A stretch of 64,000 bases of DNA from a virus: IMG/VR virus record IMGVR_UViG_3300008117_000081, positions 33,036-97,035 of that record. The stretch is one strand, 5' to 3'. This document shows, in pieces, positions 1 to 64,000 of the stretch (position 1 is its first letter; every line of letters begins with the position of its first letter). Under the pieces are notes generated by a model. That model saw only the letters and a list, made by a program, of their open reading frames with translations, was not told the origin of the DNA and did not search any database. A program made the position numbers and the translations under genes.

Positions 1-77
1 ACGCCTATTTTTCCAGGTTTTTTAGGTGTTAGCTCAAATTCACATTGGCAACAAGTGCAAACTATAATTTTACTCAT
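1..77 (-). CDS. Cysteine-rich small protein, N-terminal part only
   Basis: The first 25 codons of a leftward gene are visible; the rest lies beyond the window edge. The N-terminus has four cysteines in a C-x-C-C-x-C arrangement followed by a Lys/Pro/Gly-rich stretch, suggesting a metal-binding knuckle. A strong ACGGAGGATTTAC ribosome site precedes the ATG, and a copy of the leftward promoter-like motif lies 22 bases upstream. Function unknown. Confidence 0.6.
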   Translation of the reverse strand, partial: MSKIIVCTCCQCEFELTPKKPGKIG

Positions 78-99
78 GTAAATCCTCCGTTAAAAAAAA

Positions 100-111
100 A
101 TCGAATCTGTT
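100..111 (-). promoter_or_regulatory. Leftward promoter-like motif, copy 1
   Basis: On the minus strand it reads AACAGATTCGAT, followed by a T-run, and ends 22 bases before the start codon at 77. One of 19 related sites in the leftward region. Confidence 0.6.
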
Positions 112-134
112 GATGTTTAATGGCTAGTGCATGG

Positions 135-140
135 TATAAT
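135..140 (+). promoter_or_regulatory. TATAAT box upstream of nrdBA
   Basis: A perfect TATAAT with no TTGACA-like hexamer at 16-18 bases upstream. It lies 160 bases before nrdB and is the best candidate for rightward transcription of the reductase genes. Confidence 0.4.
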
Positions 141-171
141 TTTCATAACACAATGCGGATAAGGGAAATAG

Positions 172-240
172 ATGAAAAATAGATATAATAAATTCAATAA
201 CTTATCATATTCAAGAATTAACTATCACCCACGTATCTAA
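172..240 (+). CDS. Possible 22-residue leader peptide before nrdB
   Basis: An ATG with an AAGGG site six bases upstream opens a 22-codon frame, rich in Asn, Tyr and Arg, that ends 59 bases before nrdB. It sits in the transcribed leader of the reductase genes. There is no similarity I recognise, and it could be chance. Confidence 0.25.
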   Translation: MKNRYNKFNNLSYSRINYHPRI

Positions 241-299
241 TGCACTAGTTATTCTACGCTAAACAAGCAAAAATAGAAAAGCTCATAAAAGGAGTAGCG

Positions 300-1328
300 A
301 TGTCTCTTACTCAGAAACGAGAAGTATATAAACCTTTCGAGTATCCAAAAGCCTTCGAGTATTTTGAAAAACAACAGCAGGCTCACTGGCTTCCAACAGA
401 AGTAAGTATGGCAGGGGACATAAACGATTGGAAAACTTCTCTTAATGAAGTAGAGAGATCGGTTGTTGGCAACGTCCTTAAAGGCTTTACTCAAGCAGAA
501 ATTCATGTAGAAGACTATTGGTCTAGAAAAGTTGCTAAATGGTTTGTTAAACCAGAAGTTTGCATGATGGCAAATACTTTTGCAGGCATGGAGGCGATAC
601 ATATCTGGGGTTATTCTTATCTCAATGATTCTCTTGGTCTCGACGACTATGCAGCATTTCTTAAAGATGACGCAACGGTTGCAAAATTAAATAGATTAAA
701 AGATATTAAAGCAATAAAGACAAGCAAAGAAGAGATAGCAAGATCACTCGCTGTATTTTCTGCCTTCACAGAAGGCGTACACTTGTTCTCTAGTTTTGCC
801 ATCCTACTAAACTTTTCTCGCTTTAATAAATTAAAAGGCGTTGGTCAAATAGTAACTTGGTCTATTAGAGACGAGTCGCTTCATAGTGAAGCTGGTTGCT
901 GGTTATTCAGAGAATACTGCAAAGAAAATCCAGGCGTCAAAGAGGCCGTAGAAGAAGATATCTATGAGGCTGCAAGACTTACTGTTAAGCTAGAAGACGA
1001 CTTCATTGATATGTGCTTCAAAAGTCCTACTGGCGACGTATCAGTAGATAAGATGTTCAACCTAGGTGTTGAGGGTCTAGATAAAGACGACCTAAAGCAA
1101 TACATCAGATATAGAACTAACACTAAGCTTCAGGATCTAGGTTACTCTAGTAACTGGAAGAATATAGACAAGGACGCAATAAAGCGCATGGAGTGGTTCG
1201 ACGCTCTCAGCGCTGGAGTAGAGTTTCAGGATTTCTTTGCACAGAGAGTTACTACTTACTCTAAGGGTGTAAGTTCTAATTGGAATATTGACTATGTATT
1301 TGGAGGTAGCGATGCAGAAAACGACTAA
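300..1328 (+). CDS. nrdB: Ribonucleotide reductase, class I small (beta) subunit
   Basis: This 342-residue subunit makes the tyrosyl radical that lets NrdA reduce ribonucleotides to deoxyribonucleotides for phage DNA synthesis. The diiron ligands can be placed by the family pattern: E67, E98 and H101 (EAIH), E158 (TEGVH), E192 and H195 (RDESLH). Y105 sits seven residues after E98, as the radical tyrosine Y122 does after E115 in E. coli. An AGGAG site precedes the ATG. The end overlaps nrdA by 17 bases, so the subunits are probably translationally coupled. Overall length is normal for the family. Confidence 0.96.
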   Translation: MSLTQKREVYKPFEYPKAFEYFEKQQQAHWLPTEVSMAGDINDWKTSLNEVERSVVGNVLKGFTQAEIHVEDYWSRKVAKWFVKPEVCMMANTFAGMEAIHIWGYSYLNDSLGLDDYAAFLKDDATVAKLNRLKDIKAIKTSKEEIARSLAVFSAFTEGVHLFSSFAILLNFSRFNKLKGVGQIVTWSIRDESLHSEAGCWLFREYCKENPGVKEAVEEDIYEAARLTVKLEDDFIDMCFKSPTGDVSVDKMFNLGVEGLDKDDLKQYIRYRTNTKLQDLGYSSNWKNIDKDAIKRMEWFDALSAGVEFQDFFAQRVTTYSKGVSSNWNIDYVFGGSDAEND

Positions 1329-3021
1329 GCTAGAAGAGTTGAAATCAAAAGGTGAAGCGCCAGACTGGATGACCGAAGAAGGCTACGCTACTATCTCAAA
1401 AGGCTATCTACTAGAGGGCGAAACTCCGCGCTCTATGTATAGAAGAGTAGCTAGAGCTGCAGCAGAAGCCATAAACAACAAGCAGCTTGAGGCTAGGTTT
1501 TTTGACGTAATGTACAACAAGAACTGGCTTTGCCCTGCTTCGCCGGTGCTCAGTAATCTCGGCACTAACAGAGGACTTCCTATATCTTGCTTCGGTATTG
1601 ATACACCAGATTCTGTAGATGGCATCTATAAATCACTACATGAGATGGCTATGCTTACAAAGCATGGTGGCGGAGTAGGAATATCGCTAGATAGAATAAG
1701 AGCTCGCGGAGAGTTAATTAGAGGCGGATCAAATGGAAAGTCTGAGGGTATAGTGCCATGGGCAAAATGCTATGATACAGCTATTATCGCTACTTCACAA
1801 GGTAATGTTCGTCGCGGAGCAGCCTCTCTTAACCTAAGAGTTACACATAAAGATTTTGAAGAGTTCCTGTCGATTAGACGACCTCAAGGTGATGTAAACA
1901 GGCAGTGTCTTAATCTGCATCAGTGTGCAGTTGTCTCAGATGATTTTATGAATAAGGTAGAGAACGGAAATTCAGAAGCAAGACAACGCTGGATCGAGCT
2001 GCTTAAAACTAGACTTGAAACAGGCGAACCCTACATCATGTTTGAGGATACAGTCAACAACTCTGCTCCTCAAGCCTATAAGAATAATAATCTAAAAGTA
2101 TCAATGACCAATATTTGCAGTGAGATTACTCTGTTTACAGACGATGATCACAGTTTTATATGCTGCCTATCGTCTATAAATCTAGTCAAATGGGATGAGT
2201 GGAAGAATACTGATCTCGTCAACCTGACGGTCCAGTTTTTAAATGGTGTACTAAATGAGTTCATCAACAGAGCTAGACATCTGCCAGGCTTCGTGCGCTC
2301 GGTGAGATCAGCCGTCAAGGGTAGAGCCATTGGCATAGGTGTTTTAGGTTGGCATACTCTGCTTCAGCAGAAGAATCTGCCATTTGATTCATTTGACTCT
2401 ATGATGCTAAACGCAGAGGTTTTTAAGAACATACATGAGTCTGCTGTTGATGAATCGCGCAAGATGGCAAAAATACATGGCGAGCCTGAGTGGTGCAGAG
2501 GAACTGGAATGTACAACTCACATCTTATTGCAGTTGCTCCTACTAGGTCAAACTCTATCATATCCGGCGATGTGAGTCCTGGTATTGAGCCGATCATAGC
2601 AAATGCCTATACAGACAAAACGGCTAAAGGCGTATTCATCAGAAAGAATAAAGAACTTGCTGTCATACTAGACAAATATGGCAAGAACACAGACGAGACC
2701 TGGAGATCAATACTTGTAGACAACGGTTCGGTTCAGCAGTTAAAATTTCTATCTGAATCAGAGAAAGAAGTATTTAAGACTGCATACGAGATAAATCAGA
2801 AATCTATCATTAGACAAGCAGGTCAAAGACAAAAATTCATAGATCAAGCCCAGTCTTTAAACCTATTCTTTCCAGCAGACGCGGATCCTAAATGGTTCCA
2901 CGAAGTACATATAGATGCCTGGAAAGCCGGTGTAAAGACTCTGTATTATTGCAGATCTAGCTCGGTTATAAAAGGGGACATGGCTAGTAGAGGCGATGAG
3001 TGTAAATCGTGCGAGAGTTAA
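1312..3021 (+). CDS. nrdA: Ribonucleotide reductase, class I large (alpha) subunit
   Basis: The catalytic subunit, 569 residues from the ATG at 1312, which has a GGAGGTAGCG site; an in-frame codon at 1288 has none. Active-site marks are C93 (ISCFGI), the N-x-C-x-E loop (NICSE, about residue 268) that carries the thiyl cysteine, a cysteine pair partner in the ICCLSS segment, the paired tyrosines of TLYY that carry the radical, and a C-terminal C-x-x-C (ECKSCES) that re-reduces the site. It is nearly 200 residues shorter than E. coli NrdA; the missing part includes the N-terminal ATP-cone, so overall dATP control is probably absent, as in many phage enzymes. Confidence 0.95.
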   Translation: MQKTTKLEELKSKGEAPDWMTEEGYATISKGYLLEGETPRSMYRRVARAAAEAINNKQLEARFFDVMYNKNWLCPASPVLSNLGTNRGLPISCFGIDTPDSVDGIYKSLHEMAMLTKHGGGVGISLDRIRARGELIRGGSNGKSEGIVPWAKCYDTAIIATSQGNVRRGAASLNLRVTHKDFEEFLSIRRPQGDVNRQCLNLHQCAVVSDDFMNKVENGNSEARQRWIELLKTRLETGEPYIMFEDTVNNSAPQAYKNNNLKVSMTNICSEITLFTDDDHSFICCLSSINLVKWDEWKNTDLVNLTVQFLNGVLNEFINRARHLPGFVRSVRSAVKGRAIGIGVLGWHTLLQQKNLPFDSFDSMMLNAEVFKNIHESAVDESRKMAKIHGEPEWCRGTGMYNSHLIAVAPTRSNSIISGDVSPGIEPIIANAYTDKTAKGVFIRKNKELAVILDKYGKNTDETWRSILVDNGSVQQLKFLSESEKEVFKTAYEINQKSIIRQAGQRQKFIDQAQSLNLFFPADADPKWFHEVHIDAWKAGVKTLYYCRSSSVIKGDMASRGDECKSCES

Positions 3022-3031
3022 TCTCTCGCAC
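3009..3031. terminator. Hairpin terminator between convergent nrdA and leftward gene
   Basis: GTGCGAGAG and CTCTCGCAC form a perfect 9-bp stem with a TTAAT loop, followed on the + strand by TATTTTAT. It overlaps the nrdA stop and abuts the stop of the convergent gene, so it could serve both directions, although the minus-side tract is poor in T. Confidence 0.65.
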
Positions 3032-3654
3032 TATTTTATAGTATTTGCGGGACTTCTTTCTTGATATTTTAAGTTGAGATATTTTCTAACATACGGATGG
3101 CTTTTTACCTGGTCATCCGATGCTTTAATTGCGCCCGTCACGCCGTTCTTCCAGGCATAGACGCGTCTTAGTTCATCTCTTGGAAAGACTCTAGACAGCC
3201 TGCTCCAGTGTTTGTTGGCAAGCTCTTTGTCTGCGTTTTCATTCGAGTTTACATATGAGGTTATCTCATTATGATCTTTATCTAAGAGTGACCCATACTT
3301 AGCTTTGATGTCGGGGTTTTTTCCGACTATCTCTTTAATAGTATGAGGCATTAGACCTGTTAGGCCAGCAGCTGAATCACCTCTATTCAATCCGTAGTTT
3401 ACCGTCTTATGTTTCTTGTTTTTACCACTAGAACTTTCTATGAAAGCAATGTGATGAAGATCTGGATGAAGGCTCACCTGCTCGTTTGAACTGCTATCTT
3501 GCGGAGCGTAGGGAATTTTCTGTGTGTTTAGTTGACCTGGATCCTGCGACAGCATGCCCGCTAGTGCAGCTGCAGTAAACAGTGAAGCCTTATTGAGGCT
3601 CTTCTCCAGAGTCCATTGGCCGTTGCTTGATATCTTTAAGACTTCTTTGCTCAT
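3031..3654 (-). CDS. Lytic-transglycosylase-like protein with N-terminal NGQW motif
   Basis: A 207-residue protein. Residues 65-195 follow the order of the SLT/goose-lysozyme fold: a helix with a candidate catalytic Glu (FIESSSG, E73), then GLTGLMP (97-103) matching the G-x-x-GLMQ-x-x-P loop, then YAWKNG (166-171) and HPYVRKYL (186-193) matching the usual AYNAG and tr-YV-k-i segments. This suggests cleavage of peptidoglycan during entry or lysis. Residues 11-14 are NGQW, shared with three late proteins, which favours a virion-associated role. A short hydrophobic stretch (24-35) follows the motif. The assignment rests on motif order only. Confidence 0.5.
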   Translation of the reverse strand: MSKEVLKISSNGQWTLEKSLNKASLFTAAALAGMLSQDPGQLNTQKIPYAPQDSSSNEQVSLHPDLHHIAFIESSSGKNKKHKTVNYGLNRGDSAAGLTGLMPHTIKEIVGKNPDIKAKYGSLLDKDHNEITSYVNSNENADKELANKHWSRLSRVFPRDELRRVYAWKNGVTGAIKASDDQVKSHPYVRKYLNLKYQERSPANTIK

Positions 3655-3988
3655 CTTTTACCTTAAGTTTTTTTAGATTACCTCTGTAAGAGCAGACAGC
3701 ACAAACTTTTATTTCAAACTCACCGTCTAGTCTTTTAAATTGAATCTTTTTAAACTCTGTTTTGCCACAATTTTCACATATAGGCTCTATAGGCTCAATC
3801 TCAATACCTCTACTGCGACTTTCCTTTACCTTCTCTTCTCTTTCTTCAAGCTGGTCTATGCAATTTGAATTTACTAATTTTCTAAGTTTTGTAACTTCTC
3901 TTTTTAATTTTTCGTTCTCTTGCTCCAGCTTCTTGTATCTTTTCCAGTCTTCTGGTGAATCTTTCTTGCCACGTCCCATAACCCCCAC
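3590..3988 (-). CDS. Coiled-coil and zinc-ribbon protein
   Basis: Up to 132 residues. Residues 15-60 are a Glu/Lys-rich heptad-like coiled coil, followed by two C-x-x-C knuckles (CENC and CAVC, about 28 residues apart) typical of a zinc ribbon, and a Lys-rich tail. The frame can open at GTG 3988 or at ATG 3979; neither has well-spaced ribosome binding. It overlaps the next leftward gene by 65 bases. Zinc ribbons of this type often bind nucleic acid or RNA polymerase, but no specific role can be read here. Confidence 0.7.
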   Translation of the reverse strand: MGVMGRGKKDSPEDWKRYKKLEQENEKLKREVTKLRKLVNSNCIDQLEEREEKVKESRSRGIEIEPIEPICENCGKTEFKKIQFKRLDGEFEIKVCAVCSYRGNLKKLKVKDEQRSLKDIKQRPMDSGEEPQ

Positions 3989-4051
3989 TTTTAAGAAGTT
4001 ATAATAACTTAATTATATCATATATTTAGTCAAGTAAGCCCTATTACAAAG

Positions 4052-4057
4052 TATAAT
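4052..4057 (+). promoter_or_regulatory. TATAAT box, possible leaderless start
   Basis: TATAAT lies seven bases before an ATG (4065) on the + strand, with no -35 box. Transcription would start at or next to the ATG. Confidence 0.35.
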
Positions 4058-4064
4058 GTTTTAC

Positions 4065-4394
4065 ATGACTTATAGTGACCATGATATGCAATCATTCATG
4101 AATCTTTGCCCTTTATGTAAAGGTTATACTTTCTCATCTCACTGGATGAGCGAGTATTCGCGGGACTGGATGAAGTGCAGGAGCTGCGGCTACATGGAGC
4201 TGCGCTCTGTTTCTACAGCTAGAATATATAGCAAGCTATGCCCAGATAGGCTTAATGAACCGTTCAACGAACCTGTTACTCCTGAGCTTATCAAGGGTGC
4301 TGTCAATATTGGAATATACGGAGATAGAAATCATAGCTGCCATAATAGCTGCACCAGCGACGCTTCCGGTTGTAAGAATAAAGAATATAAATAG
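4065..4394 (+). CDS. Small zinc-finger-like protein (rightward, antisense overlap)
   Basis: A 109-codon frame with CPLC and CRSC knuckles about 30 residues apart, a plausible zinc ribbon. The C-terminal third is low in pattern and overlaps the well-supported leftward gene 4236-4406 in antisense by 159 bases, so the true product may be unusual or the frame may be partly fortuitous. An upstream ATG at 4056 lies inside the TATAAT box and is unlikely to be used. Confidence 0.4.
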   Translation: MTYSDHDMQSFMNLCPLCKGYTFSSHWMSEYSRDWMKCRSCGYMELRSVSTARIYSKLCPDRLNEPFNEPVTPELIKGAVNIGIYGDRNHSCHNSCTSDASGCKNKEYK

Positions 4395-4406
4395 TACCTT
4401 AAACAT
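4236..4406 (-). CDS. Small membrane protein, 56 residues
   Basis: An AAGGAGAAGG ribosome site precedes the ATG at 4406, which overlaps the stop of the upstream gene by eight bases. Residues 3-32 are strongly hydrophobic (one or two membrane segments); the rest is a charged tail. It probably sits in the inner membrane. No family recognised. Confidence 0.65.
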   Translation of the reverse strand: MFKVLFIFFILTTGSVAGAAIMAAMISISVYSNIDSTLDKLRSNRFVERFIKPIWA

Positions 4407-4884
4407 CCTTCTCCTTTTTAAGCGAATCATTTATCGCTTTACTAGTTAAATATCGTTCTACGAATTCGACAAATAAATCTAGATGCTTTTCATCGCCTGT
4501 ATTGGTAAGTTTTTCTCCATTTATAAGCAATTCACTGTCGGACATGATCATGCAGATCTTATGGTCTTCGCTTACAAACTTATAAGCAGCATCTATAACA
4601 TCAATAGCTGCTACTATATCTTGAGGTATGTCAAATTCGCCACCATCAAGATGGTTAAGTAGCTCAAGCGTTTCTTGAGGACTAGCGTTGTCAGGAAAGT
4701 CTTTCTTAACTAGAAAGTCTCCGCCATAGGTAAAGGCAAGTATGTTAGCTCCGAGTTCCCATTCACCTACAAGCTGATAGCTTTGTCTTCTTTTATTCGT
4801 ACCTTTGACGCCAACAAGATCGCGCATCTCAATGAACTTTACACGAACAATGTCACCTTTTTTGATTCCAACAAATTTACTCAT
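4399..4884 (-). CDS. Hypothetical protein, 161 residues
   Basis: A soluble, mixed-charge protein with an N-terminal segment (GIKKGDIVRVKFIE) that looks like the start of a small beta barrel, a middle acidic part and a helical C-terminal third. AAAGGA precedes the ATG and the promoter-like motif lies 20 bases upstream, so this is the first gene of a leftward transcript. No function recognised. Confidence 0.75.
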   Translation of the reverse strand: MSKFVGIKKGDIVRVKFIEMRDLVGVKGTNKRRQSYQLVGEWELGANILAFTYGGDFLVKKDFPDNASPQETLELLNHLDGGEFDIPQDIVAAIDVIDAAYKFVSEDHKICMIMSDSELLINGEKLTNTGDEKHLDLFVEFVERYLTSKAINDSLKKEKDV

Positions 4885-4904
4885 AGTTATCCTTTTAGAA
4901 ATAT

Positions 4905-4916
4905 ATCGATTCTGTT
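4905..4916 (-). promoter_or_regulatory. Leftward promoter-like motif, copy 2
   Basis: AACAGAATCGAT followed by ATA, 20 bases before the start at 4884. The companion 15-base repeat lies 19 bases further upstream. Confidence 0.65.
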
Positions 4917-4935
4917 GTAGCCTATAGCGGTATTC

Positions 4936-4950
4936 GGCGTAGCAGTGTCA
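4936..4950 (-). repeat. TGACACTGCTACGCC repeat, copy 1
   Basis: Minus-strand TGACACTGCTACGCC. This copy overlaps the TGA stop of the upstream gene and has no terminator beside it, showing that the element is conserved independently of the terminators that flank four of the other copies. Confidence 0.6.
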
Positions 4951-5430
4951 GCGCCCCCGCTGAATTTTACCGGCAATCCACCGCCTAACTCCGTAATAAA
5001 TTTTAACTGTAAAAATAAAAGGTTTTGCTAGTATAATTTTATTTCTATGGTCAGCGGACAACACTATGTCTCTAGCATGCTCTGGATTCTTAAGCATGGC
5101 CGCAGTGTATGCTACATTATAAAAAAACAACTTATATAGAATAACCATATATCTAAATAAGAATAGATTTATTGAGATTCGATTGGCAGTATCCAGCACT
5201 CTATATCTAAAACCTTTATCTGGATCAGACTTATATACTACATCAACATTCAATAACTCAAATAAAGAACTTGAGCCTAGGTCTGCATACCATCTTGCTT
5301 CGCTCCACTTATTCTTAATGTCGCCGTTTATGCGGCCTACTCTTTGTCCCCAAAACTCAAAACATTTTAATGTAGTTATCATGTGCTTTCTACCCTTATC
5401 TCGTAGAGCTAGGTACTCTCTTTGATCCAT
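4948..5430 (-). CDS. Hypothetical protein, possibly membrane-associated
   Basis: The 160-residue product starts at ATG 5430 (AAGGACTAGCGTT before it); an earlier GTG would overlap the preceding gene by 44 bases. The first half is hydrophilic and rich in Arg/Trp; residues about 85-125 are hydrophobic and aromatic, suggesting a membrane or buried helix pair; the C-terminus is basic. No family recognised. Confidence 0.7.
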   Translation of the reverse strand: MDQREYLALRDKGRKHMITTLKCFEFWGQRVGRINGDIKNKWSEARWYADLGSSSLFELLNVDVVYKSDPDKGFRYRVLDTANRISINLFLFRYMVILYKLFFYNVAYTAAMLKNPEHARDIVLSADHRNKIILAKPFIFTVKIYYGVRRWIAGKIQRGR

Positions 5431-5434
5431 AACG

Positions 5435-5614
5435 CTAGTCCTTTTTATATTTTGTTTTTCTTGTATAGGTTTTAGCACTCTTAAAAGTTTTAGAGGGCTT
5501 ATGTGGTGCTCTAGGCGATTTGTGCATTTTAATGTATAGATTTAGACAGCCCAAGCATTGATGCTTGGGCATTTTTTTACCGTTAAATTTAGGATGCTTT
5601 TCACATCTGGTCAT
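5435..5614 (-). CDS. Tiny zinc-knuckle protein, 59 residues
   Basis: The product has Cys4, His6-Pro, a Lys/Pro stretch and then C-L-G-C, the pattern C-x-H-P-(x)n-P-x-x-x-C-x-x-C seen in small hypothetical proteins of many phages, followed by a very basic tail (Lys/Arg/Pro). Its ATG overlaps the stop of the upstream mini-ORF (ATGA). The 10-bp palindrome at 5549-5570 lies within its codons. It probably binds zinc and nucleic acid; the role is unknown. Confidence 0.65.
   Translation of the reverse strand: MTRCEKHPKFNGKKMPKHQCLGCLNLYIKMHKSPRAPHKPSKTFKSAKTYTRKTKYKKD
5549..5578 (+). terminator. Terminator-like palindrome inside a coding region
   Basis: GCCCAAGCAT and ATGCTTGGGC form a perfect stem followed on the + strand by A and seven T. 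It has the shape of a rightward intrinsic terminator, yet it also encodes the zinc-knuckle residues of the leftward mini-gene. It could stop antisense transcription entering from 4065-4394. Confidence 0.45.
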
Positions 5615-5679
5615 TTAAACTCTGATAAAAGCGTTACACAAAACAATAGTATTATTATATTTTTTACTATGGGATCCAT
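5611..5679 (-). CDS. Possible 22-residue membrane peptide
   Basis: The ATG lies one base after the upstream stop codon, and the frame ends overlapping the next start (ATGA). The centre is hydrophobic (IIILLFCVTLL). There is no ribosome site of its own, so translation would depend on coupling. Confidence 0.3.
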   Translation of the reverse strand: MDPIVKNIIILLFCVTLLSEFK

Positions 5680-5680
5680 A

Positions 5681-6193
5681 TTAAACTAAGTGCCTAAGAT
5701 TTTCAGGCACAGATTCCGCGACTATTGAGCTCTTTGCTTTTGAAGTTTTTTCAACCTTTAACTCTTCTAGTCTGGAATTAAGGGCTTCTTGAACTTCTTG
5801 CTCGGAGTCTGTACCTGCAGTTGCTTTAAGTAATTTACGAAGCTCTTTTACCTGTGAATCGCCGTTACCTACACGAGAAACAGATTTACCTGAACCACTA
5901 GAGCTCTGATGCTTTACATTGCCATTCAAGCGCGGATCCTTCTTAATCCAGTTAGAGATTAATCCGCTGCAATACTTACTATAATCTACGTCGCTAGTCA
6001 TCTTTCCTGCAAATTCTGTAGAAGAAGTTATTGATCCATCTTTGAGACCAGTTATTAGAATTTCTCTTACTTTTTTCTTGTGATCTGAGGTGATAACACT
6101 TTTGACGTCTTCACCAGGATTAAAGCTCACACCGCTGTTTTCCAACACACTAGTGATTGCCTGAAACGTTGCTTCCCGCTGATTTTGGGCCAT
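5681..6193 (-). CDS. HLRHL-family protein, divergent copy
   Basis: A 170-residue member of a four-gene family (others start at 18385, 19766 and 20796). Shared parts are the N-terminal NQR-A-x-x-x-AI segment, a K-x-x-x-I-L-x-x-G box, SGLISNWIKKDPRLNG in the middle, a linker with Gly/Ser, a helix with LRKLLK, and the C-terminal PENLRHLV. Similar hypothetical proteins with NW-x-x-K and LRHL motifs are widespread in phages, without known role. A hairpin (GACCGA/TCGGTC) lies just ahead of the AAGGA site. This copy is AT-richer and about 12 kb from its paralogs. Confidence 0.75.
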   Translation of the reverse strand: MAQNQREATFQAITSVLENSGVSFNPGEDVKSVITSDHKKKVREILITGLKDGSITSSTEFAGKMTSDVDYSKYCSGLISNWIKKDPRLNGNVKHQSSSGSGKSVSRVGNGDSQVKELRKLLKATAGTDSEQEVQEALNSRLEELKVEKTSKAKSSIVAESVPENLRHLV

Positions 6194-6233
6194 AAAAATC
6201 CTTATGTTGCTAAGACCGAGACATTCGGTCCTT

Positions 6234-6344
6234 TCATTTATTCTTATACTTAATCAATTTATAAGCATAATAAGCAATTACAAGCGGCACTGCGCCTGGT
6301 ACAACGAGTGCCGCTAAAACTTTTAGTAAAGCATTCTTCTTCAC
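6234..6344 (-). CDS. Small membrane peptide, 36 residues
   Basis: A GTG start six bases after AAGGG and one base after the stop of the upstream gene. The product is a single hydrophobic helix (about 7-30) flanked by Lys residues, a typical one-pass phage membrane peptide. Confidence 0.5.
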   Translation of the reverse strand: MKKNALLKVLAALVVPGAVPLVIAYYAYKLIKYKNK

Positions 6345-6345
6345 A

Positions 6346-6576
6346 TTAACCCTTTATGAACTGCATAATGGCTTTTTTCTGCTCTTCAGTAAGAGAATCA
6401 AAATTAATCTTTGAAGAACTATTAGTTTGATTTTTTTCGACAAACTCTTTTACGTCGTCTAAAACCTCTAGTATTGCTTTCGCCTTGCTAATCCCAAAAC
6501 TAACAACAAACTTATCATCATTAAATATGGAGATAGTCTTATGGCCTTTATACTCACCGACTTCTGTTCTAAACAT
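6346..6576 (-). CDS. Hypothetical protein, 76 residues
   Basis: A beta-rich N-terminal half (EVGEYKGHKTISIFND) and a helical Lys/Glu C-terminal half ending in a segment resembling SLTEEQKKAIMQFIKG. AAAGGGG precedes the ATG; the motif copy at 6607 lies 30 bases upstream. No function known to me. Confidence 0.7.
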   Translation of the reverse strand: MFRTEVGEYKGHKTISIFNDDKFVVSFGISKAKAILEVLDDVKEFVEKNQTNSSSKINFDSLTEEQKKAIMQFIKG

Positions 6577-6606
6577 ACAAACCCCTTTTGTTTTTCATGA
6601 TATGAA

Positions 6607-6618
6607 ATCGAGCCTGTT
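6607..6618 (-). promoter_or_regulatory. Leftward promoter-like motif, copy 3
   Basis: A variant, AACAGGCTCGAT, 30 bases before the start at 6576, lying in an AT-rich stretch between two genes. Confidence 0.55.
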
Positions 6619-6621
6619 ATA

Positions 6622-6873
6622 TTATAACTTATCGTATCTAGACTTTATTAGAAAAATAAAGATAAGAGCAATTAATAGTTCACCCATAAATATTGTGCCA
6701 CTGACAAATAAGGCTTCAAGAAATATAGCGGCGTTTCTAAGCACTACACCTGAAAATAGTCCAATGGCCATAAGATTATCATCTCGTTCAGATAGTCCAA
6801 GCCTATCCAATACTTTATGATGAAACTTAAAAAAATAAATAATTGTAGCAGCTAGAAAAATAAGTGAAAACAC
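6622..6873 (-). CDS. Membrane protein, 83 residues
   Basis: Starts at GTG 6873 with AAAGGAG upstream, overlapping the previous stop by one base (TAGTG). Three hydrophobic segments (about 1-15, 35-52 and 58-77) are separated by charged loops. It is probably an inner-membrane protein; the role is unknown. Confidence 0.6.
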   Translation of the reverse strand: MFSLIFLAATIIYFFKFHHKVLDRLGLSERDDNLMAIGLFSGVVLRNAAIFLEALFVSGTIFMGELLIALIFIFLIKSRYDKL

Positions 6874-6992
6874 TAGCTATCTCCTTTGAACCAGTCATGC
6901 AGCATGAGTACTTGAAGTCCATCTACACTCGTGTCTAGTTCTTCAAAAGTTATAATATCTAATTTATAGAATATCCTGTATATTGTCGCCAT
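6873..6992 (-). CDS. Mini-family protein, 39 residues
   Basis: The short frame contains KLDIITFEE, identical over nine residues to the mini-gene at 9791-9895, followed by an amphipathic segment ending in HDWF. The ATG lies inside the 3' end of the cREC gene with only an AGGCG-like site, and the stop overlaps the next GTG. The identity to a distant mini-gene is the main support. Confidence 0.5.
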   Translation of the reverse strand: MATIYRIFYKLDIITFEELDTSVDGLQVLMLHDWFKGDS

Positions 6993-7302
6993 CGCCTGAT
7001 GCCTGTTTAATTTTTTCATTTAACCTCACTATCATAGCTGTAATTCTTGATCTGCCTACTGGATTAGCGCTAACACACTCGATCTTTTTAGGAGCAAGGT
7101 GCAGATTTTCTTCTAAAAAGCACATGATATCATAGCCTGTTTTTTCTCTGCCATCTGAATCAAAAGAAGCCAGATCATGATCAAGTAGTAGCAGATCCCA
7201 TGGACCATTTCGCTCTAGCTGCCTTATGCCTTCATTAAAATTTCTTACCAGCACATGAGCCTCAGTGAGTTCACGTGTGTCGTCTATTGCTAATATTCTC
7301 AT
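6964..7302 (-). CDS. cREC-type receiver-like domain protein
   Basis: The 112 residues match the compact receiver-like cREC pattern: an N-terminal LAIDDTR strand/acid patch, L-E-x-x-G-x-WD-LLLLDHDL in the middle, TGYDIMCFLEE, then a SANPVGRSRI segment. This family is predicted to process cyclic-phosphate ends, possibly in RNA repair, rather than to act in two-component signalling; that role is a prediction from the literature. The ATG overlaps the upstream stop (ATGA). Confidence 0.75.
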   Translation of the reverse strand: MRILAIDDTRELTEAHVLVRNFNEGIRQLERNGPWDLLLLDHDLASFDSDGREKTGYDIMCFLEENLHLAPKKIECVSANPVGRSRITAMIVRLNEKIKQASGDGDNIQDIL

Positions 7303-7697
7303 ATCTGAGGTAACCCTAGTAAGATCTGCTCAATCTCTACTTCTTGCAAACACGTCTCAATGGCTTTAATACTAAAAAAATTTCGTTGACCATCTAGCAT
7401 AAGCGAGATTCCCACTATGTGGTTTGACGCATCAGTTTTTTGCCTTGTTAGATACTTACTTTTAGCATAATTTCTGAATTTTCTGTGCTTTTTAGTAAAT
7501 GTTGCAAGTTTTTTGCAGGCATTTTTATAGCCTGTAAATGCTAAGTTAAATTCTTTAATAAGCTCTTTTGATAAAGAATCTGTTTTTTTAAACTTATCTC
7601 TTAGTCTACCAGCCTTAGATCGCTTGCGACTTCTGTCAAACGCTAGGGCGTTGCGCTCTTGTATTAGTTTAAATAATCTAATCGCATCACTGTTCAC
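7299..7697 (-). CDS. Basic hypothetical protein
   Basis: The GTG at 7697 has an ideal AGGAGG six bases upstream, so it is preferred over an in-frame codon 39 bases earlier. The product (132 residues) is very rich in Lys/Arg over residues 10-95, suggesting nucleic-acid binding, with a short hydrophobic C-terminal third. No family recognised. Confidence 0.65.
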   Translation of the reverse strand: MNSDAIRLFKLIQERNALAFDRSRKRSKAGRLRDKFKKTDSLSKELIKEFNLAFTGYKNACKKLATFTKKHRKFRNYAKSKYLTRQKTDASNHIVGISLMLDGQRNFFSIKAIETCLQEVEIEQILLGLPQI

Positions 7698-7875
7698 CCT
7701 CGTCCTCCTGATTAGTAAGTTGATTTTCAACCTCAAGCTGAAGACTGTATAGCGACGTCATTGCCTGGCGAGCAGTAGAAGCAAGGTCTGCAGAAATAGT
7801 AGTTTCTTCAAGAAACTTGAAGTACTGCTTGCCTTCTTCTAGCATTCGCCAGGTCGGATGTTCTTCAAAGCGCAT
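7687..7875 (-). CDS. Acidic hypothetical protein, 62 residues
   Basis: A largely helical protein with an acidic C-terminus (QEDEGEQ). Its ATG lies inside the end of the upstream gene, and its own end contains the ribosome site for the next gene. Nothing points to a function. Confidence 0.6.
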   Translation of the reverse strand: MRFEEHPTWRMLEEGKQYFKFLEETTISADLASTARQAMTSLYSLQLEVENQLTNQEDEGEQ

Positions 7876-8176
7876 TTGTCATCTCTTCTACTAATAGTTT
7901 ATCTATTTGTCTATCTAGCCATTGAGTGTAGTATCTATGAATAGCCTTATCGTTTTGACCATGCATATCTTCATATGAAGGCCTGCCGCAGTCAATCCAC
8001 ATCTTAAACACTGCACCACTCGGTCTGTTATATGGAGAGTATGGCATCATACCGACGTACTTGTCGCCATCGTATACTAAATGAAAGTTCTTTATGTTGT
8101 CCTCTTCGTACTCTTTCTCCTCTATTAAATGATAGCCATTATAAGTGCAAATAATTGCGTCTTCGTTAATGCTCAT
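7865..8176 (-). CDS. Hypothetical protein, 103 residues
   Basis: AAAGGAG precedes the ATG. The composition is rich in aromatic and acidic residues (several Tyr, Trp; EEKEYEEDN); it appears to be a compact soluble domain. The C-terminus ends in a predicted helix (WLDRQIDKLLVEEM). No recognised family. Confidence 0.7.
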   Translation of the reverse strand: MSINEDAIICTYNGYHLIEEKEYEEDNIKNFHLVYDGDKYVGMMPYSPYNRPSGAVFKMWIDCGRPSYEDMHGQNDKAIHRYYTQWLDRQIDKLLVEEMTNAL

Positions 8177-8185
8177 ACGACTCCT

Positions 8186-8398
8186 TTAAAAGTGAAGTAT
8201 TTTATCATCCAATTCTGACTTTACAGAGCTAACCTTAACAAGTGAATCAGTTAGTGAACTGATTAGCGCTGGAGAGCCTACTATATTTTGATTTTGCAGC
8301 GAAGCTAGAAGGCTAAGTATGCTCTCCTTTGTGTAGTCCAGTTCAATTCTTAGCTGACGGACTTTCTTTTCTTTAATTAAGCTATCTATATTTTCCAT
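8186..8398 (-). CDS. Helical hypothetical protein, 70 residues
   Basis: Starts with ATG overlapping the upstream stop (TAATG) after GGAGGAG. Predicted as two helices with leucine-rich heptads, possibly a small dimer. Role unknown. Confidence 0.65.
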   Translation of the reverse strand: MENIDSLIKEKKVRQLRIELDYTKESILSLLASLQNQNIVGSPALISSLTDSLVKVSSVKSELDDKILHF

Positions 8399-8628
8399 TA
8401 CTCCTCCACCTGTATGCCCTGTGATCTTAACAAGGCCATTACTTCTTTTTCATGCTTAGTGCCTACTACTTTATCGAGCAATTTTTGTGCATCGATTTTC
8501 TTTGATTTTGCTTCAGTCATTGAGCCAATAACTTCAATTTTTCCACCACGCGCTAGAAAAGAATCAGTTGATTCGAGTTTAAGAGCCGCAATTCTTTTTT
8601 GTTCTTCTGTTGCATACCACTTAATCAT
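8398..8628 (-). CDS. Hypothetical protein, 76 residues
   Basis: First gene after motif copy 4, with AAGGGGG before the ATG. The C-terminal 30 residues (KKIDAQKLLDKVVG-x-x-HEKEVMALLRSQGI) look like a helix pair. No family recognised. Confidence 0.65.
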   Translation of the reverse strand: MIKWYATEEQKRIAALKLESTDSFLARGGKIEVIGSMTEAKSKKIDAQKLLDKVVGTKHEKEVMALLRSQGIQVEE

Positions 8629-8655
8629 AAAACCCCCTTATGATGTTGTCAAAAT

Positions 8656-8667
8656 ATCGAATCGGTT
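8656..8667 (-). promoter_or_regulatory. Leftward promoter-like motif, copy 4
   Basis: Variant AACCGATTCGAT, then ATT; 27 bases before the start at 8628. It abuts the stop of the upstream gene. Confidence 0.55.
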
Positions 8668-8897
8668 TAGGTCCATATTTTCAATTTGGTCAAAATCATT
8701 ATAAGTTCACCGCGCATATCAGACTCTGCCCATGTAAGCTGAAAGGAAAGAGACTCCAGCTCAGTCTCTACTGACTTCTTTAAGCTATTCATAGCATCGT
8801 TTTGATATTCAGGTTTGCGCAGCTGCTGACAGATATTACTCAGATAGGTTTTCTGAATCTGTAACAACTCGCGTAATTTCGTTGCTGTTGAATTCAA
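8667..8897 (-). CDS. Coiled-coil-like hypothetical protein
   Basis: I place the start at TTG 8897, which follows GAGGAGGCGC; an earlier TTG (8918) has no ribosome site. The product (76 residues) is helical, with leucines at heptad-like spacing. It overlaps the upstream gene by 62 bases in another frame. Confidence 0.5.
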   Translation of the reverse strand: MNSTATKLRELLQIQKTYLSNICQQLRKPEYQNDAMNSLKKSVETELESLSFQLTWAESDMRGELIMILTKLKIWT

Positions 8898-9318
8898 GCG
8901 CCTCCTCAAACTTAACAAACAACTCAGTTGCCTCAGTTATCTTGTTGTTGTTCAGCTTAAAATCTTCTTTTGCTGCGTCAGCTATCTTAAGCAGCTCATC
9001 TACTGCTAATCTCACTTTTGCTTCTTTTTCATCTCTTACAATTGATAGATAAGATAAGCCGTTACCAAAATCATAAGCAATGACAGGAAGTCCAAACTCA
9101 TTTCTACCTACCTGTAAGTCAGCCTCTTTCATAAGCTTTTCAAAGTCTATTTCTTCAATTAATGTTGGCGACTTAATCATAAACTTAAAATCGCCGTACT
9201 TCTCTTTTACTGTCTGGGCCTTACTTTTATCTTGAAGTTCTTTCTTCAGAGCAGAAAGCTCTCTGAACTCTTTATTCAGCTCTTGAAGTCTAGCGTTTAT
9301 CAGCTTTAAATCATCCAT
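8836..9318 (-). CDS. Coiled-coil hypothetical protein, 160 residues
   Basis: Residues 1-35 form a charged coiled coil (LQELNKEFRELSALKKEL), followed by a mixed alpha/beta part around residues 40-100 and a second acidic helix. AAAGGA precedes the ATG. Function unknown; the fold could be a small oligomer. Confidence 0.7.
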   Translation of the reverse strand: MDDLKLINARLQELNKEFRELSALKKELQDKSKAQTVKEKYGDFKFMIKSPTLIEEIDFEKLMKEADLQVGRNEFGLPVIAYDFGNGLSYLSIVRDEKEAKVRLAVDELLKIADAAKEDFKLNNNKITEATELFVKFEEALEFNSNEITRVVTDSENLSE

Positions 9319-9332
9319 TTTAGTCCTTTTAT

Positions 9333-9491
9333 CTATGCAAATTCCAGTCTTTCAATTACTAGTAGTGCTTCGTCGTAGGTACCAACAGGAACTAGAATGC
9401 CCTTGCCACACACATATAAGCCATCTTTTTCCCAAATAATCCTTAGATCACCAGAAGTATCAAAAGTCATTCCATCTGAAAAAACTAACAT
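9333..9491 (-). CDS. Hypothetical protein, 52 residues
   Basis: AAGGAGG stands five bases before the ATG. The product appears to be all-beta (short strands split by Gly/Asp turns: DGMTFDTSGDLRIIWEKDG), then a short helix. Unknown role. Confidence 0.65.
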   Translation of the reverse strand: MLVFSDGMTFDTSGDLRIIWEKDGLYVCGKGILVPVGTYDEALLVIERLEFA

Positions 9492-9500
9492 AATGCCTCC

Positions 9501-9584
9501 TTAGCTAAAAATTCTAATAAAATAAAGAACTACACAGCCATTTAATATAGTCCAAATGTACACACCAAGTCGATTGTCATCCAT
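9501..9584 (-). CDS. Small membrane peptide, 27 residues
   Basis: AAAGGGG precedes the ATG. A single hydrophobic segment with aromatic residues occupies the C-terminal two thirds. It is the first gene after motif copy 5. Confidence 0.45.
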   Translation of the reverse strand: MDDNRLGVYIWTILNGCVVLYFIRIFS

Positions 9585-9609
9585 ATTTTCCCCTTTTTCA
9601 TATGATTAT

Positions 9610-9621
9610 ATCGATTCTGTT
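9610..9621 (-). promoter_or_regulatory. Leftward promoter-like motif, copy 5
   Basis: AACAGAATCGATATA, 25 bases before the start at 9584. Confidence 0.65.
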
Positions 9622-9625
9622 AAGG

Positions 9626-9781
9626 CTAGCTATCATCTGACTTTCTTTCTAAAGAAATCATTGCAGCGCAAAAACCAACAAAAATTAGAGTTATAAAGCG
9701 TAATAAAATGATATCTGTTGTTGTTGCAGTTATAGCATTTAATATAAGTAGGACAAAATAGAAGATCTGATTACTGTTCAT
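9626..9781 (-). CDS. Two-segment membrane protein, 51 residues
   Basis: An AAGAGG-like site precedes the ATG. Two hydrophobic stretches (about 6-18 and 25-42) are joined by a Thr-rich turn, with a charged tail (ERKSDDS). It is probably a small inner-membrane protein. Confidence 0.55.
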   Translation of the reverse strand: MNSNQIFYFVLLILNAITATTTDIILLRFITLIFVGFCAAMISLERKSDDS

Positions 9782-9790
9782 TATTGCCTC

Positions 9791-9895
9791 TTAATATATG
9801 TTAAAGTTATGCCAGTATTCTTCGAAAGTTATAATGTCTAGCTTTAGCAGAACTAGTGCTAGATCAACCAACTCATCGTTAAATAGAGTCGTCAT
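9791..9895 (-). CDS. Mini-family protein, 34 residues
   Basis: The frame opens with ATG inside the end of the preceding gene. The core reads ELVDLALVLLKLDIITFEEYW and shares KLDIITFEE with the mini-gene at 6873-6992. The LLKL-x-I-x-x-x-x-YW layout also recurs in the mini-gene at 14600-14713. No function known. Confidence 0.55.
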   Translation of the reverse strand: MTTLFNDELVDLALVLLKLDIITFEEYWHNFNIY

Positions 9896-10229
9896 CTAAC
9901 ACACCTAGTTTATTAACAAAAGAGTATAGGCGTCCGCCAAGCCGCATGCCGTCTTCAAATGGAAACGTCGCTCCGTCATAGCTAACAAACCACTCGAAGT
10001 TTTTCTGCCATAGTCTAGCAGGTATATTAAGTAGGTCAAATGCTCTGTTTATAGCCGTCTTAGTCGTTGCTGTTCGCCAACCGCCAGAATTAAGAGTAAT
10101 AGACTTGTCGCTGTGCTGTGTAAAAACAGTTGTATTATGTAATACAACTTGATAAAAGCACCAATGATCAGTATAAGTCGTTACTATACCATTTCTTCGC
10201 TTCTGAAATGTATATGCTCGGGCGCTCAT
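9879..10229 (-). CDS. Hypothetical protein, 116 residues
   Basis: AGGAG lies ten bases before the ATG. The central segment LNSGGWRTATTKTAINRAF resembles a recurrent phage hypothetical family with a GGW-x-T-x-TTK box. It appears to be a soluble alpha/beta protein. Role unknown. Confidence 0.7.
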   Translation of the reverse strand: MSARAYTFQKRRNGIVTTYTDHWCFYQVVLHNTTVFTQHSDKSITLNSGGWRTATTKTAINRAFDLLNIPARLWQKNFEWFVSYDGATFPFEDGMRLGGRLYSFVNKLGVLDDDSI

Positions 10230-10310
10230 AAGCAGACACTCCTAATTTATGAAAAACTATGATCAACATCATGCGAGTCTGACCATTGTCTAATCTATAT
10301 CTAGTTAGAT

Positions 10311-10460
10311 TCATAGCTTGTTATCGAATCTGTTCTGGTTGGTTGGCAGCTTATAATTATTGGCTGTAGTCACGTATCTGACGACCATAGATGAAGTTAC
10401 AGTCAATACAAACATAAAAATTAAGGCAAGAACTGCAGTGATTGTGACATCTAAGAACAT
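10311..10460 (-). CDS. Small membrane protein, 49 residues
   Basis: AGGAGATACT precedes the ATG, which overlaps the upstream stop. Residues 5-27 form a membrane helix; the hydrophilic C-terminus is encoded through motif copy 6, so that motif is here inside a gene. Confidence 0.55.
   Translation of the reverse strand: MFLDVTITAVLALIFMFVLTVTSSMVVRYVTTANNYKLPTNQNRFDNKL
10323..10334 (-). promoter_or_regulatory. Leftward promoter-like motif, copy 6
   Basis: AACAGATTCGATAAC embedded in the last codons of the 49-residue membrane gene; the next confirmed start (10229) is 93 bases away, longer than usual. Confidence 0.5.
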
Positions 10461-10699
10461 AGTATCTCCTTTTCTGCTAGCCAGTTAAGATAACCATTAG
10501 TTACTAAACTCTCCTCGTCCCCACCACTATAGTAGCAGTTCCACGAGTCATCAGCTGGATCAAAGAACATAACTTCAATATTTTTAGTTACTTTTATATC
10601 ATAAAGAAATTTCTCTCCAGAGTTCCACTGGACTCCTTCTTCAAAGAAGAATTCCCACTTTTCATGTACAAAGTCTGGATCTCTTTCTGGCTTTTTCAT
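10451..10699 (-). CDS. PDFV/QWNS-family protein, copy B
   Basis: This 82-residue protein is a tandem paralog of the upstream gene: both start with K/E-P-x-R-x-PDFV, then W-x-F-x-F-x-E-x-x-QWNS, and end with Y-x-NW-x-x-E-x-x-L. Start and stop overlap the neighbours (ATGA). Aromatic-rich, acidic, function unknown. Confidence 0.75.
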   Translation of the reverse strand: MKKPERDPDFVHEKWEFFFEEGVQWNSGEKFLYDIKVTKNIEVMFFDPADDSWNCYYSGGDEESLVTNGYLNWLAEKEILCS

Positions 10700-10959
10700 G
10701 CTCGATCCAATAGTATATTTTCAAGTTGCCAATTTATATAAGCTTCATATACTTTTTCTGCATCGCCCAATTCACCAACTTGGTCGTGGTCGTAGCGCTT
10801 CCAGTTATCCCAGAGTTCGTCGTAGAAGACTATACTCTCTCGTCTTTGCTCTATATAGAAAGTCTGATCGCCAGTTGAATTCCACTGCAGCATCTCTTTG
10901 AAGTAAAAATGCCATGATGCTAGCACAAAGTCAGGAGATCTACTTGGTTTTTCTGGCAT
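10696..10959 (-). CDS. PDFV/QWNS-family protein, copy A
   Basis: The first copy of the tandem pair (87 residues), with AGGAGG before the ATG, just downstream of the tRNA gene. The two share about a third of their residues by eye, including PDFV, QWNS and the YxNW end, so the pair is an old duplication. Confidence 0.75.
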   Translation of the reverse strand: MPEKPSRSPDFVLASWHFYFKEMLQWNSTGDQTFYIEQRRESIVFYDELWDNWKRYDHDQVGELGDAEKVYEAYINWQLENILLDRA

Positions 10960-10976
10960 ATGAACCTCCTAAAAAT

Positions 10977-11053
10977 TGGTGGGACCACCAGGACTTGAAC
11001 CTGGAACCACCCGGTTATGAGCCGGGAGCTCTAACCAATTGAGCTATAATCCC
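10977..11053 (-). tRNA. tRNA with CAU anticodon (Met or lysidine-Ile)
   Basis: A full cloverleaf reads from 11053 leftward: acceptor GGGATTA/TGGTCCC, D-stem GCTC/GAGC, anticodon stem CCCGG/CCGGG with loop CTCATAA, T-stem CCAGG/CCTGG with TTCAAGT, discriminator A and an encoded CCA. The anticodon is CAU. Elongator Met and Ile2 (lysidine-modified) cannot be separated here; the AUA codon is very common in these phage genes, which makes an Ile2 role attractive. Confidence 0.95.
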
Positions 11054-11059
11054 ACTATG

Positions 11060-11371
11060 TTATCTAACAGCAACTGAATTAGCTAATAGGTAAACGTATT
11101 CTTCTTCTGATAAGTTGAAGAAATCTCCGCCCTCTAGCTCATTAAAGCTATATTTTCTAAAGTTAAAAGAAGCTGGATCTATAGGTGCTCGCTTTTGTGG
11201 TAAACCATTTACTGCTATTAAAAATGCCTTAGATCCGAAACTAACTATATTCTCTGACTGCAGAGTATCCATAAAATCTACTCCAAATATTGTCCTGTAG
11301 ATGTTGAACACAAAATCTACTTTAAGTTTTTGTTTATCTTTAGGTAGACAAGACATATCAACACCACCCAC
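11060..11371 (-). CDS. Hypothetical protein, about 100 residues
   Basis: A soluble protein with a mixed alpha/beta pattern and an acidic C-terminal helix (NLSEEEYVYLLANSVAV). The frame opens at GTG 11371; an internal ATG at 11356 is an alternative and neither has a strong ribosome site. It ends just upstream of the tRNA, so the two may share a transcript. Confidence 0.65.
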   Translation of the reverse strand: MGGVDMSCLPKDKQKLKVDFVFNIYRTIFGVDFMDTLQSENIVSFGSKAFLIAVNGLPQKRAPIDPASFNFRKYSFNELEGGDFFNLSEEEYVYLLANSVAVR

Positions 11372-11381
11372 ACGTAGACTA

Positions 11382-11513
11382 TCATCTAAAACTTCCTGGA
11401 GGTTCTACTAGAAGCCTCTGCTCTTCTACTTGCTGCTGATCTGACCTAAGATGTTCACATGAGCTGCATGAATAGAAAAAAAGTAATAAAAAAAGTACAA
11501 TATATGTTTTCAT
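11382..11513 (-). CDS. Small putative lipoprotein, 43 residues
   Basis: ACGGAGGTTAT precedes the ATG. Residues 2-14 are a Lys-led hydrophobic signal (TYIVLFLLLFFY) ending in S-C, a loose lipobox, followed by a short polar Gln/Glu-rich mature part and a PP pair near the end. The size and layout resemble outer-membrane spanins (Rz1-like), but no matching inner-membrane spanin is obvious beside it. The lipobox is not canonical. Confidence 0.5.
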   Translation of the reverse strand: MKTYIVLFLLLFFYSCSSCEHLRSDQQQVEEQRLLVEPPGSFR

Positions 11514-11530
11514 ATAACCTCCGTTTTAAT

Positions 11531-11542
11531 TTCGAATCTGTT
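11531..11542 (-). promoter_or_regulatory. Leftward promoter-like motif, copy 7
   Basis: AACAGATTCGAA, only 17 bases before the lipoprotein start at 11513; the shortest leader of the set. Confidence 0.6.
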
Positions 11543-11546
11543 AATG

Positions 11547-11738
11547 TCAATTGTAGTTGTCGTATACATCAGTGTCGTCTGGATCCCAGTTATTTGTTTC
11601 TAGTAATTTGCGAGTCATTTTAGTCATATTATAAGCCGAAACATAAGCAGAATCAAAGACGTCTAGTGATTCTACATCAGCTATGCAATCAGCATTGATA
11701 CAGAAATATCTTATTGTGTACTCGATCAGACGTCCCAA
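11547..11738 (-). CDS. Acidic hypothetical protein, about 63 residues
   Basis: The best start is TTG 11738 with GGAG nine bases upstream, overlapping the preceding gene. The C-terminal third is acidic (NNWDPDDTDVYDNYN). No recognised family. Confidence 0.55.
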   Translation of the reverse strand: MGRLIEYTIRYFCINADCIADVESLDVFDSAYVSAYNMTKMTRKLLETNNWDPDDTDVYDNYN

Positions 11739-11938
11739 AATAGATCTCCAGGTTTTAGCAGTTTAAGTTTCATCAATACAACTATTAGCTTTAGTTTAAC
11801 TAGTCTAGATTTTACTTTTTTATTATTAGATAACCAATTAGTTATAGTAATAAAAGTAATTATGCAAGCTATCGCTGCAACAAGTGCTAGTGTGAGCCAG
11901 AGTAGTAATATCATCTGTTTAATCTCATTCTCCGGCAA
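11726..11938 (-). CDS. Membrane protein, up to 70 residues
   Basis: Either TTG 11938 or ATG 11914 starts a product with one long hydrophobic helix (about residues 10-36) followed by a Lys-rich, leucine-rich tail. It overlaps both neighbours. Role unknown. Confidence 0.55.
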   Translation of the reverse strand: MPENEIKQMILLLWLTLALVAAIACIITFITITNWLSNNKKVKSRLVKLKLIVVLMKLKLLKPGDLFWDV

Positions 11939-12128
11939 TCAAGAACTCCAGCATTATAGAGCAGGCTTCCGCTGCTGTATAAAAAACATAGGTCATAAAG
12001 CTAGCGCCCAAGCAAGGCATAACCTCGCCGAGCGCTATAAACATAAAACTAAGGTTAAAGCATATAGCACTAAATATCAGCGATATCAGATAGCAGGCTG
12101 AATATTTGGCTATAAGCAATCTTCTCAT
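11925..12128 (-). CDS. Membrane protein, 67 residues
   Basis: Two hydrophobic stretches, about 10-35 and 40-65, with few charges after the Arg-rich N-terminus (MRRLLIAKY). The ATG overlaps the upstream stop (ATGA). Together with the next gene it forms a pair of small membrane proteins. Confidence 0.6.
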   Translation of the reverse strand: MRRLLIAKYSACYLISLIFSAICFNLSFMFIALGEVMPCLGASFMTYVFYTAAEACSIMLEFLIAGE

Positions 12129-12292
12129 ACGTATTCGTCGTCAGTTATCTCGAAACCTTTAATAATCTTAAGTGAGATCGCTGGATCACTAGAAACTAGC
12201 TCAAATGCAAACTCCCGGGCTTCATCTTCGCCCTGAAACTCTCTGATTGAATGTCCAACTGTGTCGTCTGAATAGTAAACGTAATAGTTCAT
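12125..12292 (-). CDS. Hypothetical protein, 55 residues
   Basis: GGAGAAAG precedes the ATG. The product looks like a small beta-alpha-beta unit (NYYVYYSDDT, EDEAREFAFELVSSD, LKIIKGFEITDDEYV), the kind of acidic mini-domain common in phage early regions. Function unknown. Confidence 0.65.
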   Translation of the reverse strand: MNYYVYYSDDTVGHSIREFQGEDEAREFAFELVSSDPAISLKIIKGFEITDDEYV

Positions 12293-12534
12293 CTTTCTCC
12301 TTGATTAGTGTACTCTGATGCCCAGAGACACATGTTATATATGTTCCATAAGTGTGTTGCTTCAACTATGGCTTCTTCTGCTTTTCTATGCTGCGAAGAT
12401 GGACCAACATTGAGACAATAGTGACAGAAAACGAAAGCATAGTTAGAGATTGCGTCTCTGAAATCATGCTCTAGACTCATCTCGGTGTCGCATTTCATGC
12501 ATCTAGTCATGTGAGAGTAATCAATTTTTATCAT
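12289..12534 (-). CDS. Lar-like zinc protein (restriction alleviation type)
   Basis: The 81 residues follow the Lar pattern: C-x-x-C near residue 12, about 20 residues with two strands, a second C-x-x-C (CHYC) followed by GP, then an Ala/Glu helix (KAEEAIVEATHLWN) ending in WN. Lar-type proteins modulate host type I restriction, and phages often carry relatives. The match is by motif spacing only; a generic zinc ribbon is the alternative. Confidence 0.55.
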   Translation of the reverse strand: MIKIDYSHMTRCMKCDTEMSLEHDFRDAISNYAFVFCHYCLNVGPSSQHRKAEEAIVEATHLWNIYNMCLWASEYTNQGER

Positions 12535-12546
12535 TGAATCTCTTTT

Positions 12547-12684
12547 TCATACGTCATAGCCTCGTGATTGCCAGAAATTCGCTAACTTATTAAAGATAAA
12601 AAATAGTTCATGGTAGCTTTCCATAAGCTCTAATTTATCTAGCGTCGTCTCTAGACCTATAATAGCACGCTCTGAACTACTCAC
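12547..12684 (-). CDS. Hypothetical protein, 45 residues
   Basis: GTG start with GGAG five bases before it, overlapping the stop of the upstream phosphatase by one base. The product is one or two helices (GLETTLDKLELMESYHELFFIF) with aromatic residues. It may belong to the mini-family, but the fit is weak. Confidence 0.55.
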   Translation of the reverse strand: MSSSERAIIGLETTLDKLELMESYHELFFIFNKLANFWQSRGYDV

Positions 12685-13214
12685 TACAACTCCACTGTTA
12701 TAGGATTTGAAACTATATCTAGGTTTGGCAAGTTATCTATAGCTGCTGCTAGTGACTTTGATCCAACGTTGCCACCAGGACAGAGGTCGAGTTGACCATA
12801 GGCTGGACCATGTGTTATAAGTATATTAGTATCTGGCAGGATACTGTTGTAGATATCGGCTAGCTCAGCTTCATCTTTCATATAAGCCCAGTTGCCAAAT
12901 CGCTTAGAATAAGGACTGCCAAATATAGTTAGTCCTTCTATTACAGTATGAGTGTTATGTAGGATTTGAACACCTTCGTTCTCGCACATCTGTTGCAAGA
13001 GCTGAAATGGCTGTTTGCTAATCTCTACCTCATGATTGCCGCAAATTAATAGTTTATATTTAGCTCGCTGCTCACCATACCAGTTCAAGAACTTTTTGAC
13101 TTCTTCGTGAGTCCCATGATAGGTGAAGTCGCCTGCATGAATAATCATGTCGCAAGCTGGCATAACTAGCTTCTTATGATGCTGGTGAGTATCACTTATG
13201 CATGCTATCTTCAT
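12684..13214 (-). CDS. Calcineurin-like metallophosphatase, C-terminally truncated
   Basis: The protein carries metallophosphatase blocks in order: SDTHQHH (D-x-H), HAGDFT (GD), CGNHE (GNHE) and ITHGPAYG (the H of the third metal site). The family normally ends with a GHxH block and a strand; here the frame stops after PNLDIVSNPITVEL and no GHxH follows, so one metal ligand set is missing. I use the ATG at 13214, which has GAGGATG before it. It may be inactive or have altered metal binding. Substrate unknown. Confidence 0.75.
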   Translation of the reverse strand: MKIACISDTHQHHKKLVMPACDMIIHAGDFTYHGTHEEVKKFLNWYGEQRAKYKLLICGNHEVEISKQPFQLLQQMCENEGVQILHNTHTVIEGLTIFGSPYSKRFGNWAYMKDEAELADIYNSILPDTNILITHGPAYGQLDLCPGGNVGSKSLAAAIDNLPNLDIVSNPITVEL

Positions 13215-13339
13215 GTCATCCTCATGTTTGCTAGCCAATAGCTATATAATTTATAGTGCTCGTCCCACTCAAATCCTAGCCTATCAACCGCAAGCACAAA
13301 ATCTATAAGTATAAAAAACTCAGTATTAATGCTCTTCAA
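13211..13339 (-). CDS. Mini-family protein, 42 residues
   Basis: TTG start with GGAG five bases upstream. Its core FILIDFVLAVDRLGFEWDE and the later LYSYWL match the hydrophobic helix, L-G/E-I/F, aromatic layout of the mini-family. It overlaps the next start by four bases. Confidence 0.5.
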   Translation of the reverse strand: MKSINTEFFILIDFVLAVDRLGFEWDEHYKLYSYWLANMRMT

Positions 13340-13487
13340 TTGGTCTCCAATAATAAAATAATGAAGCTATACGAGGTCTAGGAATCTGTAGTCTTATGAG
13401 AACGTCATGCAGCTCTCTTATGCACGTCAGATCTTTTTTATAAGAGCGCTCGCTATTACCAGCTATTATAGTCGAAGTCAAATGCAT
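13326..13487 (-). CDS. Mini-family protein, 53 residues
   Basis: AAAGG lies six bases before the ATG. A polar N-terminus leads to the family core ELHDVLIRLQIPRPRIASL followed by FYYW. It overlaps the neighbours at both ends. Confidence 0.5.
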   Translation of the reverse strand: MHLTSTIIAGNSERSYKKDLTCIRELHDVLIRLQIPRPRIASLFYYWRPIEEH

Positions 13488-13665
13488 GCTTTACCTTTGC
13501 CACTATGCTATCTTTAAAGCTCATGTTGCGAGTATATATAGCAGTAAAACCATTTCTATGTAGTCTAACATAGTCTTCTTCTTCGCGTTGAGCTAGATAT
13601 ATTCGCAGTCCAAATATAGCAGAGAACCTATATATGAAAGCCTTAGTCTTCAAGTTCAAGAGCAT
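13456..13665 (-). CDS. Hypothetical protein, 69 residues
   Basis: ATG 13665 follows GGAGTCAGCG, better than an earlier ATG at 13695. Basic and aromatic, with FIYRFSAIFGLRIYL near the start, faintly like the mini-family core, and a polar C-terminus. Function unknown. Confidence 0.5.
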   Translation of the reverse strand: MLLNLKTKAFIYRFSAIFGLRIYLAQREEEDYVRLHRNGFTAIYTRNMSFKDSIVAKVKHAFDFDYNSW

Positions 13666-13816
13666 CGCTGACTCCAAATCTAGCAGATGTATCATGTAGC
13701 ATATACGTCCAGAAAAAACTCATAGTAACTAGAGCAAGAGTGTCAGGTCTGTTTATTTCTAGCTTATCTAGCATGCTAGAAAAACCTAACACAATTCTAG
13801 TATACTTCACCTGCAT
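13643..13816 (-). CDS. Mini-family protein, about 57 residues
   Basis: The core is VLGFSSMLDKLEINRPDTLAL followed by FFWTY, a clear match to the LDKLEI-type mini-genes. Three in-frame starts exist (GTG 13831, ATG 13816, GTG 13810); 13816 is my choice because of the G-rich stretch upstream. Confidence 0.55.
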   Translation of the reverse strand: MQVKYTRIVLGFSSMLDKLEINRPDTLALVTMSFFWTYMLHDTSARFGVSDALELED

Positions 13817-13914
13817 AAACCAAGCCCCCACAGCGTATAAAACATGCGTTTCTTTATATGCATATCATAGCTATATGGAATACCGCCACGATAGTATACA
13901 CTAGGCTTGCTCAT
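13807..13914 (-). CDS. Possible mini-family protein, 35 residues
   Basis: GAGGAG lies four bases before the ATG, inside the end of the previous gene. The C-terminus (KKRMFYTLWGLGLCR) resembles a shortened mini-family core ending in LGL. Confidence 0.45.
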   Translation of the reverse strand: MSKPSVYYRGGIPYSYDMHIKKRMFYTLWGLGLCR

Positions 13915-14077
13915 CCAACTCCTCTAAGAGATCTAGCTTGGCTACCAGCTCACGAATATCCATGGCTGCATCTGCTACGCCATGCCAGTCTTCTTGCTCT
14001 AGCTTTAGCTTCAGATACTCGGTCATGCCATGCTTTTCTCTAGTTAATCTGGCTTTCTCACTTTTGCCGTCAAACAT
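13901..14077 (-). CDS. DWHGVADAAMD-type hypothetical protein
   Basis: GGAGG six bases before the ATG, which overlaps the MazG stop. The 58 residues contain EDWHGVADAAMDIRELVAKL, a segment I recognise from small phage hypothetical proteins in many genomes, without assigned role. Highly helical and acidic. Confidence 0.65.
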   Translation of the reverse strand: MFDGKSEKARLTREKHGMTEYLKLKLEQEDWHGVADAAMDIRELVAKLDLLEELDEQA

Positions 14078-14384
14078 CCTTAGCCTCCGGCTCTAGTACA
14101 ATTCGCTTATCAAACACACCTCGCTCTTCGGCTTTCTTCTTACCTACTTCAAACACACTTTCTTCTAGGCCATGAGCTTTACAGAGTGCAGCAAGAACCT
14201 CTAAAACATCCGCTAGCTCTTCTACTAGCTCAGTATCGGTTGCACCTTTTACTTCTAGTGCTTCTTCTATGAGCTTCTCGCGTAATAGAGCTTTGAATTC
14301 TGTCTCATCCGCCACTCTAATATTTAGTTGTCGTCCGCTGGCTGCTGCTAGCTCTGGAATTCTGTCTCTAATTAGCTTCTTCAT
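14070..14384 (-). CDS. MazG-type nucleotide pyrophosphohydrolase
   Basis: The 104 residues match the phosphoribosyl-ATP pyrophosphohydrolase/MazG fold: KLIRDRIPEL at the N-terminus, LREKLIEEALEVKGA (E-E-x-x-E metal site) and ELVEELADVLEVL (E-E-x-x-D), then K-x-x-ERG-x-F near the end. It should split a nucleoside triphosphate into a monophosphate and pyrophosphate, either cleaning up nucleotides or lowering an alarmone. AAAGGAAG and GGAG precede the ATG. Confidence 0.85.
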   Translation of the reverse strand: MKKLIRDRIPELAAASGRQLNIRVADETEFKALLREKLIEEALEVKGATDTELVEELADVLEVLAALCKAHGLEESVFEVGKKKAEERGVFDKRIVLEPEAKDV

Positions 14385-14596
14385 TTCTCCACTTCCTTTA
14401 TGTTATAGGGATTTGCTATCAGATCTATGTGCTCGCTTGTAGACAAGTCTAGGCAGTCTAGAGCTGATGCTCCATAGGCTCCATGATGATATTCGCTGCA
14501 TCTGTAGACGGTATGATCAGTAGTCACTAGATAATAGACTTCTCGCTTAGATATACTAGTACAGCTTATGGCTAACACTAACATAATTATTCTCAT
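14381..14596 (-). CDS. Secreted or lipoprotein-like small protein
   Basis: GGGAG nine bases before the ATG. The first 15 residues (MRIIMLVLAISCTS) look like a short signal with a weak lipobox at C12; the remaining 56 residues are polar with three Cys and several Tyr. It overlaps the MazG start (ATGA). Location in the envelope is inferred. Confidence 0.5.
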   Translation of the reverse strand: MRIIMLVLAISCTSISKREVYYLVTTDHTVYRCSEYHHGAYGASALDCLDLSTSEHIDLIANPYNIKEVEK

Positions 14597-14599
14597 GGC

Positions 14600-14713
14600 T
14601 TACTCCCAGACTATTACACCGCTCATTAGTATACTCCAATAAGCAGATTCATTGATGACTTCAAGCTTGAGCAGAACTTTTGCTAAACGTTTAAATTCAT
14701 TGCCATTATACAT
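14600..14713 (-). CDS. Mini-family protein, 37 residues
   Basis: Core EFKRLAKVLLKLEVINESAYW, close in layout to the mini-gene at 9791 (VLLKL-[DE]-[IV]-I-x(5)-YW, with one residue's difference in loop length). A GAGGAAT stretch precedes the ATG. Confidence 0.55.
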   Translation of the reverse strand: MYNGNEFKRLAKVLLKLEVINESAYWSILMSGVIVWE

Positions 14714-14725
14714 TCTATTCCTCAG

Positions 14726-14875
14726 CTAGTCCTCCTCAGTGTAATCATCATAGAAGTGCCGCAGCAGCAGACTAAGCAGAATTAAGGCATCGCTGTGATC
14801 TATAACGCCTAGCTTGCGCAGCAGGAATATCATGCGCTCTTCTAGATACGCGGCGCCCTCATTCCCAGTCTTCAT
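14726..14875 (-). CDS. Mini-family protein, 49 residues
   Basis: Core LEERMIFLLRKLGVIDHSDAL, then a leucine-rich helix and HFY. The ATG is inside the end of the previous mini-gene. One of four consecutive mini-genes between 14600 and 15113. Confidence 0.55.
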   Translation of the reverse strand: MKTGNEGAAYLEERMIFLLRKLGVIDHSDALILLSLLLRHFYDDYTEED

Positions 14876-14984
14876 ACATTCGTCTTACCGCTATAATACT
14901 AAACATAATTCTAGCCTCATAGTAGTCTAGTAGGCCTAGGCGCCATACTGCATAGATAACTCCTTCTTCTATACGCTTATTCAT
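14859..14984 (-). CDS. Mini-family protein, 41 residues
   Basis: Core EEGVIYAVWRLGLLDYYEARIMF; the RLG-L-L-D block lines up with KLGVID of the next gene. It ends with an acidic EDWE that overlaps that gene's start. Confidence 0.55.
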   Translation of the reverse strand: MNKRIEEGVIYAVWRLGLLDYYEARIMFSIIAVRRMYEDWE

Positions 14985-15002
14985 TTAGCCAGCGCTTCTT
15001 TT

Positions 15003-15113
15003 CTAGTCGCAGTATCTTCCTCTGCTGCCTAGTTTCCAGTTAACTTCGTCGCCTATTATCTCTATCCGCCATAAAAAATGCCAGAGCATGTATGTAGCCA
15101 TACGGTCAGTCAT
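15003..15113 (-). CDS. Mini-family protein, 36 residues
   Basis: Core ATYMLWHFLWRIEIIGDEVNW. It opens four bases after the preceding stop; no strong ribosome site, so coupling is likely. Confidence 0.45.
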   Translation of the reverse strand: MTDRMATYMLWHFLWRIEIIGDEVNWKLGSRGRYCD

Positions 15114-15117
15114 AGAG

Positions 15118-15339
15118 CTATTCCAGCATCTTGTCTATAGCTAGAGCTGCTCGGGATTCAGCTAGCAACTCGTCATCATCATCTGCATACATCTCATACT
15201 CTTCTACTAGCTCTTGGTCAGTCATATTGTAGAGTCCTTTAAAACTACTGCCATAGTTAATATGATCACTAAGATCAAATGAACTCTCTGTATAGTCAGA
15301 TAGCATATCTATTAGTTTTTGCCGTGTAGTCTCGTTCAT
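15118..15339 (-). CDS. Acidic hypothetical protein, 73 residues
   Basis: AAAGGA precedes the ATG. It is helical and very acidic (EEYEMYADDDDELLAESRAALAID). Such acidic early proteins sometimes mimic DNA, but that is a guess. It leads the mini-gene run. Confidence 0.7.
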   Translation of the reverse strand: MNETTRQKLIDMLSDYTESSFDLSDHINYGSSFKGLYNMTDQELVEEYEMYADDDDELLAESRAALAIDKMLE

Positions 15340-15381
15340 ACTAGATCCTTTGATGGTATAAATATACTGCCTGCTAGAGTA

Positions 15382-15397
15382 CGAGGCTTTCGCCTCG
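15382..15397 (-). other. GAAA-loop hairpin between genes
   Basis: CGAGGC-GAAA-GCCTCG on the minus strand, just after the stop at 15405. It has the tetraloop used by the terminators further right but lacks a T-tract, so it may be a processing or stabilising hairpin. Confidence 0.4.
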
Positions 15398-15404
15398 CCT
15401 AGAT

Positions 15405-15689
15405 CTATTGCTCAAAAGCTGGTTCGTCTACTCTAGATATCAAGTTGAGCTCACTGTCAAGCTCTAGCTCTGAAATTGTGTCTGAGTCTGCTGCGTGCTT
15501 TTCCCAGATAGAGCGAAGAAAGTTATCCATTACTGGGTCAGTTTCGAAAACTCTGCTGCCGCTGGCGTCATCTTCCCAGGGACCTTCTATAGAGCTGAAA
15601 TGCTGCTCGCTGCCATCGGCATAGCGCAGGCTGACAAAGCTATTGATATCGCCTTCATATCTGACTGATACACTTAGCAACTTAGACAT
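15405..15689 (-). CDS. Hypothetical protein, 94 residues
   Basis: GGGAG precedes the ATG. The N-terminal 35 residues form probable beta strands (VSVRYEGDINSFVSLRYADGS), the C-terminal part is acidic and helical. First gene after motif copy 8. Function unknown. Confidence 0.7.
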   Translation of the reverse strand: MSKLLSVSVRYEGDINSFVSLRYADGSEQHFSSIEGPWEDDASGSRVFETDPVMDNFLRSIWEKHAADSDTISELELDSELNLISRVDEPAFEQ

Positions 15690-15734
15690 GCTGCTCCCTA
15701 GTTAGGCTGACTGAATTATCAACCACGCGTTTAT

Positions 15735-15746
15735 ATCGGGCCTGCC
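15735..15746 (-). promoter_or_regulatory. Leftward promoter-like motif, copy 8 (degenerate)
   Basis: GGCAGGCCCGATATAAAC: the 5' half has drifted, but CAG-x-x-xCGATATAAAC is kept, as in copy 9. It lies 45 bases before the start at 15689. Confidence 0.45.
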
Positions 15747-15771
15747 GAAGCCAGCTCTGGTATAGAAATGT

Positions 15772-15805
15772 AAAAAACCAGCAGCGCAGTTTAACTGGCT
15801 GCTGG
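15772..15805 (-). terminator. Intrinsic terminator
   Basis: CCAGCAGC and GCTGCTGG form an 8-bp stem followed leftward by six T, directly after the acidic gene's stop. Confidence 0.75.
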
Positions 15806-15817
15806 CGCTAGTGCTAG

Positions 15818-16018
15818 CTATTCTTCAAAGTCATCACTGTAGTCTTCTAGCTCATCGCCTACATCTAGGTTCTCGAAGTCTAGTGCAAGAACCTCTTGAT
15901 CGATGTTCTCGAACTCGCCGTCGTCTGGCAGCTCATCGAACTCGCTAAAGCCAAACTCGTTTTCTAGGTTTACTGTAAGCTTATAAGGCAAGCCGTCATT
16001 CTCATACAAATAGCCCAT
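15818..16018 (-). CDS. Acidic hypothetical protein, 66 residues
   Basis: I start it at ATG 16018, behind AAAGGAG; the longer frame to 16108 would overlap the upstream gene by over 100 bases. More than a third of residues are Asp or Glu, with a nearly uninterrupted acidic C-terminal half ending in DDFEE. A DNA-mimic role is possible but unsupported. Confidence 0.65.
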   Translation of the reverse strand: MGYLYENDGLPYKLTVNLENEFGFSEFDELPDDGEFENIDQEVLALDFENLDVGDELEDYSDDFEE

Positions 16019-16244
16019 AGCCGCTCCTTTCTGCACTTGCAGTTGTTTGTAAGATAACCTTGGTTTTTGACTCATAGGAGTCGTATCTGTTAATCTGCTT
16101 GAAATCACTCGCTACAGAGTTAAAGAATTCCAGCGCATCCTCTAGCTCATAGAAGTCAGGACTCTCTGCTATAGTTTCGTCGTCTGCTAGCGAGAAGAAC
16201 ACCGTATATAGCGGATACTTCATAGTGTGCAAAACCAGTCTCAT
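16002..16244 (-). CDS. Hypothetical protein, 80 residues
   Basis: GGAGGTGGC precedes the ATG, which overlaps the upstream stop. Alpha/beta mini-domain (YPLYTVFFSLADDET, then ELEDALEFFNSVASDF). No family recognised. Confidence 0.65.
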   Translation of the reverse strand: MRLVLHTMKYPLYTVFFSLADDETIAESPDFYELEDALEFFNSVASDFKQINRYDSYESKTKVILQTTASAERSGYGLFV

Positions 16245-16405
16245 GCCACCTCCTCTGCTATACAGTCGATTAGCTGCATGTTGGCCTCATAGATCTCTGC
16301 CTTTAGTTCTGCCACCTCAACACAGCCTGGACCCCACAACTCCCAGTGAACATCTAGTCGCTTCTCAAGCTCTTCAATCTTCTCAATAAGCCGTTGCTTT
16401 TCCAT
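16241..16405 (-). CDS. WGPG-family protein, copy A
   Basis: The 54 residues start ME-K-Q-x-LI-x-x-IE-x-LE and carry a W-E-x-WGPG-x-x-EV segment, matching the gene at 18566-18724. Both genes follow the motif with nearly the same leader (ATGAGATAAAAGGGGG). Helical hairpin with a WGPG turn; function unknown. Confidence 0.7.
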   Translation of the reverse strand: MEKQRLIEKIEELEKRLDVHWELWGPGCVEVAELKAEIYEANMQLIDCIAEEVA

Positions 16406-16433
16406 AAATCCCCCTTTTATCTCATGTGTTTAT

Positions 16434-16445
16434 ATCGAATCTGTT
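16434..16445 (-). promoter_or_regulatory. Leftward promoter-like motif, copy 9
   Basis: AACAGATTCGATATAAAC, 28 bases before the start at 16405. Confidence 0.65.
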
Positions 16446-16463
16446 GTAGCAGACCTAGACCTC

Positions 16464-16595
16464 TCAAACTATACTAATTTTATGCAGAGTATTTATCCAG
16501 ATTGCTTTCCTGTAGCCTCTAAATTCAAAAACTACAAGAACAAATGCCATTCCCCATATAGTTTTAAGCAGTAGTAGATCGCCTTCGCTGTCCAT
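16464..16595 (-). CDS. Possible membrane or mini-family protein, 43 residues
   Basis: A short frame with a hydrophobic core (LLLLKTIWGMAFVLVVFEF) and a Trp near the end. It lacks a clear ribosome site. The layout is like the mini-family with a more hydrophobic second helix. Confidence 0.4.
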   Translation of the reverse strand: MDSEGDLLLLKTIWGMAFVLVVFEFRGYRKAIWINTLHKISIV

Positions 16596-16610
16596 GTCTA
16601 GTTCAGCCTG

Positions 16611-16784
16611 CTAGAAATCACTGTTGAATAGCCTGAGCACTCGTTCTCTAAAAGAGCTGTAGTCTCTCTTATTTAGAATGCCTAACTTGCTCATAGCCAG
16701 CATGATGCTTATACACCTAGTCATCTTGTTTAGCTGATCTCGCTCTCTAGAGACCTTTCGCTGAATTCTTTTCTCATAGAACAT
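16611..16784 (-). CDS. Mini-family protein with basic N-terminal extension
   Basis: GGGAGG precedes the ATG. The first 20 residues are Arg/Lys-rich, then the family core CISIMLAMSKLGILNKRDY and a helix ending in LF. At 57 residues it is one of the longer members. Confidence 0.6.
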   Translation of the reverse strand: MFYEKRIQRKVSRERDQLNKMTRCISIMLAMSKLGILNKRDYSSFRERVLRLFNSDF

Positions 16785-16794
16785 CTAGACCTCC

Positions 16795-16976
16795 CTAGTT
16801 TAAAAAACTCCACATAATCTCGTGATTTATGAGCTCGCAGTTCCGGCTCGCTATAGCCTCTAGATCGCTGCCCGTTATTATCTCTAGTCTAAATAGGCCA
16901 CTAAAAAGCAGCGCTCCATAACCTTTCTCCGATAGCGCAGCAGAGCCTTTCCTTGAAAGTCACATAGCTCTGTCAT
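16795..16976 (-). pseudogene. Mini-family gene interrupted by a frameshift
   Basis: ATG 16976 (GGAG nine bases upstream) opens 30 codons ending at TAG 16884. A second frame without a start, continuous from about 16960 to a TAG at 16795, holds ALLFSGLFRLEIITGSDLEAI, a good mini-family core. Joining the frames near 16930 would give one ordinary member. Decay, recoding and sequence error are all possible. Confidence 0.4.
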
Positions 16977-16977
16977 A

Positions 16978-17076
16978 CTACTCATCTCCTATACCTAGCC
17001 TAGCTACTATATCTAGCATAACCCAGCTCATCCAGTATCTTAGACGTGTAGTTTTTCTACTAGTTATTGCCACCAT
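16978..17076 (-). CDS. Mini-family protein, 32 residues
   Basis: Arg-rich start, then WVMLDIVARLGIGDE; it ends right after the RLGI block. GGAG and an ATG with moderate spacing. The following gene starts in the overlap. Confidence 0.45.
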   Translation of the reverse strand: MVAITSRKTTRLRYWMSWVMLDIVARLGIGDE

Positions 17077-17098
17077 AATCTACTCCAGTTCGTGCGAT

Positions 17099-17305
17099 TT
17101 ACCGTTTTTCCATGCACTTTCTGAGGTCATCTGCCATATCGTATGACATTCTTGCTCTGGGGCTATGGATACATTTGGCATAATATTTGTGACAGTCTTT
17201 TTGAGCTTCTTCTGAGCTTAACCTTGCGTCTCTGGCTACCCCGGAGGTTGCTACCGTTATTTGACATAGGAGTGCGATGGTTTTGATTATTTCGATTGCT
17301 TCCAT
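17099..17305 (-). CDS. Hypothetical protein with N-terminal hydrophobic segment
   Basis: GGAGTAACCTCTT precedes the ATG. Residues 5-22 are mildly hydrophobic (IEIIKTIALLCQITVATSG), suggesting a signal or anchor; the remainder is polar with four Cys and several Lys/His. It may be secreted or membrane-tethered. Confidence 0.5.
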   Translation of the reverse strand: MEAIEIIKTIALLCQITVATSGVARDARLSSEEAQKDCHKYYAKCIHSPRARMSYDMADDLRKCMEKR

Positions 17306-17418
17306 AAGAGGTTACTCCTTTTGCTATATAGAGATTGAACTCGCCCTGATCCTGTTGCAACGCCTATTCGCAGCAGCATATCAAGCACTAGCATCGTTAG
17401 TCTAAAGTCTAGACACAT
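17287..17418 (-). CDS. Mini-family protein, 43 residues
   Basis: Core FRLTMLVLDMLLRIGVATGSG, then a polar tail with LLW. The frame overlaps the start of the next gene by 19 bases. Confidence 0.5.
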   Translation of the reverse strand: MCLDFRLTMLVLDMLLRIGVATGSGRVQSLYSKRSNLLWKQSK

Positions 17419-17432
17419 AACTTACTACCTCA

Positions 17433-17660
17433 CTATATACCTAGTCTAGACAGTATTCTGCCCATCATAAAGCTAATCAGAAGACCTAGGAGCTTGTCTG
17501 CTTCTACATAGGTATCAGCCCTACTTGGAGAGCTAGAAGCCTCACCTGCCTGGGACGAGGCTTCGACTTCGTCAACTTTAGAATTGCTACTAGAGCTCTC
17601 AGAGGCTAGACCGCCTAGACCTACTAGCGAGCGCTCTAAATCTGCTTCATAAACCACCAT
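17433..17660 (-). CDS. Ser-rich protein with mini-family-like C-terminus
   Basis: GGAGAGG precedes the ATG. A Ser/Glu/Ala-rich, probably disordered middle (about 18-50) joins a short N-terminal helix to a C-terminal helix (LLGLLISFMMGRILSRLGI) that resembles the mini-family core. First gene after motif copy 10. Confidence 0.55.
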   Translation of the reverse strand: MVVYEADLERSLVGLGGLASESSSSNSKVDEVEASSQAGEASSSPSRADTYVEADKLLGLLISFMMGRILSRLGI

Positions 17661-17683
17661 GAATGCACCTCTCCGGGTGTCAT

Positions 17684-17695
17684 ATCGAATCTGTT
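17684..17695 (-). promoter_or_regulatory. Leftward promoter-like motif, copy 10
   Basis: AACAGATTCGATATGA, 23 bases before the start at 17660. Confidence 0.65.
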
Positions 17696-17844
17696 GGAGT
17701 TATACAAGTGATTAATATTACTGGCGTGTGTAGGCGAAGAGGGTGGGGGTCTAGCCGCGAACAGCCTCGTCCCATGCTCTGGCTCACGTCGGTCACGCGC
17801 GCCTGCCGGATGTCAGGCTAGTGGCAGGCCAACTGAGCTCCCGC
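17696..17844 (-). other. GC-rich non-coding spacer with tRNA-like fragment
   Basis: No frame of note. It contains the inverted pair GCCTGCC/GGCAGGC and, next to the 15-base repeat, GAGCTCAGTTGG, which looks like the D-arm of a tRNA; no T-arm or acceptor can be built. Possibly a tRNA remnant or a small RNA. Confidence 0.35.
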
Positions 17845-17859
17845 GGCGTAGCAGTGTCA
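17845..17859 (-). repeat. TGACACTGCTACGCC repeat, copy 2
   Basis: Fused to the T-tract of the terminator to its right. The nearest motif copy (10) is about 150 bases further on, the longest distance of the six. Confidence 0.65.
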
Positions 17860-17889
17860 AAAAAAAGGCAGGAGTGTTATGCTCCTGCC
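17859..17889 (-). terminator. Intrinsic terminator
   Basis: GGCAGGAG/CTCCTGCC stem and eight T, directly after the HLRHL gene stop; the T-tract runs into TGACACTG. Confidence 0.85.
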
Positions 17890-17899
17890 TGCTAGATGA

Positions 17900-18385
17900 C
17901 TAGCCTAACAGATGTCTTAGGTGGGCTGGGATAGCCTCGATCTTGATCTCGACCTTTGGCTTAAGGCTTTCTAGCTGACTAGTGATCTCTGTTTCGATAG
18001 CCTGTCTAGCCTCTTGGTCTGTTGTTATTGCCAGTAGCTGGCGAAGGGCTCTGACTGTCTCATTGCTGGAACCACGGCGGGATCCAGGATTCTTGGCTGT
18101 GTAGCTGAAGCTGCCGCCGCCATTGAACTCTGAGTTCTTCCTAACCCAGTTGTTGATTAGGCCGGTGACATACTTAGCCAACTCTGCTGGCTGAGAGAAA
18201 TACTTGGTCTTGCCTTCGTCGCTCATCTCTATCTCGCCTTCTAGGAAGCCGCTGATGAGTATCTGCTTCAGCTCTGCCTTGTCGCTGTCTGTGAGCACGC
18301 TGGCTAGAGTCACGTCGCCGTTCAGGACATAGTCTGGCTTGACTTTAAGGACCGCGTTTGTGACTGCTCTCTTTTGATTTACCAT
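17900..18385 (-). CDS. HLRHL-family protein, tandem-group copy 1
   Basis: The 161 residues share long blocks with the two genes at 19275 and 20305: EMSDEGKTKYFSQPAELAKYV, GLINNWVRKNSEFNGG, NPGSRRGSSNETVRALRQLL and IPAHLRHLLG. The central Gly/Ser segment separates an N-terminal helical domain from a C-terminal helix. AAGGGG precedes the ATG, and the leader folds into a GCCGA/TCGGC hairpin. Function unknown; duplication suggests dosage or interference with several targets. Confidence 0.8.
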   Translation of the reverse strand: MVNQKRAVTNAVLKVKPDYVLNGDVTLASVLTDSDKAELKQILISGFLEGEIEMSDEGKTKYFSQPAELAKYVTGLINNWVRKNSEFNGGGSFSYTAKNPGSRRGSSNETVRALRQLLAITTDQEARQAIETEITSQLESLKPKVEIKIEAIPAHLRHLLG

Positions 18386-18436
18386 TTTTAACCCCTTAGT
18401 TACAGCCGAGGCGCTAGTGCTTCGGCATATGAATAA

Positions 18437-18448
18437 ATCGAGTCGGTT
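18437..18448 (-). promoter_or_regulatory. Leftward promoter-like motif, copy 11
   Basis: AACCGACTCGAT, 51 bases before the start at 18385; the long leader contains the hairpin described for that gene. Confidence 0.6.
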
Positions 18449-18459
18449 TTTTATAAGGT

Positions 18460-18520
18460 GAGGGAGCTTTGGGTCGCTGAAGCCTGGCGTTTAAAGAGCA
18501 GCTCCCTCGGAGCTTCAGCG
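18460..18520 (-). ncRNA. Interleaved-stem RNA element (pseudoknot or switch)
   Basis: On the minus strand CGCTGAAGC (18520-18512) pairs perfectly with GCTTCAGCG (18483-18475), and GAGGGAGCT (18508-18500) pairs perfectly with AGCTCCCTC (18468-18460). The two 9-bp stems interleave, giving an H-type pseudoknot or two mutually exclusive hairpins. It lies between a stop codon (18566) and motif copy 11, outside any frame. No T-tract follows, so it is not a plain terminator. Confidence 0.55.
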
Positions 18521-18565
18521 TGCGGTTGACCTCATCAGCCGCCAAATTATCGCTTGCGCGAACGG

Positions 18566-18724
18566 TCAATTCTCGATCATAAGGTCAAGCAGCTTAAACT
18601 TAAGCTCGCTAATCTCGTAGCCGATCATGACTACTTCTGCACTGCCGGGTCCCCAGAACTCTGCATAGACCTTTGCCTTATACTCTAGTAGCTCGATAGC
18701 CTGAATCAGCTGCAGTCTTTCCAT
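18566..18724 (-). CDS. WGPG-family protein, copy B
   Basis: 52 residues, AGGGGGGAATTT before the ATG. It shares the ME-x-x-x-LI-x-x-IE-x-LE start and the FWGPG-S-AEV turn with the 16241 gene, while the C-terminal helix has diverged. Confidence 0.7.
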   Translation of the reverse strand: MERLQLIQAIELLEYKAKVYAEFWGPGSAEVVMIGYEISELKFKLLDLMIEN

Positions 18725-18755
18725 AAATTCCCCCCTTTTTATCTCATGTTTGTAT

Positions 18756-18767
18756 ATCGAGTCTGTC
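18756..18767 (-). promoter_or_regulatory. Leftward promoter-like motif, copy 12
   Basis: GACAGACTCGATATAC, 31 bases before the start at 18724. Confidence 0.65.
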
Positions 18768-18806
18768 GAGGAGTGTGCGCGCTCTGTCTGTCAGCCTAGG
18801 CCTGCT

Positions 18807-18821
18807 GGCGTAGCAGTGTCA
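18807..18821 (-). repeat. TGACACTGCTACGCC repeat, copy 3
   Basis: Abuts the terminator at 18821-18844; 39 bases separate it from motif copy 12. Confidence 0.65.
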
Positions 18822-18844
18822 AAAAAGGAGGGCTTTCGCCCTCC
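18821..18844 (-). terminator. Intrinsic terminator
   Basis: GGAGGGC-GAAA-GCCCTCC followed by six T; the T-tract continues into TGACACTG. Confidence 0.85.
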
Positions 18845-18847
18845 GGT

Positions 18848-19150
18848 CTAGAAGTTCTCCAGCAATCTGGTTGCCTCGCCATAGCTCTCTTCGAAGTCCT
18901 CAGGCTCCATAGCCTCTCTCAGCTCTTCAGCTATCTGTCTAAAATGCTCAACCAGCTCAGTCATCTGACTCTTATCCATCTCACTAAGTATCGACTCTGT
19001 CTGCTGGTCATTAAAGCCTTCGCTGGCTGAATAGATCTCATCAATCTCTTCTTCTGATACTGCAGTCACAAAACTCTTCACCAGGATGTGTGCACTGGGC
19101 GCACTCTCAAAACTCTCAAGAACTGCCAACATGTCATTGGTTGTTATCAA
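18848..19150 (-). CDS. Acidic helical hypothetical protein, 100 residues
   Basis: TTG start with a full AGGAGG six bases upstream. All-helical, strongly acidic (EEEIDEIYSASEGF; EELREAMEPEDFEESYGEA). The leader contains a GAGATGA/TCATCTC hairpin. Single-gene unit bounded by its own promoter-like motif and terminator. Confidence 0.7.
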   Translation of the reverse strand: MITTNDMLAVLESFESAPSAHILVKSFVTAVSEEEIDEIYSASEGFNDQQTESILSEMDKSQMTELVEHFRQIAEELREAMEPEDFEESYGEATRLLENF

Positions 19151-19202
19151 AGCTGACCTCCTAGCTGCTGAGATGACCTATTCATCTCATTCATGTTTAT
19201 AT

Positions 19203-19214
19203 ATCGAGTCTGTC
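19203..19214 (-). promoter_or_regulatory. Leftward promoter-like motif, copy 13
   Basis: GACAGACTCGATATATAAAC, 52 bases before the TTG at 19150, with a leader hairpin between. Confidence 0.65.
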
Positions 19215-19228
19215 TGAGCTGGCTCGCT

Positions 19229-19243
19229 GGCGTAGCAGTGTCA
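19229..19243 (-). repeat. TGACACTGCTACGCC repeat, copy 4
   Basis: Separated from motif copy 13 by 14 bases, the same spacing as in copy 6. Confidence 0.65.
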
Positions 19244-19268
19244 AAAAAGGCGGGACTTTCGTCCCGCC
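19243..19268 (-). terminator. Intrinsic terminator
   Basis: GGCGGGAC-GAAA-GTCCCGCC and six T, after the HLRHL gene at 19275. Confidence 0.9.
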
Positions 19269-19274
19269 TACTAG

Positions 19275-19766
19275 CTAGAACTTAATCAGATGTCTTAGGT
19301 GGGCTGGGATCGCATCACTATTTATCTCGACCTTTGGCTTAAGGCTTTCTAGCTGACTAGCGATCTCGGCTTCGATAGCCTGCTTCGCTTCTGAATCGCT
19401 AGTGATAGCCAAGAGCTGGCGAAGGGCTCTGACTGTCTCGTTGCTAGAGCCTTTGCGACTGCCAGGGTTTTTCACCTGATACTTCTGGCCACCATTCAGC
19501 TCGGTGGCCTTACGCAGCCAGTTGTTAACAAGGCCAACCACATACTTTCTTAGCTCTGCTGGCTGAGAGAAATACTTGGTCTTACCCTCGTCACTCATCT
19601 CTACCTCGCCACTCATAAAACCCTTGCAGATGATGTCGACTGTCTTCTCTTTATCTGCACTGGTCATCATATCTGCTGCAGAGACCGGACCATCAAACTC
19701 ATAGGCCACTCCGCGATCTGCTAGTACACTAACAATAGCTGCTACAGTTGCTTTACGCTGATTCAT
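19275..19766 (-). CDS. HLRHL-family protein, tandem-group copy 2
   Basis: 163 residues, very close to copy 3 in sequence and identical to it in the leader that carries a GCAAGC/GCTTGC hairpin and GGGGG site. Blocks VVGLVNNWLRKATELNGG and NPGSRKGSSNETVRALRQLL are almost the same as in copies 1 and 3, indicating recent duplication. It is a monocistronic unit with its own terminator. Role unknown. Confidence 0.8.
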   Translation of the reverse strand: MNQRKATVAAIVSVLADRGVAYEFDGPVSAADMMTSADKEKTVDIICKGFMSGEVEMSDEGKTKYFSQPAELRKYVVGLVNNWLRKATELNGGQKYQVKNPGSRKGSSNETVRALRQLLAITSDSEAKQAIEAEIASQLESLKPKVEINSDAIPAHLRHLIKF

Positions 19767-19812
19767 ATAACCCCCTAGTTGGCAAGCTTTATGCTTGCTT
19801 TGTTGTTATTAG

Positions 19813-19824
19813 ATCGAGTCTGTT
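19813..19824 (-). promoter_or_regulatory. Leftward promoter-like motif, copy 14
   Basis: AACAGACTCGAT, 46 bases before the start at 19766, with the duplicated hairpin leader. Confidence 0.65.
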
Positions 19825-19941
19825 AAAGTGCAGTTCATCATTTTAGGTGTCTGAACTGCCAACTGCCCACCGGATGCTAATAAGCTAGCCCAAGCCAATG
19901 TCCATACAGGACTTTTACAACCATCTGGTTGTTGTTTATAT

Positions 19942-19953
19942 ATCGAGTCTGTC
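19942..19953 (-). promoter_or_regulatory. Leftward promoter-like motif, copy 15
   Basis: GACAGACTCGATATATAAAC, 117 bases upstream of copy 14 with no convincing gene between. The interval has a CAACC/GGTTG hairpin and could be a short untranslated RNA. Confidence 0.55.
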
Positions 19954-19975
19954 TGAGCTGGCTTGCTAGCCTGCT

Positions 19976-19990
19976 GGCGTAGCAGTGTCA
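19976..19990 (-). repeat. TGACACTGCTACGCC repeat, copy 5
   Basis: Here the upstream neighbour is a weak hairpin without T-tract, again showing that the repeat is not merely a terminator by-product. Confidence 0.6.
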
Positions 19991-20017
19991 ATATATAGAG
20001 GAGAGGACAGGCAGAGC

Positions 20018-20197
20018 CTACCCTTTCCTCCAGTACTCCAGATACTTCACCACCTCTTCTCGATCTCCAAAGAACTCTATCGCCCTCTTCTTATAATCCT
20101 CTAACTCTGACTGATTCTTAAACACTCTGCCATTCTGATTCCACTCATGACTGACTATCATCTGATCAAGAACACTATCATTATAACTCTCTTCCAT
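20018..20197 (-). CDS. Hypothetical protein, 59 residues
   Basis: Starts at ATG 20197 behind GGGGGG. Acidic-basic helical protein with SELEDYKKRAIEFFGDREEV and an aromatic end (YLEYWRKG). Single-gene unit after motif copy 16. Confidence 0.65.
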   Translation of the reverse strand: MEESYNDSVLDQMIVSHEWNQNGRVFKNQSELEDYKKRAIEFFGDREEVVKYLEYWRKG

Positions 20198-20229
20198 AAA
20201 ACCCCCCTTTATTAATCTCATATTAGTAT

Positions 20230-20241
20230 ATCGAGTCTGTC
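20230..20241 (-). promoter_or_regulatory. Leftward promoter-like motif, copy 16
   Basis: GACAGACTCGATATAC, 32 bases before the start at 20197; the leader keeps the ATGAGAT stretch of copies 9 and 12. Confidence 0.65.
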
Positions 20242-20255
20242 TGAGCTGGCTTGCT

Positions 20256-20270
20256 GGCGTAGCAGTGTCA
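20256..20270 (-). repeat. TGACACTGCTACGCC repeat, copy 6
   Basis: 14 bases from motif copy 16 and fused to the terminator on its right. Confidence 0.65.
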
Positions 20271-20297
20271 AAAAAAAGAGGGGGACTTTCGTCCCCC
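20270..20297 (-). terminator. Intrinsic terminator
   Basis: GGGGGAC-GAAA-GTCCCCC, then TC and eight T; the third terminator of this group with a GAAA loop. Confidence 0.9.
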
Positions 20298-20304
20298 GAT
20301 TGAC

Positions 20305-20796
20305 CTATCTGTCTAGCAGATGGCGTAGGTGAGCTGGGATGGCGTCGAAGTTTATCTCGACTTTGGGTTTGATGGTCTCGAGTTGGCTAGCGATCTCGGC
20401 TTCAATCGCTCGTCTCGCGTCCTGGTCATCGGTTATCGTCAGCAGTTGCTTAAGAGCTTTAATCGTCTCGTTTCCAGATCCTGCTCTAGAACCAGGGTTT
20501 TTCACCTGATACTTCTGGCCACCGTTTAGTTCTGGCGCCTTACGTAGCCAGTTGTTAACAAGGCCAACCACATACTTTCTTAGCTCTGCTGGCTGAGTGA
20601 AATACTTGGCCTTGCCTTCATCGCTCATCTCGACCTCGCCTTCTAGAAAACCCTTGCAGATCATGTCTACTGTCTTAGACCTATCATTCTCGGTCATGAG
20701 ATCACTCGCATTCACAGGACCGTTGAACTCGTAGCTGATGCCTTTGTCAGAGAGAACGAACAGGATCGCAGACACAGTTGCTTTACGCTGATTCAT
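20305..20796 (-). CDS. HLRHL-family protein, tandem-group copy 3
   Basis: 163 residues; same domain order as copy 2, with differences mainly in the N-terminal domain and the last helix (NFDAIPAHLRHLLDR). GGGGG precedes the ATG. It follows the 348-base non-coding region, so it is the first gene of its own unit. Confidence 0.8.
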   Translation of the reverse strand: MNQRKATVSAILFVLSDKGISYEFNGPVNASDLMTENDRSKTVDMICKGFLEGEVEMSDEGKAKYFTQPAELRKYVVGLVNNWLRKAPELNGGQKYQVKNPGSRAGSGNETIKALKQLLTITDDQDARRAIEAEIASQLETIKPKVEINFDAIPAHLRHLLDR

Positions 20797-20842
20797 ATAA
20801 CCCCCTAGTTGGCAAGCTTTATGCTTGCTTTGTTGTTATTAG

Positions 20843-20854
20843 ATCGAGTCAGTC
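20843..20854 (-). promoter_or_regulatory. Leftward promoter-like motif, copy 17
   Basis: GACTGACTCGAT, 46 bases before the start at 20796; leader identical to that of copy 14. Confidence 0.6.
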
Positions 20855-20906
20855 TAGACCGGCAACCCTTGCGCAGGCGCTGCCCGCCACCGGCCTCGTA
20901 GACTAT

Positions 20907-20918
20907 ATCGAGCCGGTT
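20907..20918 (-). promoter_or_regulatory. Leftward promoter-like motif, copy 18
   Basis: AACCGGCTCGATATAG, at the edge of the AT-rich inverted repeat. Confidence 0.5.
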
Positions 20919-20999
20919 TAAAATTATAAAACAGTTTTAACAGGTTTAAAAAAATTTAACCGGTTAGGACCGGGTAACCTCTAAACCATCTAACCTTAC

Positions 21000-21011
21000 T
21001 TCGAGCCGGTC
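21000..21011 (-). promoter_or_regulatory. Leftward promoter-like motif, copy 19
   Basis: GACCGGCTCGAA; the most upstream and most diverged of three tandem sites. Confidence 0.4.
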
Positions 21012-21144
21012 AGGTTCTGGTACCCTGCGAACTCTGGCAGAGCACTTTTTCATAAAAATAGGGCCCACTGGCCTCTGATCCCTAATAGATCAAACACAGA
21101 GGTACCGGTACCCTAATTTTTTTATAATATTTTTTTATTATTTT

Positions 21145-21273
21145 TTAACAGCGTGGCCAGAAATAACCGCCGCCTCGCCAACTCGAACACTGACTCATCT
21201 CGTGCTTTATAACATCCAGCTTATCTATGAACTCTAGAATATACAACAGATGCTCTAGATCAACTCTACTCAT
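21145..21273 (-). CDS. Mini-family protein, 42 residues
   Basis: Core LEHLLYILEFIDKLDVIKHEM, with IDKLDVI close to LDKLEI of 13643-13816. The ATG overlaps the upstream stop (ATGA). Gly/Trp/Cys-rich tail. Confidence 0.55.
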   Translation of the reverse strand: MSRVDLEHLLYILEFIDKLDVIKHEMSQCSSWRGGGYFWPRC

Positions 21274-21347
21274 AACTCAGCCAACCCCAGCCTCAACAGC
21301 GTAAACCACATGCTCAACTCTACATAGAACTCTTCATCAATACTCAT
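21270..21347 (-). CDS. Mini-family protein, 25 residues
   Basis: The shortest candidate member: ELSMWFTLLRLGLAEL then stop. Start and stop both overlap neighbours, so coupling keeps it plausible. Confidence 0.4.
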   Translation of the reverse strand: MSIDEEFYVELSMWFTLLRLGLAEL

Positions 21348-21600
21348 CATCAAACCGCTCCACTAGCGTAAATCTTCTCGTGGCCACCACACGACCTGCG
21401 TCGTCCCAGAAACTCAAACTCGCGCCATAGACTTCCTGAGGATTCACAAACTCAAAATTACCCAGCCTATTCAGCGTCAGCTTCGGCCTCTTCTCCCAGA
21501 CCACCAGATAGTCCATTCCCTCCAGAATACCCAGAGCATTAAACACATCTAGCAGCCGCATCATCGCGTCAAAATTATCTAGGCTTATAGGTTGATGCAT
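21337..21600 (-). CDS. Mini-family protein with C-terminal beta extension
   Basis: 87 residues. FDAMMRLLDVFNALGILEGMDYLVVW is the family core; the following 50 residues (probable strands with LSFWDDAGRVVATRRFTLV) are an added domain. The ATG lies in the end of the preceding gene. Confidence 0.6.
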   Translation of the reverse strand: MHQPISLDNFDAMMRLLDVFNALGILEGMDYLVVWEKRPKLTLNRLGNFEFVNPQEVYGASLSFWDDAGRVVATRRFTLVERFDDEY

Positions 21601-21739
21601 ACCAGCTCAGCGCTCCCATCCAGTCCACAAACTCCTGAAACGACGTGGCTCTATCGAGCAAATCCAGCCGCTGCACCGTGAGAAACATATCTCGCACCAC
21701 TCGCATATCTTCGCCCGCCATGAGCTCACGCCAGCTCAT
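21575..21739 (-). CDS. Mini-family protein, 54 residues
   Basis: I use ATG 21739, which overlaps the upstream stop as ATGA; a TTG 27 bases earlier has no ribosome site. Core MRVVRDMFLTVQRLDLLDRAT followed by FVDWM. Confidence 0.55.
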   Translation of the reverse strand: MSWRELMAGEDMRVVRDMFLTVQRLDLLDRATSFQEFVDWMGALSWYASTYKPR

Positions 21740-21912
21740 GGTTCTATACCATGCGCTACGCCGCAATAATAGAGTCTGCTTCCGCTGCCATCAGGCAGCC
21801 GGTTCGCCTCTATCATATCGTCTGCTGAGAAAATCCAGATCGTCACCTCGTCACAGACGAAGAGTCTGCCGATAGTGGCCCAGATAGTCTTGCGTGCTTC
21901 AAAGTCTGTCAT
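21736..21912 (-). CDS. Mini-family-like protein, 58 residues
   Basis: EARKTIWATIGRLFVCDEVTIW at the N-terminus gives the helix-RL-x-V layout; the C-terminal half is Gly/Ser/Tyr-rich. It overlaps neighbours at both ends. Confidence 0.5.
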   Translation of the reverse strand: MTDFEARKTIWATIGRLFVCDEVTIWIFSADDMIEANRLPDGSGSRLYYCGVAHGIEP

Positions 21913-22072
21913 AACTAGTTATTATATAGCCTTCGCTGCCCCAATCGATATAGCCAGCCATGCGCACACTCACCAGGCCGATTAATCCGAGCTGATGCAG
22001 GATGCGAAGCATCGGGCAGATTGCTCGCAGCTCATCGGCCGAATATATGCGCACTTGCTCATTGTCCGCCAT
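21899..22072 (-). CDS. Mini-family protein, 57 residues
   Basis: ATG 22072 behind GGAGACGCA. Core ELRAICPMLRILHQLGLIGL, then YIDWGSEGYII. A clear LGLI block. Confidence 0.55.
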   Translation of the reverse strand: MADNEQVRIYSADELRAICPMLRILHQLGLIGLVSVRMAGYIDWGSEGYIITSYDRL

Positions 22073-22083
22073 TGCGTCTCCGA

Positions 22084-22218
22084 TCAAGATAGATGACGAC
22101 CCAGGGTGCTGCCAGTGTGGCAACTAGCTGCGCGGCCGCGAGTATAGGTCTCTATGATATCGCGTATGTCTAGCTGTGAGTTTATTACGCCGTTTAGTCT
22201 TAGTAGTCGTTGTGGCAT
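22084..22218 (-). CDS. Possible mini-family protein, 44 residues
   Basis: GGAGAG five bases before the ATG. Core LLRLNGVINSQLDIRDIIETY, then a basic, Ser/Gly-rich tail that runs into the next gene's leader. Confidence 0.45.
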   Translation of the reverse strand: MPQRLLRLNGVINSQLDIRDIIETYTRGRAASCHTGSTLGRHLS

Positions 22219-22325
22219 AGCAGCTCTCCGTATTTGATCGCACGCCAGTCTATGTTTAGATTCAAGAGCGCATAGAGTATGAGCATGCGATGAATCTGAT
22301 CTTCGGTAAATAGATACTGAGTCAT
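22200..22325 (-). CDS. Mini-family protein, 41 residues
   Basis: First gene of the leftward half. Core QIHRMLILYALLNLNIDWRAI and GELL near the end. Only a weak AAGAGA site precedes the ATG. Confidence 0.5.
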   Translation of the reverse strand: MTQYLFTEDQIHRMLILYALLNLNIDWRAIKYGELLCHNDY

Positions 22326-22412
22326 AGTGGTCTCTTAGGTGAGTTAAGTAGTTGTAACCTAACTGGCAGGGGCCCCCTAACCGCTTCGCGGATCAGGTAA
22401 ATGCGTGAGAAT

Positions 22413-22418
22413 ATTATA
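22413..22418 (-). promoter_or_regulatory. TATAAT box for the leftward operon
   Basis: Minus-strand TATAAT, 87 bases before the first leftward start (22325), inside the 167-base divergent spacer. The spacer also holds a CCGC-TTCG-CGG hairpin near 22381. Confidence 0.45.
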
Positions 22419-22423
22419 CTAGA

Positions 22424-22451
22424 TTGACTCGATGAGATGGTAGAATATAGA
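22424..22451 (+). promoter_or_regulatory. Sigma-70-like rightward promoter
   Basis: TTGACT, 16 bases, TATAGA; 41 bases ahead of the first rightward start. The -35 part overlaps GACTCGAT, a partial copy of the leftward motif on the other strand. Confidence 0.5.
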
Positions 22452-22492
22452 CTATAGAAAAACTGAGCTACTTAAATGAACAGGAGCATCAC

Positions 22493-22723
22493 GTGAAAGA
22501 ATTTCCAGACTGGGACAAGTGGATACTTCAAAAGAAGGCCGATGAGCAGAAACATATTAAGTATCATAAAGATGCCGGACATGCATATGCTTCAATAGAT
22601 CACCCTGCTGCACATGTTCAGCTAAGCAATCCAAAACATCAAGAAAAATTCGACGATCATGTTAATAGCTGGTTATCTTTACATGATGAGTCTGGATCAG
22701 ACAAATATCCGCATGATCACTAA
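22493..22723 (+). CDS. His-rich hypothetical protein, 76 residues
   Basis: GTG start with AGGAG nine bases upstream. About one residue in seven is His, scattered through a charged sequence (AGHAYASIDHPAAHVQL; KYPHDH at the end), so metal binding is possible. First gene of the rightward half, ahead of the NGQW protein. Confidence 0.65.
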   Translation: MKEFPDWDKWILQKKADEQKHIKYHKDAGHAYASIDHPAAHVQLSNPKHQEKFDDHVNSWLSLHDESGSDKYPHDH

Positions 22724-22736
22724 CACTTAGATATTT

Positions 22737-23369
22737 ATGGAAAAAATATCATATCTACATAACGGACAATGGGTACTCGAGAAAGGATCTAGACAGAAGA
22801 AAATTCCGTTTAACCCAGATAAGGATATATCTAACAAAGATAGATATAGTGTGCAAGGATGGGTGACTGGTGATGTTACTAGTAGTGTAGATAAGCAGGA
22901 TATTCCTCGCATGAGCGGCAACATGAGAGCTAGAGCTCTTAATAAATTAATGAGACTAGCTCAATATAGAAAAAATCCAATAACTAACAAACTAGAGTTT
23001 TTGCTACATAGAGGCGACAATAGTGCTGAAAATTATGCTAGGCGCAATAAGGGCGATCACTATCATAACGATGAAATGACAAGTTGGTCATGGACTCCAG
23101 GTATTGCTGCAGGTTTTTCACACAATGCTAGTTTCGGAGCAGATGCTAAGCCAGGCGACTTCTCGAGCGCGTGGGTTCCTGAAGATGACATACATAGTAT
23201 GCCTAAGATGTATGGACACAGAGGTGGACTGCATGAGCCTGATGGGGCTGCTCTTGGGCCAAACGAGCCAGACGAAGACTGGGGATCTAGCGCCAAAGAA
23301 CAGCAGCAGTCTGCATACGGAGAGGATGAGATTCTGGTTGCACCAGGAAAGTTTAAAATCCACAAATAA
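22737..23369 (+). CDS. Putative ADP-ribosyltransferase with N-terminal NGQW motif
   Basis: 210 residues. ADP-ribosyltransferase marks in order: LLHRG (R92), MTSWSW-TPGIAAGFS (S-x-S/T block 115-127) and EDEILVAPGKFKI (E196-x-E198, the catalytic ExE), as in toxin-type mono-ADP-ribosyltransferases and, functionally, T4 Alt/Mod. It would transfer ADP-ribose from NAD to host proteins. Residues 9-12 are NGQW within YLHNGQWVLEK; T4 Alt is packaged and injected, so a virion tag is attractive. No ribosome site is visible before the ATG. Confidence 0.65.
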   Translation: MEKISYLHNGQWVLEKGSRQKKIPFNPDKDISNKDRYSVQGWVTGDVTSSVDKQDIPRMSGNMRARALNKLMRLAQYRKNPITNKLEFLLHRGDNSAENYARRNKGDHYHNDEMTSWSWTPGIAAGFSHNASFGADAKPGDFSSAWVPEDDIHSMPKMYGHRGGLHEPDGAALGPNEPDEDWGSSAKEQQQSAYGEDEILVAPGKFKIHK

Positions 23370-23416
23370 AATAGTCTAAAAAGTAAAGGCATACAAGCAG
23401 CATGTAGGCTAATCGG

Positions 23417-23422
23417 TATAAT
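23417..23422 (+). promoter_or_regulatory. TATAAT box, sigma gene, likely leaderless
   Basis: TATAAT ends six bases before the sigma ATG; a normal start point would be the ATG itself. Confidence 0.5.
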
Positions 23423-23428
23423 CATTTC

Positions 23429-24118
23429 ATGAGCAATAGACTAAAGATTTATTTAGAGCAGATGGGTGCTATACCGATGCTGACTCTTAAAGAGGAACTC
23501 TACTTTGCTAAGCTCGCTTTTGAAGGCGATGAGGCAGCCAAGCAGCGATTAGTAGAGTCAAATCTGCGACTAGTAGTCTCTATAGCTAAGAAATATACCT
23601 ATAGCGGCATGGATCTGCTAGATCTTATACAAGAGGGAAATCTTGGCCTCATGAAGGCCGTAGAGAAATTTGAGTATAAGCGTGGCTATAGATTTAGCAC
23701 TTATGCAACATGGTGGATACGTCAGTCTATTACTAGAGCCATAGCAGACACTGGAAGAACTGTTCGACTGCCAGTGCATTTAGTAGAGAGTGTAAATAAA
23801 ATATTTCAGATCATGAGTCAGCATGTTCGTCTATATGGCAAAGAACCTAATCTAGAAGAACTTAGTAAACTTATGAACATGAAAGAAGATAAGTTAAAAG
23901 ATCTGCTAGAGATAGCTAAGATACCACTATCACTAGACAGTAGTCCTAATTCAGAAGAAGACAGAAGTCTACTAGATAGACTGCATAAGTCTAGCATAGA
24001 ATTCAGTGCCGACAAGCTAGATACAGAAGATATAGCACGTAACCTAAAGATAATACTGAAAACTCTTTCACCGCGAGAAGAGAAGATAATGCGTATAAAG
24101 TTTGGTATCTCAGACTAG
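23429..24118 (+). CDS. Sigma-70-family factor lacking region 4.2
   Basis: 229 residues. Region 1.2 ([12 protein letters not shown]), region 2 ([12 protein letters not shown] through [16 protein letters not shown], with the core-binding and -10 reading helices) and region 3 ([11 protein letters not shown] onward) are intact. Region 4 stops after [15 protein letters not shown], so the -35-binding helix-turn-helix is missing; no continuation is seen in other frames. It resembles the T4 gp55 situation, where late promoters need only a -10 box. It probably directs late transcription. Confidence 0.9.
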
Positions 24119-24139
24119 CAGTCTGATAAAATATAAGCT

Positions 24140-24274
24140 ATGGAAAAAGTTACCTACTTATATAATGGTCAGTGGAGCTTAGCGAAGACTGAACAGCCTT
24201 TTCAAGCGGGTGAGATTCATGAGCTTGAAGTTCATCCACATATCGATCATCTATATAAAGTAAAAACTAAATAA
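24140..24274 (+). CDS. 44-residue peptide with NGQW motif
   Basis: Begins MEKVTYLYNGQWSLAK, very like the first 16 residues of the ADP-ribosyltransferase, then a short polar tail with several His. No ribosome site; an AT-rich TAAAATATAAG lies just upstream. It is little more than the tag itself, and may be a packaged peptide or a remnant of a larger gene. Confidence 0.6.
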   Translation: MEKVTYLYNGQWSLAKTEQPFQAGEIHELEVHPHIDHLYKVKTK

Positions 24275-24289
24275 GATAAGAGGCATCTA

Positions 24290-25084
24290 ATGTCGCCACT
24301 AGATAAACCAAATCAGCAGTATCCTAAAACAGCCAAGTCATATCCATCTATGATGCCTGATCTTATAACTGATATAAGCATCAGAGGCGAATCCTGGGAT
24401 CAGATAGTTCAAAACAGAGGCATACGCTTTGTGCATCGCATGGCAGCGCCATGCCCTAACATGAAAAGTCTAGACGATAACAACCACGATCCAGATTGTG
24501 CATTTTGCGACAATAGTCAGATAATATATATACAAGAAAAAGAGATATTTGGTGTTTTTACTAATAATTCACTAGAAAAACTATTTGAAGTCCAAGGAGT
24601 CTGGGAAATAGGGACAGCGGTGATAACGTTCCCTACCGAGTATCCAGATGGCAATCAGGCTGACTTCAATATATTTGATAAGTTATTGTGCCCTGATTTT
24701 CAGATACGTCTAACTGACCTGAGACAATATGACGGAACAAGTGGAGCAACCAGCGTCAAGTATCCAATAATAAGAGTTTTCGATATATCGTCCGTAGTTA
24801 ATGGCGCACTTAAGAAGTATGTGCAAGATGTTGATTTTACTATAGTTAATGGCAATATAGTCTGGGTCGCAGGAAAAGCTCCTAGCTATGATAGCATAGA
24901 AGATATAGGTGAAGTGCTATCTATAACATATTCCGCGAATCCTGTGTATAATGTAATGCAGAACATGCATGAGATACGCGCCACGCAGCAGATGGTCAAT
25001 GGTCAAAAAGTAGCTAAACGATTGCCTCAGCATATTATGGTTAAGCGAGATTTTTTATTTAAGCCGGATGGTAAGGAGCTCTAG
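24290..25084 (+). CDS. Putative virion (neck or head-tail) protein
   Basis: 264 residues. A cysteine cluster (CPNMKSLDDNNHDPDC-x-x-C) at about 54-73 is followed by beta-rich segments. The C-x(15)-C-x-x-C layout with a central DPDC recurs in late-region proteins of large phages. It stands ahead of the tail genes, so a neck or connector role is inferred from position. AAGAGG before the ATG. Confidence 0.5.
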   Translation: MSPLDKPNQQYPKTAKSYPSMMPDLITDISIRGESWDQIVQNRGIRFVHRMAAPCPNMKSLDDNNHDPDCAFCDNSQIIYIQEKEIFGVFTNNSLEKLFEVQGVWEIGTAVITFPTEYPDGNQADFNIFDKLLCPDFQIRLTDLRQYDGTSGATSVKYPIIRVFDISSVVNGALKKYVQDVDFTIVNGNIVWVAGKAPSYDSIEDIGEVLSITYSANPVYNVMQNMHEIRATQQMVNGQKVAKRLPQHIMVKRDFLFKPDGKEL

Positions 25085-25097
25085 CCAGCATTTAAGA

Positions 25098-25103
25098 TAT
25101 AAT
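25098..25103 (+). promoter_or_regulatory. TATAAT box, Nudix gene
   Basis: 28 bases before the ATG at 25131; no -35 box. Confidence 0.45.
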
Positions 25104-25130
25104 GTAAGGGCAAGAGATATTTGGAGTACT

Positions 25131-26642
25131 ATGCCTCAAGCAGCCAGTAAAAAACAATATAGATTTATGATGCAGATCCTTCATGGGAAAGGCAAGTGCA
25201 CTCAGGCTCGTGGATGTCCACCTAAAAGTGTAGCCGCAAAATACTCTTCAAATTCAGATGCGCCAGAAAGTAAAAACAAAAATAGAGGCGGCGATTGGAC
25301 TAGCGAGCACCATGAAAAACATGGCAAGGGCGAAAAAACAGAGCGCAAATCTAAAAAGAAACTTAAAAAATCATTTGAGCAATATTATAGAGGACAGGGG
25401 GTAGGTCTTGTTGTTACTGACGATAGTGGGCATATTCTTGTTGGCATTGGAAACGATGGTAAATGGCAAACGCCAGGAGGGCACGTTGATCCCGGTGAAG
25501 ATTTTGTCCAAGCAGCAAAAAGAGAACTTAAAGAAGAGACAGGACTAGACGCTGGAGATCTAAATGAAATTGGTCATGCTAAGATAAACGGTAATGACTC
25601 TAAAGTATTTCTAGTAGATTCTTTTGACGGAAAACCAAAAGATACACATGAACTTAAAGATCTGCAGTTTGCACCTCTTCATAGTCTATTAGACTGGGAA
25701 CTGCGGGATTGCTGCAGAGTAGGGCTAGAAATGTATGCGCACTCTGCCTTAAAAAAATCCAGCAAACTACAAGATCTAGTTATATTAGAGAAACTAAATA
25801 AAAATATACTTCGTGGTGATAATCAGCGAACTGCTACATTTGACATAAGTCATGGCGAAGCACTGAAGCTCATAGGTAATGGCTGCTTCAGAATGCTTAG
25901 CACTGCCGTTAAAGATATGAGTGATGAGGATTTTAGAGATGTCAAGATAGATTCCTATACTATAAGCCTAAGAAAACACATGAATGATGTGTATTCTGGT
26001 CGTATAAGTGATGGCCATAAAGTAATACATCAATTTACTAATAAGTCACTGCCTCAGCTCTGTGCAGATGTCATGTCTGTATTCGAGTGGTACTCAGATG
26101 AAGATGAAAAAGTATTCGACATACTAGACGATGAAAAACTTTCAGATGACGCTATATATGGCGGACTAGAGCAACTTGCAGATAATTATCGAAAACACAA
26201 TCTTGCCAATATCTACACTGAAGTAGAAAATATGCGAAAAGAGATACGCAATGGCGTTGCGGTAGACCTTCAGCAAGTAGAGTCTAAGATAATGGCGCTA
26301 TTTGATAAGCTAGAGAATTCGCTACTAACTGTCGTAGATAAGCACAACAAACTAAACCAAGATGCTGGCAAAGAAATAGAAGATCTAGAGTCTAGGTTGT
26401 TAGAACTGCAAGAGAAAGTAGATGAACTTTCTAAAAAACCCTCTAAAGTAGATGTCGTACAATCTAAAAAGATAGATCCAAAAAAGGTCTACGAAAATGA
26501 ATACATGTACTTACCTAGACCAAAAATAGAAATAGATAATAAAGGTCAAATATCTATAACATTTGACAAAGAATGGACAGATCTAGAAAAATCTAACTTC
26601 CTATGTGACATGAAAGCCAGAATAATTAAAAAGGCACGCTAA
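25131..26642 (+). CDS. Nudix hydrolase domain fused to a coiled-coil protein
   Basis: 503 residues from ATG 25131 (GGAG four bases before; the frame extends 63 bases further but crosses the promoter). Residues 1-40 (QAASKKQYRFMMQILHGK, then RGCPPKSVAAKY) are a phage-typical head-associated N-terminus. Residues 88-190 are a Nudix fold with the exact box G-x5-E-x7-RELKEETGL (G117-L139), able to hydrolyse nucleoside diphosphates linked to another moiety. The rest is a helical domain and a coiled coil (about 360-435). It is probably a virion protein, given its place among structural genes. Confidence 0.75.
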   Translation: MPQAASKKQYRFMMQILHGKGKCTQARGCPPKSVAAKYSSNSDAPESKNKNRGGDWTSEHHEKHGKGEKTERKSKKKLKKSFEQYYRGQGVGLVVTDDSGHILVGIGNDGKWQTPGGHVDPGEDFVQAAKRELKEETGLDAGDLNEIGHAKINGNDSKVFLVDSFDGKPKDTHELKDLQFAPLHSLLDWELRDCCRVGLEMYAHSALKKSSKLQDLVILEKLNKNILRGDNQRTATFDISHGEALKLIGNGCFRMLSTAVKDMSDEDFRDVKIDSYTISLRKHMNDVYSGRISDGHKVIHQFTNKSLPQLCADVMSVFEWYSDEDEKVFDILDDEKLSDDAIYGGLEQLADNYRKHNLANIYTEVENMRKEIRNGVAVDLQQVESKIMALFDKLENSLLTVVDKHNKLNQDAGKEIEDLESRLLELQEKVDELSKKPSKVDVVQSKKIDPKKVYENEYMYLPRPKIEIDNKGQISITFDKEWTDLEKSNFLCDMKARIIKKAR

Positions 26643-27364
26643 TGCTAGATGTAGGTCATGAGTTAGAAAATTTAAAACACAGACTGATGGCAAAAGGCTT
26701 TTCTCTAGATGAGGCTGAAAGCATTTGCGATAGTGCATCTGATAATGTAAGAGAAGCTGTAATAGATATGGTAGCTGATGCTCTAGAAGAGGCTGTTATA
26801 GACGGAGGAGACCATAACTCTCATAAATTTGTACAAGAGCTTATGGCGATACGCGATGGAAATCTGTTTAAGATAACTACACTATCTGGAAAAACTGACT
26901 TTTCGGAACCGCCGTTCCCTATGTTGCCAAAACTACTATCTAATGCAAAAATGGCCCATGATGGCTCTAGATATAAAAAAATACCTATGCGCGAAAGATC
27001 TAGCGAAAGCTCAATGCCAAAAACTATAGAAAACGCAATAAAACAAATCAATAAGCAAAGACTGCAATTAAAGGCAGACAAGCAGGCAAGACTTGAAAAG
27101 CAAAGAGGCGGATCCAGTGATCCTACAGAGTCTATAGACACAATAGAGGCGCTACCTGTGCCGCAGCATGAATACACATATGATAATTCAAAGTCTGTTG
27201 CAACTCAATTTAGAACCGCAAGCGATAAGCAAGATCCTAATTCAAAATGGGTAAGGCCTGCTAAAAAGGCCGATATGACTGAAAAGCTAGAGCAGATAAA
27301 TAATCAGCTCCAGGACAGAATAGACGATGCCATACGCTACATTATGGCACAATACGGAGGATGA
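26642..27364 (+). CDS. Putative structural protein, 240 residues
   Basis: Starts at the stop of the Nudix gene (TAATG). N-terminal helix bundle (LENLKHRLMAKGFSLDEAESI), then a long Gln/Lys-rich region (130-160) and a C-terminal coiled coil (MTEKLEQINNQLQDRIDDAI). Probably a neck or tail-completion component by position; no family recognised. Confidence 0.5.
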   Translation: MLDVGHELENLKHRLMAKGFSLDEAESICDSASDNVREAVIDMVADALEEAVIDGGDHNSHKFVQELMAIRDGNLFKITTLSGKTDFSEPPFPMLPKLLSNAKMAHDGSRYKKIPMRERSSESSMPKTIENAIKQINKQRLQLKADKQARLEKQRGGSSDPTESIDTIEALPVPQHEYTYDNSKSVATQFRTASDKQDPNSKWVRPAKKADMTEKLEQINNQLQDRIDDAIRYIMAQYGG

Positions 27365-27367
27365 TCT

Positions 27368-28057
27368 ATGGCTTTTGTTATGTCAGAAGTTGCTCTCCAA
27401 AGACTTGTACAGCTAGGAATAGCTAACCTAAAAAATAACAGAGCTGCATTTGATTGCATATTTGCACAGTTTCTTAGAAATGAAATGCAGGCGTCCTATG
27501 GTCAAGCACACATAGACAAGATATATAATTGGTTTACTACTACAAAAATACCTGTACTACAGGCATGGTCCTTTGACCCTACTAAAGTGCCTTCTTTTAC
27601 GATACATCTTGCAGATGAGAGTGAGGATGAGAGCAGGGCTGCCGTTTCAGATTATTTTGGTTCTGGCGAGAACTCTGAGATGTTGACTGGTGTCTCTAGC
27701 GTTTCATTAGATATAGGGATACATGCCGATAAGTCTAAGGATCATGTTCTTTGGCTTTACTATATACTAAACTATATTCTCTATAAAGAAAAGATGGCTG
27801 GGTATAATCTTGGTCTGCAATTATATACATTTAGAGCCTCTGAGTACAATAAAGAGAGCAAGTATATGGCTGATAACGTCTGGTCTAGATGGATAAGATT
27901 TAGATGCACAGTCCAGAACTATCTTGAGGGCGATCAATATGTAGAGCCAGTACTAGAGCTAGATATAGGTGCTACTACGAACAGCGACATTAATATGTCA
28001 GATGGCGATATAGAAGAAGTAGTTACAAACATAAGTCAGTATCGGAGCGATGTATGA
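27368..28057 (+). CDS. Putative tail-completion or neck protein
   Basis: 229 residues, GGAGG before the ATG. Alpha/beta with a hydrophobic central segment (VLWLYYILNYILYKEKM). Position directly ahead of the sheath gene and the size match tail terminator or completion proteins (gp3/gp15 class), but I see no diagnostic motif. Confidence 0.45.
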   Translation: MAFVMSEVALQRLVQLGIANLKNNRAAFDCIFAQFLRNEMQASYGQAHIDKIYNWFTTTKIPVLQAWSFDPTKVPSFTIHLADESEDESRAAVSDYFGSGENSEMLTGVSSVSLDIGIHADKSKDHVLWLYYILNYILYKEKMAGYNLGLQLYTFRASEYNKESKYMADNVWSRWIRFRCTVQNYLEGDQYVEPVLELDIGATTNSDINMSDGDIEEVVTNISQYRSDV

Positions 28058-28299
28058 ATGATAATTTGAAAGCTGAGATAAAAAAAATGGAACTAGAGCG
28101 TCATGCCGCCTCTTCAGCGAAAGGACTAGCTCAGAAGAGAGTGAAGTTTGATGTCTGGTTTTCACAAAGAAAAGATCTTATACCACCTATACATAAAAAA
28201 GAAATATTGGCTGCTGACTTTAAGGCCAGGGGGCTAGAATCAGAAGCCACCATGGAACAGTTTGATAGGGCCCTTAAATTATATGGTGTTAGTATTTAA
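28054..28299 (+). CDS. Hypothetical protein, 81 residues
   Basis: ATGA overlap with the previous gene. Basic helical N-terminus (LKAEIKKMELERHAASSA) and a short C-terminal helical pair. It is probably translated with its neighbour; role unknown. Confidence 0.6.
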   Translation: MNDNLKAEIKKMELERHAASSAKGLAQKRVKFDVWFSQRKDLIPPIHKKEILAADFKARGLESEATMEQFDRALKLYGVSI

Positions 28300-28313
28300 C
28301 TAAATATGCATGT

Positions 28314-28319
28314 TATAAT
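28314..28319 (+). promoter_or_regulatory. TATAAT box, sheath gene
   Basis: 34 bases before the sheath ATG; -35 absent. Confidence 0.5.
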
Positions 28320-28352
28320 GATTAAAGCAATAATGACGCAATAGGAGAAAGT

Positions 28353-30533
28353 ATGGCGATTAATGTATCCTTCAATGGCGCAACTATTTATAGGCCTGGT
28401 GCTTATTCTAAGTTGACAATAGATTTAGGTGGTAATTTTCCGCTTGGTATCGTAGGTCTAGTGGCAATATTTGGTGAATCTACTAGAGGTAAACCTGGTA
28501 GTGAAGAAGCCGATATGTCTAGAAATTTTTTCTTACCTAATCAGATTTCTGAAGTAAGACAAAAATACGGATCTGGTCCGATCGTAGATGCGATGAACTT
28601 TCTATTTTCTCCAGCTTCTGATGGTGCTGTGCCTAATGGTGCACAGGCTGTTTATATTTATAAAACTAATTCGTCCACTAGAGCCACTATGTCATTGCCA
28701 AACTCATTCGGCACTGTTCGCTCTCTTGAGCACGGAATAGGTGGAAATACTATTACTTTCTCTGCAGAAGAAACGGCTGAAGTTGCGCCAATGTCTGAAT
28801 CATCTGCGGATTTTGACGAGTCACTTATTGCTGCTGGATCATTCGATATCTATGTTAACGGTGTTAAGAGTTCTGTAAGTGTTGCAGGCGGTTATGCCGA
28901 CAACGCTGCGCTAGCTGCTGACGCTGCTACGTGGTCTGTTGCTGACGTATCATTTACTGTTAGCGGCGTTGATGGCGCATCTTCTCTATCTATAGAAATT
29001 GATGCAGATCCATTAGCGAGCCGAAATGGTTCTGGTAAAGCACTAGAACTTAAAGATGGCACTGGTGCACCTCTTGCTGCAATGAATATTGCCGAGGGTC
29101 TTGAAGTATCATCTCAAGAATCAAAAATGACACTTACTCTTAAGCAAACAAGAGACTTACTAGAAGAGCAAGAACTTATTGGCGGTAACGTTGTTATGCA
29201 GGTTGGTTTTAGCGGAGCTAGTGCAACTGCTACAGTAGAAGTAACGTCTAGTTCAATTATTCTAGATGCTGGCTCAGCGATCTCAATAAGCAAAGAGTCT
29301 TATCCAACCCTACTTCAACTAGTTAACGCGATAAATCTTAATCCAGGCTGGAAAGCTTCTCTTACTAGCACGCTATATAACTCATTATCACCTAGCGTAC
29401 TTGATGAAGTTACTATTGGTGCGAAATGTTCAAATTCATTAACTATCAAGCCTGCTCGTATCAAAAAAGATGCGTCTGAAGTGGCAAGCTTTTTTAAAGA
29501 TTCATCTATTGCAGATATCGATGATCAATCTGCTGTTGGTCTAGTTGATGCGATGAGTGAAGCTGGACTTTCTGGTGGAGCTCTTGGAGCAACAACTACG
29601 TCTTCTATAACTGCAGCTTTAGCGGCATTCGAAGAGATCAGAGTTAGCGCTGTGGTTCCTCTATTTTCTAGAGATGCAATCCTAGCCTCAGATACTCCTT
29701 CTAGTGATATTGCAGATAACACAACAGATTCCTCGTCTAGCTACACAATACTTGGTATACATCAGGCAGTTAAGACTCACTGTAACTTAATGAGTACTAC
29801 AAAAAATAGAAGTGAGAGACAGGCTTATCTTTCTTATAAAAATAGCTTTGATGCATGTAGAGAGAGATCTGGTCTACTTGCTGATCCGCGTATACAGCTA
29901 TGTATTCAGGACACTAAGAATACTGATTCTCAGGGTAACATAAAGTGGTTTCAGCCTTGGGCACAATCATGTATGCTTGCTGGAGCTCGTTGCGGTTCGC
30001 CAATAGGAACTCCTCTAACGTTTAAATTCTTTAATGTTAGCGGAATTAGACACACCTCTCAGTCGATGTCTACCCCTGAAGAAGATATCGTACAAGACTT
30101 TAATCCTAATGTTAAATACAACGAAGCTATACAAGGCGGAATAACTTTCTTTGAGCAGCCTCAGTCTGGTGGTATCAGATGTCTTCTTGATAATACCACT
30201 TATCAAAAAGACGGAAACTGGGTATACAACAGAGCAAATGTTATGTATGCTGCAGACGTGTTAAGTTTTGATTTTAGAAATCAACTTGAAAACGTATTTG
30301 TTGGTAAAAAGAATACCATATCTGTATCTGAAGTTAGATCTATTGCCTCATCGCTATTAAGCACATATCTTGCACAAGGAATAACAGTATCTACTACTGC
30401 CGCACCAAATGGCTATAAAGATCTATCTGTTAAGATAACTGGCAATACGATCAACATAAGTTTAGTAGCTGTTTTAGTTGAAGGCATTGATTTCGTACTT
30501 AATGATATAACTATCACAAGAGCTGAAGCTTAA
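28353..30533 (+). CDS. Tail sheath protein
   Basis: 726 residues. The N-terminus (FNGATIYRPGAYSKL ... GLVAIFGESTRGKPG) is the standard contractile sheath start: a strand that embraces the neighbouring subunit and the G-E-S-x-x-G-x-PG loop. The large middle insertion (about 120-420) is variable in this family; the last 250 residues hold the conserved sheath core and C-terminal arm. It forms the contracting outer tail. AGGAG precedes the ATG. Confidence 0.92.
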   Translation: MAINVSFNGATIYRPGAYSKLTIDLGGNFPLGIVGLVAIFGESTRGKPGSEEADMSRNFFLPNQISEVRQKYGSGPIVDAMNFLFSPASDGAVPNGAQAVYIYKTNSSTRATMSLPNSFGTVRSLEHGIGGNTITFSAEETAEVAPMSESSADFDESLIAAGSFDIYVNGVKSSVSVAGGYADNAALAADAATWSVADVSFTVSGVDGASSLSIEIDADPLASRNGSGKALELKDGTGAPLAAMNIAEGLEVSSQESKMTLTLKQTRDLLEEQELIGGNVVMQVGFSGASATATVEVTSSSIILDAGSAISISKESYPTLLQLVNAINLNPGWKASLTSTLYNSLSPSVLDEVTIGAKCSNSLTIKPARIKKDASEVASFFKDSSIADIDDQSAVGLVDAMSEAGLSGGALGATTTSSITAALAAFEEIRVSAVVPLFSRDAILASDTPSSDIADNTTDSSSSYTILGIHQAVKTHCNLMSTTKNRSERQAYLSYKNSFDACRERSGLLADPRIQLCIQDTKNTDSQGNIKWFQPWAQSCMLAGARCGSPIGTPLTFKFFNVSGIRHTSQSMSTPEEDIVQDFNPNVKYNEAIQGGITFFEQPQSGGIRCLLDNTTYQKDGNWVYNRANVMYAADVLSFDFRNQLENVFVGKKNTISVSEVRSIASSLLSTYLAQGITVSTTAAPNGYKDLSVKITGNTINISLVAVLVEGIDFVLNDITITRAEA

Positions 30534-30538
30534 TTAGT

Positions 30539-30544
30539 TATAAT
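30539..30544 (+). promoter_or_regulatory. TATAAT box after sheath gene
   Basis: 17 bases before the ATG at 30562; it overlaps the end of the sheath transcript region. Confidence 0.45.
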
Positions 30545-30561
30545 CTTAAAACGAGAAATAT

Positions 30562-31278
30562 ATGAAAAAATTACTAGAACTTGAGAAAAAACTTTTGGAA
30601 GCCAGGGAAGCGCTGGAAAAGCAAGCAGCGATGCTAAGCGATGGTTCAGATACTATGAGTGTTGGCTCTTCTATGGTAAACACTGCAAAATCTGAAGACA
30701 GTAAATCTTCACATAAAGGCAAGCGACATAAACTAGATGTCGATGGCGATGGAGAAATTGAAGCTGAAGATCTTGCGGCTCTTCGTCAAAAAAAGAAGAA
30801 GTCTAAAGAGCAGTTAGCTAAATTTGGATCACAGGGTGCACCTTTGGGGTCTAATCTTGGTTCTTCTATCACTGCTGGTATCTCTGGCGGTGGTGTAAAT
30901 GTCAAGAAGAAAGAAGATAAGCATCCGGACGAGAAAGAAGATAAGAAGCTTATAGCTGAAGCGCTTGATCGTCACAACGAAAAGAAACATGGCGAAGATA
31001 AAGACGAAGATTCTGCTAAAAAAGAAATGAAGCTTAAGAAGAGCGAAGAGGTCCTAATTTCTTTTCCAAATGGCCAATGGGCTCTTACAAAGTCTAAAAA
31101 AGATTCTGAAAAATCAAATACGGACGACGGTTCCATTTTGTCAGAGCCTCAACACAGAGGGGCTAGTGGCAAAGGAAGAATCCGCATGGATTCAATTCGT
31201 GCAAAAACTGGAAATCCAGAAGATATGATGATACGAGCAGAAGAAAAGGCTGAAAAAGCAAAAAGTAAAAAACCGTAA
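30562..31278 (+). CDS. Lys-rich protein with EF-hand-like loop and internal NGQW motif
   Basis: 238 residues. N-terminal coiled coil (LELEKKLLEAREALEKQ), a single calcium-loop-like segment D59-V-D-G-D-G-x-I (59-70), a Gly/Ser linker, long Lys/Glu stretches, and FPNGQWALTK at about 168-177. The rest is disordered. Composition resembles internal head or scaffold-type proteins. The NGQW copy is internal, not N-terminal as in the other three, so a precursor cut before it is conceivable. Confidence 0.6.
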   Translation: MKKLLELEKKLLEAREALEKQAAMLSDGSDTMSVGSSMVNTAKSEDSKSSHKGKRHKLDVDGDGEIEAEDLAALRQKKKKSKEQLAKFGSQGAPLGSNLGSSITAGISGGGVNVKKKEDKHPDEKEDKKLIAEALDRHNEKKHGEDKDEDSAKKEMKLKKSEEVLISFPNGQWALTKSKKDSEKSNTDDGSILSEPQHRGASGKGRIRMDSIRAKTGNPEDMMIRAEEKAEKAKSKKP

Positions 31279-31311
31279 TCCGCAAATTCTATGTCTATAG
31301 ATATGCTACTG

Positions 31312-31338
31312 GGCCCTCGAAAGAGGGCCTTTGTTTTT
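31312..31338 (+). terminator. Intrinsic terminator
   Basis: GGCCCTC-GAAA-GAGGGCC followed by TTTGTTTTT, after the Lys-rich gene. Confidence 0.85.
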
Positions 31339-31356
31339 GCTTAAGTATATAGCTGA

Positions 31357-31362
31357 TATAAT
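31357..31362 (+). promoter_or_regulatory. TATAAT box, tail tube cluster
   Basis: Between the terminator and the first tube gene, 64 bases before its ATG. Confidence 0.5.
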
Positions 31363-31426
31363 CTATAAGTTTACATAAGTAAGCACAAATTCAAGGTACG
31401 TGGAACCGAACCACAGGGAGTTTTTT

Positions 31427-31993
31427 ATGGCAGGACAAGTTCCTTCTTTTATTACCGGCGCAAACGCCAAAATTAAGTTAGGCAGTATGACTATGGCTTA
31501 TGCTCAAGATGTCAGCTACTCAGTTGATGTAGCTACTATTGGCGTAGAGACAATCGGTCGATTTGAAGTAGTTACAAATGAGCCTATATCTTATTATGTT
31601 AGCGGCACTCTTAGTGTAATCAGATATACTAAAGCAGCTACTCAGATGACTGGAAGAACTAGCATACCAGGTTCATCTAATAATGGTAACTCTATCAATG
31701 AATGGCAAGATACTACTACAAATTCTGTAGTTGGCGATCAATTTGATCCGGCTAAAATAATATCTTCTAAAACTTTTGATCTAGAAATATTTTCTAAACT
31801 AGCCTCAGATAATCCTGTTGGTGGACCGGTAGAATCTATCGTGAAAATACGCGATTGTCGTTTTACTAGAAAATCAGGTTCAGTAACTAAACGTGGTCTT
31901 ATAGTAGATCAGTTTAGCTTCACTGCTGTACTCATGAATCACGATGATGATACCGCGGCAGGAACTTCTGGAGACATTGATCTCAACGGATAA
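31427..31993 (+). CDS. Tail tube protein, copy 1
   Basis: 188 residues from ATG 31427 (GGGAG before it). FITGANAKIKLGSMTMAYA opens a beta-barrel fold shared by the next three genes, with VSYSVDVATIG, a YYVSG-x-LSVIRYT strand, and RDCRFTRKSGS-x-T-KRGLIVDQFSF near the end. This is the tube-forming T4 gp19-like barrel. Expression is probably high. Confidence 0.8.
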   Translation: MAGQVPSFITGANAKIKLGSMTMAYAQDVSYSVDVATIGVETIGRFEVVTNEPISYYVSGTLSVIRYTKAATQMTGRTSIPGSSNNGNSINEWQDTTTNSVVGDQFDPAKIISSKTFDLEIFSKLASDNPVGGPVESIVKIRDCRFTRKSGSVTKRGLIVDQFSFTAVLMNHDDDTAAGTSGDIDLNG

Positions 31994-32014
31994 TTTCCGT
32001 AAAATGAGGCAAGA

Positions 32015-32614
32015 ATGGCGGGAATAACGCCTTCGTTCATAACTGGGGCAAACGCTAAGATAAAGTTAGGTAGTCTAACTATGGCGTTTGCTACAGATGT
32101 TTCTTATCAGTTAACCATAAGTCATGTAGGCGTAAGGGCCATGGGCATGCTAGAAGTAGCAAGCTATGAACCTACATCCTATGCTGTTTCAGGTACTTTT
32201 TCTGTAATACGCTACACTAAAGAAGCAGGCTCTGATCAAGTTTCGCTAGTAAGATTTGTAGATGGACAGGCCGAGATTTCATCTGCTGGTCAAGCTATTG
32301 TAGGCGCAAGCAAAGGTGGCAACTCAGTAAATGAATGGAACGACGCCAATTCTGGACGCATAGGCGATCAACTGGATCCAGGACTTATACTTAGCTCGCT
32401 TACATTTGACTTAGAGATATATGTTAAATCTAAATTTGAAACAAATGAAAATATACCTGTTCTTAGAATAAGAGATTGTCGTATAACTGGAAAATCTGGG
32501 TCGTTAAATAAGCGCGCACTTATGACTGATCAGTTTTCTTTTAACGGTATACTTATGGATAGCGACGGAGATAGGTCATCCTCTCACTCAACGACAAAAA
32601 GAGATCTGAGTTAA
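32015..32614 (+). CDS. Tail tube protein, copy 2
   Basis: 199 residues, about half identical to copy 1 by eye, with the same GANAKIKLGSLTMAFATDVSY start and RDCRITGKSGSLNKRALMTDQFSF end. A slightly longer middle loop is the main change. AGGCAAG before the ATG. Confidence 0.8.
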   Translation: MAGITPSFITGANAKIKLGSLTMAFATDVSYQLTISHVGVRAMGMLEVASYEPTSYAVSGTFSVIRYTKEAGSDQVSLVRFVDGQAEISSAGQAIVGASKGGNSVNEWNDANSGRIGDQLDPGLILSSLTFDLEIYVKSKFETNENIPVLRIRDCRITGKSGSLNKRALMTDQFSFNGILMDSDGDRSSSHSTTKRDLS

Positions 32615-32616
32615 TC

Positions 32617-33174
32617 ATGAGCAAAATTAGACCATTTTTTTTTACAGGTGCACGAGCAAAAATAAAGGTCAATAATAAGACTCTTGCCTACGCAACCAAT
32701 ATATCGTATTCGATTGATATAAATCACTCTGCGCCAGTGCTGTTGGGTATGTATGAGGCCTCTTCCGTAGAGCCTTTAAGCTATAAAGTTAATGGTGAGT
32801 TTACTATAATAAGATATGTCTCTGGTATCTCTGATGCTAACATAGTAAACACTGCAGACAAAGAGACTGGCAACGGAATAGGAAACTGGAAGAGCTTCAA
32901 CAGTCCGGCAAATGATCCTCTTAAATATGCCACTGATTCTAGAACTAACGAATCGCTTAATCCAGGCAGACTAGATCAGGCTTCTGGCTTTGATATAGAA
33001 ATATGGCAGGACAACGTTCCAGCTGCTAAAATAAGAAATGCCAGAATTACGCGTGCTAGCTTTAGTGTATCAGTAGATACGCTTGCACAGCAAGTATTTT
33101 CTTTTACAGCACTTTATGCAGATGAGGATAGCTTTCTGGCTGATTTTTCAGGCAGAGGGCAACAATTTGACTAA
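32617..33174 (+). CDS. Tail tube-like protein, copy 3
   Basis: 185 residues with TGARAKIKVNNKTLAYATNISYSID and the SYKVNGEFTIIRYV strand; the C-terminal part (RNARITRASFSVSVDTLAQQVFSFTALY) aligns with the copies above but is more diverged. It starts two bases after the previous stop. Confidence 0.75.
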   Translation: MSKIRPFFFTGARAKIKVNNKTLAYATNISYSIDINHSAPVLLGMYEASSVEPLSYKVNGEFTIIRYVSGISDANIVNTADKETGNGIGNWKSFNSPANDPLKYATDSRTNESLNPGRLDQASGFDIEIWQDNVPAAKIRNARITRASFSVSVDTLAQQVFSFTALYADEDSFLADFSGRGQQFD

Positions 33175-33176
33175 CT

Positions 33177-33701
33177 ATGAGTGGACAAAATAAGCTAGAT
33201 AATTTTAATTTATTAGAGAGTGTAGCTAGTAACGCAATTAGTGGCGTTGGTTCTATAGTGGCGGCAAAACCCGTTGCTAAATATTTTAGCGGTGCTAGAT
33301 GTATACTTAGAGTTAACGGTAATATACTAGCTTTTGCCACCGGGATATCTTGGACTATACACACCGAAGCTGAAGAGATAACAACTATAGACTCCTATAT
33401 GCCGCATGAACTTGCTCCAAATCGTGTAAAAGTAAACGGCACTATATCTGGCCTTAGAATACCAGGCAATGGTCCGGGCTATAAGCTTATGCAGGCTAAC
33501 ATGTTAAATTTTGCACATCAAAAATATATAGATATAGAAGTTCGCGATTCACAGACAGATAATTTAATTTTTCAGACAAATAAAGCACTTATAACTAGAA
33601 GATCAGAGTCAGTAAGGTCAGAAGGAATGGCAGAAATGACATTAGACTTTATGGCAATTGGTTTTATAGATGAAGTGGTCAATCCAGCTAAGCCAGGATA
33701 G
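33177..33701 (+). CDS. Tail tube-like protein, copy 4 (most diverged)
   Basis: 174 residues. It keeps FSGARCILRVNGNILAFATGISW and the VKVNGTISGLRI strand but has an added N-terminal 35 residues and a shorter core. It may be a tube initiator or terminator that caps the stack rather than a body subunit; that is inference. Confidence 0.65.
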   Translation: MSGQNKLDNFNLLESVASNAISGVGSIVAAKPVAKYFSGARCILRVNGNILAFATGISWTIHTEAEEITTIDSYMPHELAPNRVKVNGTISGLRIPGNGPGYKLMQANMLNFAHQKYIDIEVRDSQTDNLIFQTNKALITRRSESVRSEGMAEMTLDFMAIGFIDEVVNPAKPG

Positions 33702-33728
33702 CATCTGCTGATTTTGCGCATATTTGCG

Positions 33729-33734
33729 TATAAT
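33729..33734 (+). promoter_or_regulatory. TATAAT box, tail chaperone
   Basis: 28 bases before the ATG at 33763; no -35 box. Confidence 0.45.
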
Positions 33735-33762
33735 AAATAAAAATAAGCACTAAGGAGAGGTC

Positions 33763-34140
33763 ATGGAACTTCCAAAGAATGAAAAATCTTTTGACGTAAG
33801 TTTAATAGGCGAGACAACTGGGAAAAAATACGAGGGCACTTTTACTGTAAAGTGCGTATTGAACATTTCAGATAAAAGACGCCTAGAGATAGAGCGATCT
33901 AGATTATCAGCAGATACGGTAAATCCGTCTGTTAGTCTATCTGCAATTTCTGGTGTTGTGGCAAATCTTAGAATAAGAGTAGTTCAGGGACCAGAATGGT
34001 TCAAGCAATCTATAGATAATCTTGATTTTCTAGATGAAGATATTTTGTATGAAGTATTCTCAAAATGTATGGAAAAAAGCGAAGAATGGACCTCTGAAGT
34101 CAAAAAGAAGTCTGTTGGGGAACCTCTAGCGGGAAACTGA
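33763..34140 (+). CDS. Tail assembly chaperone, short form (gpG-like)
   Basis: 125 residues, GGAGAGG before the ATG. Located between tube and tape measure genes, where all long-tailed phages encode the chaperone pair that coats the tape measure. An acidic-basic helical C-terminal half ends at TGA 34138, immediately preceded by GGGAAAC, a canonical slip heptamer in the right phase. Confidence 0.75.
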   Translation: MELPKNEKSFDVSLIGETTGKKYEGTFTVKCVLNISDKRRLEIERSRLSADTVNPSVSLSAISGVVANLRIRVVQGPEWFKQSIDNLDFLDEDILYEVFSKCMEKSEEWTSEVKKKSVGEPLAGN

Positions 34141-34580
34141 CGGCGGGAGATCTAGAGGGTCTCCCAGTATACGAGGCTATACATAACATAGCAATTTCAA
34201 ATAGTTTGCTTAAAGCAGACTCTCTAGACTCCACCGAGTTATTTCTACGAAGTTGGTGGAGCAAAACTTATAATAGGCCACTAAAAGATCCGCTGCTTAA
34301 CTCTTACAATGTTTACGAGTTACTATATGAATTTTTTGATAAACATGAGAGAGAAAAGCAGCGCGAAAGACGACTTGAGGAAGAAACTGATAAAATAGAA
34401 GATGATAAGCGCCAGAAAGCACTTGATTGGGCTGATGAACAGGAGCGCGCCGAGATGGAGTCTACTGCAAACAGCAATAATTCGCAGCAGCGCACTGACG
34501 ATCAAGAAGAATGGATGGTGCAGGAGTTAAAGAAGCAGTATGGCGATAATTTTGGAGACGACGTCAACATCGATTTTTAA
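33763..34580 (+). CDS. Tail assembly chaperone, frameshifted long form (gpGT-like)
   Basis: A -1 shift on G_GGA_AAC (34131-34137) continues in an open frame (LTAGDLEGLPVYEAIHNI...) to TAA 34578, making a 272-residue fusion. The second frame has no ATG or ribosome site near its start; only a TTG at 34206, 66 bases into the open stretch. Its C-terminal 60 residues are a charged helix (KHEREKQRERRLEEE) and an acidic tail. Lambda G/GT uses G_GGA_AAG at the same place in the same gene order. Confidence 0.8.
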
Positions 34581-34589
34581 AGGTTAAGT

Positions 34590-37500
34590 ATGCAGCAACC
34601 GAACACAAAGCGAGATAATAAGAGTGTAGCCGATGAAGCAGCGGAGTATGCCAGACAAAATTCCGTATTTGCAAATGTAGACGCTCTTTCTGGCAATTTA
34701 AAGACAGTTGCACAATCGCTATTGCAACAACTAGAGCAGAACGTTGCCATAATCAAAAGACAGAATGAAATAGCGATAAAAAAAATTCAAACATCTAACA
34801 TGTCCCCCGAAGATGCATCTGGTGCGATTACTGACATTGAGAACGACGCAATATCGTCAATTCAACGATTCTATTCTCAGGCTGCTACACAACTACATAA
34901 ACACTCTGCAGTAATTTCTACAGAAAGAAATATTTCTAGAAGTATAGCTACTTCATCTCATTCAGCTGGAATGGCGATATCTTATAGAGACTATATAGGG
35001 GATAGCGATGTTCGATACTCTTCTGCAATAAGTCTAGAGCAGCAACAGCAGATATTTAAAAAAGCTGCGCATGAGAAGAGTCGTGAGCGCACTGAATTAA
35101 TGCGCACGATAAATGAATCAAAAGATAGATCTCCTGAACAAGTAGCAGCAGACACCAAGCGACTAGAAGAAATTGACAGAGAAATAGCACTTTCTTCAAA
35201 AAAGTCAGCGGCATATAAAAAAGCTGGCGAAGTAAAGCGTGTGAGCGAGTATGGTGATGAGAAAGTACAGAGACGAATTGAAGGTTTTTTAGAAGATTTT
35301 GCTGAAGACGTAGGATTTGATGAGCTTAAAGAAGAGGTTAGAGCTGGTAAAAAGAGTTCAAGAGATTACAGGGCCGACAGAGCTGCTAATGTTGCAACTA
35401 TAAAAAATATTCAGCAAGGCACGTGGTCTAGTAAGGCTCTTGGCTTAGGTTTGAGTAAAGATGTTGCTGCTCTTACTGAGGGCAAAGGCATAGATGAATT
35501 AAGGAAAATGCAGGCCACAGCATTTGAGACAAAGCAGTCAGCCGATCAAAGTGGAGATATAGACGCGATACTTAAGGCCGGTAAAGAACTGGATGCTTTA
35601 ACTAAAACTGTAGAAAAGCTAAATAAAGTTCAGCAAGATAATTTGAAGTTAGGCGAAATTAACAGGCAAAAAGAGCAGCAAAAAGAAAGGCAAGAGCGCC
35701 AAGAAGGCGTTGGCGGTGGTTATCTTGGAGCGGCTGCGATGTTTGGCGGTGGAGCGGCTAAGATTTACGAGGATCTATTCGTAGAAGGTGAGCTAAGAAA
35801 AACAAGAGCCAATACTGTACTACAACAGCAAGCAAATCAAATTGTTATGGGCAATATTAGGGGAGTGGACAATCTGAGCATATCAGATTTGTCTCAAAGT
35901 ATATATGCAAAACAAGCAGAAAATGAAGCGATTGAATTGCAAAAAAATAGTCAATTAGTTGGTGGCGCGCAAATACTTAATCAAGCCAGGAGAAACACCA
36001 GGGCTGCGGGTCTTTTTGGTCTTCTTAATATTTTTGGAGATGCAAAGGCCGTGGCAGAAGGTACAGTTAGTGCAGAAAAAGTTGCAGCTACAGCCGAAAC
36101 TATAAAACAAGAAAAAATAGCAGCCAATGCGTATGAAACTTATCTAGGTAATAAGTACATGGACAGAGGGATAGGCTTAGCTAGAGCCAGTATTGGCAAC
36201 AATGCAGCGCTTGACTACGCAAAAAAAATAGCAATTACAGGTGAGTATGGCGGCGGTGAACTTGATCGCTTAAGTAATTACGGAGTAAGCTACGATGATG
36301 TAATTAGAAATATGCCTACCATGGTAAAGGGTAGGTTTAAGAAAGGCGAGTTTGGAAGTGTATTTCAGACAGCCGGTCTTCTTGAGCAAAAAGGAGTAAT
36401 GACTGAGGCCGATTATATACAGCTAGCGGCTCAAAATAATCGTGCTGGTGGCACTCAAAAAGACTTAAATCAATCTATTGCTATAGGTATACAAGAAGGA
36501 TTTGACAACGATTTTATTAAAGAGCTGGGTCACACAATTACTGACCTTAATGTGACAATGCAAAAATACGGTGGCGGAAATATGCAACTTGGACAGTCTA
36601 TTATGTCACTGGTATCTCAATTTAAAAAATCTGGCTTCACTGACTCAGCTGCCAGAGCAGCAGCAGTAGAGTCAATTCAAAAAACAACAGATAGATCTTC
36701 TTCCACTAGTCGAAGTTTTGCCACTGCTGTAGAGGCTAATGAGTTAATGAATAAAGGCCTTAATCCTTTAGAGGCATTTAGAGTTGCTGAAATGAGTTTG
36801 GATGAAGTTAAGCGTGCAAAAGATCTATTAGAAAAAAAAGCAAAAGGAGGACTCACTGAGGACGAAAAATCAAAGTTAGAGGCACTTGAGAGCGGTGGCG
36901 TTAATGCTGAAAACATCTCTAAAGCATATTACAGTAAGCTCAGAAAATCATTCACTACTGATCTTCTTTCAATGCCAACTAGTGGACCTGAGCTTCTTCA
37001 ATTAAATGATATGTTACAAGAAGGTAATAATCCGGATAAGACGGTTGAGTACATGAAGAAAAACGAGCAAAAGCTTAGACAAATAATGGGTAAACAAAGA
37101 TTTAGTGAACTTATGTCTAGACTTACTCCTGCAAATGCTAATTTAAGTGATCAAACAAATACTCTACCAGATACTCCGCAAGCTTCTGTCGATAAGGCAC
37201 AAGCATCTAAGCAAGAGCAAGAACGACTATATGCGCAGAAAGCATTTGAAAAACTCTTTGGACAGTACGAGAAAAGTCCGACTAAAGGTTTAGAAGAGCT
37301 TATGGCAAAATTTGCTGGAGCTATAGCTAGTACAGATGTATCAAAACCTAAACCAAAATCAACTGAAGACATGAAAGATGGTGCTGCTAAAACTATTGTT
37401 GATGGTGCTGAAAGCTTTGCAACAGTAATAAGAGGTGCTGCCGATTATTTTCATGAAAAAATTACTGGAAAGAAGTCACCTGGACAATCGGCTCAAACAA

Positions 37501-37601
37501 ATGTGACAACTGTAAATTCTACTAAGCAATTACAGCAGAATAACGCTGGGGTAAAACAAGAAAAGAAGCCCACAAACAACACGACTGGAAAATCAGAATG
37601 A
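34590..37601 (+). CDS. Tail tape measure protein
   Basis: 1003 residues, almost wholly helical, rich in Gln, Ala, Lys and Glu, with a Gly-rich hydrophobic hinge (GGGYLGAAAMFGGGAAK, about residue 375) as is common in tape measures. It follows the chaperone pair directly. It sets tail length and may help DNA entry. AAAGG precedes the ATG. Confidence 0.8.
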   Translation: MQQPNTKRDNKSVADEAAEYARQNSVFANVDALSGNLKTVAQSLLQQLEQNVAIIKRQNEIAIKKIQTSNMSPEDASGAITDIENDAISSIQRFYSQAATQLHKHSAVISTERNISRSIATSSHSAGMAISYRDYIGDSDVRYSSAISLEQQQQIFKKAAHEKSRERTELMRTINESKDRSPEQVAADTKRLEEIDREIALSSKKSAAYKKAGEVKRVSEYGDEKVQRRIEGFLEDFAEDVGFDELKEEVRAGKKSSRDYRADRAANVATIKNIQQGTWSSKALGLGLSKDVAALTEGKGIDELRKMQATAFETKQSADQSGDIDAILKAGKELDALTKTVEKLNKVQQDNLKLGEINRQKEQQKERQERQEGVGGGYLGAAAMFGGGAAKIYEDLFVEGELRKTRANTVLQQQANQIVMGNIRGVDNLSISDLSQSIYAKQAENEAIELQKNSQLVGGAQILNQARRNTRAAGLFGLLNIFGDAKAVAEGTVSAEKVAATAETIKQEKIAANAYETYLGNKYMDRGIGLARASIGNNAALDYAKKIAITGEYGGGELDRLSNYGVSYDDVIRNMPTMVKGRFKKGEFGSVFQTAGLLEQKGVMTEADYIQLAAQNNRAGGTQKDLNQSIAIGIQEGFDNDFIKELGHTITDLNVTMQKYGGGNMQLGQSIMSLVSQFKKSGFTDSAARAAAVESIQKTTDRSSSTSRSFATAVEANELMNKGLNPLEAFRVAEMSLDEVKRAKDLLEKKAKGGLTEDEKSKLEALESGGVNAENISKAYYSKLRKSFTTDLLSMPTSGPELLQLNDMLQEGNNPDKTVEYMKKNEQKLRQIMGKQRFSELMSRLTPANANLSDQTNTLPDTPQASVDKAQASKQEQERLYAQKAFEKLFGQYEKSPTKGLEELMAKFAGAIASTDVSKPKPKSTEDMKDGAAKTIVDGAESFATVIRGAADYFHEKITGKKSPGQSAQTNVTTVNSTKQLQQNNAGVKQEKKPTNNTTGKSE

Positions 37602-37771
37602 TATTTGTCATACTATTTTTTTCAATATTTATTCTATCTAAAATTATACAATTTTTAGACATTAAATTTCAACTAAATTTAATAAAGCCAAATACAGTGG
37701 AAGACGACATACGATATATAAGAAATTCACAAGAGTATTGGATAATAAAAGATCTATATCATGACAAATAA
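37598..37771 (+). CDS. Membrane-like small protein, 57 residues
   Basis: ATGA overlap with the tape measure stop, and the end overlaps the next ATG. The N-terminal 20 residues are a hydrophobic helix (FVILFFSIFILSKII); the rest is polar. It lies within the tail cluster, so it could aid entry, but no family is known to me. Confidence 0.5.
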   Translation: MIFVILFFSIFILSKIIQFLDIKFQLNLIKPNTVEDDIRYIRNSQEYWIIKDLYHDK

Positions 37772-39719
37772 AGTAAAAGTAAAAACCCCAAATGGGTTAT
37801 TTATAGTATACAACTATAGAGAAAGATTTGGCAATAAATACATAAATAAAGATGAGTTTGAGCCTGATCAAGTTATATTAAACTCTGCATCTCTTTTGTC
37901 TATGGCAACAAATAAGAGCAAGGGAGCTCCCGCTGGCACTTTTGAAATAAGACTAGCTGCTTCTAAAAATTGGGTAAGTGCTATAACACCAGGCAGTTGG
38001 TGTGTAATTTTAATGTCAAATTCTCAAATAGGCGTTGGAGCTAAATACAACCACACAGATACGGTAAATGAAAAATCATTTAAGATGCTAGGAAGAATAG
38101 ACTCCGTTAGAAGTGTATCATCGGTTAATCCACAAGATGGCTCTACCTTAAAATATTATGTTGTGACTGGAACTGACTGGGGTACTATATTTAACAGCAT
38201 GCTATATGTGGATCCTCTTGGTAGAAATCCAGAGGAAACTGCCGTGGGTATGGCACTAAGTTTTCTATACACAGACTTTATACAAAGATCTAATGTAGAA
38301 GGAAGCGTTGGTAAGAGTTCAAAGAGCACGCCAATAAGTAAAGATAAGCAGACTAGTGGTGCTCTTGCTGATATGACTAAGACTAGTTCAGAGGTAAAAG
38401 AGGCAGCAAAAAATAAATCTGCCATAGATAACACTCCTGCCAAATCTGAAGTAGCTGATAAAGCTGCGAAAAATAAAAATTATTTTAATGTTTCTGATAC
38501 TATTGATTTTTTAATAAAACTCTGGGGCGTCAATCAAAATAATGCCAAGGCACTTTTTGGCGATAAGATTAATCAAGTTACTCAGGGAAAACTTCTAGGG
38601 AGAGCCCAGAACGAATTTAGGTTGCCAGACAAGTTAAAAAAATACATGAATTTGAAAGAAAATACAGGAACTGGATTTATAGATACAAAAAGTGGGTGCG
38701 GAATACTCGTCGATTATGATAAATATAGTGGTAAAGACGATTCTTTTGTTTTTCTAACTCATGATAGCGTTTATGGCGAGCATACTATGTGGGACGTCAT
38801 AACTCGTAACATGAATAGACTCACTAGTGAACTTATAGCAGAAGTTAGATTTGAAAATGAAAGCACGCCGTCCCTAGCGTTATACAATAGGTGCAAACCA
38901 TTCGTAGTAGATAAATCTCGTTTATATAATGATAGCTATTATGTTGGTGATGGCAAGTCTAGTGACTCAGTTAGTAGTCTTGTAGATCAATATGTTTCTG
39001 AATTTAAGAATATAAGATGTATAGAAATAGACTACAACGATGTATTGTTTAGTAGCTGCGGAACCAACTGGAGAGATAAGATCAATTTCGTAGAGGTATC
39101 TATAGATGCCTCGTATGCGTTTAGCGGCACTGACACTCAGGCTATGGCAAACTATCTTGCTCTTGGTAGCAATTTCTATGATCCCAGATCTATAGCGAGA
39201 GATGGCCTTAGGAGCAGGCGAGAGACAACATACGTTCTCCCTAACGCAGTTATAGCCCGTGATGCTGACATTAGTAAGATGCATGGCCTAAAATATTTAA
39301 TGAAAGAATGGTATTTCCATACTCACACTATGCTAAACGGATCACTGCATCTAGTAGGACAGGATCGATATATTCAGGTTGGTGACAATATCAAGATAGA
39401 CTCTAGAGTTTTAGACATAAATAACAACTTCAACGATATTCAGAAAAATAAAAAAGAAACAATTTTCTTTATTGCACATGTTGAATCGATATCTCACAAT
39501 ATTTCATATGAAGAAGATCATCGATCTTTTACTACAAACATAGTATTTTCTAGAGGTATATTTGTAGATGAAAACTTAAATAGAATACAGACCGATAGTG
39601 GTGGCGCACTAGATCAGGATGCCTCGCTTCTAACGCCTACTGAAGAAAAGAACTACAGAGCATCGACCTCTTCATCTTTTGCTGATCCAGATGCACAAAA
39701 ATTAGGTGGCAATAAATGA
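37761..39719 (+). CDS. Baseplate hub protein
   Basis: 652 residues. The N-terminal segment (FIVYNYRERFGNKY; SWCVILMSNSQIGVG) resembles the gp27/gpD-like hub domain with a beta barrel and OB-like strand; a Lys/Ser-rich insert at 190-240 is probably disordered; the C-terminal part (TMLNGSLHLVGQDRYIQVGDNI) matches a hub wall. It is placed between tape measure and spike genes, as in most myoviruses. Assignment mainly by position and pattern. Confidence 0.6.
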   Translation: MTNKVKVKTPNGLFIVYNYRERFGNKYINKDEFEPDQVILNSASLLSMATNKSKGAPAGTFEIRLAASKNWVSAITPGSWCVILMSNSQIGVGAKYNHTDTVNEKSFKMLGRIDSVRSVSSVNPQDGSTLKYYVVTGTDWGTIFNSMLYVDPLGRNPEETAVGMALSFLYTDFIQRSNVEGSVGKSSKSTPISKDKQTSGALADMTKTSSEVKEAAKNKSAIDNTPAKSEVADKAAKNKNYFNVSDTIDFLIKLWGVNQNNAKALFGDKINQVTQGKLLGRAQNEFRLPDKLKKYMNLKENTGTGFIDTKSGCGILVDYDKYSGKDDSFVFLTHDSVYGEHTMWDVITRNMNRLTSELIAEVRFENESTPSLALYNRCKPFVVDKSRLYNDSYYVGDGKSSDSVSSLVDQYVSEFKNIRCIEIDYNDVLFSSCGTNWRDKINFVEVSIDASYAFSGTDTQAMANYLALGSNFYDPRSIARDGLRSRRETTYVLPNAVIARDADISKMHGLKYLMKEWYFHTHTMLNGSLHLVGQDRYIQVGDNIKIDSRVLDINNNFNDIQKNKKETIFFIAHVESISHNISYEEDHRSFTTNIVFSRGIFVDENLNRIQTDSGGALDQDASLLTPTEEKNYRASTSSSFADPDAQKLGGNK

Positions 39720-40828
39720 GAATATCAAACGATCTTCCTAAAGAATATATAGAGGACGAGCATAATCTTTTTAGCGGCGCAAGCAATAGGGATTATTCTA
39801 TTAAAGTTGGAACAGTTAGGGAGTTGGTTTACTCAAGTGAAAAAAATCAAACCAAATATATAGTTGAGACAATAGATAGAGGTAGACTCGTACCTATAAC
39901 ATGTACAATTTTAGTCAAGTTTGGTGGACTATATAACTATGAAGAGTTTAATCTAAGAGGCTTTGATCCTGGTAGCTCCAATGTAAGCTATGGAAATCTA
40001 AAGTGCGTAGCAGGTGATACAGTTCTAGTGGCCTGCATAAATGGTCAGATCTTAGAAGGCGTAATAATTGGTGCATTGTCACACCTAGGCAGAAAAGAAA
40101 TTCTACCTGCAGACGGCAGCATATCGTATATAAAAGAATTTAATGGAATACAGGAAGTAATAAACAGCAGTGGCGAATATCGTGTAACTTTTAAAGGTAT
40201 TCCAACTAACATAAGTGCGCTTAATTCTCCGCCAAGCGAGAATTCGCTCTATCCAGAACCAGAATACAACTATGAAATTGGCTCTAGCTTTTATCAATTC
40301 GACAAAAACGGTTCATATTTTTTAACGGATAACTCAACTACTGGACCGCAATATCTAATGCTAGATAAAGAGCAAAATAAGATATTTATAGGCTCAGGTA
40401 AAACACTCCTTACTATCGACAAGGAAGAGGAATCCTACACTATAGATAATAAACTAACTACTTTTAACTCTGAAGAAGAGTTTAATGTAAATACAAAGAA
40501 AACTGCTTTTAAATCTAGCGAAGAGTGGAGTCTTGAGACCAAGAAGACCTTGGTAAAATCATCTGAACTAATAGATGCAGAGGCAAAAGACATAAAGACT
40601 AAGGGCAACTGGTCTCAAGAAGGCGACATGGCTATAAAAGGAAACATATCGCAGAAAGGTGACACAGAAATACAGGGCAAACTTACTACCTCAGGCGAGA
40701 CACTTTTAGCAGGAGGAAAGTACCCTCTTATATATGAAATAACTAGAATACAGGGCACTGGAAATCTGGGTAGTCCGGTTATTAGCCAAGCTATAGTAAA
40801 ACTTACTAAAAAAACAAAAGCATCATGA
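39716..40828 (+). CDS. Baseplate central spike protein
   Basis: 370 residues. An OB-fold-like domain (LKCVAGDTVLVACINGQILEGVIIGAL, about 98-125) followed by repeated short strands with an ITKG/KTKGNW-type period (TKKTLVKSS, DIKTKGNW, KGNISQKG, IQGKLTT), typical of a triple-stranded beta helix spike. The protein would pierce the outer membrane. ATGA overlap with the hub gene. Confidence 0.65.
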   Translation: MRISNDLPKEYIEDEHNLFSGASNRDYSIKVGTVRELVYSSEKNQTKYIVETIDRGRLVPITCTILVKFGGLYNYEEFNLRGFDPGSSNVSYGNLKCVAGDTVLVACINGQILEGVIIGALSHLGRKEILPADGSISYIKEFNGIQEVINSSGEYRVTFKGIPTNISALNSPPSENSLYPEPEYNYEIGSSFYQFDKNGSYFLTDNSTTGPQYLMLDKEQNKIFIGSGKTLLTIDKEEESYTIDNKLTTFNSEEEFNVNTKKTAFKSSEEWSLETKKTLVKSSELIDAEAKDIKTKGNWSQEGDMAIKGNISQKGDTEIQGKLTTSGETLLAGGKYPLIYEITRIQGTGNLGSPVISQAIVKLTKKTKAS

Positions 40829-41016
40829 AGTCAATAGTAAATATTATAGATGCAGACATATCTAGAAGACTAGAAGAGCTAGGCAACGATAGGGAAATTC
40901 TTAAAGATCTTGTTGAACTAGAAAAAGAGTTATTTAGACTAGATTCTGTATGTAAAGAGGAAGAGGCTGATATAAGAATTGACTTAAATTCTTTATATAT
41001 CCTTATTTTCCAATAA
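40825..41016 (+). CDS. Baseplate-region protein, N-terminal part before a frame change
   Basis: 63 residues, ATGA overlap with the spike gene. A helical acidic segment; it stops at 41014. The next frame (-1) is open from 40983 and continues as FPISRTRQSIGSGISPHF..., so this looks like the N-terminus of a larger protein. Confidence 0.6.
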   Translation: MKSIVNIIDADISRRLEELGNDREILKDLVELEKELFRLDSVCKEEEADIRIDLNSLYILIFQ

Positions 41017-41675
41017 GTCGAACAAGACAAAGCATAGGCAGCGGTATATCTCCGCACTTTATAAGCACTTCAGCTGGTTCTGGCATATGGTCAAGAGATA
41101 GGGCCTATGCTGGAGCAACAGAGCCAGAATTACGTCAGCAGGCAATAGTTGCTCTAACCTTACTACATGGAGTTGCATCAAGCCAGGACAGCACGCCGTC
41201 AATGAATGACGTGACTAAATTTAAGCTATGGCAATGTAAGCCGCAGCTAGCAGCCTGGAAAAGCAAGATATCCAGAGACCTGGTTACTGACCTATACAAC
41301 GCCGAGATAGAGACTGAAAAAATATTCTGGCAAGATTTAGACTCTAAGATAGAGGCAATACTGGCTTCAATACCACAGAGTCTAGATGATAATAGTCTAG
41401 AAAAACTTAGATCACAAAAAATAAAAGACTGTATTCAGTATATCATAACTGATGTAAATAGCAAGATTTCTAATAGAATCAAATACTTAGAATCTAGATC
41501 AGAAAAAAGAGAAAAAGAGTTCTTTAGCATAATAAAATTACGTCTAACTCAATCTAACGGTACACTAGCTAGATTGAATGATATTAGATTTCAAATTAGC
41601 GTAAGTAGAGCCCTAATCGAAGACTGCCTAAGCTCCATAAACACCTTAAATATTTTAAAGACAAGGAAAGCGTAA
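40983..41675 (+). CDS. C-terminal part, continued in the -1 frame
   Basis: The open frame has no usable start codon before ATG 41202; 220 bases of good coding sequence precede that ATG. Joined near 40990-41010 to the preceding 63-codon frame it would give a protein of about 285 residues, helical in the last 150. No canonical slip heptamer lies in the junction (T_TTA_TAT is the closest), so a true mutation or sequencing error is as likely as recoding. Confidence 0.55.
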   Translation, partial: LKFFIYPYFPISRTRQSIGSGISPHFISTSAGSGIWSRDRAYAGATEPELRQQAIVALTLLHGVASSQDSTPSMNDVTKFKLWQCKPQLAAWKSKISRDLVTDLYNAEIETEKIFWQDLDSKIEAILASIPQSLDDNSLEKLRSQKIKDCIQYIITDVNSKISNRIKYLESRSEKREKEFFSIIKLRLTQSNGTLARLNDIRFQISVSRALIEDCLSSINTLNILKTRKA

Positions 41676-41687
41676 CTATTTTCAGTA

Positions 41688-41693
41688 TATAAT
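41688..41693 (+). promoter_or_regulatory. TATAAT box, baseplate genes
   Basis: 17 bases before the ATG at 41710. Confidence 0.4.
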
Positions 41694-41709
41694 ATTATTC
41701 GGAGTTTAT

Positions 41710-42549
41710 ATGGCCGAAAATAAGACAGTATCTGAAAGATATGCGACGGTATCCAGTAACTGGTACAAGCAGTTTCCCTATACTTTTAGGTGGCGAAAAA
41801 CAGATAGTGAGTCTAGCTATTTTAACCTACCCATATCGCCTCGCAACATTCAGATAAATACTCATTTTGCTACAGCAGTAGTGCCCACTATGTATGGAAC
41901 TATCGAGGAGCATTCGGAGCAGCGCTATTTTGACATAAATATATCTGGCACAACGGGTATGGCTCCGCTCTATCATAAAAAAGAAGCCAAAGCTGGATCA
42001 ACTAGACCAGCTGAGGGTCGAAGCGGTTTTACTATAGATATAAATGCAAATCCAGCTTCATCTTTTTTTAGAAAAACGCGCAGCCTTATAGACAAGATAC
42101 AGCAGCAATATAGCGAAGTAAAAGGTGCGTCGGAAAGTGTTGCTGTTAGCGCAATAAAAAATGACGAATCTGGCTACGTAGCTTTTCATAATTTTTACAA
42201 GTTTCTACTAGAGTACAAGGACAGCGTTGCTCTGGGTAAAAAACCAAAGACCGGTCACCCACTATCCTTCTTTAACTACAAAGATAATAATGCCTACGAC
42301 GTTAGCATTACCAGTTTCTCGATGACCAGAGACGCCTCAAGTCCACTATTATATAACTATAGCATATCTATGAGAGCCTATAACCTTAGATCAATTGATG
42401 ATGCTATAAAACCTGTTTCGCTAGACCTAGGTCGCTTCGGACTAGATGGGCTGAACACAACAGAATTTTCAAAGATATCTAATAAAGTAAGAGCTGCAAA
42501 AAATACTGCTTACGGTATAGTTTCAGCCTTTAAATCTATAGGTTTATAA
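41710..42549 (+). CDS. Baseplate protein, 279 residues
   Basis: GGAG precedes the ATG. WYKQFPYTFRWRKTDS and INTHFATAVVPTMYGTIEEHSEQRYFDINISGTTGM match a class of baseplate hub-associated proteins of large phages by eye. The C-terminal part holds YNYSISMRAYNLRSIDD, a strand-rich end. The gene ends on the start of the LysM-gp25 gene (TAATG). Confidence 0.55.
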   Translation: MAENKTVSERYATVSSNWYKQFPYTFRWRKTDSESSYFNLPISPRNIQINTHFATAVVPTMYGTIEEHSEQRYFDINISGTTGMAPLYHKKEAKAGSTRPAEGRSGFTIDINANPASSFFRKTRSLIDKIQQQYSEVKGASESVAVSAIKNDESGYVAFHNFYKFLLEYKDSVALGKKPKTGHPLSFFNYKDNNAYDVSITSFSMTRDASSPLLYNYSISMRAYNLRSIDDAIKPVSLDLGRFGLDGLNTTEFSKISNKVRAAKNTAYGIVSAFKSIGL

Positions 42550-44147
42550 TGCTAGTAGACATGGAAGGAGCTATAGAGCCGCTATCCAAGCTAGATCTCT
42601 GGGTCAAGGTCAGAGAGAATTCTCTGCTTACTCTGGCAGATATTCCAGAACTAATAAGACTGAGATGGCCTTATTTTAGAGACAACTGGGAAACGCTCAG
42701 AGCCACATATCTTGACTTTGTTTCTAGCTATCAGGATCCAGAGCGCCTCAGAAGTGAAATAGAATTATTTACTCGCTTTATAAGAACTGAAAGAAATTCT
42801 AAAAATAAAAAAAACCCATTTGATAATAAGAATATCATATATATATTTTATTCTATATTCGACTCTACGAATATAAATTCAATAGCACTAAACGGCGAAG
42901 AATCTGCAATAGTTAAATCAAAAATAGAAGAAGTGCAGAAATATATAAGATCAGATTTTCTCAACATGCGCTCTGAGCTAGAAATAGAGCGAGACGCCAT
43001 GGCTGATAAAGTTGGATTACAAGACGATAGCTATAACACAGTCTATAAAAGAAGTTCACGCCCAGCTAGAGTTGATGTCAAAAATAAAGACATGAATGCC
43101 ATGAATGAGTTGATGAAATCAATAGACATGATAAACTATATATTGGCTAACTATTTTTCACTAGAAACTGCATCGGTTGATCCTTTTGCACTAGCAAAAG
43201 CTAATGCAAATAACCCAGATATTGATATAATCTCATACCTTTCTGGCACACTAGTTAAGTTAAATTATGGTGAAGATCTGCAGTCTCTTGCTCAAAGAAC
43301 ACTAGGATCACCTGATAGATGGATAGACATAGCTATAGCTAATGGCTTAAAACCGCCTTATATTGATGAGGTTGGCCAAAAACTCTTTATAATGTCTAAC
43401 GGCGTAGACAATAAGATAAATATCAGCGGATTACTTCTTGGTCAACCAGCGCTAGATCTTTTTTATGTTGGTCAGCCTATACTGCTGCAGTCCACGACTC
43501 AAAATTTTCCAGAGCAGCGAGTAGTTGCAGCAATACGACAGATTCCTATATCTGACGACATAATACTAGAACTAGATGGTGAAAAAGATCTAGACCGCTA
43601 TAAAGTATCAGAAGGAGCTTACGTTAGAGTTTATAAATCTAATACGATAAATAGTTCCTTTTTTGTTCTAATACCGTCCTCTGATCCTCTACCAGATGAC
43701 CTAAGAAGTGAAACGCCTTGGTTTTTAAAAACAAGTGACAACATAGAAAAGCGACAAAAAGTAGACTTAAGTATAAATACTGAAGGTGACTTAGTTTTTA
43801 ACTCTAATAACGACATACAGCCAGTCTATGGAATAGAGAACTCCATACAGGCTATCAAGTTAAAGATGTCAGTTGAACAGGGTGAACTTATTAGACATAA
43901 AGACTATGGCCTTATAAGTGTAATCGGTGACAGCAACATAGATGTGGACGCGGTGAGAAGAATTTTAGTTGACTCTATAGATTCTGCCATAAAAGCAGAT
44001 ACTAGATTTTCTAACATAGAGTCCCTGAATATAGAGTATGTGAATAGTCTGGACTCAAAGCCAGTATCAGCATTTAAGGTTAAATTGATAGTTAAACTGG
44101 CTGGATCAGATCAGAATATACCCATAAGCTTTAACATAAATATATAG
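42549..44147 (+). CDS. LysM plus gp25-like baseplate wedge fusion
   Basis: 532 residues. After a helical N-terminus, residues about 235-275 form a LysM-like unit (LNYGEDLQSLAQRTLGS-x-x-RW-x-x-IA-x-x-NGL), followed by beta segments. The last 130 residues match the gp25/GpW fold (IQAIKLKMSVEQGELI-x-H-x-DYGL, then a helix and IEYVNSLDSKPVSAF). gp25 primes sheath assembly on the baseplate; the LysM unit would bind sugar polymer, perhaps peptidoglycan. Confidence 0.7.
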   Translation: MLVDMEGAIEPLSKLDLWVKVRENSLLTLADIPELIRLRWPYFRDNWETLRATYLDFVSSYQDPERLRSEIELFTRFIRTERNSKNKKNPFDNKNIIYIFYSIFDSTNINSIALNGEESAIVKSKIEEVQKYIRSDFLNMRSELEIERDAMADKVGLQDDSYNTVYKRSSRPARVDVKNKDMNAMNELMKSIDMINYILANYFSLETASVDPFALAKANANNPDIDIISYLSGTLVKLNYGEDLQSLAQRTLGSPDRWIDIAIANGLKPPYIDEVGQKLFIMSNGVDNKINISGLLLGQPALDLFYVGQPILLQSTTQNFPEQRVVAAIRQIPISDDIILELDGEKDLDRYKVSEGAYVRVYKSNTINSSFFVLIPSSDPLPDDLRSETPWFLKTSDNIEKRQKVDLSINTEGDLVFNSNNDIQPVYGIENSIQAIKLKMSVEQGELIRHKDYGLISVIGDSNIDVDAVRRILVDSIDSAIKADTRFSNIESLNIEYVNSLDSKPVSAFKVKLIVKLAGSDQNIPISFNINI

Positions 44148-44155
44148 GAAGACGC

Positions 44156-47100
44156 ATGGCTAACGTAGAGATTAAAAGCTATAATCAAATTCTGGGAGCA
44201 ATGGTAAGAAAAATCATTGCCGATACTGCGATAAATGACGTCAATACCGGATCCGCGCTGCTAACTCTACTTGAAGCGGCTGCCTCTAATGACTTTGAAA
44301 ACAATGTTGCCATACTGAATGTTCTAGAGCTAATGAACATAGACGCCGTTAGAAACAACGATCTAGACTCTTATGGCTCTAATTATGGCCTTACTAGAAA
44401 CGTCGCGGCTAGAGCTTCAGGTCAAATCAAGATTACCGATACAAATATCACAAAGAGAAGCACCAGATTATACTCAATAAAGCCTGCCCCTATAAGAGGA
44501 GCTACTACTCTGTACGTGGCAAATGCATCTGAGTGGAATCTCACTGGAAATCTCTATATTGGTAGAGGTACTCAGAATTTTGAAGGTCCAATTCCATATA
44601 CATCCATTACAGACAATGGTAGTTTTTATACTATAACTCTAGGAGCCTCGCTTCAGAAAGATCATCTTCTTACTGACAGCGTTATAGATGGCCAAGGGAC
44701 AGCTGATAGGCAGATACCAGCTAATACGCTAGTAAGAATACCTGCAAATAACGTTAGTCCAGATATCAGCTATGTAACGCTAAGAAATGCGGTAATTCCA
44801 GCTGGTGAAACATTTGTGGACTCAGTTCCCGTTGTTGCAGTAAACGCTGGCACATCTGGAAATGCTGGGATAAACACCATAACAAGATTTTCGACGCCGC
44901 CATTTTTGGGCGCTGCTGTAACAAATACTATTGCTTTTACTAATGGCAGAGATGCAGAATCAGATGAATCTTTTAGAGATAGAATAAAAGCATATTCGAA
45001 CTCTTTATCGAGAGGTACTCGTCAAGCTATATTATCAGCTATATACGGTGTTTCTGAGGAAACAGATGGCAAGCAGGTTGAATCTGCCAATATAACAGAG
45101 CCAGCATCAATAGCAGACCCAAGCATTATCTATATAGATGATGGTCAAGGTTTTCAACCAAGCTATAAAGGACAGTCTGTAGATCTATTGTTGGCCTCAG
45201 CTAATGGCAGCGAAGAATTTTTACAGCTCGCTAACTATCCTCTACCTAGAGCTCAGGTAGTAAATCTTGCAGAAGCGCCATATCTATTAGCAGACTCTAT
45301 GACTCTTAAAGTTGAAGTAGATGGACTAGAGGAATCTATCGTTCTTTATGATTCTGATTTTAGCAATATTTCTTCTGTGAGTATCTATGATCTAGCTACA
45401 ACAATAAACACTAAATCAGTCAGCTTTAAGTGTAGATTGACAGAGAATTCGTCTAGACTTCTACTGTATCCAACAGATCATACAGCTGAGACAATTAAAG
45501 TCACAGGAGATGGTGGGAGATTCGATGCTAACTCATCGCTAAAATTTCCATTAAATGAATTTTCAAATATAAAACTATATAAAAATAATAAACTGCTAAG
45601 AGAAAAAGAGCTGTCTGCTTCTGTAGCGACCGTAGAATTTTCTACATGGGGAATATCTACTGGCGGTAACTTAATAATTTCTGTGGACGATACTCCGCCT
45701 CAAGATCGTAGTTTTACACTATTAGATTTTGGCGCCAGTAGCTTTTTTTCTGTAACTCTTCAAGACTGGGTTCGTGTATTTAACTATAAGTTTGCAGGAT
45801 TGACTGCTACGGCAACTGCTGCTGGAAGGCTTGTTGTTACATCAAATAAAGGTGGCGAAGAGTCTTCTATTAAGATAGTTGGCGGATCATATCTAGAAAA
45901 CATGTTTAGCTCTCAGACACTAGAGTCTAGTGGTCAAAATTCTGATTTTATCCTTAATAGGCAGAATGGTAATCTACAAATTAAAGTAGATATAGAGGCT
46001 GGAGATACTATCACAGCCGGATCAAGTGACTCAAAGGGATTCATAGTATCCAGCGCTGCATCTAACGGAATATTTAATTTATCTAACGATTCTAGTAATA
46101 GACCCGCAGAGATGGTCATTGTAGCAGATGCTGCAAGAGTTGTTCCAAGATCGCTTAGTCTACCAATTGCGTCTACTATAACTCTACTAGATCAAGGCAA
46201 CAGCATTATGAGAATAATGTCTAGTGCCATATCTTCGTTTAGCAATGTACAAGCTGGTGACTATATCTATATAGTTAGCAGAGGCGAAACTAGAGCAAAT
46301 CCACTAATTGATCCGCCTGGATCAGGCAGCTGGGTAGATGACGCTTCTAGCGGTCTATTTAAGGTACATGCAAAAGGCGAACATTTATATGCTGGAGTAG
46401 ACAGCTACCTAGATGTAAAAAATGTAAACATGGTTTCTGGCGGATCTTATGCAATATTGGATGCGCTTGATATTCAGGCATTCTATTCCGATAAGTATCC
46501 GCAGATATGGAGAGCTTCTTCGCTGTCAGCTCCAGTCTCTGCTAGCATAAATGAAGTAGTTGCATCTATTAACAGTTTAATTAAAGGCGTAGAAGCAAAA
46601 ACTTTTAGAACAAGCTATATAAAAATTACTTCAGCTACTGAAACAAGTGGAAGCATTGCTATACCTGTTTCTGTAGGTGCAGCATCTAGAGTTTTTAATA
46701 CTGCACAAGGCACTCAGCTTGGAACTGAGTCGCATATAGCGAATGTTATTCCAAGCAAAAGTTACTTAACAATGTTTAAACGATCTGAGCCAGAATCAGA
46801 TAATGTTTGGCTAGATAGACACGTTTATAGCGAAATAAGAGGTTCACTTACTGCAAACTCACAGCCTAGCATTGACGGCTCTGGTTTTTATTCTGAAACA
46901 TTAACTGACACTGCTACGGATTTTTTAAATGATATAAGCTATGACGATTTCATAGAAATAACAAGTGGTCAAAATAAGGGCCAATCAAGAAATATTAGGT
47001 CCATATTAAGCTCAAGTCAAATAGGCACAAGAAACTCTACGCCTAGAACTCTAATGGATTACACTGCTGGAGATGAGTATAGTGCAGTTAAAGGTCTAGA

Positions 47101-50100
47101 ACTTTCATCCGAAGATAATATCGTAATGATACTAGACAATGATCCTATAGCTAAAACCATAGATATGCCACTCTCAAGAACTGGTCAGATCAATAGCGGT
47201 TCGCAGCTTTCAAATTTCATACCTACTAGCATAGCATTCTCTGCAGATGACATAGATAACGAGTCTGGTATTGATTTCGGTAAAGCAGATATCTGGGGCA
47301 CTTTGCCATCTCAGGGGAGCACTAACTTTAACGACTACAATATATGGTTTAGAGCTAGAAACTGGTATTATGATAATGGCGCAGCCATGATAATAAGAGC
47401 TAGCGACTATGGTCCAATAGGCGAACAATATACTTTTGGAATCGACTACCCTAGTACTGCCGATAGCGAGAGCACGCTTGTGCAATCTACAATTCCAGGC
47501 GTAACTTCTTTTAGATATGTATTTGGTTCAAACAGCGCAATAAATACAGACATCTCTCCAGGAGACCAGTTCACACTGACAGACTTAGGCTCTAGCATAC
47601 TTAGGTTAAAATTTCCTACTACTGCTAGTGTTAATTCTATAAATATAGGTGATGTCATATCTATAGGTGAAACAAGCGGATTTTCAACAGCAAATTGCGG
47701 AACTTTCAGCATTCTTCAAAAGGATGATATCGCTAAAACACTAGATTTTTATAGCATAGACGGAGTAGCAACAGCAGTAGGTTCAGCTTCAGTTCAAGAG
47801 ATAGTATGCGTTGCAGACTCTAGTGGAAGTCTAAATGGAAGCTATTTTATAGTTAGCGCAGCAAATGGCGATACGGTTAAATTCTGGTATGACAATAACA
47901 ACAGCGGTACACTAGAGCCTGCTTCAATAGCTACAACTAGAAGCTGGGAGATCGACATCCTTAACGATGACACAGATATAGATGTCGCCACAAAAACTGC
48001 CATCATAATGGCAGGAGACCCAGCCTTTGCTTCTGTGACAAATGCCTCTGGAACTTCTGCCACCATATCTATAGTAGATGCAGTCAATGGCCCAGTTACT
48101 GCAGGCCAAGACGGAGTAGTGCCTACAGGTTTTACATTTTTACTAGATATAGCTGGAGTTGCTGACAGCTATGAAACTATAAATCTAGTAAATAAGCTAG
48201 AAATTTTCTCTATAAAACAGAATACTATTGCAGACATAGTTGCTAAAATAAATACAAATCCTATGCTTGAAGCAGTAGAGCACACATCTGGCACATTGAT
48301 TAAGGCCACTAGAGATATAACTGGCGTCGCTATCAATGAAGTAGCCTACTATCATAATCCTAATCCTTCTAGCAATTATCATGATTTTATATCTTTCTGG
48401 GACTCAAAGAACTGGATATCAAGTTTTCAAAATGCTAATCCTAATTTTCAACTTAAAAAACCACTAGTTCTAGTAGGCGTAACGCCACTATACGAGCTAG
48501 ATACTGCAATAAATCTAGATGGAACTACTGGTGAAAAATTTAAACTTATACCATCAACTCTAGATAATCTAGCACATCATATGACACATAGAGCGCTTTC
48601 ACAGCTAAATATAGTGTCTAGAGTTTCTGTTGCCAATGACAGCAGTTCAATACAGATAAAATCACAGCAGCTTGGATCTAGTGGAGCTATAGAAATAGTG
48701 GGTGGTAGTGCAAATAACGCAAAATTTAAATTAATAGGAAGCTCTCAGATAGTTGAAGATTCTGATAATTTCTTGCAGTTTAAAATACCAGCTTCGCCAA
48801 ATACACTTCAGCCAGGACACCATGTTCAACTTGAAAATGACTATGGGGTTGAGCGCATAAGCAGACTAGGTCAAAATGACAGTATAGATGTTGTTAAGAA
48901 GAATGACAGCACTTGCGAGTACATGTATAATTCTAAGAATACTAATTTTAATCAGTATACTAAGATAAATATAGTAGATGCTCACTCGCTAGATCCAATT
49001 AGCTATCCTACTCCTGGAATTGTCTGGCGATGGACTCATGATGATTCAGGTTCATATCTCATATTGTCAGATACAGACGAAGGATCCGTAGACTACAATC
49101 CGCAAATGCGAAATGCAATAGGTGCATTAACATCAAATAGCGAAATTCATCAAGAAGTAACTCAGGCTGGAGACTCTGATGACAATCTAGTTTTCAGAGT
49201 AACTTCTTCTGGAGTACCTGATCATGCAGATTATCTTAGATTTATAAACAGTGCTGATTCTAGCTGGATCGCATGGTTTTCTGTAGACGGTAATCTAACG
49301 CCTCCTGTTATGCTGATAGGCGGAACCCCATCTGTGCAGACAGTTGGTTGTCAGCCAGATGTAGCAAACTCACTTAATGCTTCTTACTTTATATTACAAA
49401 CTCCAAACGGAGATACTGTTAAATTCTGGTATGACAATAATAACGCCGGAGCAACAGAGCCAGCAGTAGGTACTACTACTAGGTCGGTAGAGATTAACAT
49501 AGACACAGATGACGACGTAAATGAAGTAGCCGTTAAAACAGCAGCAGCAATAGACAGCGATCTAGCTTTTGCTAGCGCGGCAGTGACACCTGGAGGAATT
49601 ATTACCGGGTCTCCTACTGTTCATGATATCGATTGTGAGCCAGACATAGCTAATTCACTAGATGGTTCTTACTTTACACTTAATGCTGGAAACGGCGACG
49701 TGGTTAAATTCTGGTATGATAACAATGATGCTGGCACAACTGAGCCTGGTTTAGGCATACCAGGATCACCGTCTATACAGCTTATCGAATGTCAGCCAGA
49801 TGTATCTAATTCACTGGATACTTCTTATTTTGTACTAGAAGCTGGTAACGGAGATACAGTTAAATTCTGGTATGACAATAATAATGCCGGAGCAGCTGAA
49901 CCAGCAGTAGGTACTACTACTAGATCGCTAGAGATTAATATAGACACGAACGATGATGTGAATCAGGTTGCTGCTAAAACAGCTAATGCGATCGATAATG
50001 ATTCAGCTTTTGCTAGTGCAATAGTAACACCAGGCGTAATAATGCCAGGATCTGGGGTGCCTTCTATACAAAGAATTCAGCTGCAACCAGATATCTCCAA

Positions 50101-53100
50101 CTCACTTAATGGTTCTTATTTTGTACTAGAAGCTGGTAACGGAGATACTGTTAAATTCTGGTATGACAATAATAACAGCGGAACAGCTGAGCCTGCAGTA
50201 GGAACCACTACTAGGTCAGTAGAGATCAATTCCATATCTACAAATGATGATTCTGATGCAGTAGCTACACATACAGCTACAGCAATATCATCTGATATAG
50301 CTTTTGCAAGTGTGCTAATAACGCCTGAAATTTCTAATACAGGGTTCGTTGCGCAACTTAATTCCTCTAATCAATCTTTAGCAGATGCTTTTGGTAACTC
50401 AGTAGCTATCAGCGGAGACTACGCAGTGGTAGGAGCACCTCAAGATGACGGCTCTACTGACACTATCACTACTGCTGGTGAAGCTTATATTTTTAAAAGA
50501 AATCAAGGTGGAGCAAACAACTGGGGTTTAATAAAGACACTTAATTCACCCAATGAGGACACAGATGACGCATTCGGCTATTCAGTCGCTATAGATGGTG
50601 ACTATATAGTAGTAGGTGCATATGGCGATGAAGGTTCTACTGGTACTATTGGTACTGGTGAAGCCTATGTCTATAAAAAAGATCAGGGTGGAGCCGATAA
50701 CTGGGGCTTAATTAAGACACTTAATTCCGACAATGAAGATGATGGAGACACATTTGGTAACTCAGTAGCTATAGACGGTAATTATATAGTAGTAGGGGCT
50801 AGAACAGATCATGGTACTGCTGATGCTATTGGTAGTGCTGGTGAAGCCTATGTCTACAAAAAAGATCAGGGTGGTGTTGATAACTGGGGCTTAATTAAGA
50901 TACTTAATTCCGACAATGAAGATACTGGAGATCAATTTGGTTGGTCAGTAGCTATTAGTGGTGATTACATAGCAGTAGGGGCATTCGTTGATGACGGATC
51001 CATAGACGCTATTATTGACGCTGGTGAAGTTTATGTCTTCAAAAAAGATCAGGGTGGTGTTGATAACTGGGGCTTAATTAAGATACTTAATTCCGACAAT
51101 GAAGATACTGCAGATCAATTTGGTTATTCAGTAGCTATTAGTGGTGACTATATAGTAGTAGGTGCATATGGCGATGACGGATCTACTGATGCTATAAGTA
51201 GCGCTGGTGAAGCCTATGTATTTTATAAAGATCAAGGCGGAACTGACAATTGGGGTTTAATTAAGACGCTTAATTCTTCCAATGAAGATGCAAATGATTA
51301 TTTTGGCTGGTCAGTAGCTATTAGCGGTAACTATATAGTAGTAGGTGCACCTTTCGATAGAGGTATTGCTGATGGCGTTAGTAGCGCTGGTGAGGCTTAC
51401 TTATTCTATAAAAATCAAGGCGGGACTGATAACTGGGGTTTCTTAAAACAACTTAACTCACCTAATGAGAACGGAGATAGATTTGGAAGTCAAGTGGCTG
51501 TAGACGGCGACAATATAGTGGTTGGAGCATCTTCTGATGACGGCTCTACTGAAACTTTAAATGACGCTGGTGAAGCATATATATATAGTATCAATCTTGC
51601 AACTCCAACTCCAGCGTCTATAGATTTAGCAAATGCTGACTCTGGACCGGTAGCGATTGGCACTGACGGTACTCCTGCTACTAATTTTACATTTAGTGTG
51701 GTTTTGACTGGAACACCTGACGGTCTAAGTCCTGCGACAATAACAGTGACTAATTCTGCTGATGGTCCAGTTAATGCTGGAGTTGACGGCACTACACCTA
51801 CGAATTTTATTTTGTCAATAGATACTATTGGCGTAGCGGGTGTTCCTGCTGTTCCTTCCGATAGATCAGTAGAGATTAATGTAGATACAGATGACGATGT
51901 TCTAGCAGTAGCTACTAAAACAGCTGATGCGATCGATAATGATTCAGCTTTTGCTAGTGCAACAGTGACAACCACGACGGTTCCTGGCAATATCGCTATA
52001 CAGACAATAGGCTGTCAACCAGACGTCTCTAACTCACTTAATGGTTCTTATTTTGTACTAGAAGCTGGTAACGGAGATACTGTTAAATTCTGGTATGACA
52101 ACAATAACAGCGGAACAGTTGAACCTGCGGTAGGAACCACTACTAGGTCGCGAGAGATTAATATAAGCACCAATGATGATTTTGAAGAAGTGGCTACTAA
52201 GACGGCGAATATTATTGACAATGATTCAGCTTTTGCTAGCGCAATAGTAACAACTACAACTGCACCAGTAATAACCCCTGGCTCTTATATTAAAGCAGCA
52301 GCTACTCCTAGCGGTTACAATTGTATATATACAAAAATATCAGGCGATTACATGTTCGCTGTCGGATCTAATGGCCTGCTATCATCAGTTTTCATACATA
52401 AGAAAAATCAAGGTGGATTAAATAACTGGGGACTAATCAAGACGCTGCCTTTTAGCGGATTCAATAGTATTATTATTGATGCAGATGGAGACTATCTAGT
52501 CGTCGGTGCTTTTGAGGACGGCGGTTCTACTAATGCTATCAGTGCTGCTGGTGAAGCCTACGTCTACAAAAAAGATCAGGGCGGAATTGATAACTGGGGA
52601 CTTACTGCTACACTTAATTCACCAGATGAAGACTTGTACGATCGATTTGGTACCTATGTTGCAATAAGCGGAAACTATATCGCGGTACATGCTGCAGGTG
52701 ACGATGGTTTTACTGATACAGTCAATGATGCTGGCGAAGTATATATATTTAAGAAAGATACGGGACTAGAGAGCTGGAGCTTAATCAAGAGTTTTACTCC
52801 TGGATTTGAGGTTGCTGGCAACAATAGTGGCGCGCCTTTACATTTAAGTGGTGATTATTTAGTATTAAAGCCATCTAACTTATCTTCAATTATTAATTCA
52901 ACTATTATTGTGTATAAGAAAGACCAGGGCGGAGTTGATAACTGGGGATTAGTCAAAACTATCACTGCTCCAAATTTTTCTACTTGGCCACCAAATGGTA
53001 ATTTTGGCTATTCAGTAAATATTAGTGGCGACTATATCATAGCACTTGAAACTCCATATGAATATCTGCATATTTTTAAGAAAAATTACGGCGGAACTGA

Positions 53101-55801
53101 AAATTGGGGCTTGATTAAAACGTTAACATCGCCTAACCCAGATGCCGGCGATTTATTTGGCTGGTCAGCCGCTATCAGTGGCAACTACATAATAGTAGGC
53201 GCATATAGTGATGATGGTTCTACTGATACAACTGTTGACGCTGGTGAAGCGTATGTATTCTATAAAGATCAAGGCGGAGTTGATAACTGGGGATTACTTT
53301 CTACATTAAATAACCCTTTTGAAAACGTTGGAACCAGTTTTGGCTCCGGTGTTTCCATTTCTAGTAATTTTATAGCAACGACTGGCGCAGACGGCGGTAA
53401 TGCTAAAGCTTACATATTTAATACTGCTGGCTCTGGCAGTGGAACAACTGTTAATTCTGCTACTATAACTGTAACCAATGCACAAGTTGGTTTAATAACT
53501 GCTGGAGTAGACGGTGCTGGTGCTGATGCTACTGGTTTTAACTTTTCTCTGATTTCTCCTGGAACAGGCGAGACTATAAGCGGCGCAACTATAACTGTAA
53601 ATAATGCAGACAATGGTTTAGTAGCTGCAGGTGCTGACGGTACTCCATCTACGAATTTTAATTTTAGTGTAGTAACTGCTGGTTCTGATGATGGTTTTGC
53701 TCTAGCTTCTATAACAGCAACTAGCTCGCAAAATGGCCCGATAACTGCAGGCTCAAATGGATCGCCTTCACCTGGATTTATATTTGGTGTGACGACTAAT
53801 GGCGTAGCTGATGCTACTGTGCCTATATCTGCAGATAATATTGTTAGAGTAGACGTATTAAGTACAGATACACCTAATCAGATAATAGCCAAACTAGGCA
53901 TAGCACTCTCTATTAATGGTATATCTAGTGACTTTAGCATAGGTCAAACTCCTGGAGCTACACTTTCTCAGGTAACCGAGGGCAGCTTATTAACATTATT
54001 TTCTGAAAGTGGTATAGCAGTAGACGGCTGGAGTACAGGTAATTTCTGTAAAAATACTGGCTCTAATGTGATTGGTGGACTTCCTATAGTGGCAGTAAAT
54101 CAATCTGCCAAATATCTAGACGTAGAAAATCCAGATGGAAAAGCTATGTCTGCTACAGAGATAGGTGGAAACGAGATTATAATATCTGCAGCACCTGCAC
54201 TAGAATGGCATCTAGCACACTCAGCGCCTAATAAGATTCAGTCTATAGCTATAGCTTCGAATATAGCAACTGCAACTACAGAAAATCCTCATGGTCTAGA
54301 CGTTGGCGATATTTTTACAGCCATAGATATTCCAAGCAGTGCGAGTCCAAATACTGGAATAGTTCTAAGCATAGTAGACTCAAATAAATTTACGTACGCC
54401 TCAACTAATTCAAATGCGCTAAGTATTTCTCCTGCAGGTCTAATTCTCAAACCTGGGCAAACTAGAACTCGCTACAAGATTGAGTCACTTGGGCATAACG
54501 GTATGAATAGGCTTTCTTTGGTTGATGGTGACTCGCCTAAATTTTTAAGTTGTGGTGCAGCAGTAGACGACTTACTGTTAGTAAGTGGATCTAGCTTTGG
54601 CTCTGCAAATAACGGTGCGTTTAGAATACTGGCGCTAGACAACGATTCTATTGTCTATAGAAATATGCAGGCGCTAGAAAAGCTGGACACATTTGTTGCC
54701 TTTAATAATTATAGCCTAGAGCCAACATGGACATCTAATTCTAATATCGTAATTGGCATACCTGGAACTTTTAGTAATTTGAGTATTGGTGACTGGGTTA
54801 AGAAAACAACAGACGAAGACACACTGCTGGTTCAAGTAAGTGGATTTAATTCTTCGCTTGCTAAAGATGCTACAATAGTTACACTAAGTAGTAGCTACAC
54901 TGGAGACAGCGGAAACTCTCCTTCTCATGCACTAGATCAAAACTCAGATATAGGCAAAGGCGTTTACTTAAATAATGCATCTGATATTAGAATACTAGAA
55001 GGCGACTCAGCAAGAGTTAGTGACAACTTATTCATTAGTGAAAATACAAGCGATAGCTGGTTTAGTCTTTCTAATTCAGGAAACTTTGATATCCAGGATC
55101 TAGGAACAGATGGCTTATCTGGTAGACAGTATATTAGAGTAAATAATTCTAGTGGACTTTCTGAAATAGATGTTAGTGCTGGCTTAGCAAATAGTAAATT
55201 CTTAATAACTGAAAATGATGACAATAAGTTTACGTCAATAAGAGAAGTCTATCATACAGCCATAGATCCGCTAAACGAAAATAGACGTATAGTATATCTT
55301 TCTGGAGGAGATCGCGATTATAAATGGAATGAGAACAACTCTAGCTTTATATCTAGTGTAGGTAAAATTGGCTATGATAACTCGATAGTAGTTGGTATAG
55401 ACGGTTATAAATACTATACAGGACTACTCAGAAAAGTTCAAAGAATTGTAGATGGATTTGACCCTGATTCGTCCTCTTTTCCTGGCAGAAAAGCAGTTGG
55501 AAGTGCGATAGAAGTTCTTCCGCCTATACCTGTTAAAGTATCTATATCTGTAGACATAACAACACAAGATGGTGTTAACTTAAGTGAGATAACCGACGAG
55601 ATAGCTTCAGCAATAATAAGCTATGTGTCTAATCTTGGAGTAGGCGAAGACGTGATACTCTCTGACATAATTGTAAGAATTAAGAATATAGTAGGTGTTG
55701 AAGCGGTAACATTTGTTTCGCCTACACCAAACAACGAAAGAATATCTATATCTGAGGGCGAAAAAGCTTTTATTCAGCCTTCTGATATTAGTATTACCTA
55801 A
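44156..55801 (+). CDS. Giant baseplate J-like (gp47) protein with two beta-propellers
   Basis: 3881 residues; this class is usually far shorter. The N-terminus (VNTGSALLTLLEAAASNDFENNVAILNVLELMNIDAVRNN...) and C-terminus (VKVSISVDITTQDGVNLSEITDEIASAI..., with VVGI/EAVTFVSP) are baseplate-J. Inserted between them, from about residue 1212 to 3215, are repeat arrays: six copies of a GDTVKFWYDNNN unit, two sets of seven FG-GAP units (about 2065-2479 and 2710-3090), and six or more TITVTNAxxGPVTAG units. Each set of seven fits one integrin-like propeller. GGAAGACGC precedes the ATG. Adhesion to host glycans or proteins is inferred. Confidence 0.85.
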   Translation: MANVEIKSYNQILGAMVRKIIADTAINDVNTGSALLTLLEAAASNDFENNVAILNVLELMNIDAVRNNDLDSYGSNYGLTRNVAARASGQIKITDTNITKRSTRLYSIKPAPIRGATTLYVANASEWNLTGNLYIGRGTQNFEGPIPYTSITDNGSFYTITLGASLQKDHLLTDSVIDGQGTADRQIPANTLVRIPANNVSPDISYVTLRNAVIPAGETFVDSVPVVAVNAGTSGNAGINTITRFSTPPFLGAAVTNTIAFTNGRDAESDESFRDRIKAYSNSLSRGTRQAILSAIYGVSEETDGKQVESANITEPASIADPSIIYIDDGQGFQPSYKGQSVDLLLASANGSEEFLQLANYPLPRAQVVNLAEAPYLLADSMTLKVEVDGLEESIVLYDSDFSNISSVSIYDLATTINTKSVSFKCRLTENSSRLLLYPTDHTAETIKVTGDGGRFDANSSLKFPLNEFSNIKLYKNNKLLREKELSASVATVEFSTWGISTGGNLIISVDDTPPQDRSFTLLDFGASSFFSVTLQDWVRVFNYKFAGLTATATAAGRLVVTSNKGGEESSIKIVGGSYLENMFSSQTLESSGQNSDFILNRQNGNLQIKVDIEAGDTITAGSSDSKGFIVSSAASNGIFNLSNDSSNRPAEMVIVADAARVVPRSLSLPIASTITLLDQGNSIMRIMSSAISSFSNVQAGDYIYIVSRGETRANPLIDPPGSGSWVDDASSGLFKVHAKGEHLYAGVDSYLDVKNVNMVSGGSYAILDALDIQAFYSDKYPQIWRASSLSAPVSASINEVVASINSLIKGVEAKTFRTSYIKITSATETSGSIAIPVSVGAASRVFNTAQGTQLGTESHIANVIPSKSYLTMFKRSEPESDNVWLDRHVYSEIRGSLTANSQPSIDGSGFYSETLTDTATDFLNDISYDDFIEITSGQNKGQSRNIRSILSSSQIGTRNSTPRTLMDYTAGDEYSAVKGLELSSEDNIVMILDNDPIAKTIDMPLSRTGQINSGSQLSNFIPTSIAFSADDIDNESGIDFGKADIWGTLPSQGSTNFNDYNIWFRARNWYYDNGAAMIIRASDYGPIGEQYTFGIDYPSTADSESTLVQSTIPGVTSFRYVFGSNSAINTDISPGDQFTLTDLGSSILRLKFPTTASVNSINIGDVISIGETSGFSTANCGTFSILQKDDIAKTLDFYSIDGVATAVGSASVQEIVCVADSSGSLNGSYFIVSAANGDTVKFWYDNNNSGTLEPASIATTRSWEIDILNDDTDIDVATKTAIIMAGDPAFASVTNASGTSATISIVDAVNGPVTAGQDGVVPTGFTFLLDIAGVADSYETINLVNKLEIFSIKQNTIADIVAKINTNPMLEAVEHTSGTLIKATRDITGVAINEVAYYHNPNPSSNYHDFISFWDSKNWISSFQNANPNFQLKKPLVLVGVTPLYELDTAINLDGTTGEKFKLIPSTLDNLAHHMTHRALSQLNIVSRVSVANDSSSIQIKSQQLGSSGAIEIVGGSANNAKFKLIGSSQIVEDSDNFLQFKIPASPNTLQPGHHVQLENDYGVERISRLGQNDSIDVVKKNDSTCEYMYNSKNTNFNQYTKINIVDAHSLDPISYPTPGIVWRWTHDDSGSYLILSDTDEGSVDYNPQMRNAIGALTSNSEIHQEVTQAGDSDDNLVFRVTSSGVPDHADYLRFINSADSSWIAWFSVDGNLTPPVMLIGGTPSVQTVGCQPDVANSLNASYFILQTPNGDTVKFWYDNNNAGATEPAVGTTTRSVEINIDTDDDVNEVAVKTAAAIDSDLAFASAAVTPGGIITGSPTVHDIDCEPDIANSLDGSYFTLNAGNGDVVKFWYDNNDAGTTEPGLGIPGSPSIQLIECQPDVSNSLDTSYFVLEAGNGDTVKFWYDNNNAGAAEPAVGTTTRSLEINIDTNDDVNQVAAKTANAIDNDSAFASAIVTPGVIMPGSGVPSIQRIQLQPDISNSLNGSYFVLEAGNGDTVKFWYDNNNSGTAEPAVGTTTRSVEINSISTNDDSDAVATHTATAISSDIAFASVLITPEISNTGFVAQLNSSNQSLADAFGNSVAISGDYAVVGAPQDDGSTDTITTAGEAYIFKRNQGGANNWGLIKTLNSPNEDTDDAFGYSVAIDGDYIVVGAYGDEGSTGTIGTGEAYVYKKDQGGADNWGLIKTLNSDNEDDGDTFGNSVAIDGNYIVVGARTDHGTADAIGSAGEAYVYKKDQGGVDNWGLIKILNSDNEDTGDQFGWSVAISGDYIAVGAFVDDGSIDAIIDAGEVYVFKKDQGGVDNWGLIKILNSDNEDTADQFGYSVAISGDYIVVGAYGDDGSTDAISSAGEAYVFYKDQGGTDNWGLIKTLNSSNEDANDYFGWSVAISGNYIVVGAPFDRGIADGVSSAGEAYLFYKNQGGTDNWGFLKQLNSPNENGDRFGSQVAVDGDNIVVGASSDDGSTETLNDAGEAYIYSINLATPTPASIDLANADSGPVAIGTDGTPATNFTFSVVLTGTPDGLSPATITVTNSADGPVNAGVDGTTPTNFILSIDTIGVAGVPAVPSDRSVEINVDTDDDVLAVATKTADAIDNDSAFASATVTTTTVPGNIAIQTIGCQPDVSNSLNGSYFVLEAGNGDTVKFWYDNNNSGTVEPAVGTTTRSREINISTNDDFEEVATKTANIIDNDSAFASAIVTTTTAPVITPGSYIKAAATPSGYNCIYTKISGDYMFAVGSNGLLSSVFIHKKNQGGLNNWGLIKTLPFSGFNSIIIDADGDYLVVGAFEDGGSTNAISAAGEAYVYKKDQGGIDNWGLTATLNSPDEDLYDRFGTYVAISGNYIAVHAAGDDGFTDTVNDAGEVYIFKKDTGLESWSLIKSFTPGFEVAGNNSGAPLHLSGDYLVLKPSNLSSIINSTIIVYKKDQGGVDNWGLVKTITAPNFSTWPPNGNFGYSVNISGDYIIALETPYEYLHIFKKNYGGTENWGLIKTLTSPNPDAGDLFGWSAAISGNYIIVGAYSDDGSTDTTVDAGEAYVFYKDQGGVDNWGLLSTLNNPFENVGTSFGSGVSISSNFIATTGADGGNAKAYIFNTAGSGSGTTVNSATITVTNAQVGLITAGVDGAGADATGFNFSLISPGTGETISGATITVNNADNGLVAAGADGTPSTNFNFSVVTAGSDDGFALASITATSSQNGPITAGSNGSPSPGFIFGVTTNGVADATVPISADNIVRVDVLSTDTPNQIIAKLGIALSINGISSDFSIGQTPGATLSQVTEGSLLTLFSESGIAVDGWSTGNFCKNTGSNVIGGLPIVAVNQSAKYLDVENPDGKAMSATEIGGNEIIISAAPALEWHLAHSAPNKIQSIAIASNIATATTENPHGLDVGDIFTAIDIPSSASPNTGIVLSIVDSNKFTYASTNSNALSISPAGLILKPGQTRTRYKIESLGHNGMNRLSLVDGDSPKFLSCGAAVDDLLLVSGSSFGSANNGAFRILALDNDSIVYRNMQALEKLDTFVAFNNYSLEPTWTSNSNIVIGIPGTFSNLSIGDWVKKTTDEDTLLVQVSGFNSSLAKDATIVTLSSSYTGDSGNSPSHALDQNSDIGKGVYLNNASDIRILEGDSARVSDNLFISENTSDSWFSLSNSGNFDIQDLGTDGLSGRQYIRVNNSSGLSEIDVSAGLANSKFLITENDDNKFTSIREVYHTAIDPLNENRRIVYLSGGDRDYKWNENNSSFISSVGKIGYDNSIVVGIDGYKYYTGLLRKVQRIVDGFDPDSSSFPGRKAVGSAIEVLPPIPVKVSISVDITTQDGVNLSEITDEIASAIISYVSNLGVGEDVILSDIIVRIKNIVGVEAVTFVSPTPNNERISISEGEKAFIQPSDISIT
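47790..50330 (+). repeat. GDTVKFWYDNNN intragenic repeats (first block)
   Basis: Five copies, at about 47800, 49340, 49620 (truncated), 49780 and 50070; a sixth is at about 52005. The unit reads ANSLNGSYFVL-x-AGNGDTVKFWYDNNNSGT-x-EPA, then TRSVEIN and an Ala-rich end. Copies at 49.8, 50.1 and 52.0 kb are nearly identical in DNA, indicating recent copying. Confidence 0.8.
50350..51590 (+). repeat. Seven FG-GAP blades, propeller 1
   Basis: Seven units begin DAFGNSV, DAFGYSV, DTFGNSV, DQFGWSV, DQFGYSV, DYFGWSV and DRFGSQV, each followed by AISGDYIVVGA, DDGSTD, AGEAYVYKKDQGG and NWGLIKTLNS. Units are highly alike in DNA, so the set grew by tandem duplication. Confidence 0.85.
52285..53425 (+). 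repeat. Seven FG-GAP-like blades, propeller 2
   Basis: Seven units, more diverged than the first set (for example ISGDYMFAV, ADGDYLVVG, DRFGTYV, LHLSGDYLVL, GNFGYSV, DLFGWSA, TSFGSGV). The blade count matches the first set, supporting two folded propellers. Confidence 0.75.
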
Positions 55802-55809
55802 GGTTAAAT

Positions 55810-57939
55810 ATGCCCGCAAACAAGAACATGATCGATAGTTTACATGATCAAATGCCTGCGCTTTTTAACACGCAGCAAAACACTGTTTGGAAGGCACTCA
55901 TAGGTACCGTTGGAGAATCAGATCAGGAGACTCTGGAGCTTATCGAGGCTGTAAGAAATCAGTTTTTTGTAAAAACAGCAAGCAGGCCATATCTAGATAG
56001 ACTTGGTGCTGCAAATATGGTTCAGAGACCTAGATTTATTGGCATGGATGATCCTACCTTTAGGCGGTTTATTCCAGTAATGGCTTATAATCCAAAGCAA
56101 GTAAAGGCTATATTTGATGATCTTGTAGATATTTTCTATAACAAAGAGTCAACAACATCTTATACATCATCGATACTGAATGAGCCTTTTAGTCTTAAAG
56201 ATGGCTGGGAGCTAGAGTACGAGATAGACTCGTACACTAAAGAACGAATAGTATTCAATGAGAGTGAATTTACCAATATAGGCAGCGCATCAGCCATAGA
56301 AGTAGTCTCTGTAATAAATAGACAAGCCTCTGGTTCTTATGCTATAGCTTTTGAGAATGCTATAACTAAAAAAGTGTCCATAAGAATATTCACTAACACT
56401 GTTGGAGCAAGAGGATCAGTCGCTATAACTGGCGGAAGAGCAAATATAGCTTTTCAATTTGATGGTTTTAATACTGAGGCAGGATTTGGCACTGCTACGG
56501 AATGGCAGATAACGAAAATAGGCGATTCTGTCACAATGACATATACAGGCAATGGTGAGTATCCTGGCATAGATCAGCTGGAAGAAGGCGATGTAGTTAT
56601 AATAGACAGAGCTGGCAACGCTGGTAGTTTTTTAATAACAGAGCTAGATGCTGTCGCTAACTATATTAAATTTAATAACCTATTTGCCACGCCAGAAACT
56701 TTTACCACATCTTCGTCTTCTATAGTGAGATTTATGACACCGGTAAAAAACAATGTCTTTCTTAAAGAGAGACGAGCTATAGTCTGGGAAGTTTCGCCTG
56801 GAGAAATAGTAGTTGAGGTTCCGTCATCTCCACCAGTAGTTAGACGAAATAGAAAAGGTGCTTGCCATATAAACGGAGTAGTTTCAGAAGTTATCTCATT
56901 CAGTAGTTCTTCTGCGAACCTAACACTAGTAAATCCAGATAAATTTCCAGAAACTGGAGCACAGTTCTACTTCATACCTCAGAATGAAATACAGACGCTT
57001 TTTCCAGATACGGGAGACGTAAACGAATTTAATTTCAACAGCAGACTAGTAAGTGATATGCCAATATACACCTATAGTTCTAGGGTTGGAAATCTGCTGC
57101 AAGGCATAACTCCAGAATTGCCAACAATTTCTTCACTAAATCAGTTTAATTTATCTTCGGCTAATAGGAATTCTGCAAATCTAATAACAGTAACTACAGC
57201 TACACCCCACAACTATTCAGTAGGTAAGTATGTGATAATAGAAAATGCAGTTCAGGGTGCTGGAAGCGGTCCTTCTACCAATGGGACATGGCAAATTAAG
57301 AACATACTAAGTAATACTCAGTTTCAGGCATATTCATTTGCTGGTTCGAGCGGTGCTAGAAATTCTAGCGGTGGAACTGTAAGGATGGAGGACGCGGCAA
57401 GCTCAGAAATTGGTGGCGTAGTTATGCTTAGGTCATCTATCATGCAAGAGCGTACTCCTGGACCTTATCTGTGGGATGAGTCCGCTGACTTCGTACTATC
57501 TTCACTTACCGCCTCGCTTATAACTAGTATAAAAGCAGGCACTACTAAAAAGAACATAGAGATAGGGCCAAATAGCATACCTGACGCAGAGGGTAGACTT
57601 ATATTTGATTTTGGCACAGAGAGGCAAGAAGGTCCTGTAAGATACTTTTATAAGCCAAATAGTTCAATAATAGCGCTTGACCCAGCCTATATATTTAAAA
57701 AAGATCATGACTACGGATCATCTGTGACCATGATAAGAAGACGTGGCGGTATACAATTTCAAGGGCTTGGATCAGAGAGAGCGCCATATATAACAGATCC
57801 ATCTGTTGCTACAGAGATATTGAAAGATCTAATGAAAAAAGTAAAGTCAGTCGGTATATTCTTAAACTTTATAGTTAGATATCCGGCGCAATATTATTCA
57901 ACGATTGATGTTTATTCTAGTGGCATAGATCCTGGATAA
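55810..57939 (+). CDS. Baseplate wedge / tail protein I-like
   Basis: 709 residues; AAGG before the ATG. N-terminal SLHDQMPALF ... FFVKTASRPYLDRLGAANMVQRPRFIGMDDPTFRRFIP is typical of a large-phage wedge/tail-protein-I, followed by strand-rich modules and an HTH-free C-terminus (KSVGIFLNFIVRYPA). It joins the giant J protein to the fibres. Assignment by order and N-terminal pattern. Confidence 0.65.
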   Translation: MPANKNMIDSLHDQMPALFNTQQNTVWKALIGTVGESDQETLELIEAVRNQFFVKTASRPYLDRLGAANMVQRPRFIGMDDPTFRRFIPVMAYNPKQVKAIFDDLVDIFYNKESTTSYTSSILNEPFSLKDGWELEYEIDSYTKERIVFNESEFTNIGSASAIEVVSVINRQASGSYAIAFENAITKKVSIRIFTNTVGARGSVAITGGRANIAFQFDGFNTEAGFGTATEWQITKIGDSVTMTYTGNGEYPGIDQLEEGDVVIIDRAGNAGSFLITELDAVANYIKFNNLFATPETFTTSSSSIVRFMTPVKNNVFLKERRAIVWEVSPGEIVVEVPSSPPVVRRNRKGACHINGVVSEVISFSSSSANLTLVNPDKFPETGAQFYFIPQNEIQTLFPDTGDVNEFNFNSRLVSDMPIYTYSSRVGNLLQGITPELPTISSLNQFNLSSANRNSANLITVTTATPHNYSVGKYVIIENAVQGAGSGPSTNGTWQIKNILSNTQFQAYSFAGSSGARNSSGGTVRMEDAASSEIGGVVMLRSSIMQERTPGPYLWDESADFVLSSLTASLITSIKAGTTKKNIEIGPNSIPDAEGRLIFDFGTERQEGPVRYFYKPNSSIIALDPAYIFKKDHDYGSSVTMIRRRGGIQFQGLGSERAPYITDPSVATEILKDLMKKVKSVGIFLNFIVRYPAQYYSTIDVYSSGIDPG

Positions 57940-57951
57940 GCGTTATCCTGG

Positions 57952-57957
57952 TATAAT
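57952..57957 (+). promoter_or_regulatory. TATAAT box, fibre genes
   Basis: 33 bases before the ATG at 57991, in an otherwise gene-free 51-base gap. Confidence 0.45.
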
Positions 57958-57990
57958 TTAAGTGATTTATAATAGTTACAAGGAACTAGC

Positions 57991-60543
57991 ATGGCCGTAT
58001 TGGGAAGAGTTCTGATTGGTTCGGCAGAACGTCTTGATTTACAAGATCTTTTAAGCGTAGACTCTTATACTCAGGGTGACTTCAAATACCTAATGAAGTC
58101 ATTCGTGGGATCAGATCGTCCGTATATTCTTAAAGGATTCGAGGTTGTAGATCCTAGTAATTCTATAGGATCTCAGACTGTGGCTATCAATATAGCTAAC
58201 TCAGTAGTCTACTATCCAGAATCAAGTGCTGGTCCATTTTTTTATGGCCTAGAAGAAGGCGATCCTAACGCGGCGCCGCTAGTTCCAGAACTTAGAAAAA
58301 ATGCTACAAATTATGTTTATCTTGTATTGACAACTTTTGAATCAGCAAAAGACACACGCGCTTTCTGGGATCCAGATAAAGAAGGCGGAGTTGGTGGCGA
58401 ATTTACGCAAGACATAAACACTGAATCTGTACTTACAGCAGATGTGAATGTTTCTGCCGCATCATTTCCCGACAATGTAATTCCTATATGTAAAATAAAA
58501 GTCGGTACAAATTTCATTGAATCTATAGAAGACTGCCGCGACATGATGTTTAGGTTAGGTACCGGTGGTCTTGGTCCAAACCCGCTAGCAAGATATGAAT
58601 TTAGAGAAGAGCCTCTTGCAGCATATAAAAGACTAGAGCCAAATACAACAATATCTAATAAGTCTGATCCAAACTCTTTTAGAGGTGGCGATAAAAATAT
58701 CCATACGCTAAAAGAATGGATGGACGTAGTCATGACAAGACTACTAGAATTAAGCGGTAGTACATATTGGTATGAGGACACATCCACATACAGCTTGATA
58801 AACGTATTTAAAGATGCTCTAGCTACTTCAATAAGATCTAAAGGAACCTGGGAAAATTCTGACAGTACACCTGGTCAACTTAGTTGGACTGAAGACATTG
58901 TTCTTCAATCTATGACTGATCTTAAAGATATAATCATACGATCTGGCAGCAAGACACTATTAAATAATCAGGTAATGTTTGTACAGCATGAGAGAGATCT
59001 GCAGGCAAACAGCGGTACTGTGCCACTAGACTGGTTTAATGGGTTGCCATATGTTAACGGAGATCTTGGCTACTTTGAAAATCTATCTAAGGGTGACTGG
59101 ATAAAGAGATCTGGCGACGGAGATAATCTATATCTAAGAGTAGAAGAATTTTATGATTCTATAAGTCTAGGTGGAGGAACTACTACGCCATCTCAGGCTA
59201 AATCTATCAGACTAAGTGCAGCATACTCTGGAGCAAGCGGCTCTTCTCAGGGCATATATACTAAGGGTCAATTTTTAGCCTCTGAAGTTCAAGTTGCTGA
59301 TAGAACAGACCCTGTTCTTTATGAGGCAGGCGGAAATCTTTGTTGGTTAGCATCGAGATCAGACAGAGTACTCAATGTATCCAATTTGTCTTGCACTCAA
59401 TTACTAATAGATATTACAGATCATGACGGAGAGCGAGCTAAATGTACAAAGATAGCACACGGCTTATCTGACAAACAGAGAATAAAAATACTAGCAACTA
59501 GTAATTTTAATGGTGAATATCAAGTAGAGGTTGAAAGCAGCGATATATTTTTCATATCAAAAACTGGTGGACCTTTTTTAGACGAGCTATCCAGACCTGC
59601 TTATTACGCTACAGCAACAACTTCTGCTAACTCTACTGCATATGGTTTTTCACTTGAATCTGCTAATCATGGCCTAGATGTAGACGGCAACGTATTCATA
59701 GCAGGCAGCGGTAACTTCAATGGCGAGTTCAAGGTGTTTCCTAAAACTGCCACTCAGTTCACGTTTCCTATAGCTGGTCCAATAGTTGCTGAAAATTACA
59801 CCTCTGGTTTTCCAAAGGCTACGTCTATTGAGATGTATGTTAGAGCAGATCTTGGTCCTACTAAAATTGAGCAAGGCGAAAGTAAAGAGATAGGTAAAGT
59901 AGATTCTCAAAATATAATGTCATTTATAGGCATGGATAATTCAGCGATGATGAAACCTGTCTATGCTACAGAACTAAACTACAATACACTAGATGGTTTT
60001 GTAAATTATAATTCAAGTTCAGCAGATAGTCTAACGGAAAGAGCTTCAAAATTAACTGCCATGATGGCAGATAGAATTCAAGATAGAAATCTAACTTTTG
60101 AACTTCAGAATGTTCATGCAATAGTTAGTAATCCAAATGGATCTTATCAAGATATCGCTGTTTTTGCAAAAACAGGCTATACACCTAAGCTTGTAGTTAT
60201 TCAGCCATCTACTGGCTATAAGACAGAATTGACGCTAACAAGCACAGTTAGTCTACAGGCAAATCAAACGGCCTATTTCTCTATAAACAGAAATAGCAAT
60301 AGTGCAATAGGCAGTCTAGCATCACTAATAGTCGTAGACAATGATCAGTTGCCGTTAAGTGAGAACATATTTGTATTCGCCATAAGAGGAAGCACCGGCT
60401 CTGTAATGCTCTGGGATAAGACTCCTGTAAGAGAATATGAATCAATAATAGCAGATGTAGTAGCCGAAGTTACTGAAATAACGCTTCCAGCAGCCTCCAA
60501 CATAACCAGCAATCAATACTTCCTGATAAACTCAGGCCTTTGA
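57991..60543 (+). CDS. Tail fibre/baseplate-fibre protein, upstream frame
   Basis: 850 residues, AAGGAACT before the ATG. N-terminal (MAVLGRVLIGSAERLDLQDLLSVDSYTQGDFKYL) is a fibre attachment domain; then many strands with Gly/Asn turns. The frame ends GL-TGA at 60541; the DNA there is CTT TGA. The +1 frame continues without a start codon, so the full protein is probably longer. Confidence 0.7.
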   Translation: MAVLGRVLIGSAERLDLQDLLSVDSYTQGDFKYLMKSFVGSDRPYILKGFEVVDPSNSIGSQTVAINIANSVVYYPESSAGPFFYGLEEGDPNAAPLVPELRKNATNYVYLVLTTFESAKDTRAFWDPDKEGGVGGEFTQDINTESVLTADVNVSAASFPDNVIPICKIKVGTNFIESIEDCRDMMFRLGTGGLGPNPLARYEFREEPLAAYKRLEPNTTISNKSDPNSFRGGDKNIHTLKEWMDVVMTRLLELSGSTYWYEDTSTYSLINVFKDALATSIRSKGTWENSDSTPGQLSWTEDIVLQSMTDLKDIIIRSGSKTLLNNQVMFVQHERDLQANSGTVPLDWFNGLPYVNGDLGYFENLSKGDWIKRSGDGDNLYLRVEEFYDSISLGGGTTTPSQAKSIRLSAAYSGASGSSQGIYTKGQFLASEVQVADRTDPVLYEAGGNLCWLASRSDRVLNVSNLSCTQLLIDITDHDGERAKCTKIAHGLSDKQRIKILATSNFNGEYQVEVESSDIFFISKTGGPFLDELSRPAYYATATTSANSTAYGFSLESANHGLDVDGNVFIAGSGNFNGEFKVFPKTATQFTFPIAGPIVAENYTSGFPKATSIEMYVRADLGPTKIEQGESKEIGKVDSQNIMSFIGMDNSAMMKPVYATELNYNTLDGFVNYNSSSADSLTERASKLTAMMADRIQDRNLTFELQNVHAIVSNPNGSYQDIAVFAKTGYTPKLVVIQPSTGYKTELTLTSTVSLQANQTAYFSINRNSNSAIGSLASLIVVDNDQLPLSENIFVFAIRGSTGSVMLWDKTPVREYESIIADVVAEVTEITLPAASNITSNQYFLINSGL

Positions 60544-61444
60544 AAACTTTAACGTAGGCAGTGGTTTTGGTGTCTTTATAGAGATAGATGGATCTGGCTC
60601 AGCGCTGCATACAGTTTCTGACGGTGACTTGCTTGAGGCAGCCATTAAAAAACTAGATCAAAAAATCTATGAGGTCATGCTCTCTACTCCTGAGCAAGCC
60701 TATGAAGAAAAAATAAATGTCACATCGCTGATAGCATCTGGAACTACTCTGAATCTTCCGCTTGATTCTAAGAATAGCAATCAGGTTAAAAGTTACACGG
60801 TTGGCGAAGGTCAACTAGAACTATTCTTAAATGGCCAATATCTAACAGTTGGCCAAGACTGGCTTGAAGTAGGATCAGCTGGAGCGATGTCTAAACAGAT
60901 AGTTACGCTTCAAGATCTTAATCTTAGTGACGTACTGCTATTCAGAATTGACAACCATACTATTGGTTCTGGTGGTTCAGAGTCCGCTTATGGCGAAATA
61001 AATACTGCATCTAACGTTGGCCTAGGCGCTGCTGTTTTTCAGTCTAAAGTTGGAGAAGATCTGCGCTTTAGAACACTAGTTGCTGGCGCCGGTATGTCTA
61101 TATCTCAGACTTCAGATTCACTAGTTATAAGTTCTGCTCCTACGGGTGCCCTGCTCAATGTAGTAACAATAAATGGCACAAACTATGATCCGCTTTCTTC
61201 TAATGATGTTATTTTAGTAAATAACTTAGGCTTAAACGTCGATATAACGCTTCCTTCTGCGAGTCTAAACTCTGGCAAACGCTTTGACATTAAGAAGATA
61301 GATGGCGGAAATATTGTTAGGATAAAGGGCGTTTCTGGCGATACTCTAGATGGCATAGATATATTCTCTAGCTCATTAGATATAGCTATTCAATATGAAT
61401 CTGTAAGCGTAGTGAGCGATGGATCAAACTGGTATATAATTTAA
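60542..61444 (+). CDS. Tail fibre C-terminal part, in the +1 frame
   Basis: Read from the shifted GAA codon, this frame gives 300 codons: ENFNVGSGFGVFIEIDGSG, HTVSDGDLLEAAIKKLDQKIYE, then strand-rich sequence to a TAA at 61442. With the upstream frame the protein would be 1150 residues. The only start candidate is TTG 60629, without a ribosome site and after 90 bases of good coding. CTT TGA is the same core as the RF2 gene shift site. Confidence 0.6.
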   Translation, partial: ENFNVGSGFGVFIEIDGSGSALHTVSDGDLLEAAIKKLDQKIYEVMLSTPEQAYEEKINVTSLIASGTTLNLPLDSKNSNQVKSYTVGEGQLELFLNGQYLTVGQDWLEVGSAGAMSKQIVTLQDLNLSDVLLFRIDNHTIGSGGSESAYGEINTASNVGLGAAVFQSKVGEDLRFRTLVAGAGMSISQTSDSLVISSAPTGALLNVVTINGTNYDPLSSNDVILVNNLGLNVDITLPSASLNSGKRFDIKKIDGGNIVRIKGVSGDTLDGIDIFSSSLDIAIQYESVSVVSDGSNWYII

Positions 61445-61454
61445 TTGGAGTTTT

Positions 61455-61895
61455 ATGACTTATAGACCTTATGCAGCTATATCAAGTCTAGTTGATTCTT
61501 CTAGGGTTAGAAGTTACCTACTAAACAATTCAGGGCTTACTATACAGAAGCACGCGCCAGTTAGACTAAGCACAAGCGGCGATCTTTCGGTAATAGACGT
61601 ATCGCTAGATGCTCACGCACTTGGAGTAGTTGGAATAGCTAGCGACGTTATAAACAATGGCGATTATGGTTATGCTATAACTCATGGAAAAGTCGAAGAT
61701 GTGTCCTCTTTTAATTTTGGCGATTTCATATATGTATCCAAGACTGGTGGTCTAACTAACATCCTGCCTAGCGAAGGCGTTGGCGGTTTTACTTCAGGAG
61801 ACTGGGTTATAAAAGTTGGAGTAATAGGCAAAAACAAAGATAATCCACTATTAATGGATCTTTTTATTAACTTTCAGATTATAGGTCAACTATAG
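61455..61895 (+). CDS. Fibre-associated protein, 146 residues
   Basis: Begins TYRPYAAISSL, then LNNSGLTIQKHAPVRLSTSGDLSVIDVS and FNFGDFIYVSKTGGLTNILPSEGVGGFTSGDWVIKVGVIGKN. This Gly-rich beta pattern recurs in small proteins next to phage fibre genes. It could be a trimeric connector or a decoration. Confidence 0.6.
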   Translation: MTYRPYAAISSLVDSSRVRSYLLNNSGLTIQKHAPVRLSTSGDLSVIDVSLDAHALGVVGIASDVINNGDYGYAITHGKVEDVSSFNFGDFIYVSKTGGLTNILPSEGVGGFTSGDWVIKVGVIGKNKDNPLLMDLFINFQIIGQL

Positions 61896-61896
61896 T

Positions 61897-62082
61897 ATGC
61901 AGTCATCCACTAAAAAAGTAAACGTAGAGAAACTAACAGAAGAAGAATTGCAGAAAGTTCAAGAACTTATATCTAGCAGAGTATCTAACATATTAAATAA
62001 AGCAGACAAAGATATAAATAAATTACTGTCTAGATATGGACTTAAAGCTCAGATTTTCTTTGAGATGAGCAGGAAGGAATAG
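61897..62082 (+). CDS. Helical hypothetical protein, 61 residues
   Basis: Two bases after the previous stop. Helical, Lys/Glu-rich (EKLTEEELQKVQELISSRVSNILNK). It could be a small assembly chaperone for the fibres; no evidence beyond position. Confidence 0.6.
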   Translation: MQSSTKKVNVEKLTEEELQKVQELISSRVSNILNKADKDINKLLSRYGLKAQIFFEMSRKE

Positions 62083-62083
62083 C

Positions 62084-62596
62084 ATGGTTGAGATCAGTAA
62101 ACTATCTAAGATTATTGATGGTGCCAATAGAAGCATCAGTTTATCTACCAACACTATAGTAGTAGATAATATAAAGATAAAGTTAGGCAGTAGTGATTTT
62201 ATTACTTTCTCTGGAATCATAACAGGTGCAAGAACCATAACTATGCCTGATAATGATGTTGATCTTGGCCAAATACAAGAAGATATTCAGGATCTGCAGG
62301 ACTCAATTGCTGGTGTTCAGAGTCTTGTACCGACTAAAGAAAAATATTTGATGAGTGCACAGCCATCAAATCTTATCTATATAGATCTTCAGTATGAGGC
62401 TATAGAAGAAACTATAGAAGTTTCAGTAGATAGACTTCTGCTACATGAAGACGACGATTACACTGTCTCAATAGTAGAAATAGTGCCTACCGTTTTTGTA
62501 ACTAGAATAACCTGGGCCGGCGACGTTGCAGTTGGCGGAGATCAAGCACTGGACACTACCGATGTTATAAGAGTTAAATACTATTATCAAGGCTAG
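62084..62596 (+). CDS. Short tail fibre protein
   Basis: 170 residues, GGAAGGAAT before the ATG. N-terminal LSTNTIVVDNIKIKLGSSDFITFSG and ITMPDNDVDLGQI resemble fibre shafts; a short coiled coil (QIQEDIQDLQDSIAGVQSLV) in the middle; strand-rich end. Probably trimeric by analogy. Confidence 0.6.
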   Translation: MVEISKLSKIIDGANRSISLSTNTIVVDNIKIKLGSSDFITFSGIITGARTITMPDNDVDLGQIQEDIQDLQDSIAGVQSLVPTKEKYLMSAQPSNLIYIDLQYEAIEETIEVSVDRLLLHEDDDYTVSIVEIVPTVFVTRITWAGDVAVGGDQALDTTDVIRVKYYYQG

Positions 62597-62691
62597 TCGT
62601 TGACATTCTTATAGTTATACTCGTTCATGTTTAACCTAAAAATATGTTAAAATATACTCACAAATAACATATCTTTAAAGGGGGATAACGA

Positions 62692-62814
62692 GTGTTTGTA
62701 ACTATTCAAAAATACTATATTAATAAAAATTCAAAAGCAAAGTCTAATTTTAGACCTGAGTCTGAGCTTAAATCTAGGTCTAAATCACCCATTGCAATTA
62801 TTTTTGTTAAATAG
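62692..62814 (+). CDS. Basic peptide, 40 residues
   Basis: GTG start seven bases after GGGGG. Lys/Ser/Arg-rich (NKNSKAKSNFRPESELKSRSKS), ending in a short hydrophobic tail. Located between two fibre genes; no family recognised. The rest of the 62597-62854 gap is AT-rich and empty apart from TTGACA at 62604 without a matching -10. Confidence 0.4.
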   Translation: MFVTIQKYYINKNSKAKSNFRPESELKSRSKSPIAIIFVK

Positions 62815-62854
62815 TAATAATTATTATAAGAAATTTTTTTAAAAAAGGAAACGT

Positions 62855-64000
62855 ATGTCGGTAAATCCAGTAAAAGGTAAATTTTTTAGGCTTCTAAATG
62901 GTGAAGCACTAAGAGCAAGAAACGCCGCAGATGATGGCGATATTGAAATATTAAAAGTAGGTGGGAGTGGGCCTGATCAAGATAAGGTCATATTAAGCGA
63001 AATCCCAAAAATAGTAAATCTTACGATAGATTCTAATTTAAGCACTGAATCCTATGTAGATAGCGAGATCAGCAGCGTTAATGATAGGATCGATGATCAC
63101 GTTCAAGGGCTCGCTGAAAAGCATAATGCGGATGATATCGTAGTCGCTGCAGGCATTACAAATCTTGCAGCCACAGATGTTCAGGGTGCCTTATCCGAGC
63201 TACAAGGCGATATTAACACGATTAACTCAACACTTGGTGGTTTAAGTTTTTCTGCAGAAAACATCTCATTTGCTCCTATTGGTGCCATTGAGGCAGAGGA
63301 CGTCCAGGCTTACAATGATCCGGGTGGAGATGTTGTCATCAGTACGGAAGTATATGATGGAGTAGTATCTTTAAACTACGCCTCTAACGGAACTACATAT
63401 GATGGTTCTATTACAATAGAAACTTCTACTGGTATAGTGTTTCAGAAAAATGATATAGTTAACCAGTTTGTATCAACCGTATCGATTAATGCTGATGCAT
63501 TAGTATTAGATTTTCAAGATCAAAACTCAGGTCTTACGTCTAATACCAGCTATCAGCATAACGTAGCAAGCATTGCAGTAAATAACGGAAGTGGAGTTGC
63601 TAGTTTTACCGCGGAACCTAACTTGCCAGTTTCAAACATAGGGTTTGACGGATTGGCTCCTGCTCCTACTCTAGACACACACTTAACTTCTAAGAAGTAT
63701 GTTGATGATCAATTTACTGCAGTAGAGGATGCTGTCTCTGATCACGTAAATAATCTAACTGGCGCTCATGCTGCCTCAGCTATTTCTTTTTCTAACAGCT
63801 ATGTTGACAGCAACATATCTGCTATAGAAGTTCAAGCTGCCATTCAAGAGTTAGATGTTGAGAAAGTTAAAAAGTCTGGCGATACGATGACGGGAACGCT
63901 CATCATTAATCCTGCTTCAGGAAATGCGGCGGAATTGCTTGATTTAAATATTGGAATTCCTTCTTGGGGCCCTAACTACATTGCTGTTGCAATGGAAGAC
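62855..64000 (+). CDS. Tail fibre protein, 5' part
   Basis: 382 codons are visible and the frame is open to the window edge. AAAGGAAACGT precedes the ATG. LAATDVQGALSELQGDI and SAIEVQAAIQELDVEKVKKSGDTMTG are classic fibre shaft motifs (paired VQ-x-A-x-x-ELD coils and SGDTMTG). Likely a major receptor-binding fibre. Confidence 0.85.
   Translation, partial: MSVNPVKGKFFRLLNGEALRARNAADDGDIEILKVGGSGPDQDKVILSEIPKIVNLTIDSNLSTESYVDSEISSVNDRIDDHVQGLAEKHNADDIVVAAGITNLAATDVQGALSELQGDINTINSTLGGLSFSAENISFAPIGAIEAEDVQAYNDPGGDVVISTEVYDGVVSLNYASNGTTYDGSITIETSTGIVFQKNDIVNQFVSTVSINADALVLDFQDQNSGLTSNTSYQHNVASIAVNNGSGVASFTAEPNLPVSNIGFDGLAPAPTLDTHLTSKKYVDDQFTAVEDAVSDHVNNLTGAHAASAISFSNSYVDSNISAIEVQAAIQELDVEKVKKSGDTMTGTLIINPASGNAAELLDLNIGIPSWGPNYIAVAMED

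Follow-up and report, generated by a model that had tools for sequence, protein, structure and literature searches.

The window analysed here is a stretch of 64,000 nucleotides (positions 33,036 to 97,035) of a 97,035-bp virus record, IMGVR_UViG_3300008117_000081, and window positions are used throughout. It belongs to an uncultivated phage with a contractile tail and encodes a baseplate wedge protein of the J type (T4 gp6-like). We propose, with a probability of roughly 70%, that this protein carries a nested arm of about 1,510 residues that bears two propellers. The arrangement can be written H[A(B[C(D(P1))](E(P2)))], where H is a domain of the J protein, A to E are copies of one module, and P1 and P2 are the propellers.

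A baseplate wedge protein with an insert in domain H

The reading frame at 44156-55801 contains no stop and codes for 3,881 residues. Its N-terminus matched the Pfam profile Baseplate_J (PF04865, E 2.8e-16, 60 bits, cut-off 21.1), the protein matched phrog_6 (baseplate wedge subunit, E 9e-39), and the C-terminus matched phrog_1608 (phage tail family, E 8e-6). A contractile tail gene cluster lies upstream: the tail sheath gene occupies 28353-30533, and further baseplate genes are located at 39716 and 42549. Both ends of the protein and the gene context thus bear out the original prediction, made from the sequence alone, that this is a baseplate J gene. J-type proteins are structural components of the baseplate wedge. 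The gene, its conserved ends, the insert and the two parts of the domain that flank it are as follows:

44156..55801, + strand: gene for the baseplate J-like protein, 3,881 aa (open frame; PF04865 and phrog_6 matches as above)
44696..45016, + strand: conserved Baseplate_J region, residues 181-287 (Pfam match; weak match to the solved phage wedge protein 8kea)
49181..49303, + strand: host domain H, first part, residues 1676-1716 (continuous in eight relatives)
49304..53830, + strand: whole insert, residues 1717-3225 (missing from relatives)
53831..54025, + strand: host domain H, second part, residues 3226-3290 (continuous in eight relatives)
55430..55732, + strand: conserved C-terminal J region, residues 3759-3859 (phrog_1608; weak match to the solved TRI-2 CD1371, 8v3w)

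Domain H runs without interruption through the insert position in eight relatives (L002, L020, L021, L022, L023, L041, L044 and L046). The empty site of L002 reads WFSINGNLTAPTGATYLSATNKV, and the J protein with the insert reads WFSVDGNLTPPV, followed by the insert and then by SADNIVRVDV. Where the gene of a relative is complete, its J protein has approximately 2,370-2,380 residues. FG-GAP units were not found in the J-family relatives in the sequence available, several of these contigs being fragments. The insert was seen in one phage species only, and four other IMG/VR contigs, from samples 3300008266, 3300008339, 3300008452 and 3300042691, carry its DNA without a single difference.

It is hardly credible that the repeats of the insert are an artefact of assembly. 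Indels of the kind that assembly produces do exist in these contigs, as the window is about 100 bp short near 40999 and contig 3300008266_000027 is 31 bp short at 46696-46726. However, the insert is open throughout in the four further contigs, and identity between a propeller unit and the most similar unit of its array is about 50-83%, a divergence that a misassembly loop of short reads would not produce. Five assemblies with an identical insert largely rule out this source of the repeats. As for the indels themselves, the sequence missing near 40999 relative to two other contigs (L001 6745-6844) breaks a 321-residue frame and probably reflects either a mistake in assembly or a true deletion. 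The 31-bp loss (L001 near 12540) falls inside J and causes a frameshift, and contig 3300042691_038058 matches the window.

A module in pieces and two predicted propellers

Six KFWYDNN units are present as originally predicted, five of them exactly GDTVKFWYDNNN and one GDVVKFWYDNND, but the one at residue 1243 is not part of the insert. The GDTVKFWYDNNN units and the TITVTNA units had been taken for separate repeats; they are instead the first and last parts of one module of approximately 131 residues. This module occurs unbroken once in J (M1, residues 1210-1340), and relatives carry it too. We built a module profile solely from seven unbroken copies and ran it over the whole J protein. The module family had no convincing match in Pfam (searched as part of J), PHROGs, PDB sequences or named phages, and domain H scored 0.7 bits here against the module profile, with weak matches in L044 and L041 (E 0.005-0.013). 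Within the insert, the profile found complementary pieces in the order A, B, C, D, P1, D, C, B, E, P2, E, B, A:

47783..48175, + strand: module M1, uninterrupted copy (full-length profile match; once in each relative spanning the region)
49325..49600, + strand: module A, N part, model positions 3-90 (module profile)
49610..49765, + strand: module B, first part, model positions 3-50 (module profile)
49766..50056, + strand: module C, N part, model positions 3-90 (module profile)
50057..50335, + strand: module D, N part, model positions 3-94 (module profile)
50336..51604, + strand: propeller P1, seven FG-GAP blades, N-terminal strand closing the last blade (Pfam, unit count, AlphaFold2, PDB match)
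51605..51730, + strand: module D, C part, model positions about 91-128 (module profile)
51731..51838, + strand: module C, C part, model positions 93-127 (module profile)
51839..51985, + strand: module B, middle part, model positions 51-91 (module profile)
51986..52270, + strand: module E, N part, model positions 2 to about 93 (module profile; AlphaFold2 model)
52271..53449, + strand: propeller P2, seven diverged FG-GAP blades (unit count, AlphaFold2, structure search)
53450..53581, + strand: module E, C part, model positions about 92-129 (module profile; AlphaFold2 model)
53582..53701, + strand: module B, last part, model positions 92-129 (module profile)
53702..53830, + strand: module A, C part, model positions 92-129 (module profile)

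The pieces open and close like matched brackets, A(B[C(D(P1))](E(P2))). P1 lies at the fifth level counted inside H, and the nested reading is the sole non-crossing assignment of the halves. Module B is cut twice (50/51 and 91/92), and its middle piece (51-91) is placed where C and D have closed. When rejoined, each of A to E matches the profile from position 2-3 to position 127-129 with 135-152 bits, scores that speak for completeness and not for pairing, as any N half joined to any C half scores well. Together, the five modules and two propellers account for 1,498 of the 1,509 insert residues.

The same pieces could in principle have arisen without nesting, if the N half and the C half were small domains in their own right, each duplicated in tandem on its own, and occurred in equal numbers by coincidence. 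The N halves are 65-80% identical in DNA, with one 147-nt block at 93%, and the pairs A-B and C-D lie within a 441-nt spaced direct repeat, a pattern expected of tandem duplication. The nested pairing is also not visible when halves are compared with each other: in a test of congruence between N and C halves it ranked 82nd of 120, an uninformative result, and the C halves are too short and saturated for pairing to be read from sequence identity. Against this explanation, which we regard as improbable, the halves are contiguous in one module in every relative that spans the region. Separate duplication also does not predict that B should be cut at 50, continue from 51 once C and D are complete, and be cut again at 91 for E. 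Finally, in the structural model of E(P2) described below, the C part of module E provides the strand that comes after the last one of the N half, with a pLDDT near 82.

The propellers were recognised from the sequence and from predicted structures. FG-GAP units are known to form seven-blade propellers in integrins. The Pfam profile FG-GAP_2 (PF14312) matched the J protein in 10 stretches (E 2.4e-100), and the two predicted arrays of seven FG-GAP-type units each were recovered at residues about 2061-2483 and 2706-3098. Structure prediction, proposed as a check on the original claim, agreed with it: AlphaFold2 closes both arrays into seven-blade propellers of 28 strands each. In both models the strands follow the order 1+6x4+3, which corresponds to seven blades with the last one shut by the N-terminal strand. 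The description of units as near-identical in DNA did not hold, as the highest identity of a P1 unit to another P1 unit is about 66-83%, and that of a P2 unit to any other unit is 50-73%.

Model 1 covered residues 1821-2608 (788 residues) and used nine sequences, propeller homologues only. P1 was predicted in it mostly at pLDDT 70-96, with 28 strands (7 x 4), and the top PDB matches of the P1 model were integrin alpha heads (E 1e-16, about 17% identity). Modules B, C and D were left unfolded in Model 1 because its alignment was nearly without module sequences. Model 2 covered E(P2), residues 2613-3141, and used 33 sequences (alignment A4), reaching a mean pLDDT of 76.9 and a pTM of 0.68. P2 was predicted with lower confidence than P1, and its model matched many propeller types and not integrins in particular.

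In Model 2, the N part of module E has a pLDDT of about 78-92 and the first strand of the C part one of about 82. The module is predicted to consist of strands at 3-8, 20-24, 30-37 and 52-58, a helix at 64-76 and a strand at 81-91, followed after the propeller by strands at 487-496 and 517-521. Both recurrent break sites fall in predicted loops, one at 38-51 (used in B) and one after strand 81-91 (used in A to E). In alignment A4, the two ends of E on either side of P2 are matched by unbroken modules from relatives; the alignment contains separate half-module rows and no propeller-only rows, a choice which helps Model 2 to place both halves of E. Earlier alignment designs were dropped, as propeller rows pulled module rows out of place. 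The nesting of E around P2 is thus predicted by a structural model, and that of A, B, C and D is suggested by the profile pieces.

We postulate that the arm entered a loop of domain H and that it is made of five copies of the module that J already held once (M1) and of two integrin-alpha-like propellers. Two loops of the module, at positions about 50/51 and about 91, would have served as fixed entry sites, each copy being opened at one of them or at both to take in the next piece. Module B is opened at both, so the arm should fork, with P1 on one branch and P2 on the other. The arm may have grown as modules were copied within the phage and blades were exchanged with tail-fibre genes.

Related blades in fibre genes and the possible role of the arm

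Two fibre-like genes with the same FG-GAP propeller are located about 20 kb downstream of J, outside the window, in contigs of the identical phage. F1 has 905 aa and seven units, and F2 has 843 aa and six units; a third fibre paralogue of 517 aa is without FG-GAP units. The three paralogous genes lie in tandem (L030 4579-11327), with propellers in the collar-like tip of two of them. The tips of F1 and F2 resemble a collar-like domain of another phage, a domain whose Collar match, in one copy, is weak and below the cut-off, and that other phage type carries FG-GAP units at the equivalent tip position. Units 5 and 6 of P1 have 87% and 85% DNA identity, respectively, to unit 3 of F1, and no unit within their own array comes as close, which suggests that blades have been exchanged between the J arm and the fibre genes.

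Natural variation was found in the fibre genes. F2 has seven units (906 aa) in contig 3300042691_038058 and six units (843 aa) in three other contigs, a difference of one 189-nt gap plus 10 mismatches within the gene. The two forms are located at L053 9289-12006 (seven) and L054 9289-11817 (six) and are otherwise near-identical. The six-unit form could conceivably be a collapse of repeats in assembly, but the flanking differences argue for real strains. In unit 5 of F1, 23 mismatches between near-identical contigs cluster in 91 bp (L053 8714-8804); one version of this tract resembles F1 unit 3 (87/94) and the other F1 unit 7 (91/94), so that it likely represents gene conversion. These contigs display zero mismatches over 17 kb, most of J included. 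The claim that the arrays evolve by recombination is therefore supported for unit-level exchange and for copy number in the fibres, but the J arrays, identical across five assemblies, displayed no variation and no change in copy number.

A search for a bacterial source of the propellers returned only two distant matches, to Ignavibacteriales (43%) and Sulfotelmatobacter (33%), neither of which points to a donor or a host. A protein encoded on an Ignavibacteriales contig (L047 2125-6285) has three FG-GAP arrays, each about 400 residues long.

Judging by position and by analogy with other phages, the arm probably projects from the baseplate and grips the host cell, its propellers binding something on the host surface. 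An adhesion arm is the simplest reading because J-type proteins form the baseplate wedge. It is possible, though we consider it less likely, that the architecture is right and the propellers do not bind the host. They could be structural, spacing or stabilising the baseplate or contacting the fibres, or they could bind glycans of other particles. J-type wedge proteins are indeed structural, propellers have many roles, and P2 is diverged, as a domain under weaker constraint could be. On the other hand, the same propeller occurs in two fibre genes of this phage, within their collar-like tips, and in a tip gene of another phage. Collar-like fibre tips are the usual site of receptor-binding heads. 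Likewise, the platform of the phi11 receptor-binding protein consists of propellers, and phiKZ gp131C offers a further analogy (PMC4901313). The fuller version of the adhesion reading is that repeated self-insertion of a module gave a doubly threaded arm that forks into two branches, each tipped by an integrin-like head. On this view, self-nesting would be a means of constructing adhesion arms, and the arm and the tail fibres would trade blades. We judge this version evenly poised between right and wrong.

Comparison with known systems

FG-GAP units in phage baseplate proteins are already known. Gp8 of Synechococcus phage S-MbCM6, with 7,022 aa, is likewise a giant wedge protein of a contractile phage and has about six or seven FG-GAP units. 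It differs from the protein described here in being a gp8 wedge protein and not gp6/J, and the module profile was unmatched in the 4,310 residues of it that were searched. A J-like viral protein is also listed far down the results of the structure search. Our full-text search of open-licence papers returned nothing that combined FG-GAP with a phage baseplate or tail fibre.

A comparable depth of nesting is known from SI3 of the cyanobacterial RNA polymerase. Deep domain nesting is rare, and this polymerase is a survey's six-level example (PMC13114784). SI3, located in rpoC2 (beta-prime), is reported to show six-level recursive insertion, with domains coloured to depth 5, and is like the proposed J arm in its recursive insertion, its bifurcating nodes and its use of mostly a single kind of small beta domain (PMC13114784). 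It differs in fold and protein, lacks propellers, and is a conserved polymerase feature, whereas the J insert has been seen in a single phage species. Among the open-licence papers searched we found no earlier description of recursive module insertion in a phage baseplate. What is new is the combination: one module recursively inserted in a phage baseplate protein, a predicted fork with two propeller ends, and the pre-insertion state preserved in relatives. With the unbroken module and the empty site present in close relatives, the growth of the protein can be traced stepwise. The forked arm with two heads is a clear structural prediction, and the natural blade-number variants of the sister fibre genes can be tracked in sequencing data.

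The propellers also have known counterparts. P1 is like the integrin alpha head in its predicted fold, a likeness of fold and not a claim of membership, and it differs in being viral, in its low identity and in having no known integrin beta partner. The phi11 receptor-binding protein and phiKZ gp131C, a seven-bladed propeller at the baseplate periphery, are phage baseplate propellers like those of the J arm (PMC4901313). They are, however, separate proteins and not inserts in J, and the paper does not call them FG-GAP propellers (PMC4901313).

Among named phages, the best match to the J N-terminus was the J protein of Myxococcus phage Mx1 (35% identity over 98%), which differs in having 1,925 aa and no FG-GAP units. 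The gene that follows J in Mx1 (L015 25769-28717) encodes a kelch-propeller protein, so that a propeller adjoins J in that phage too.
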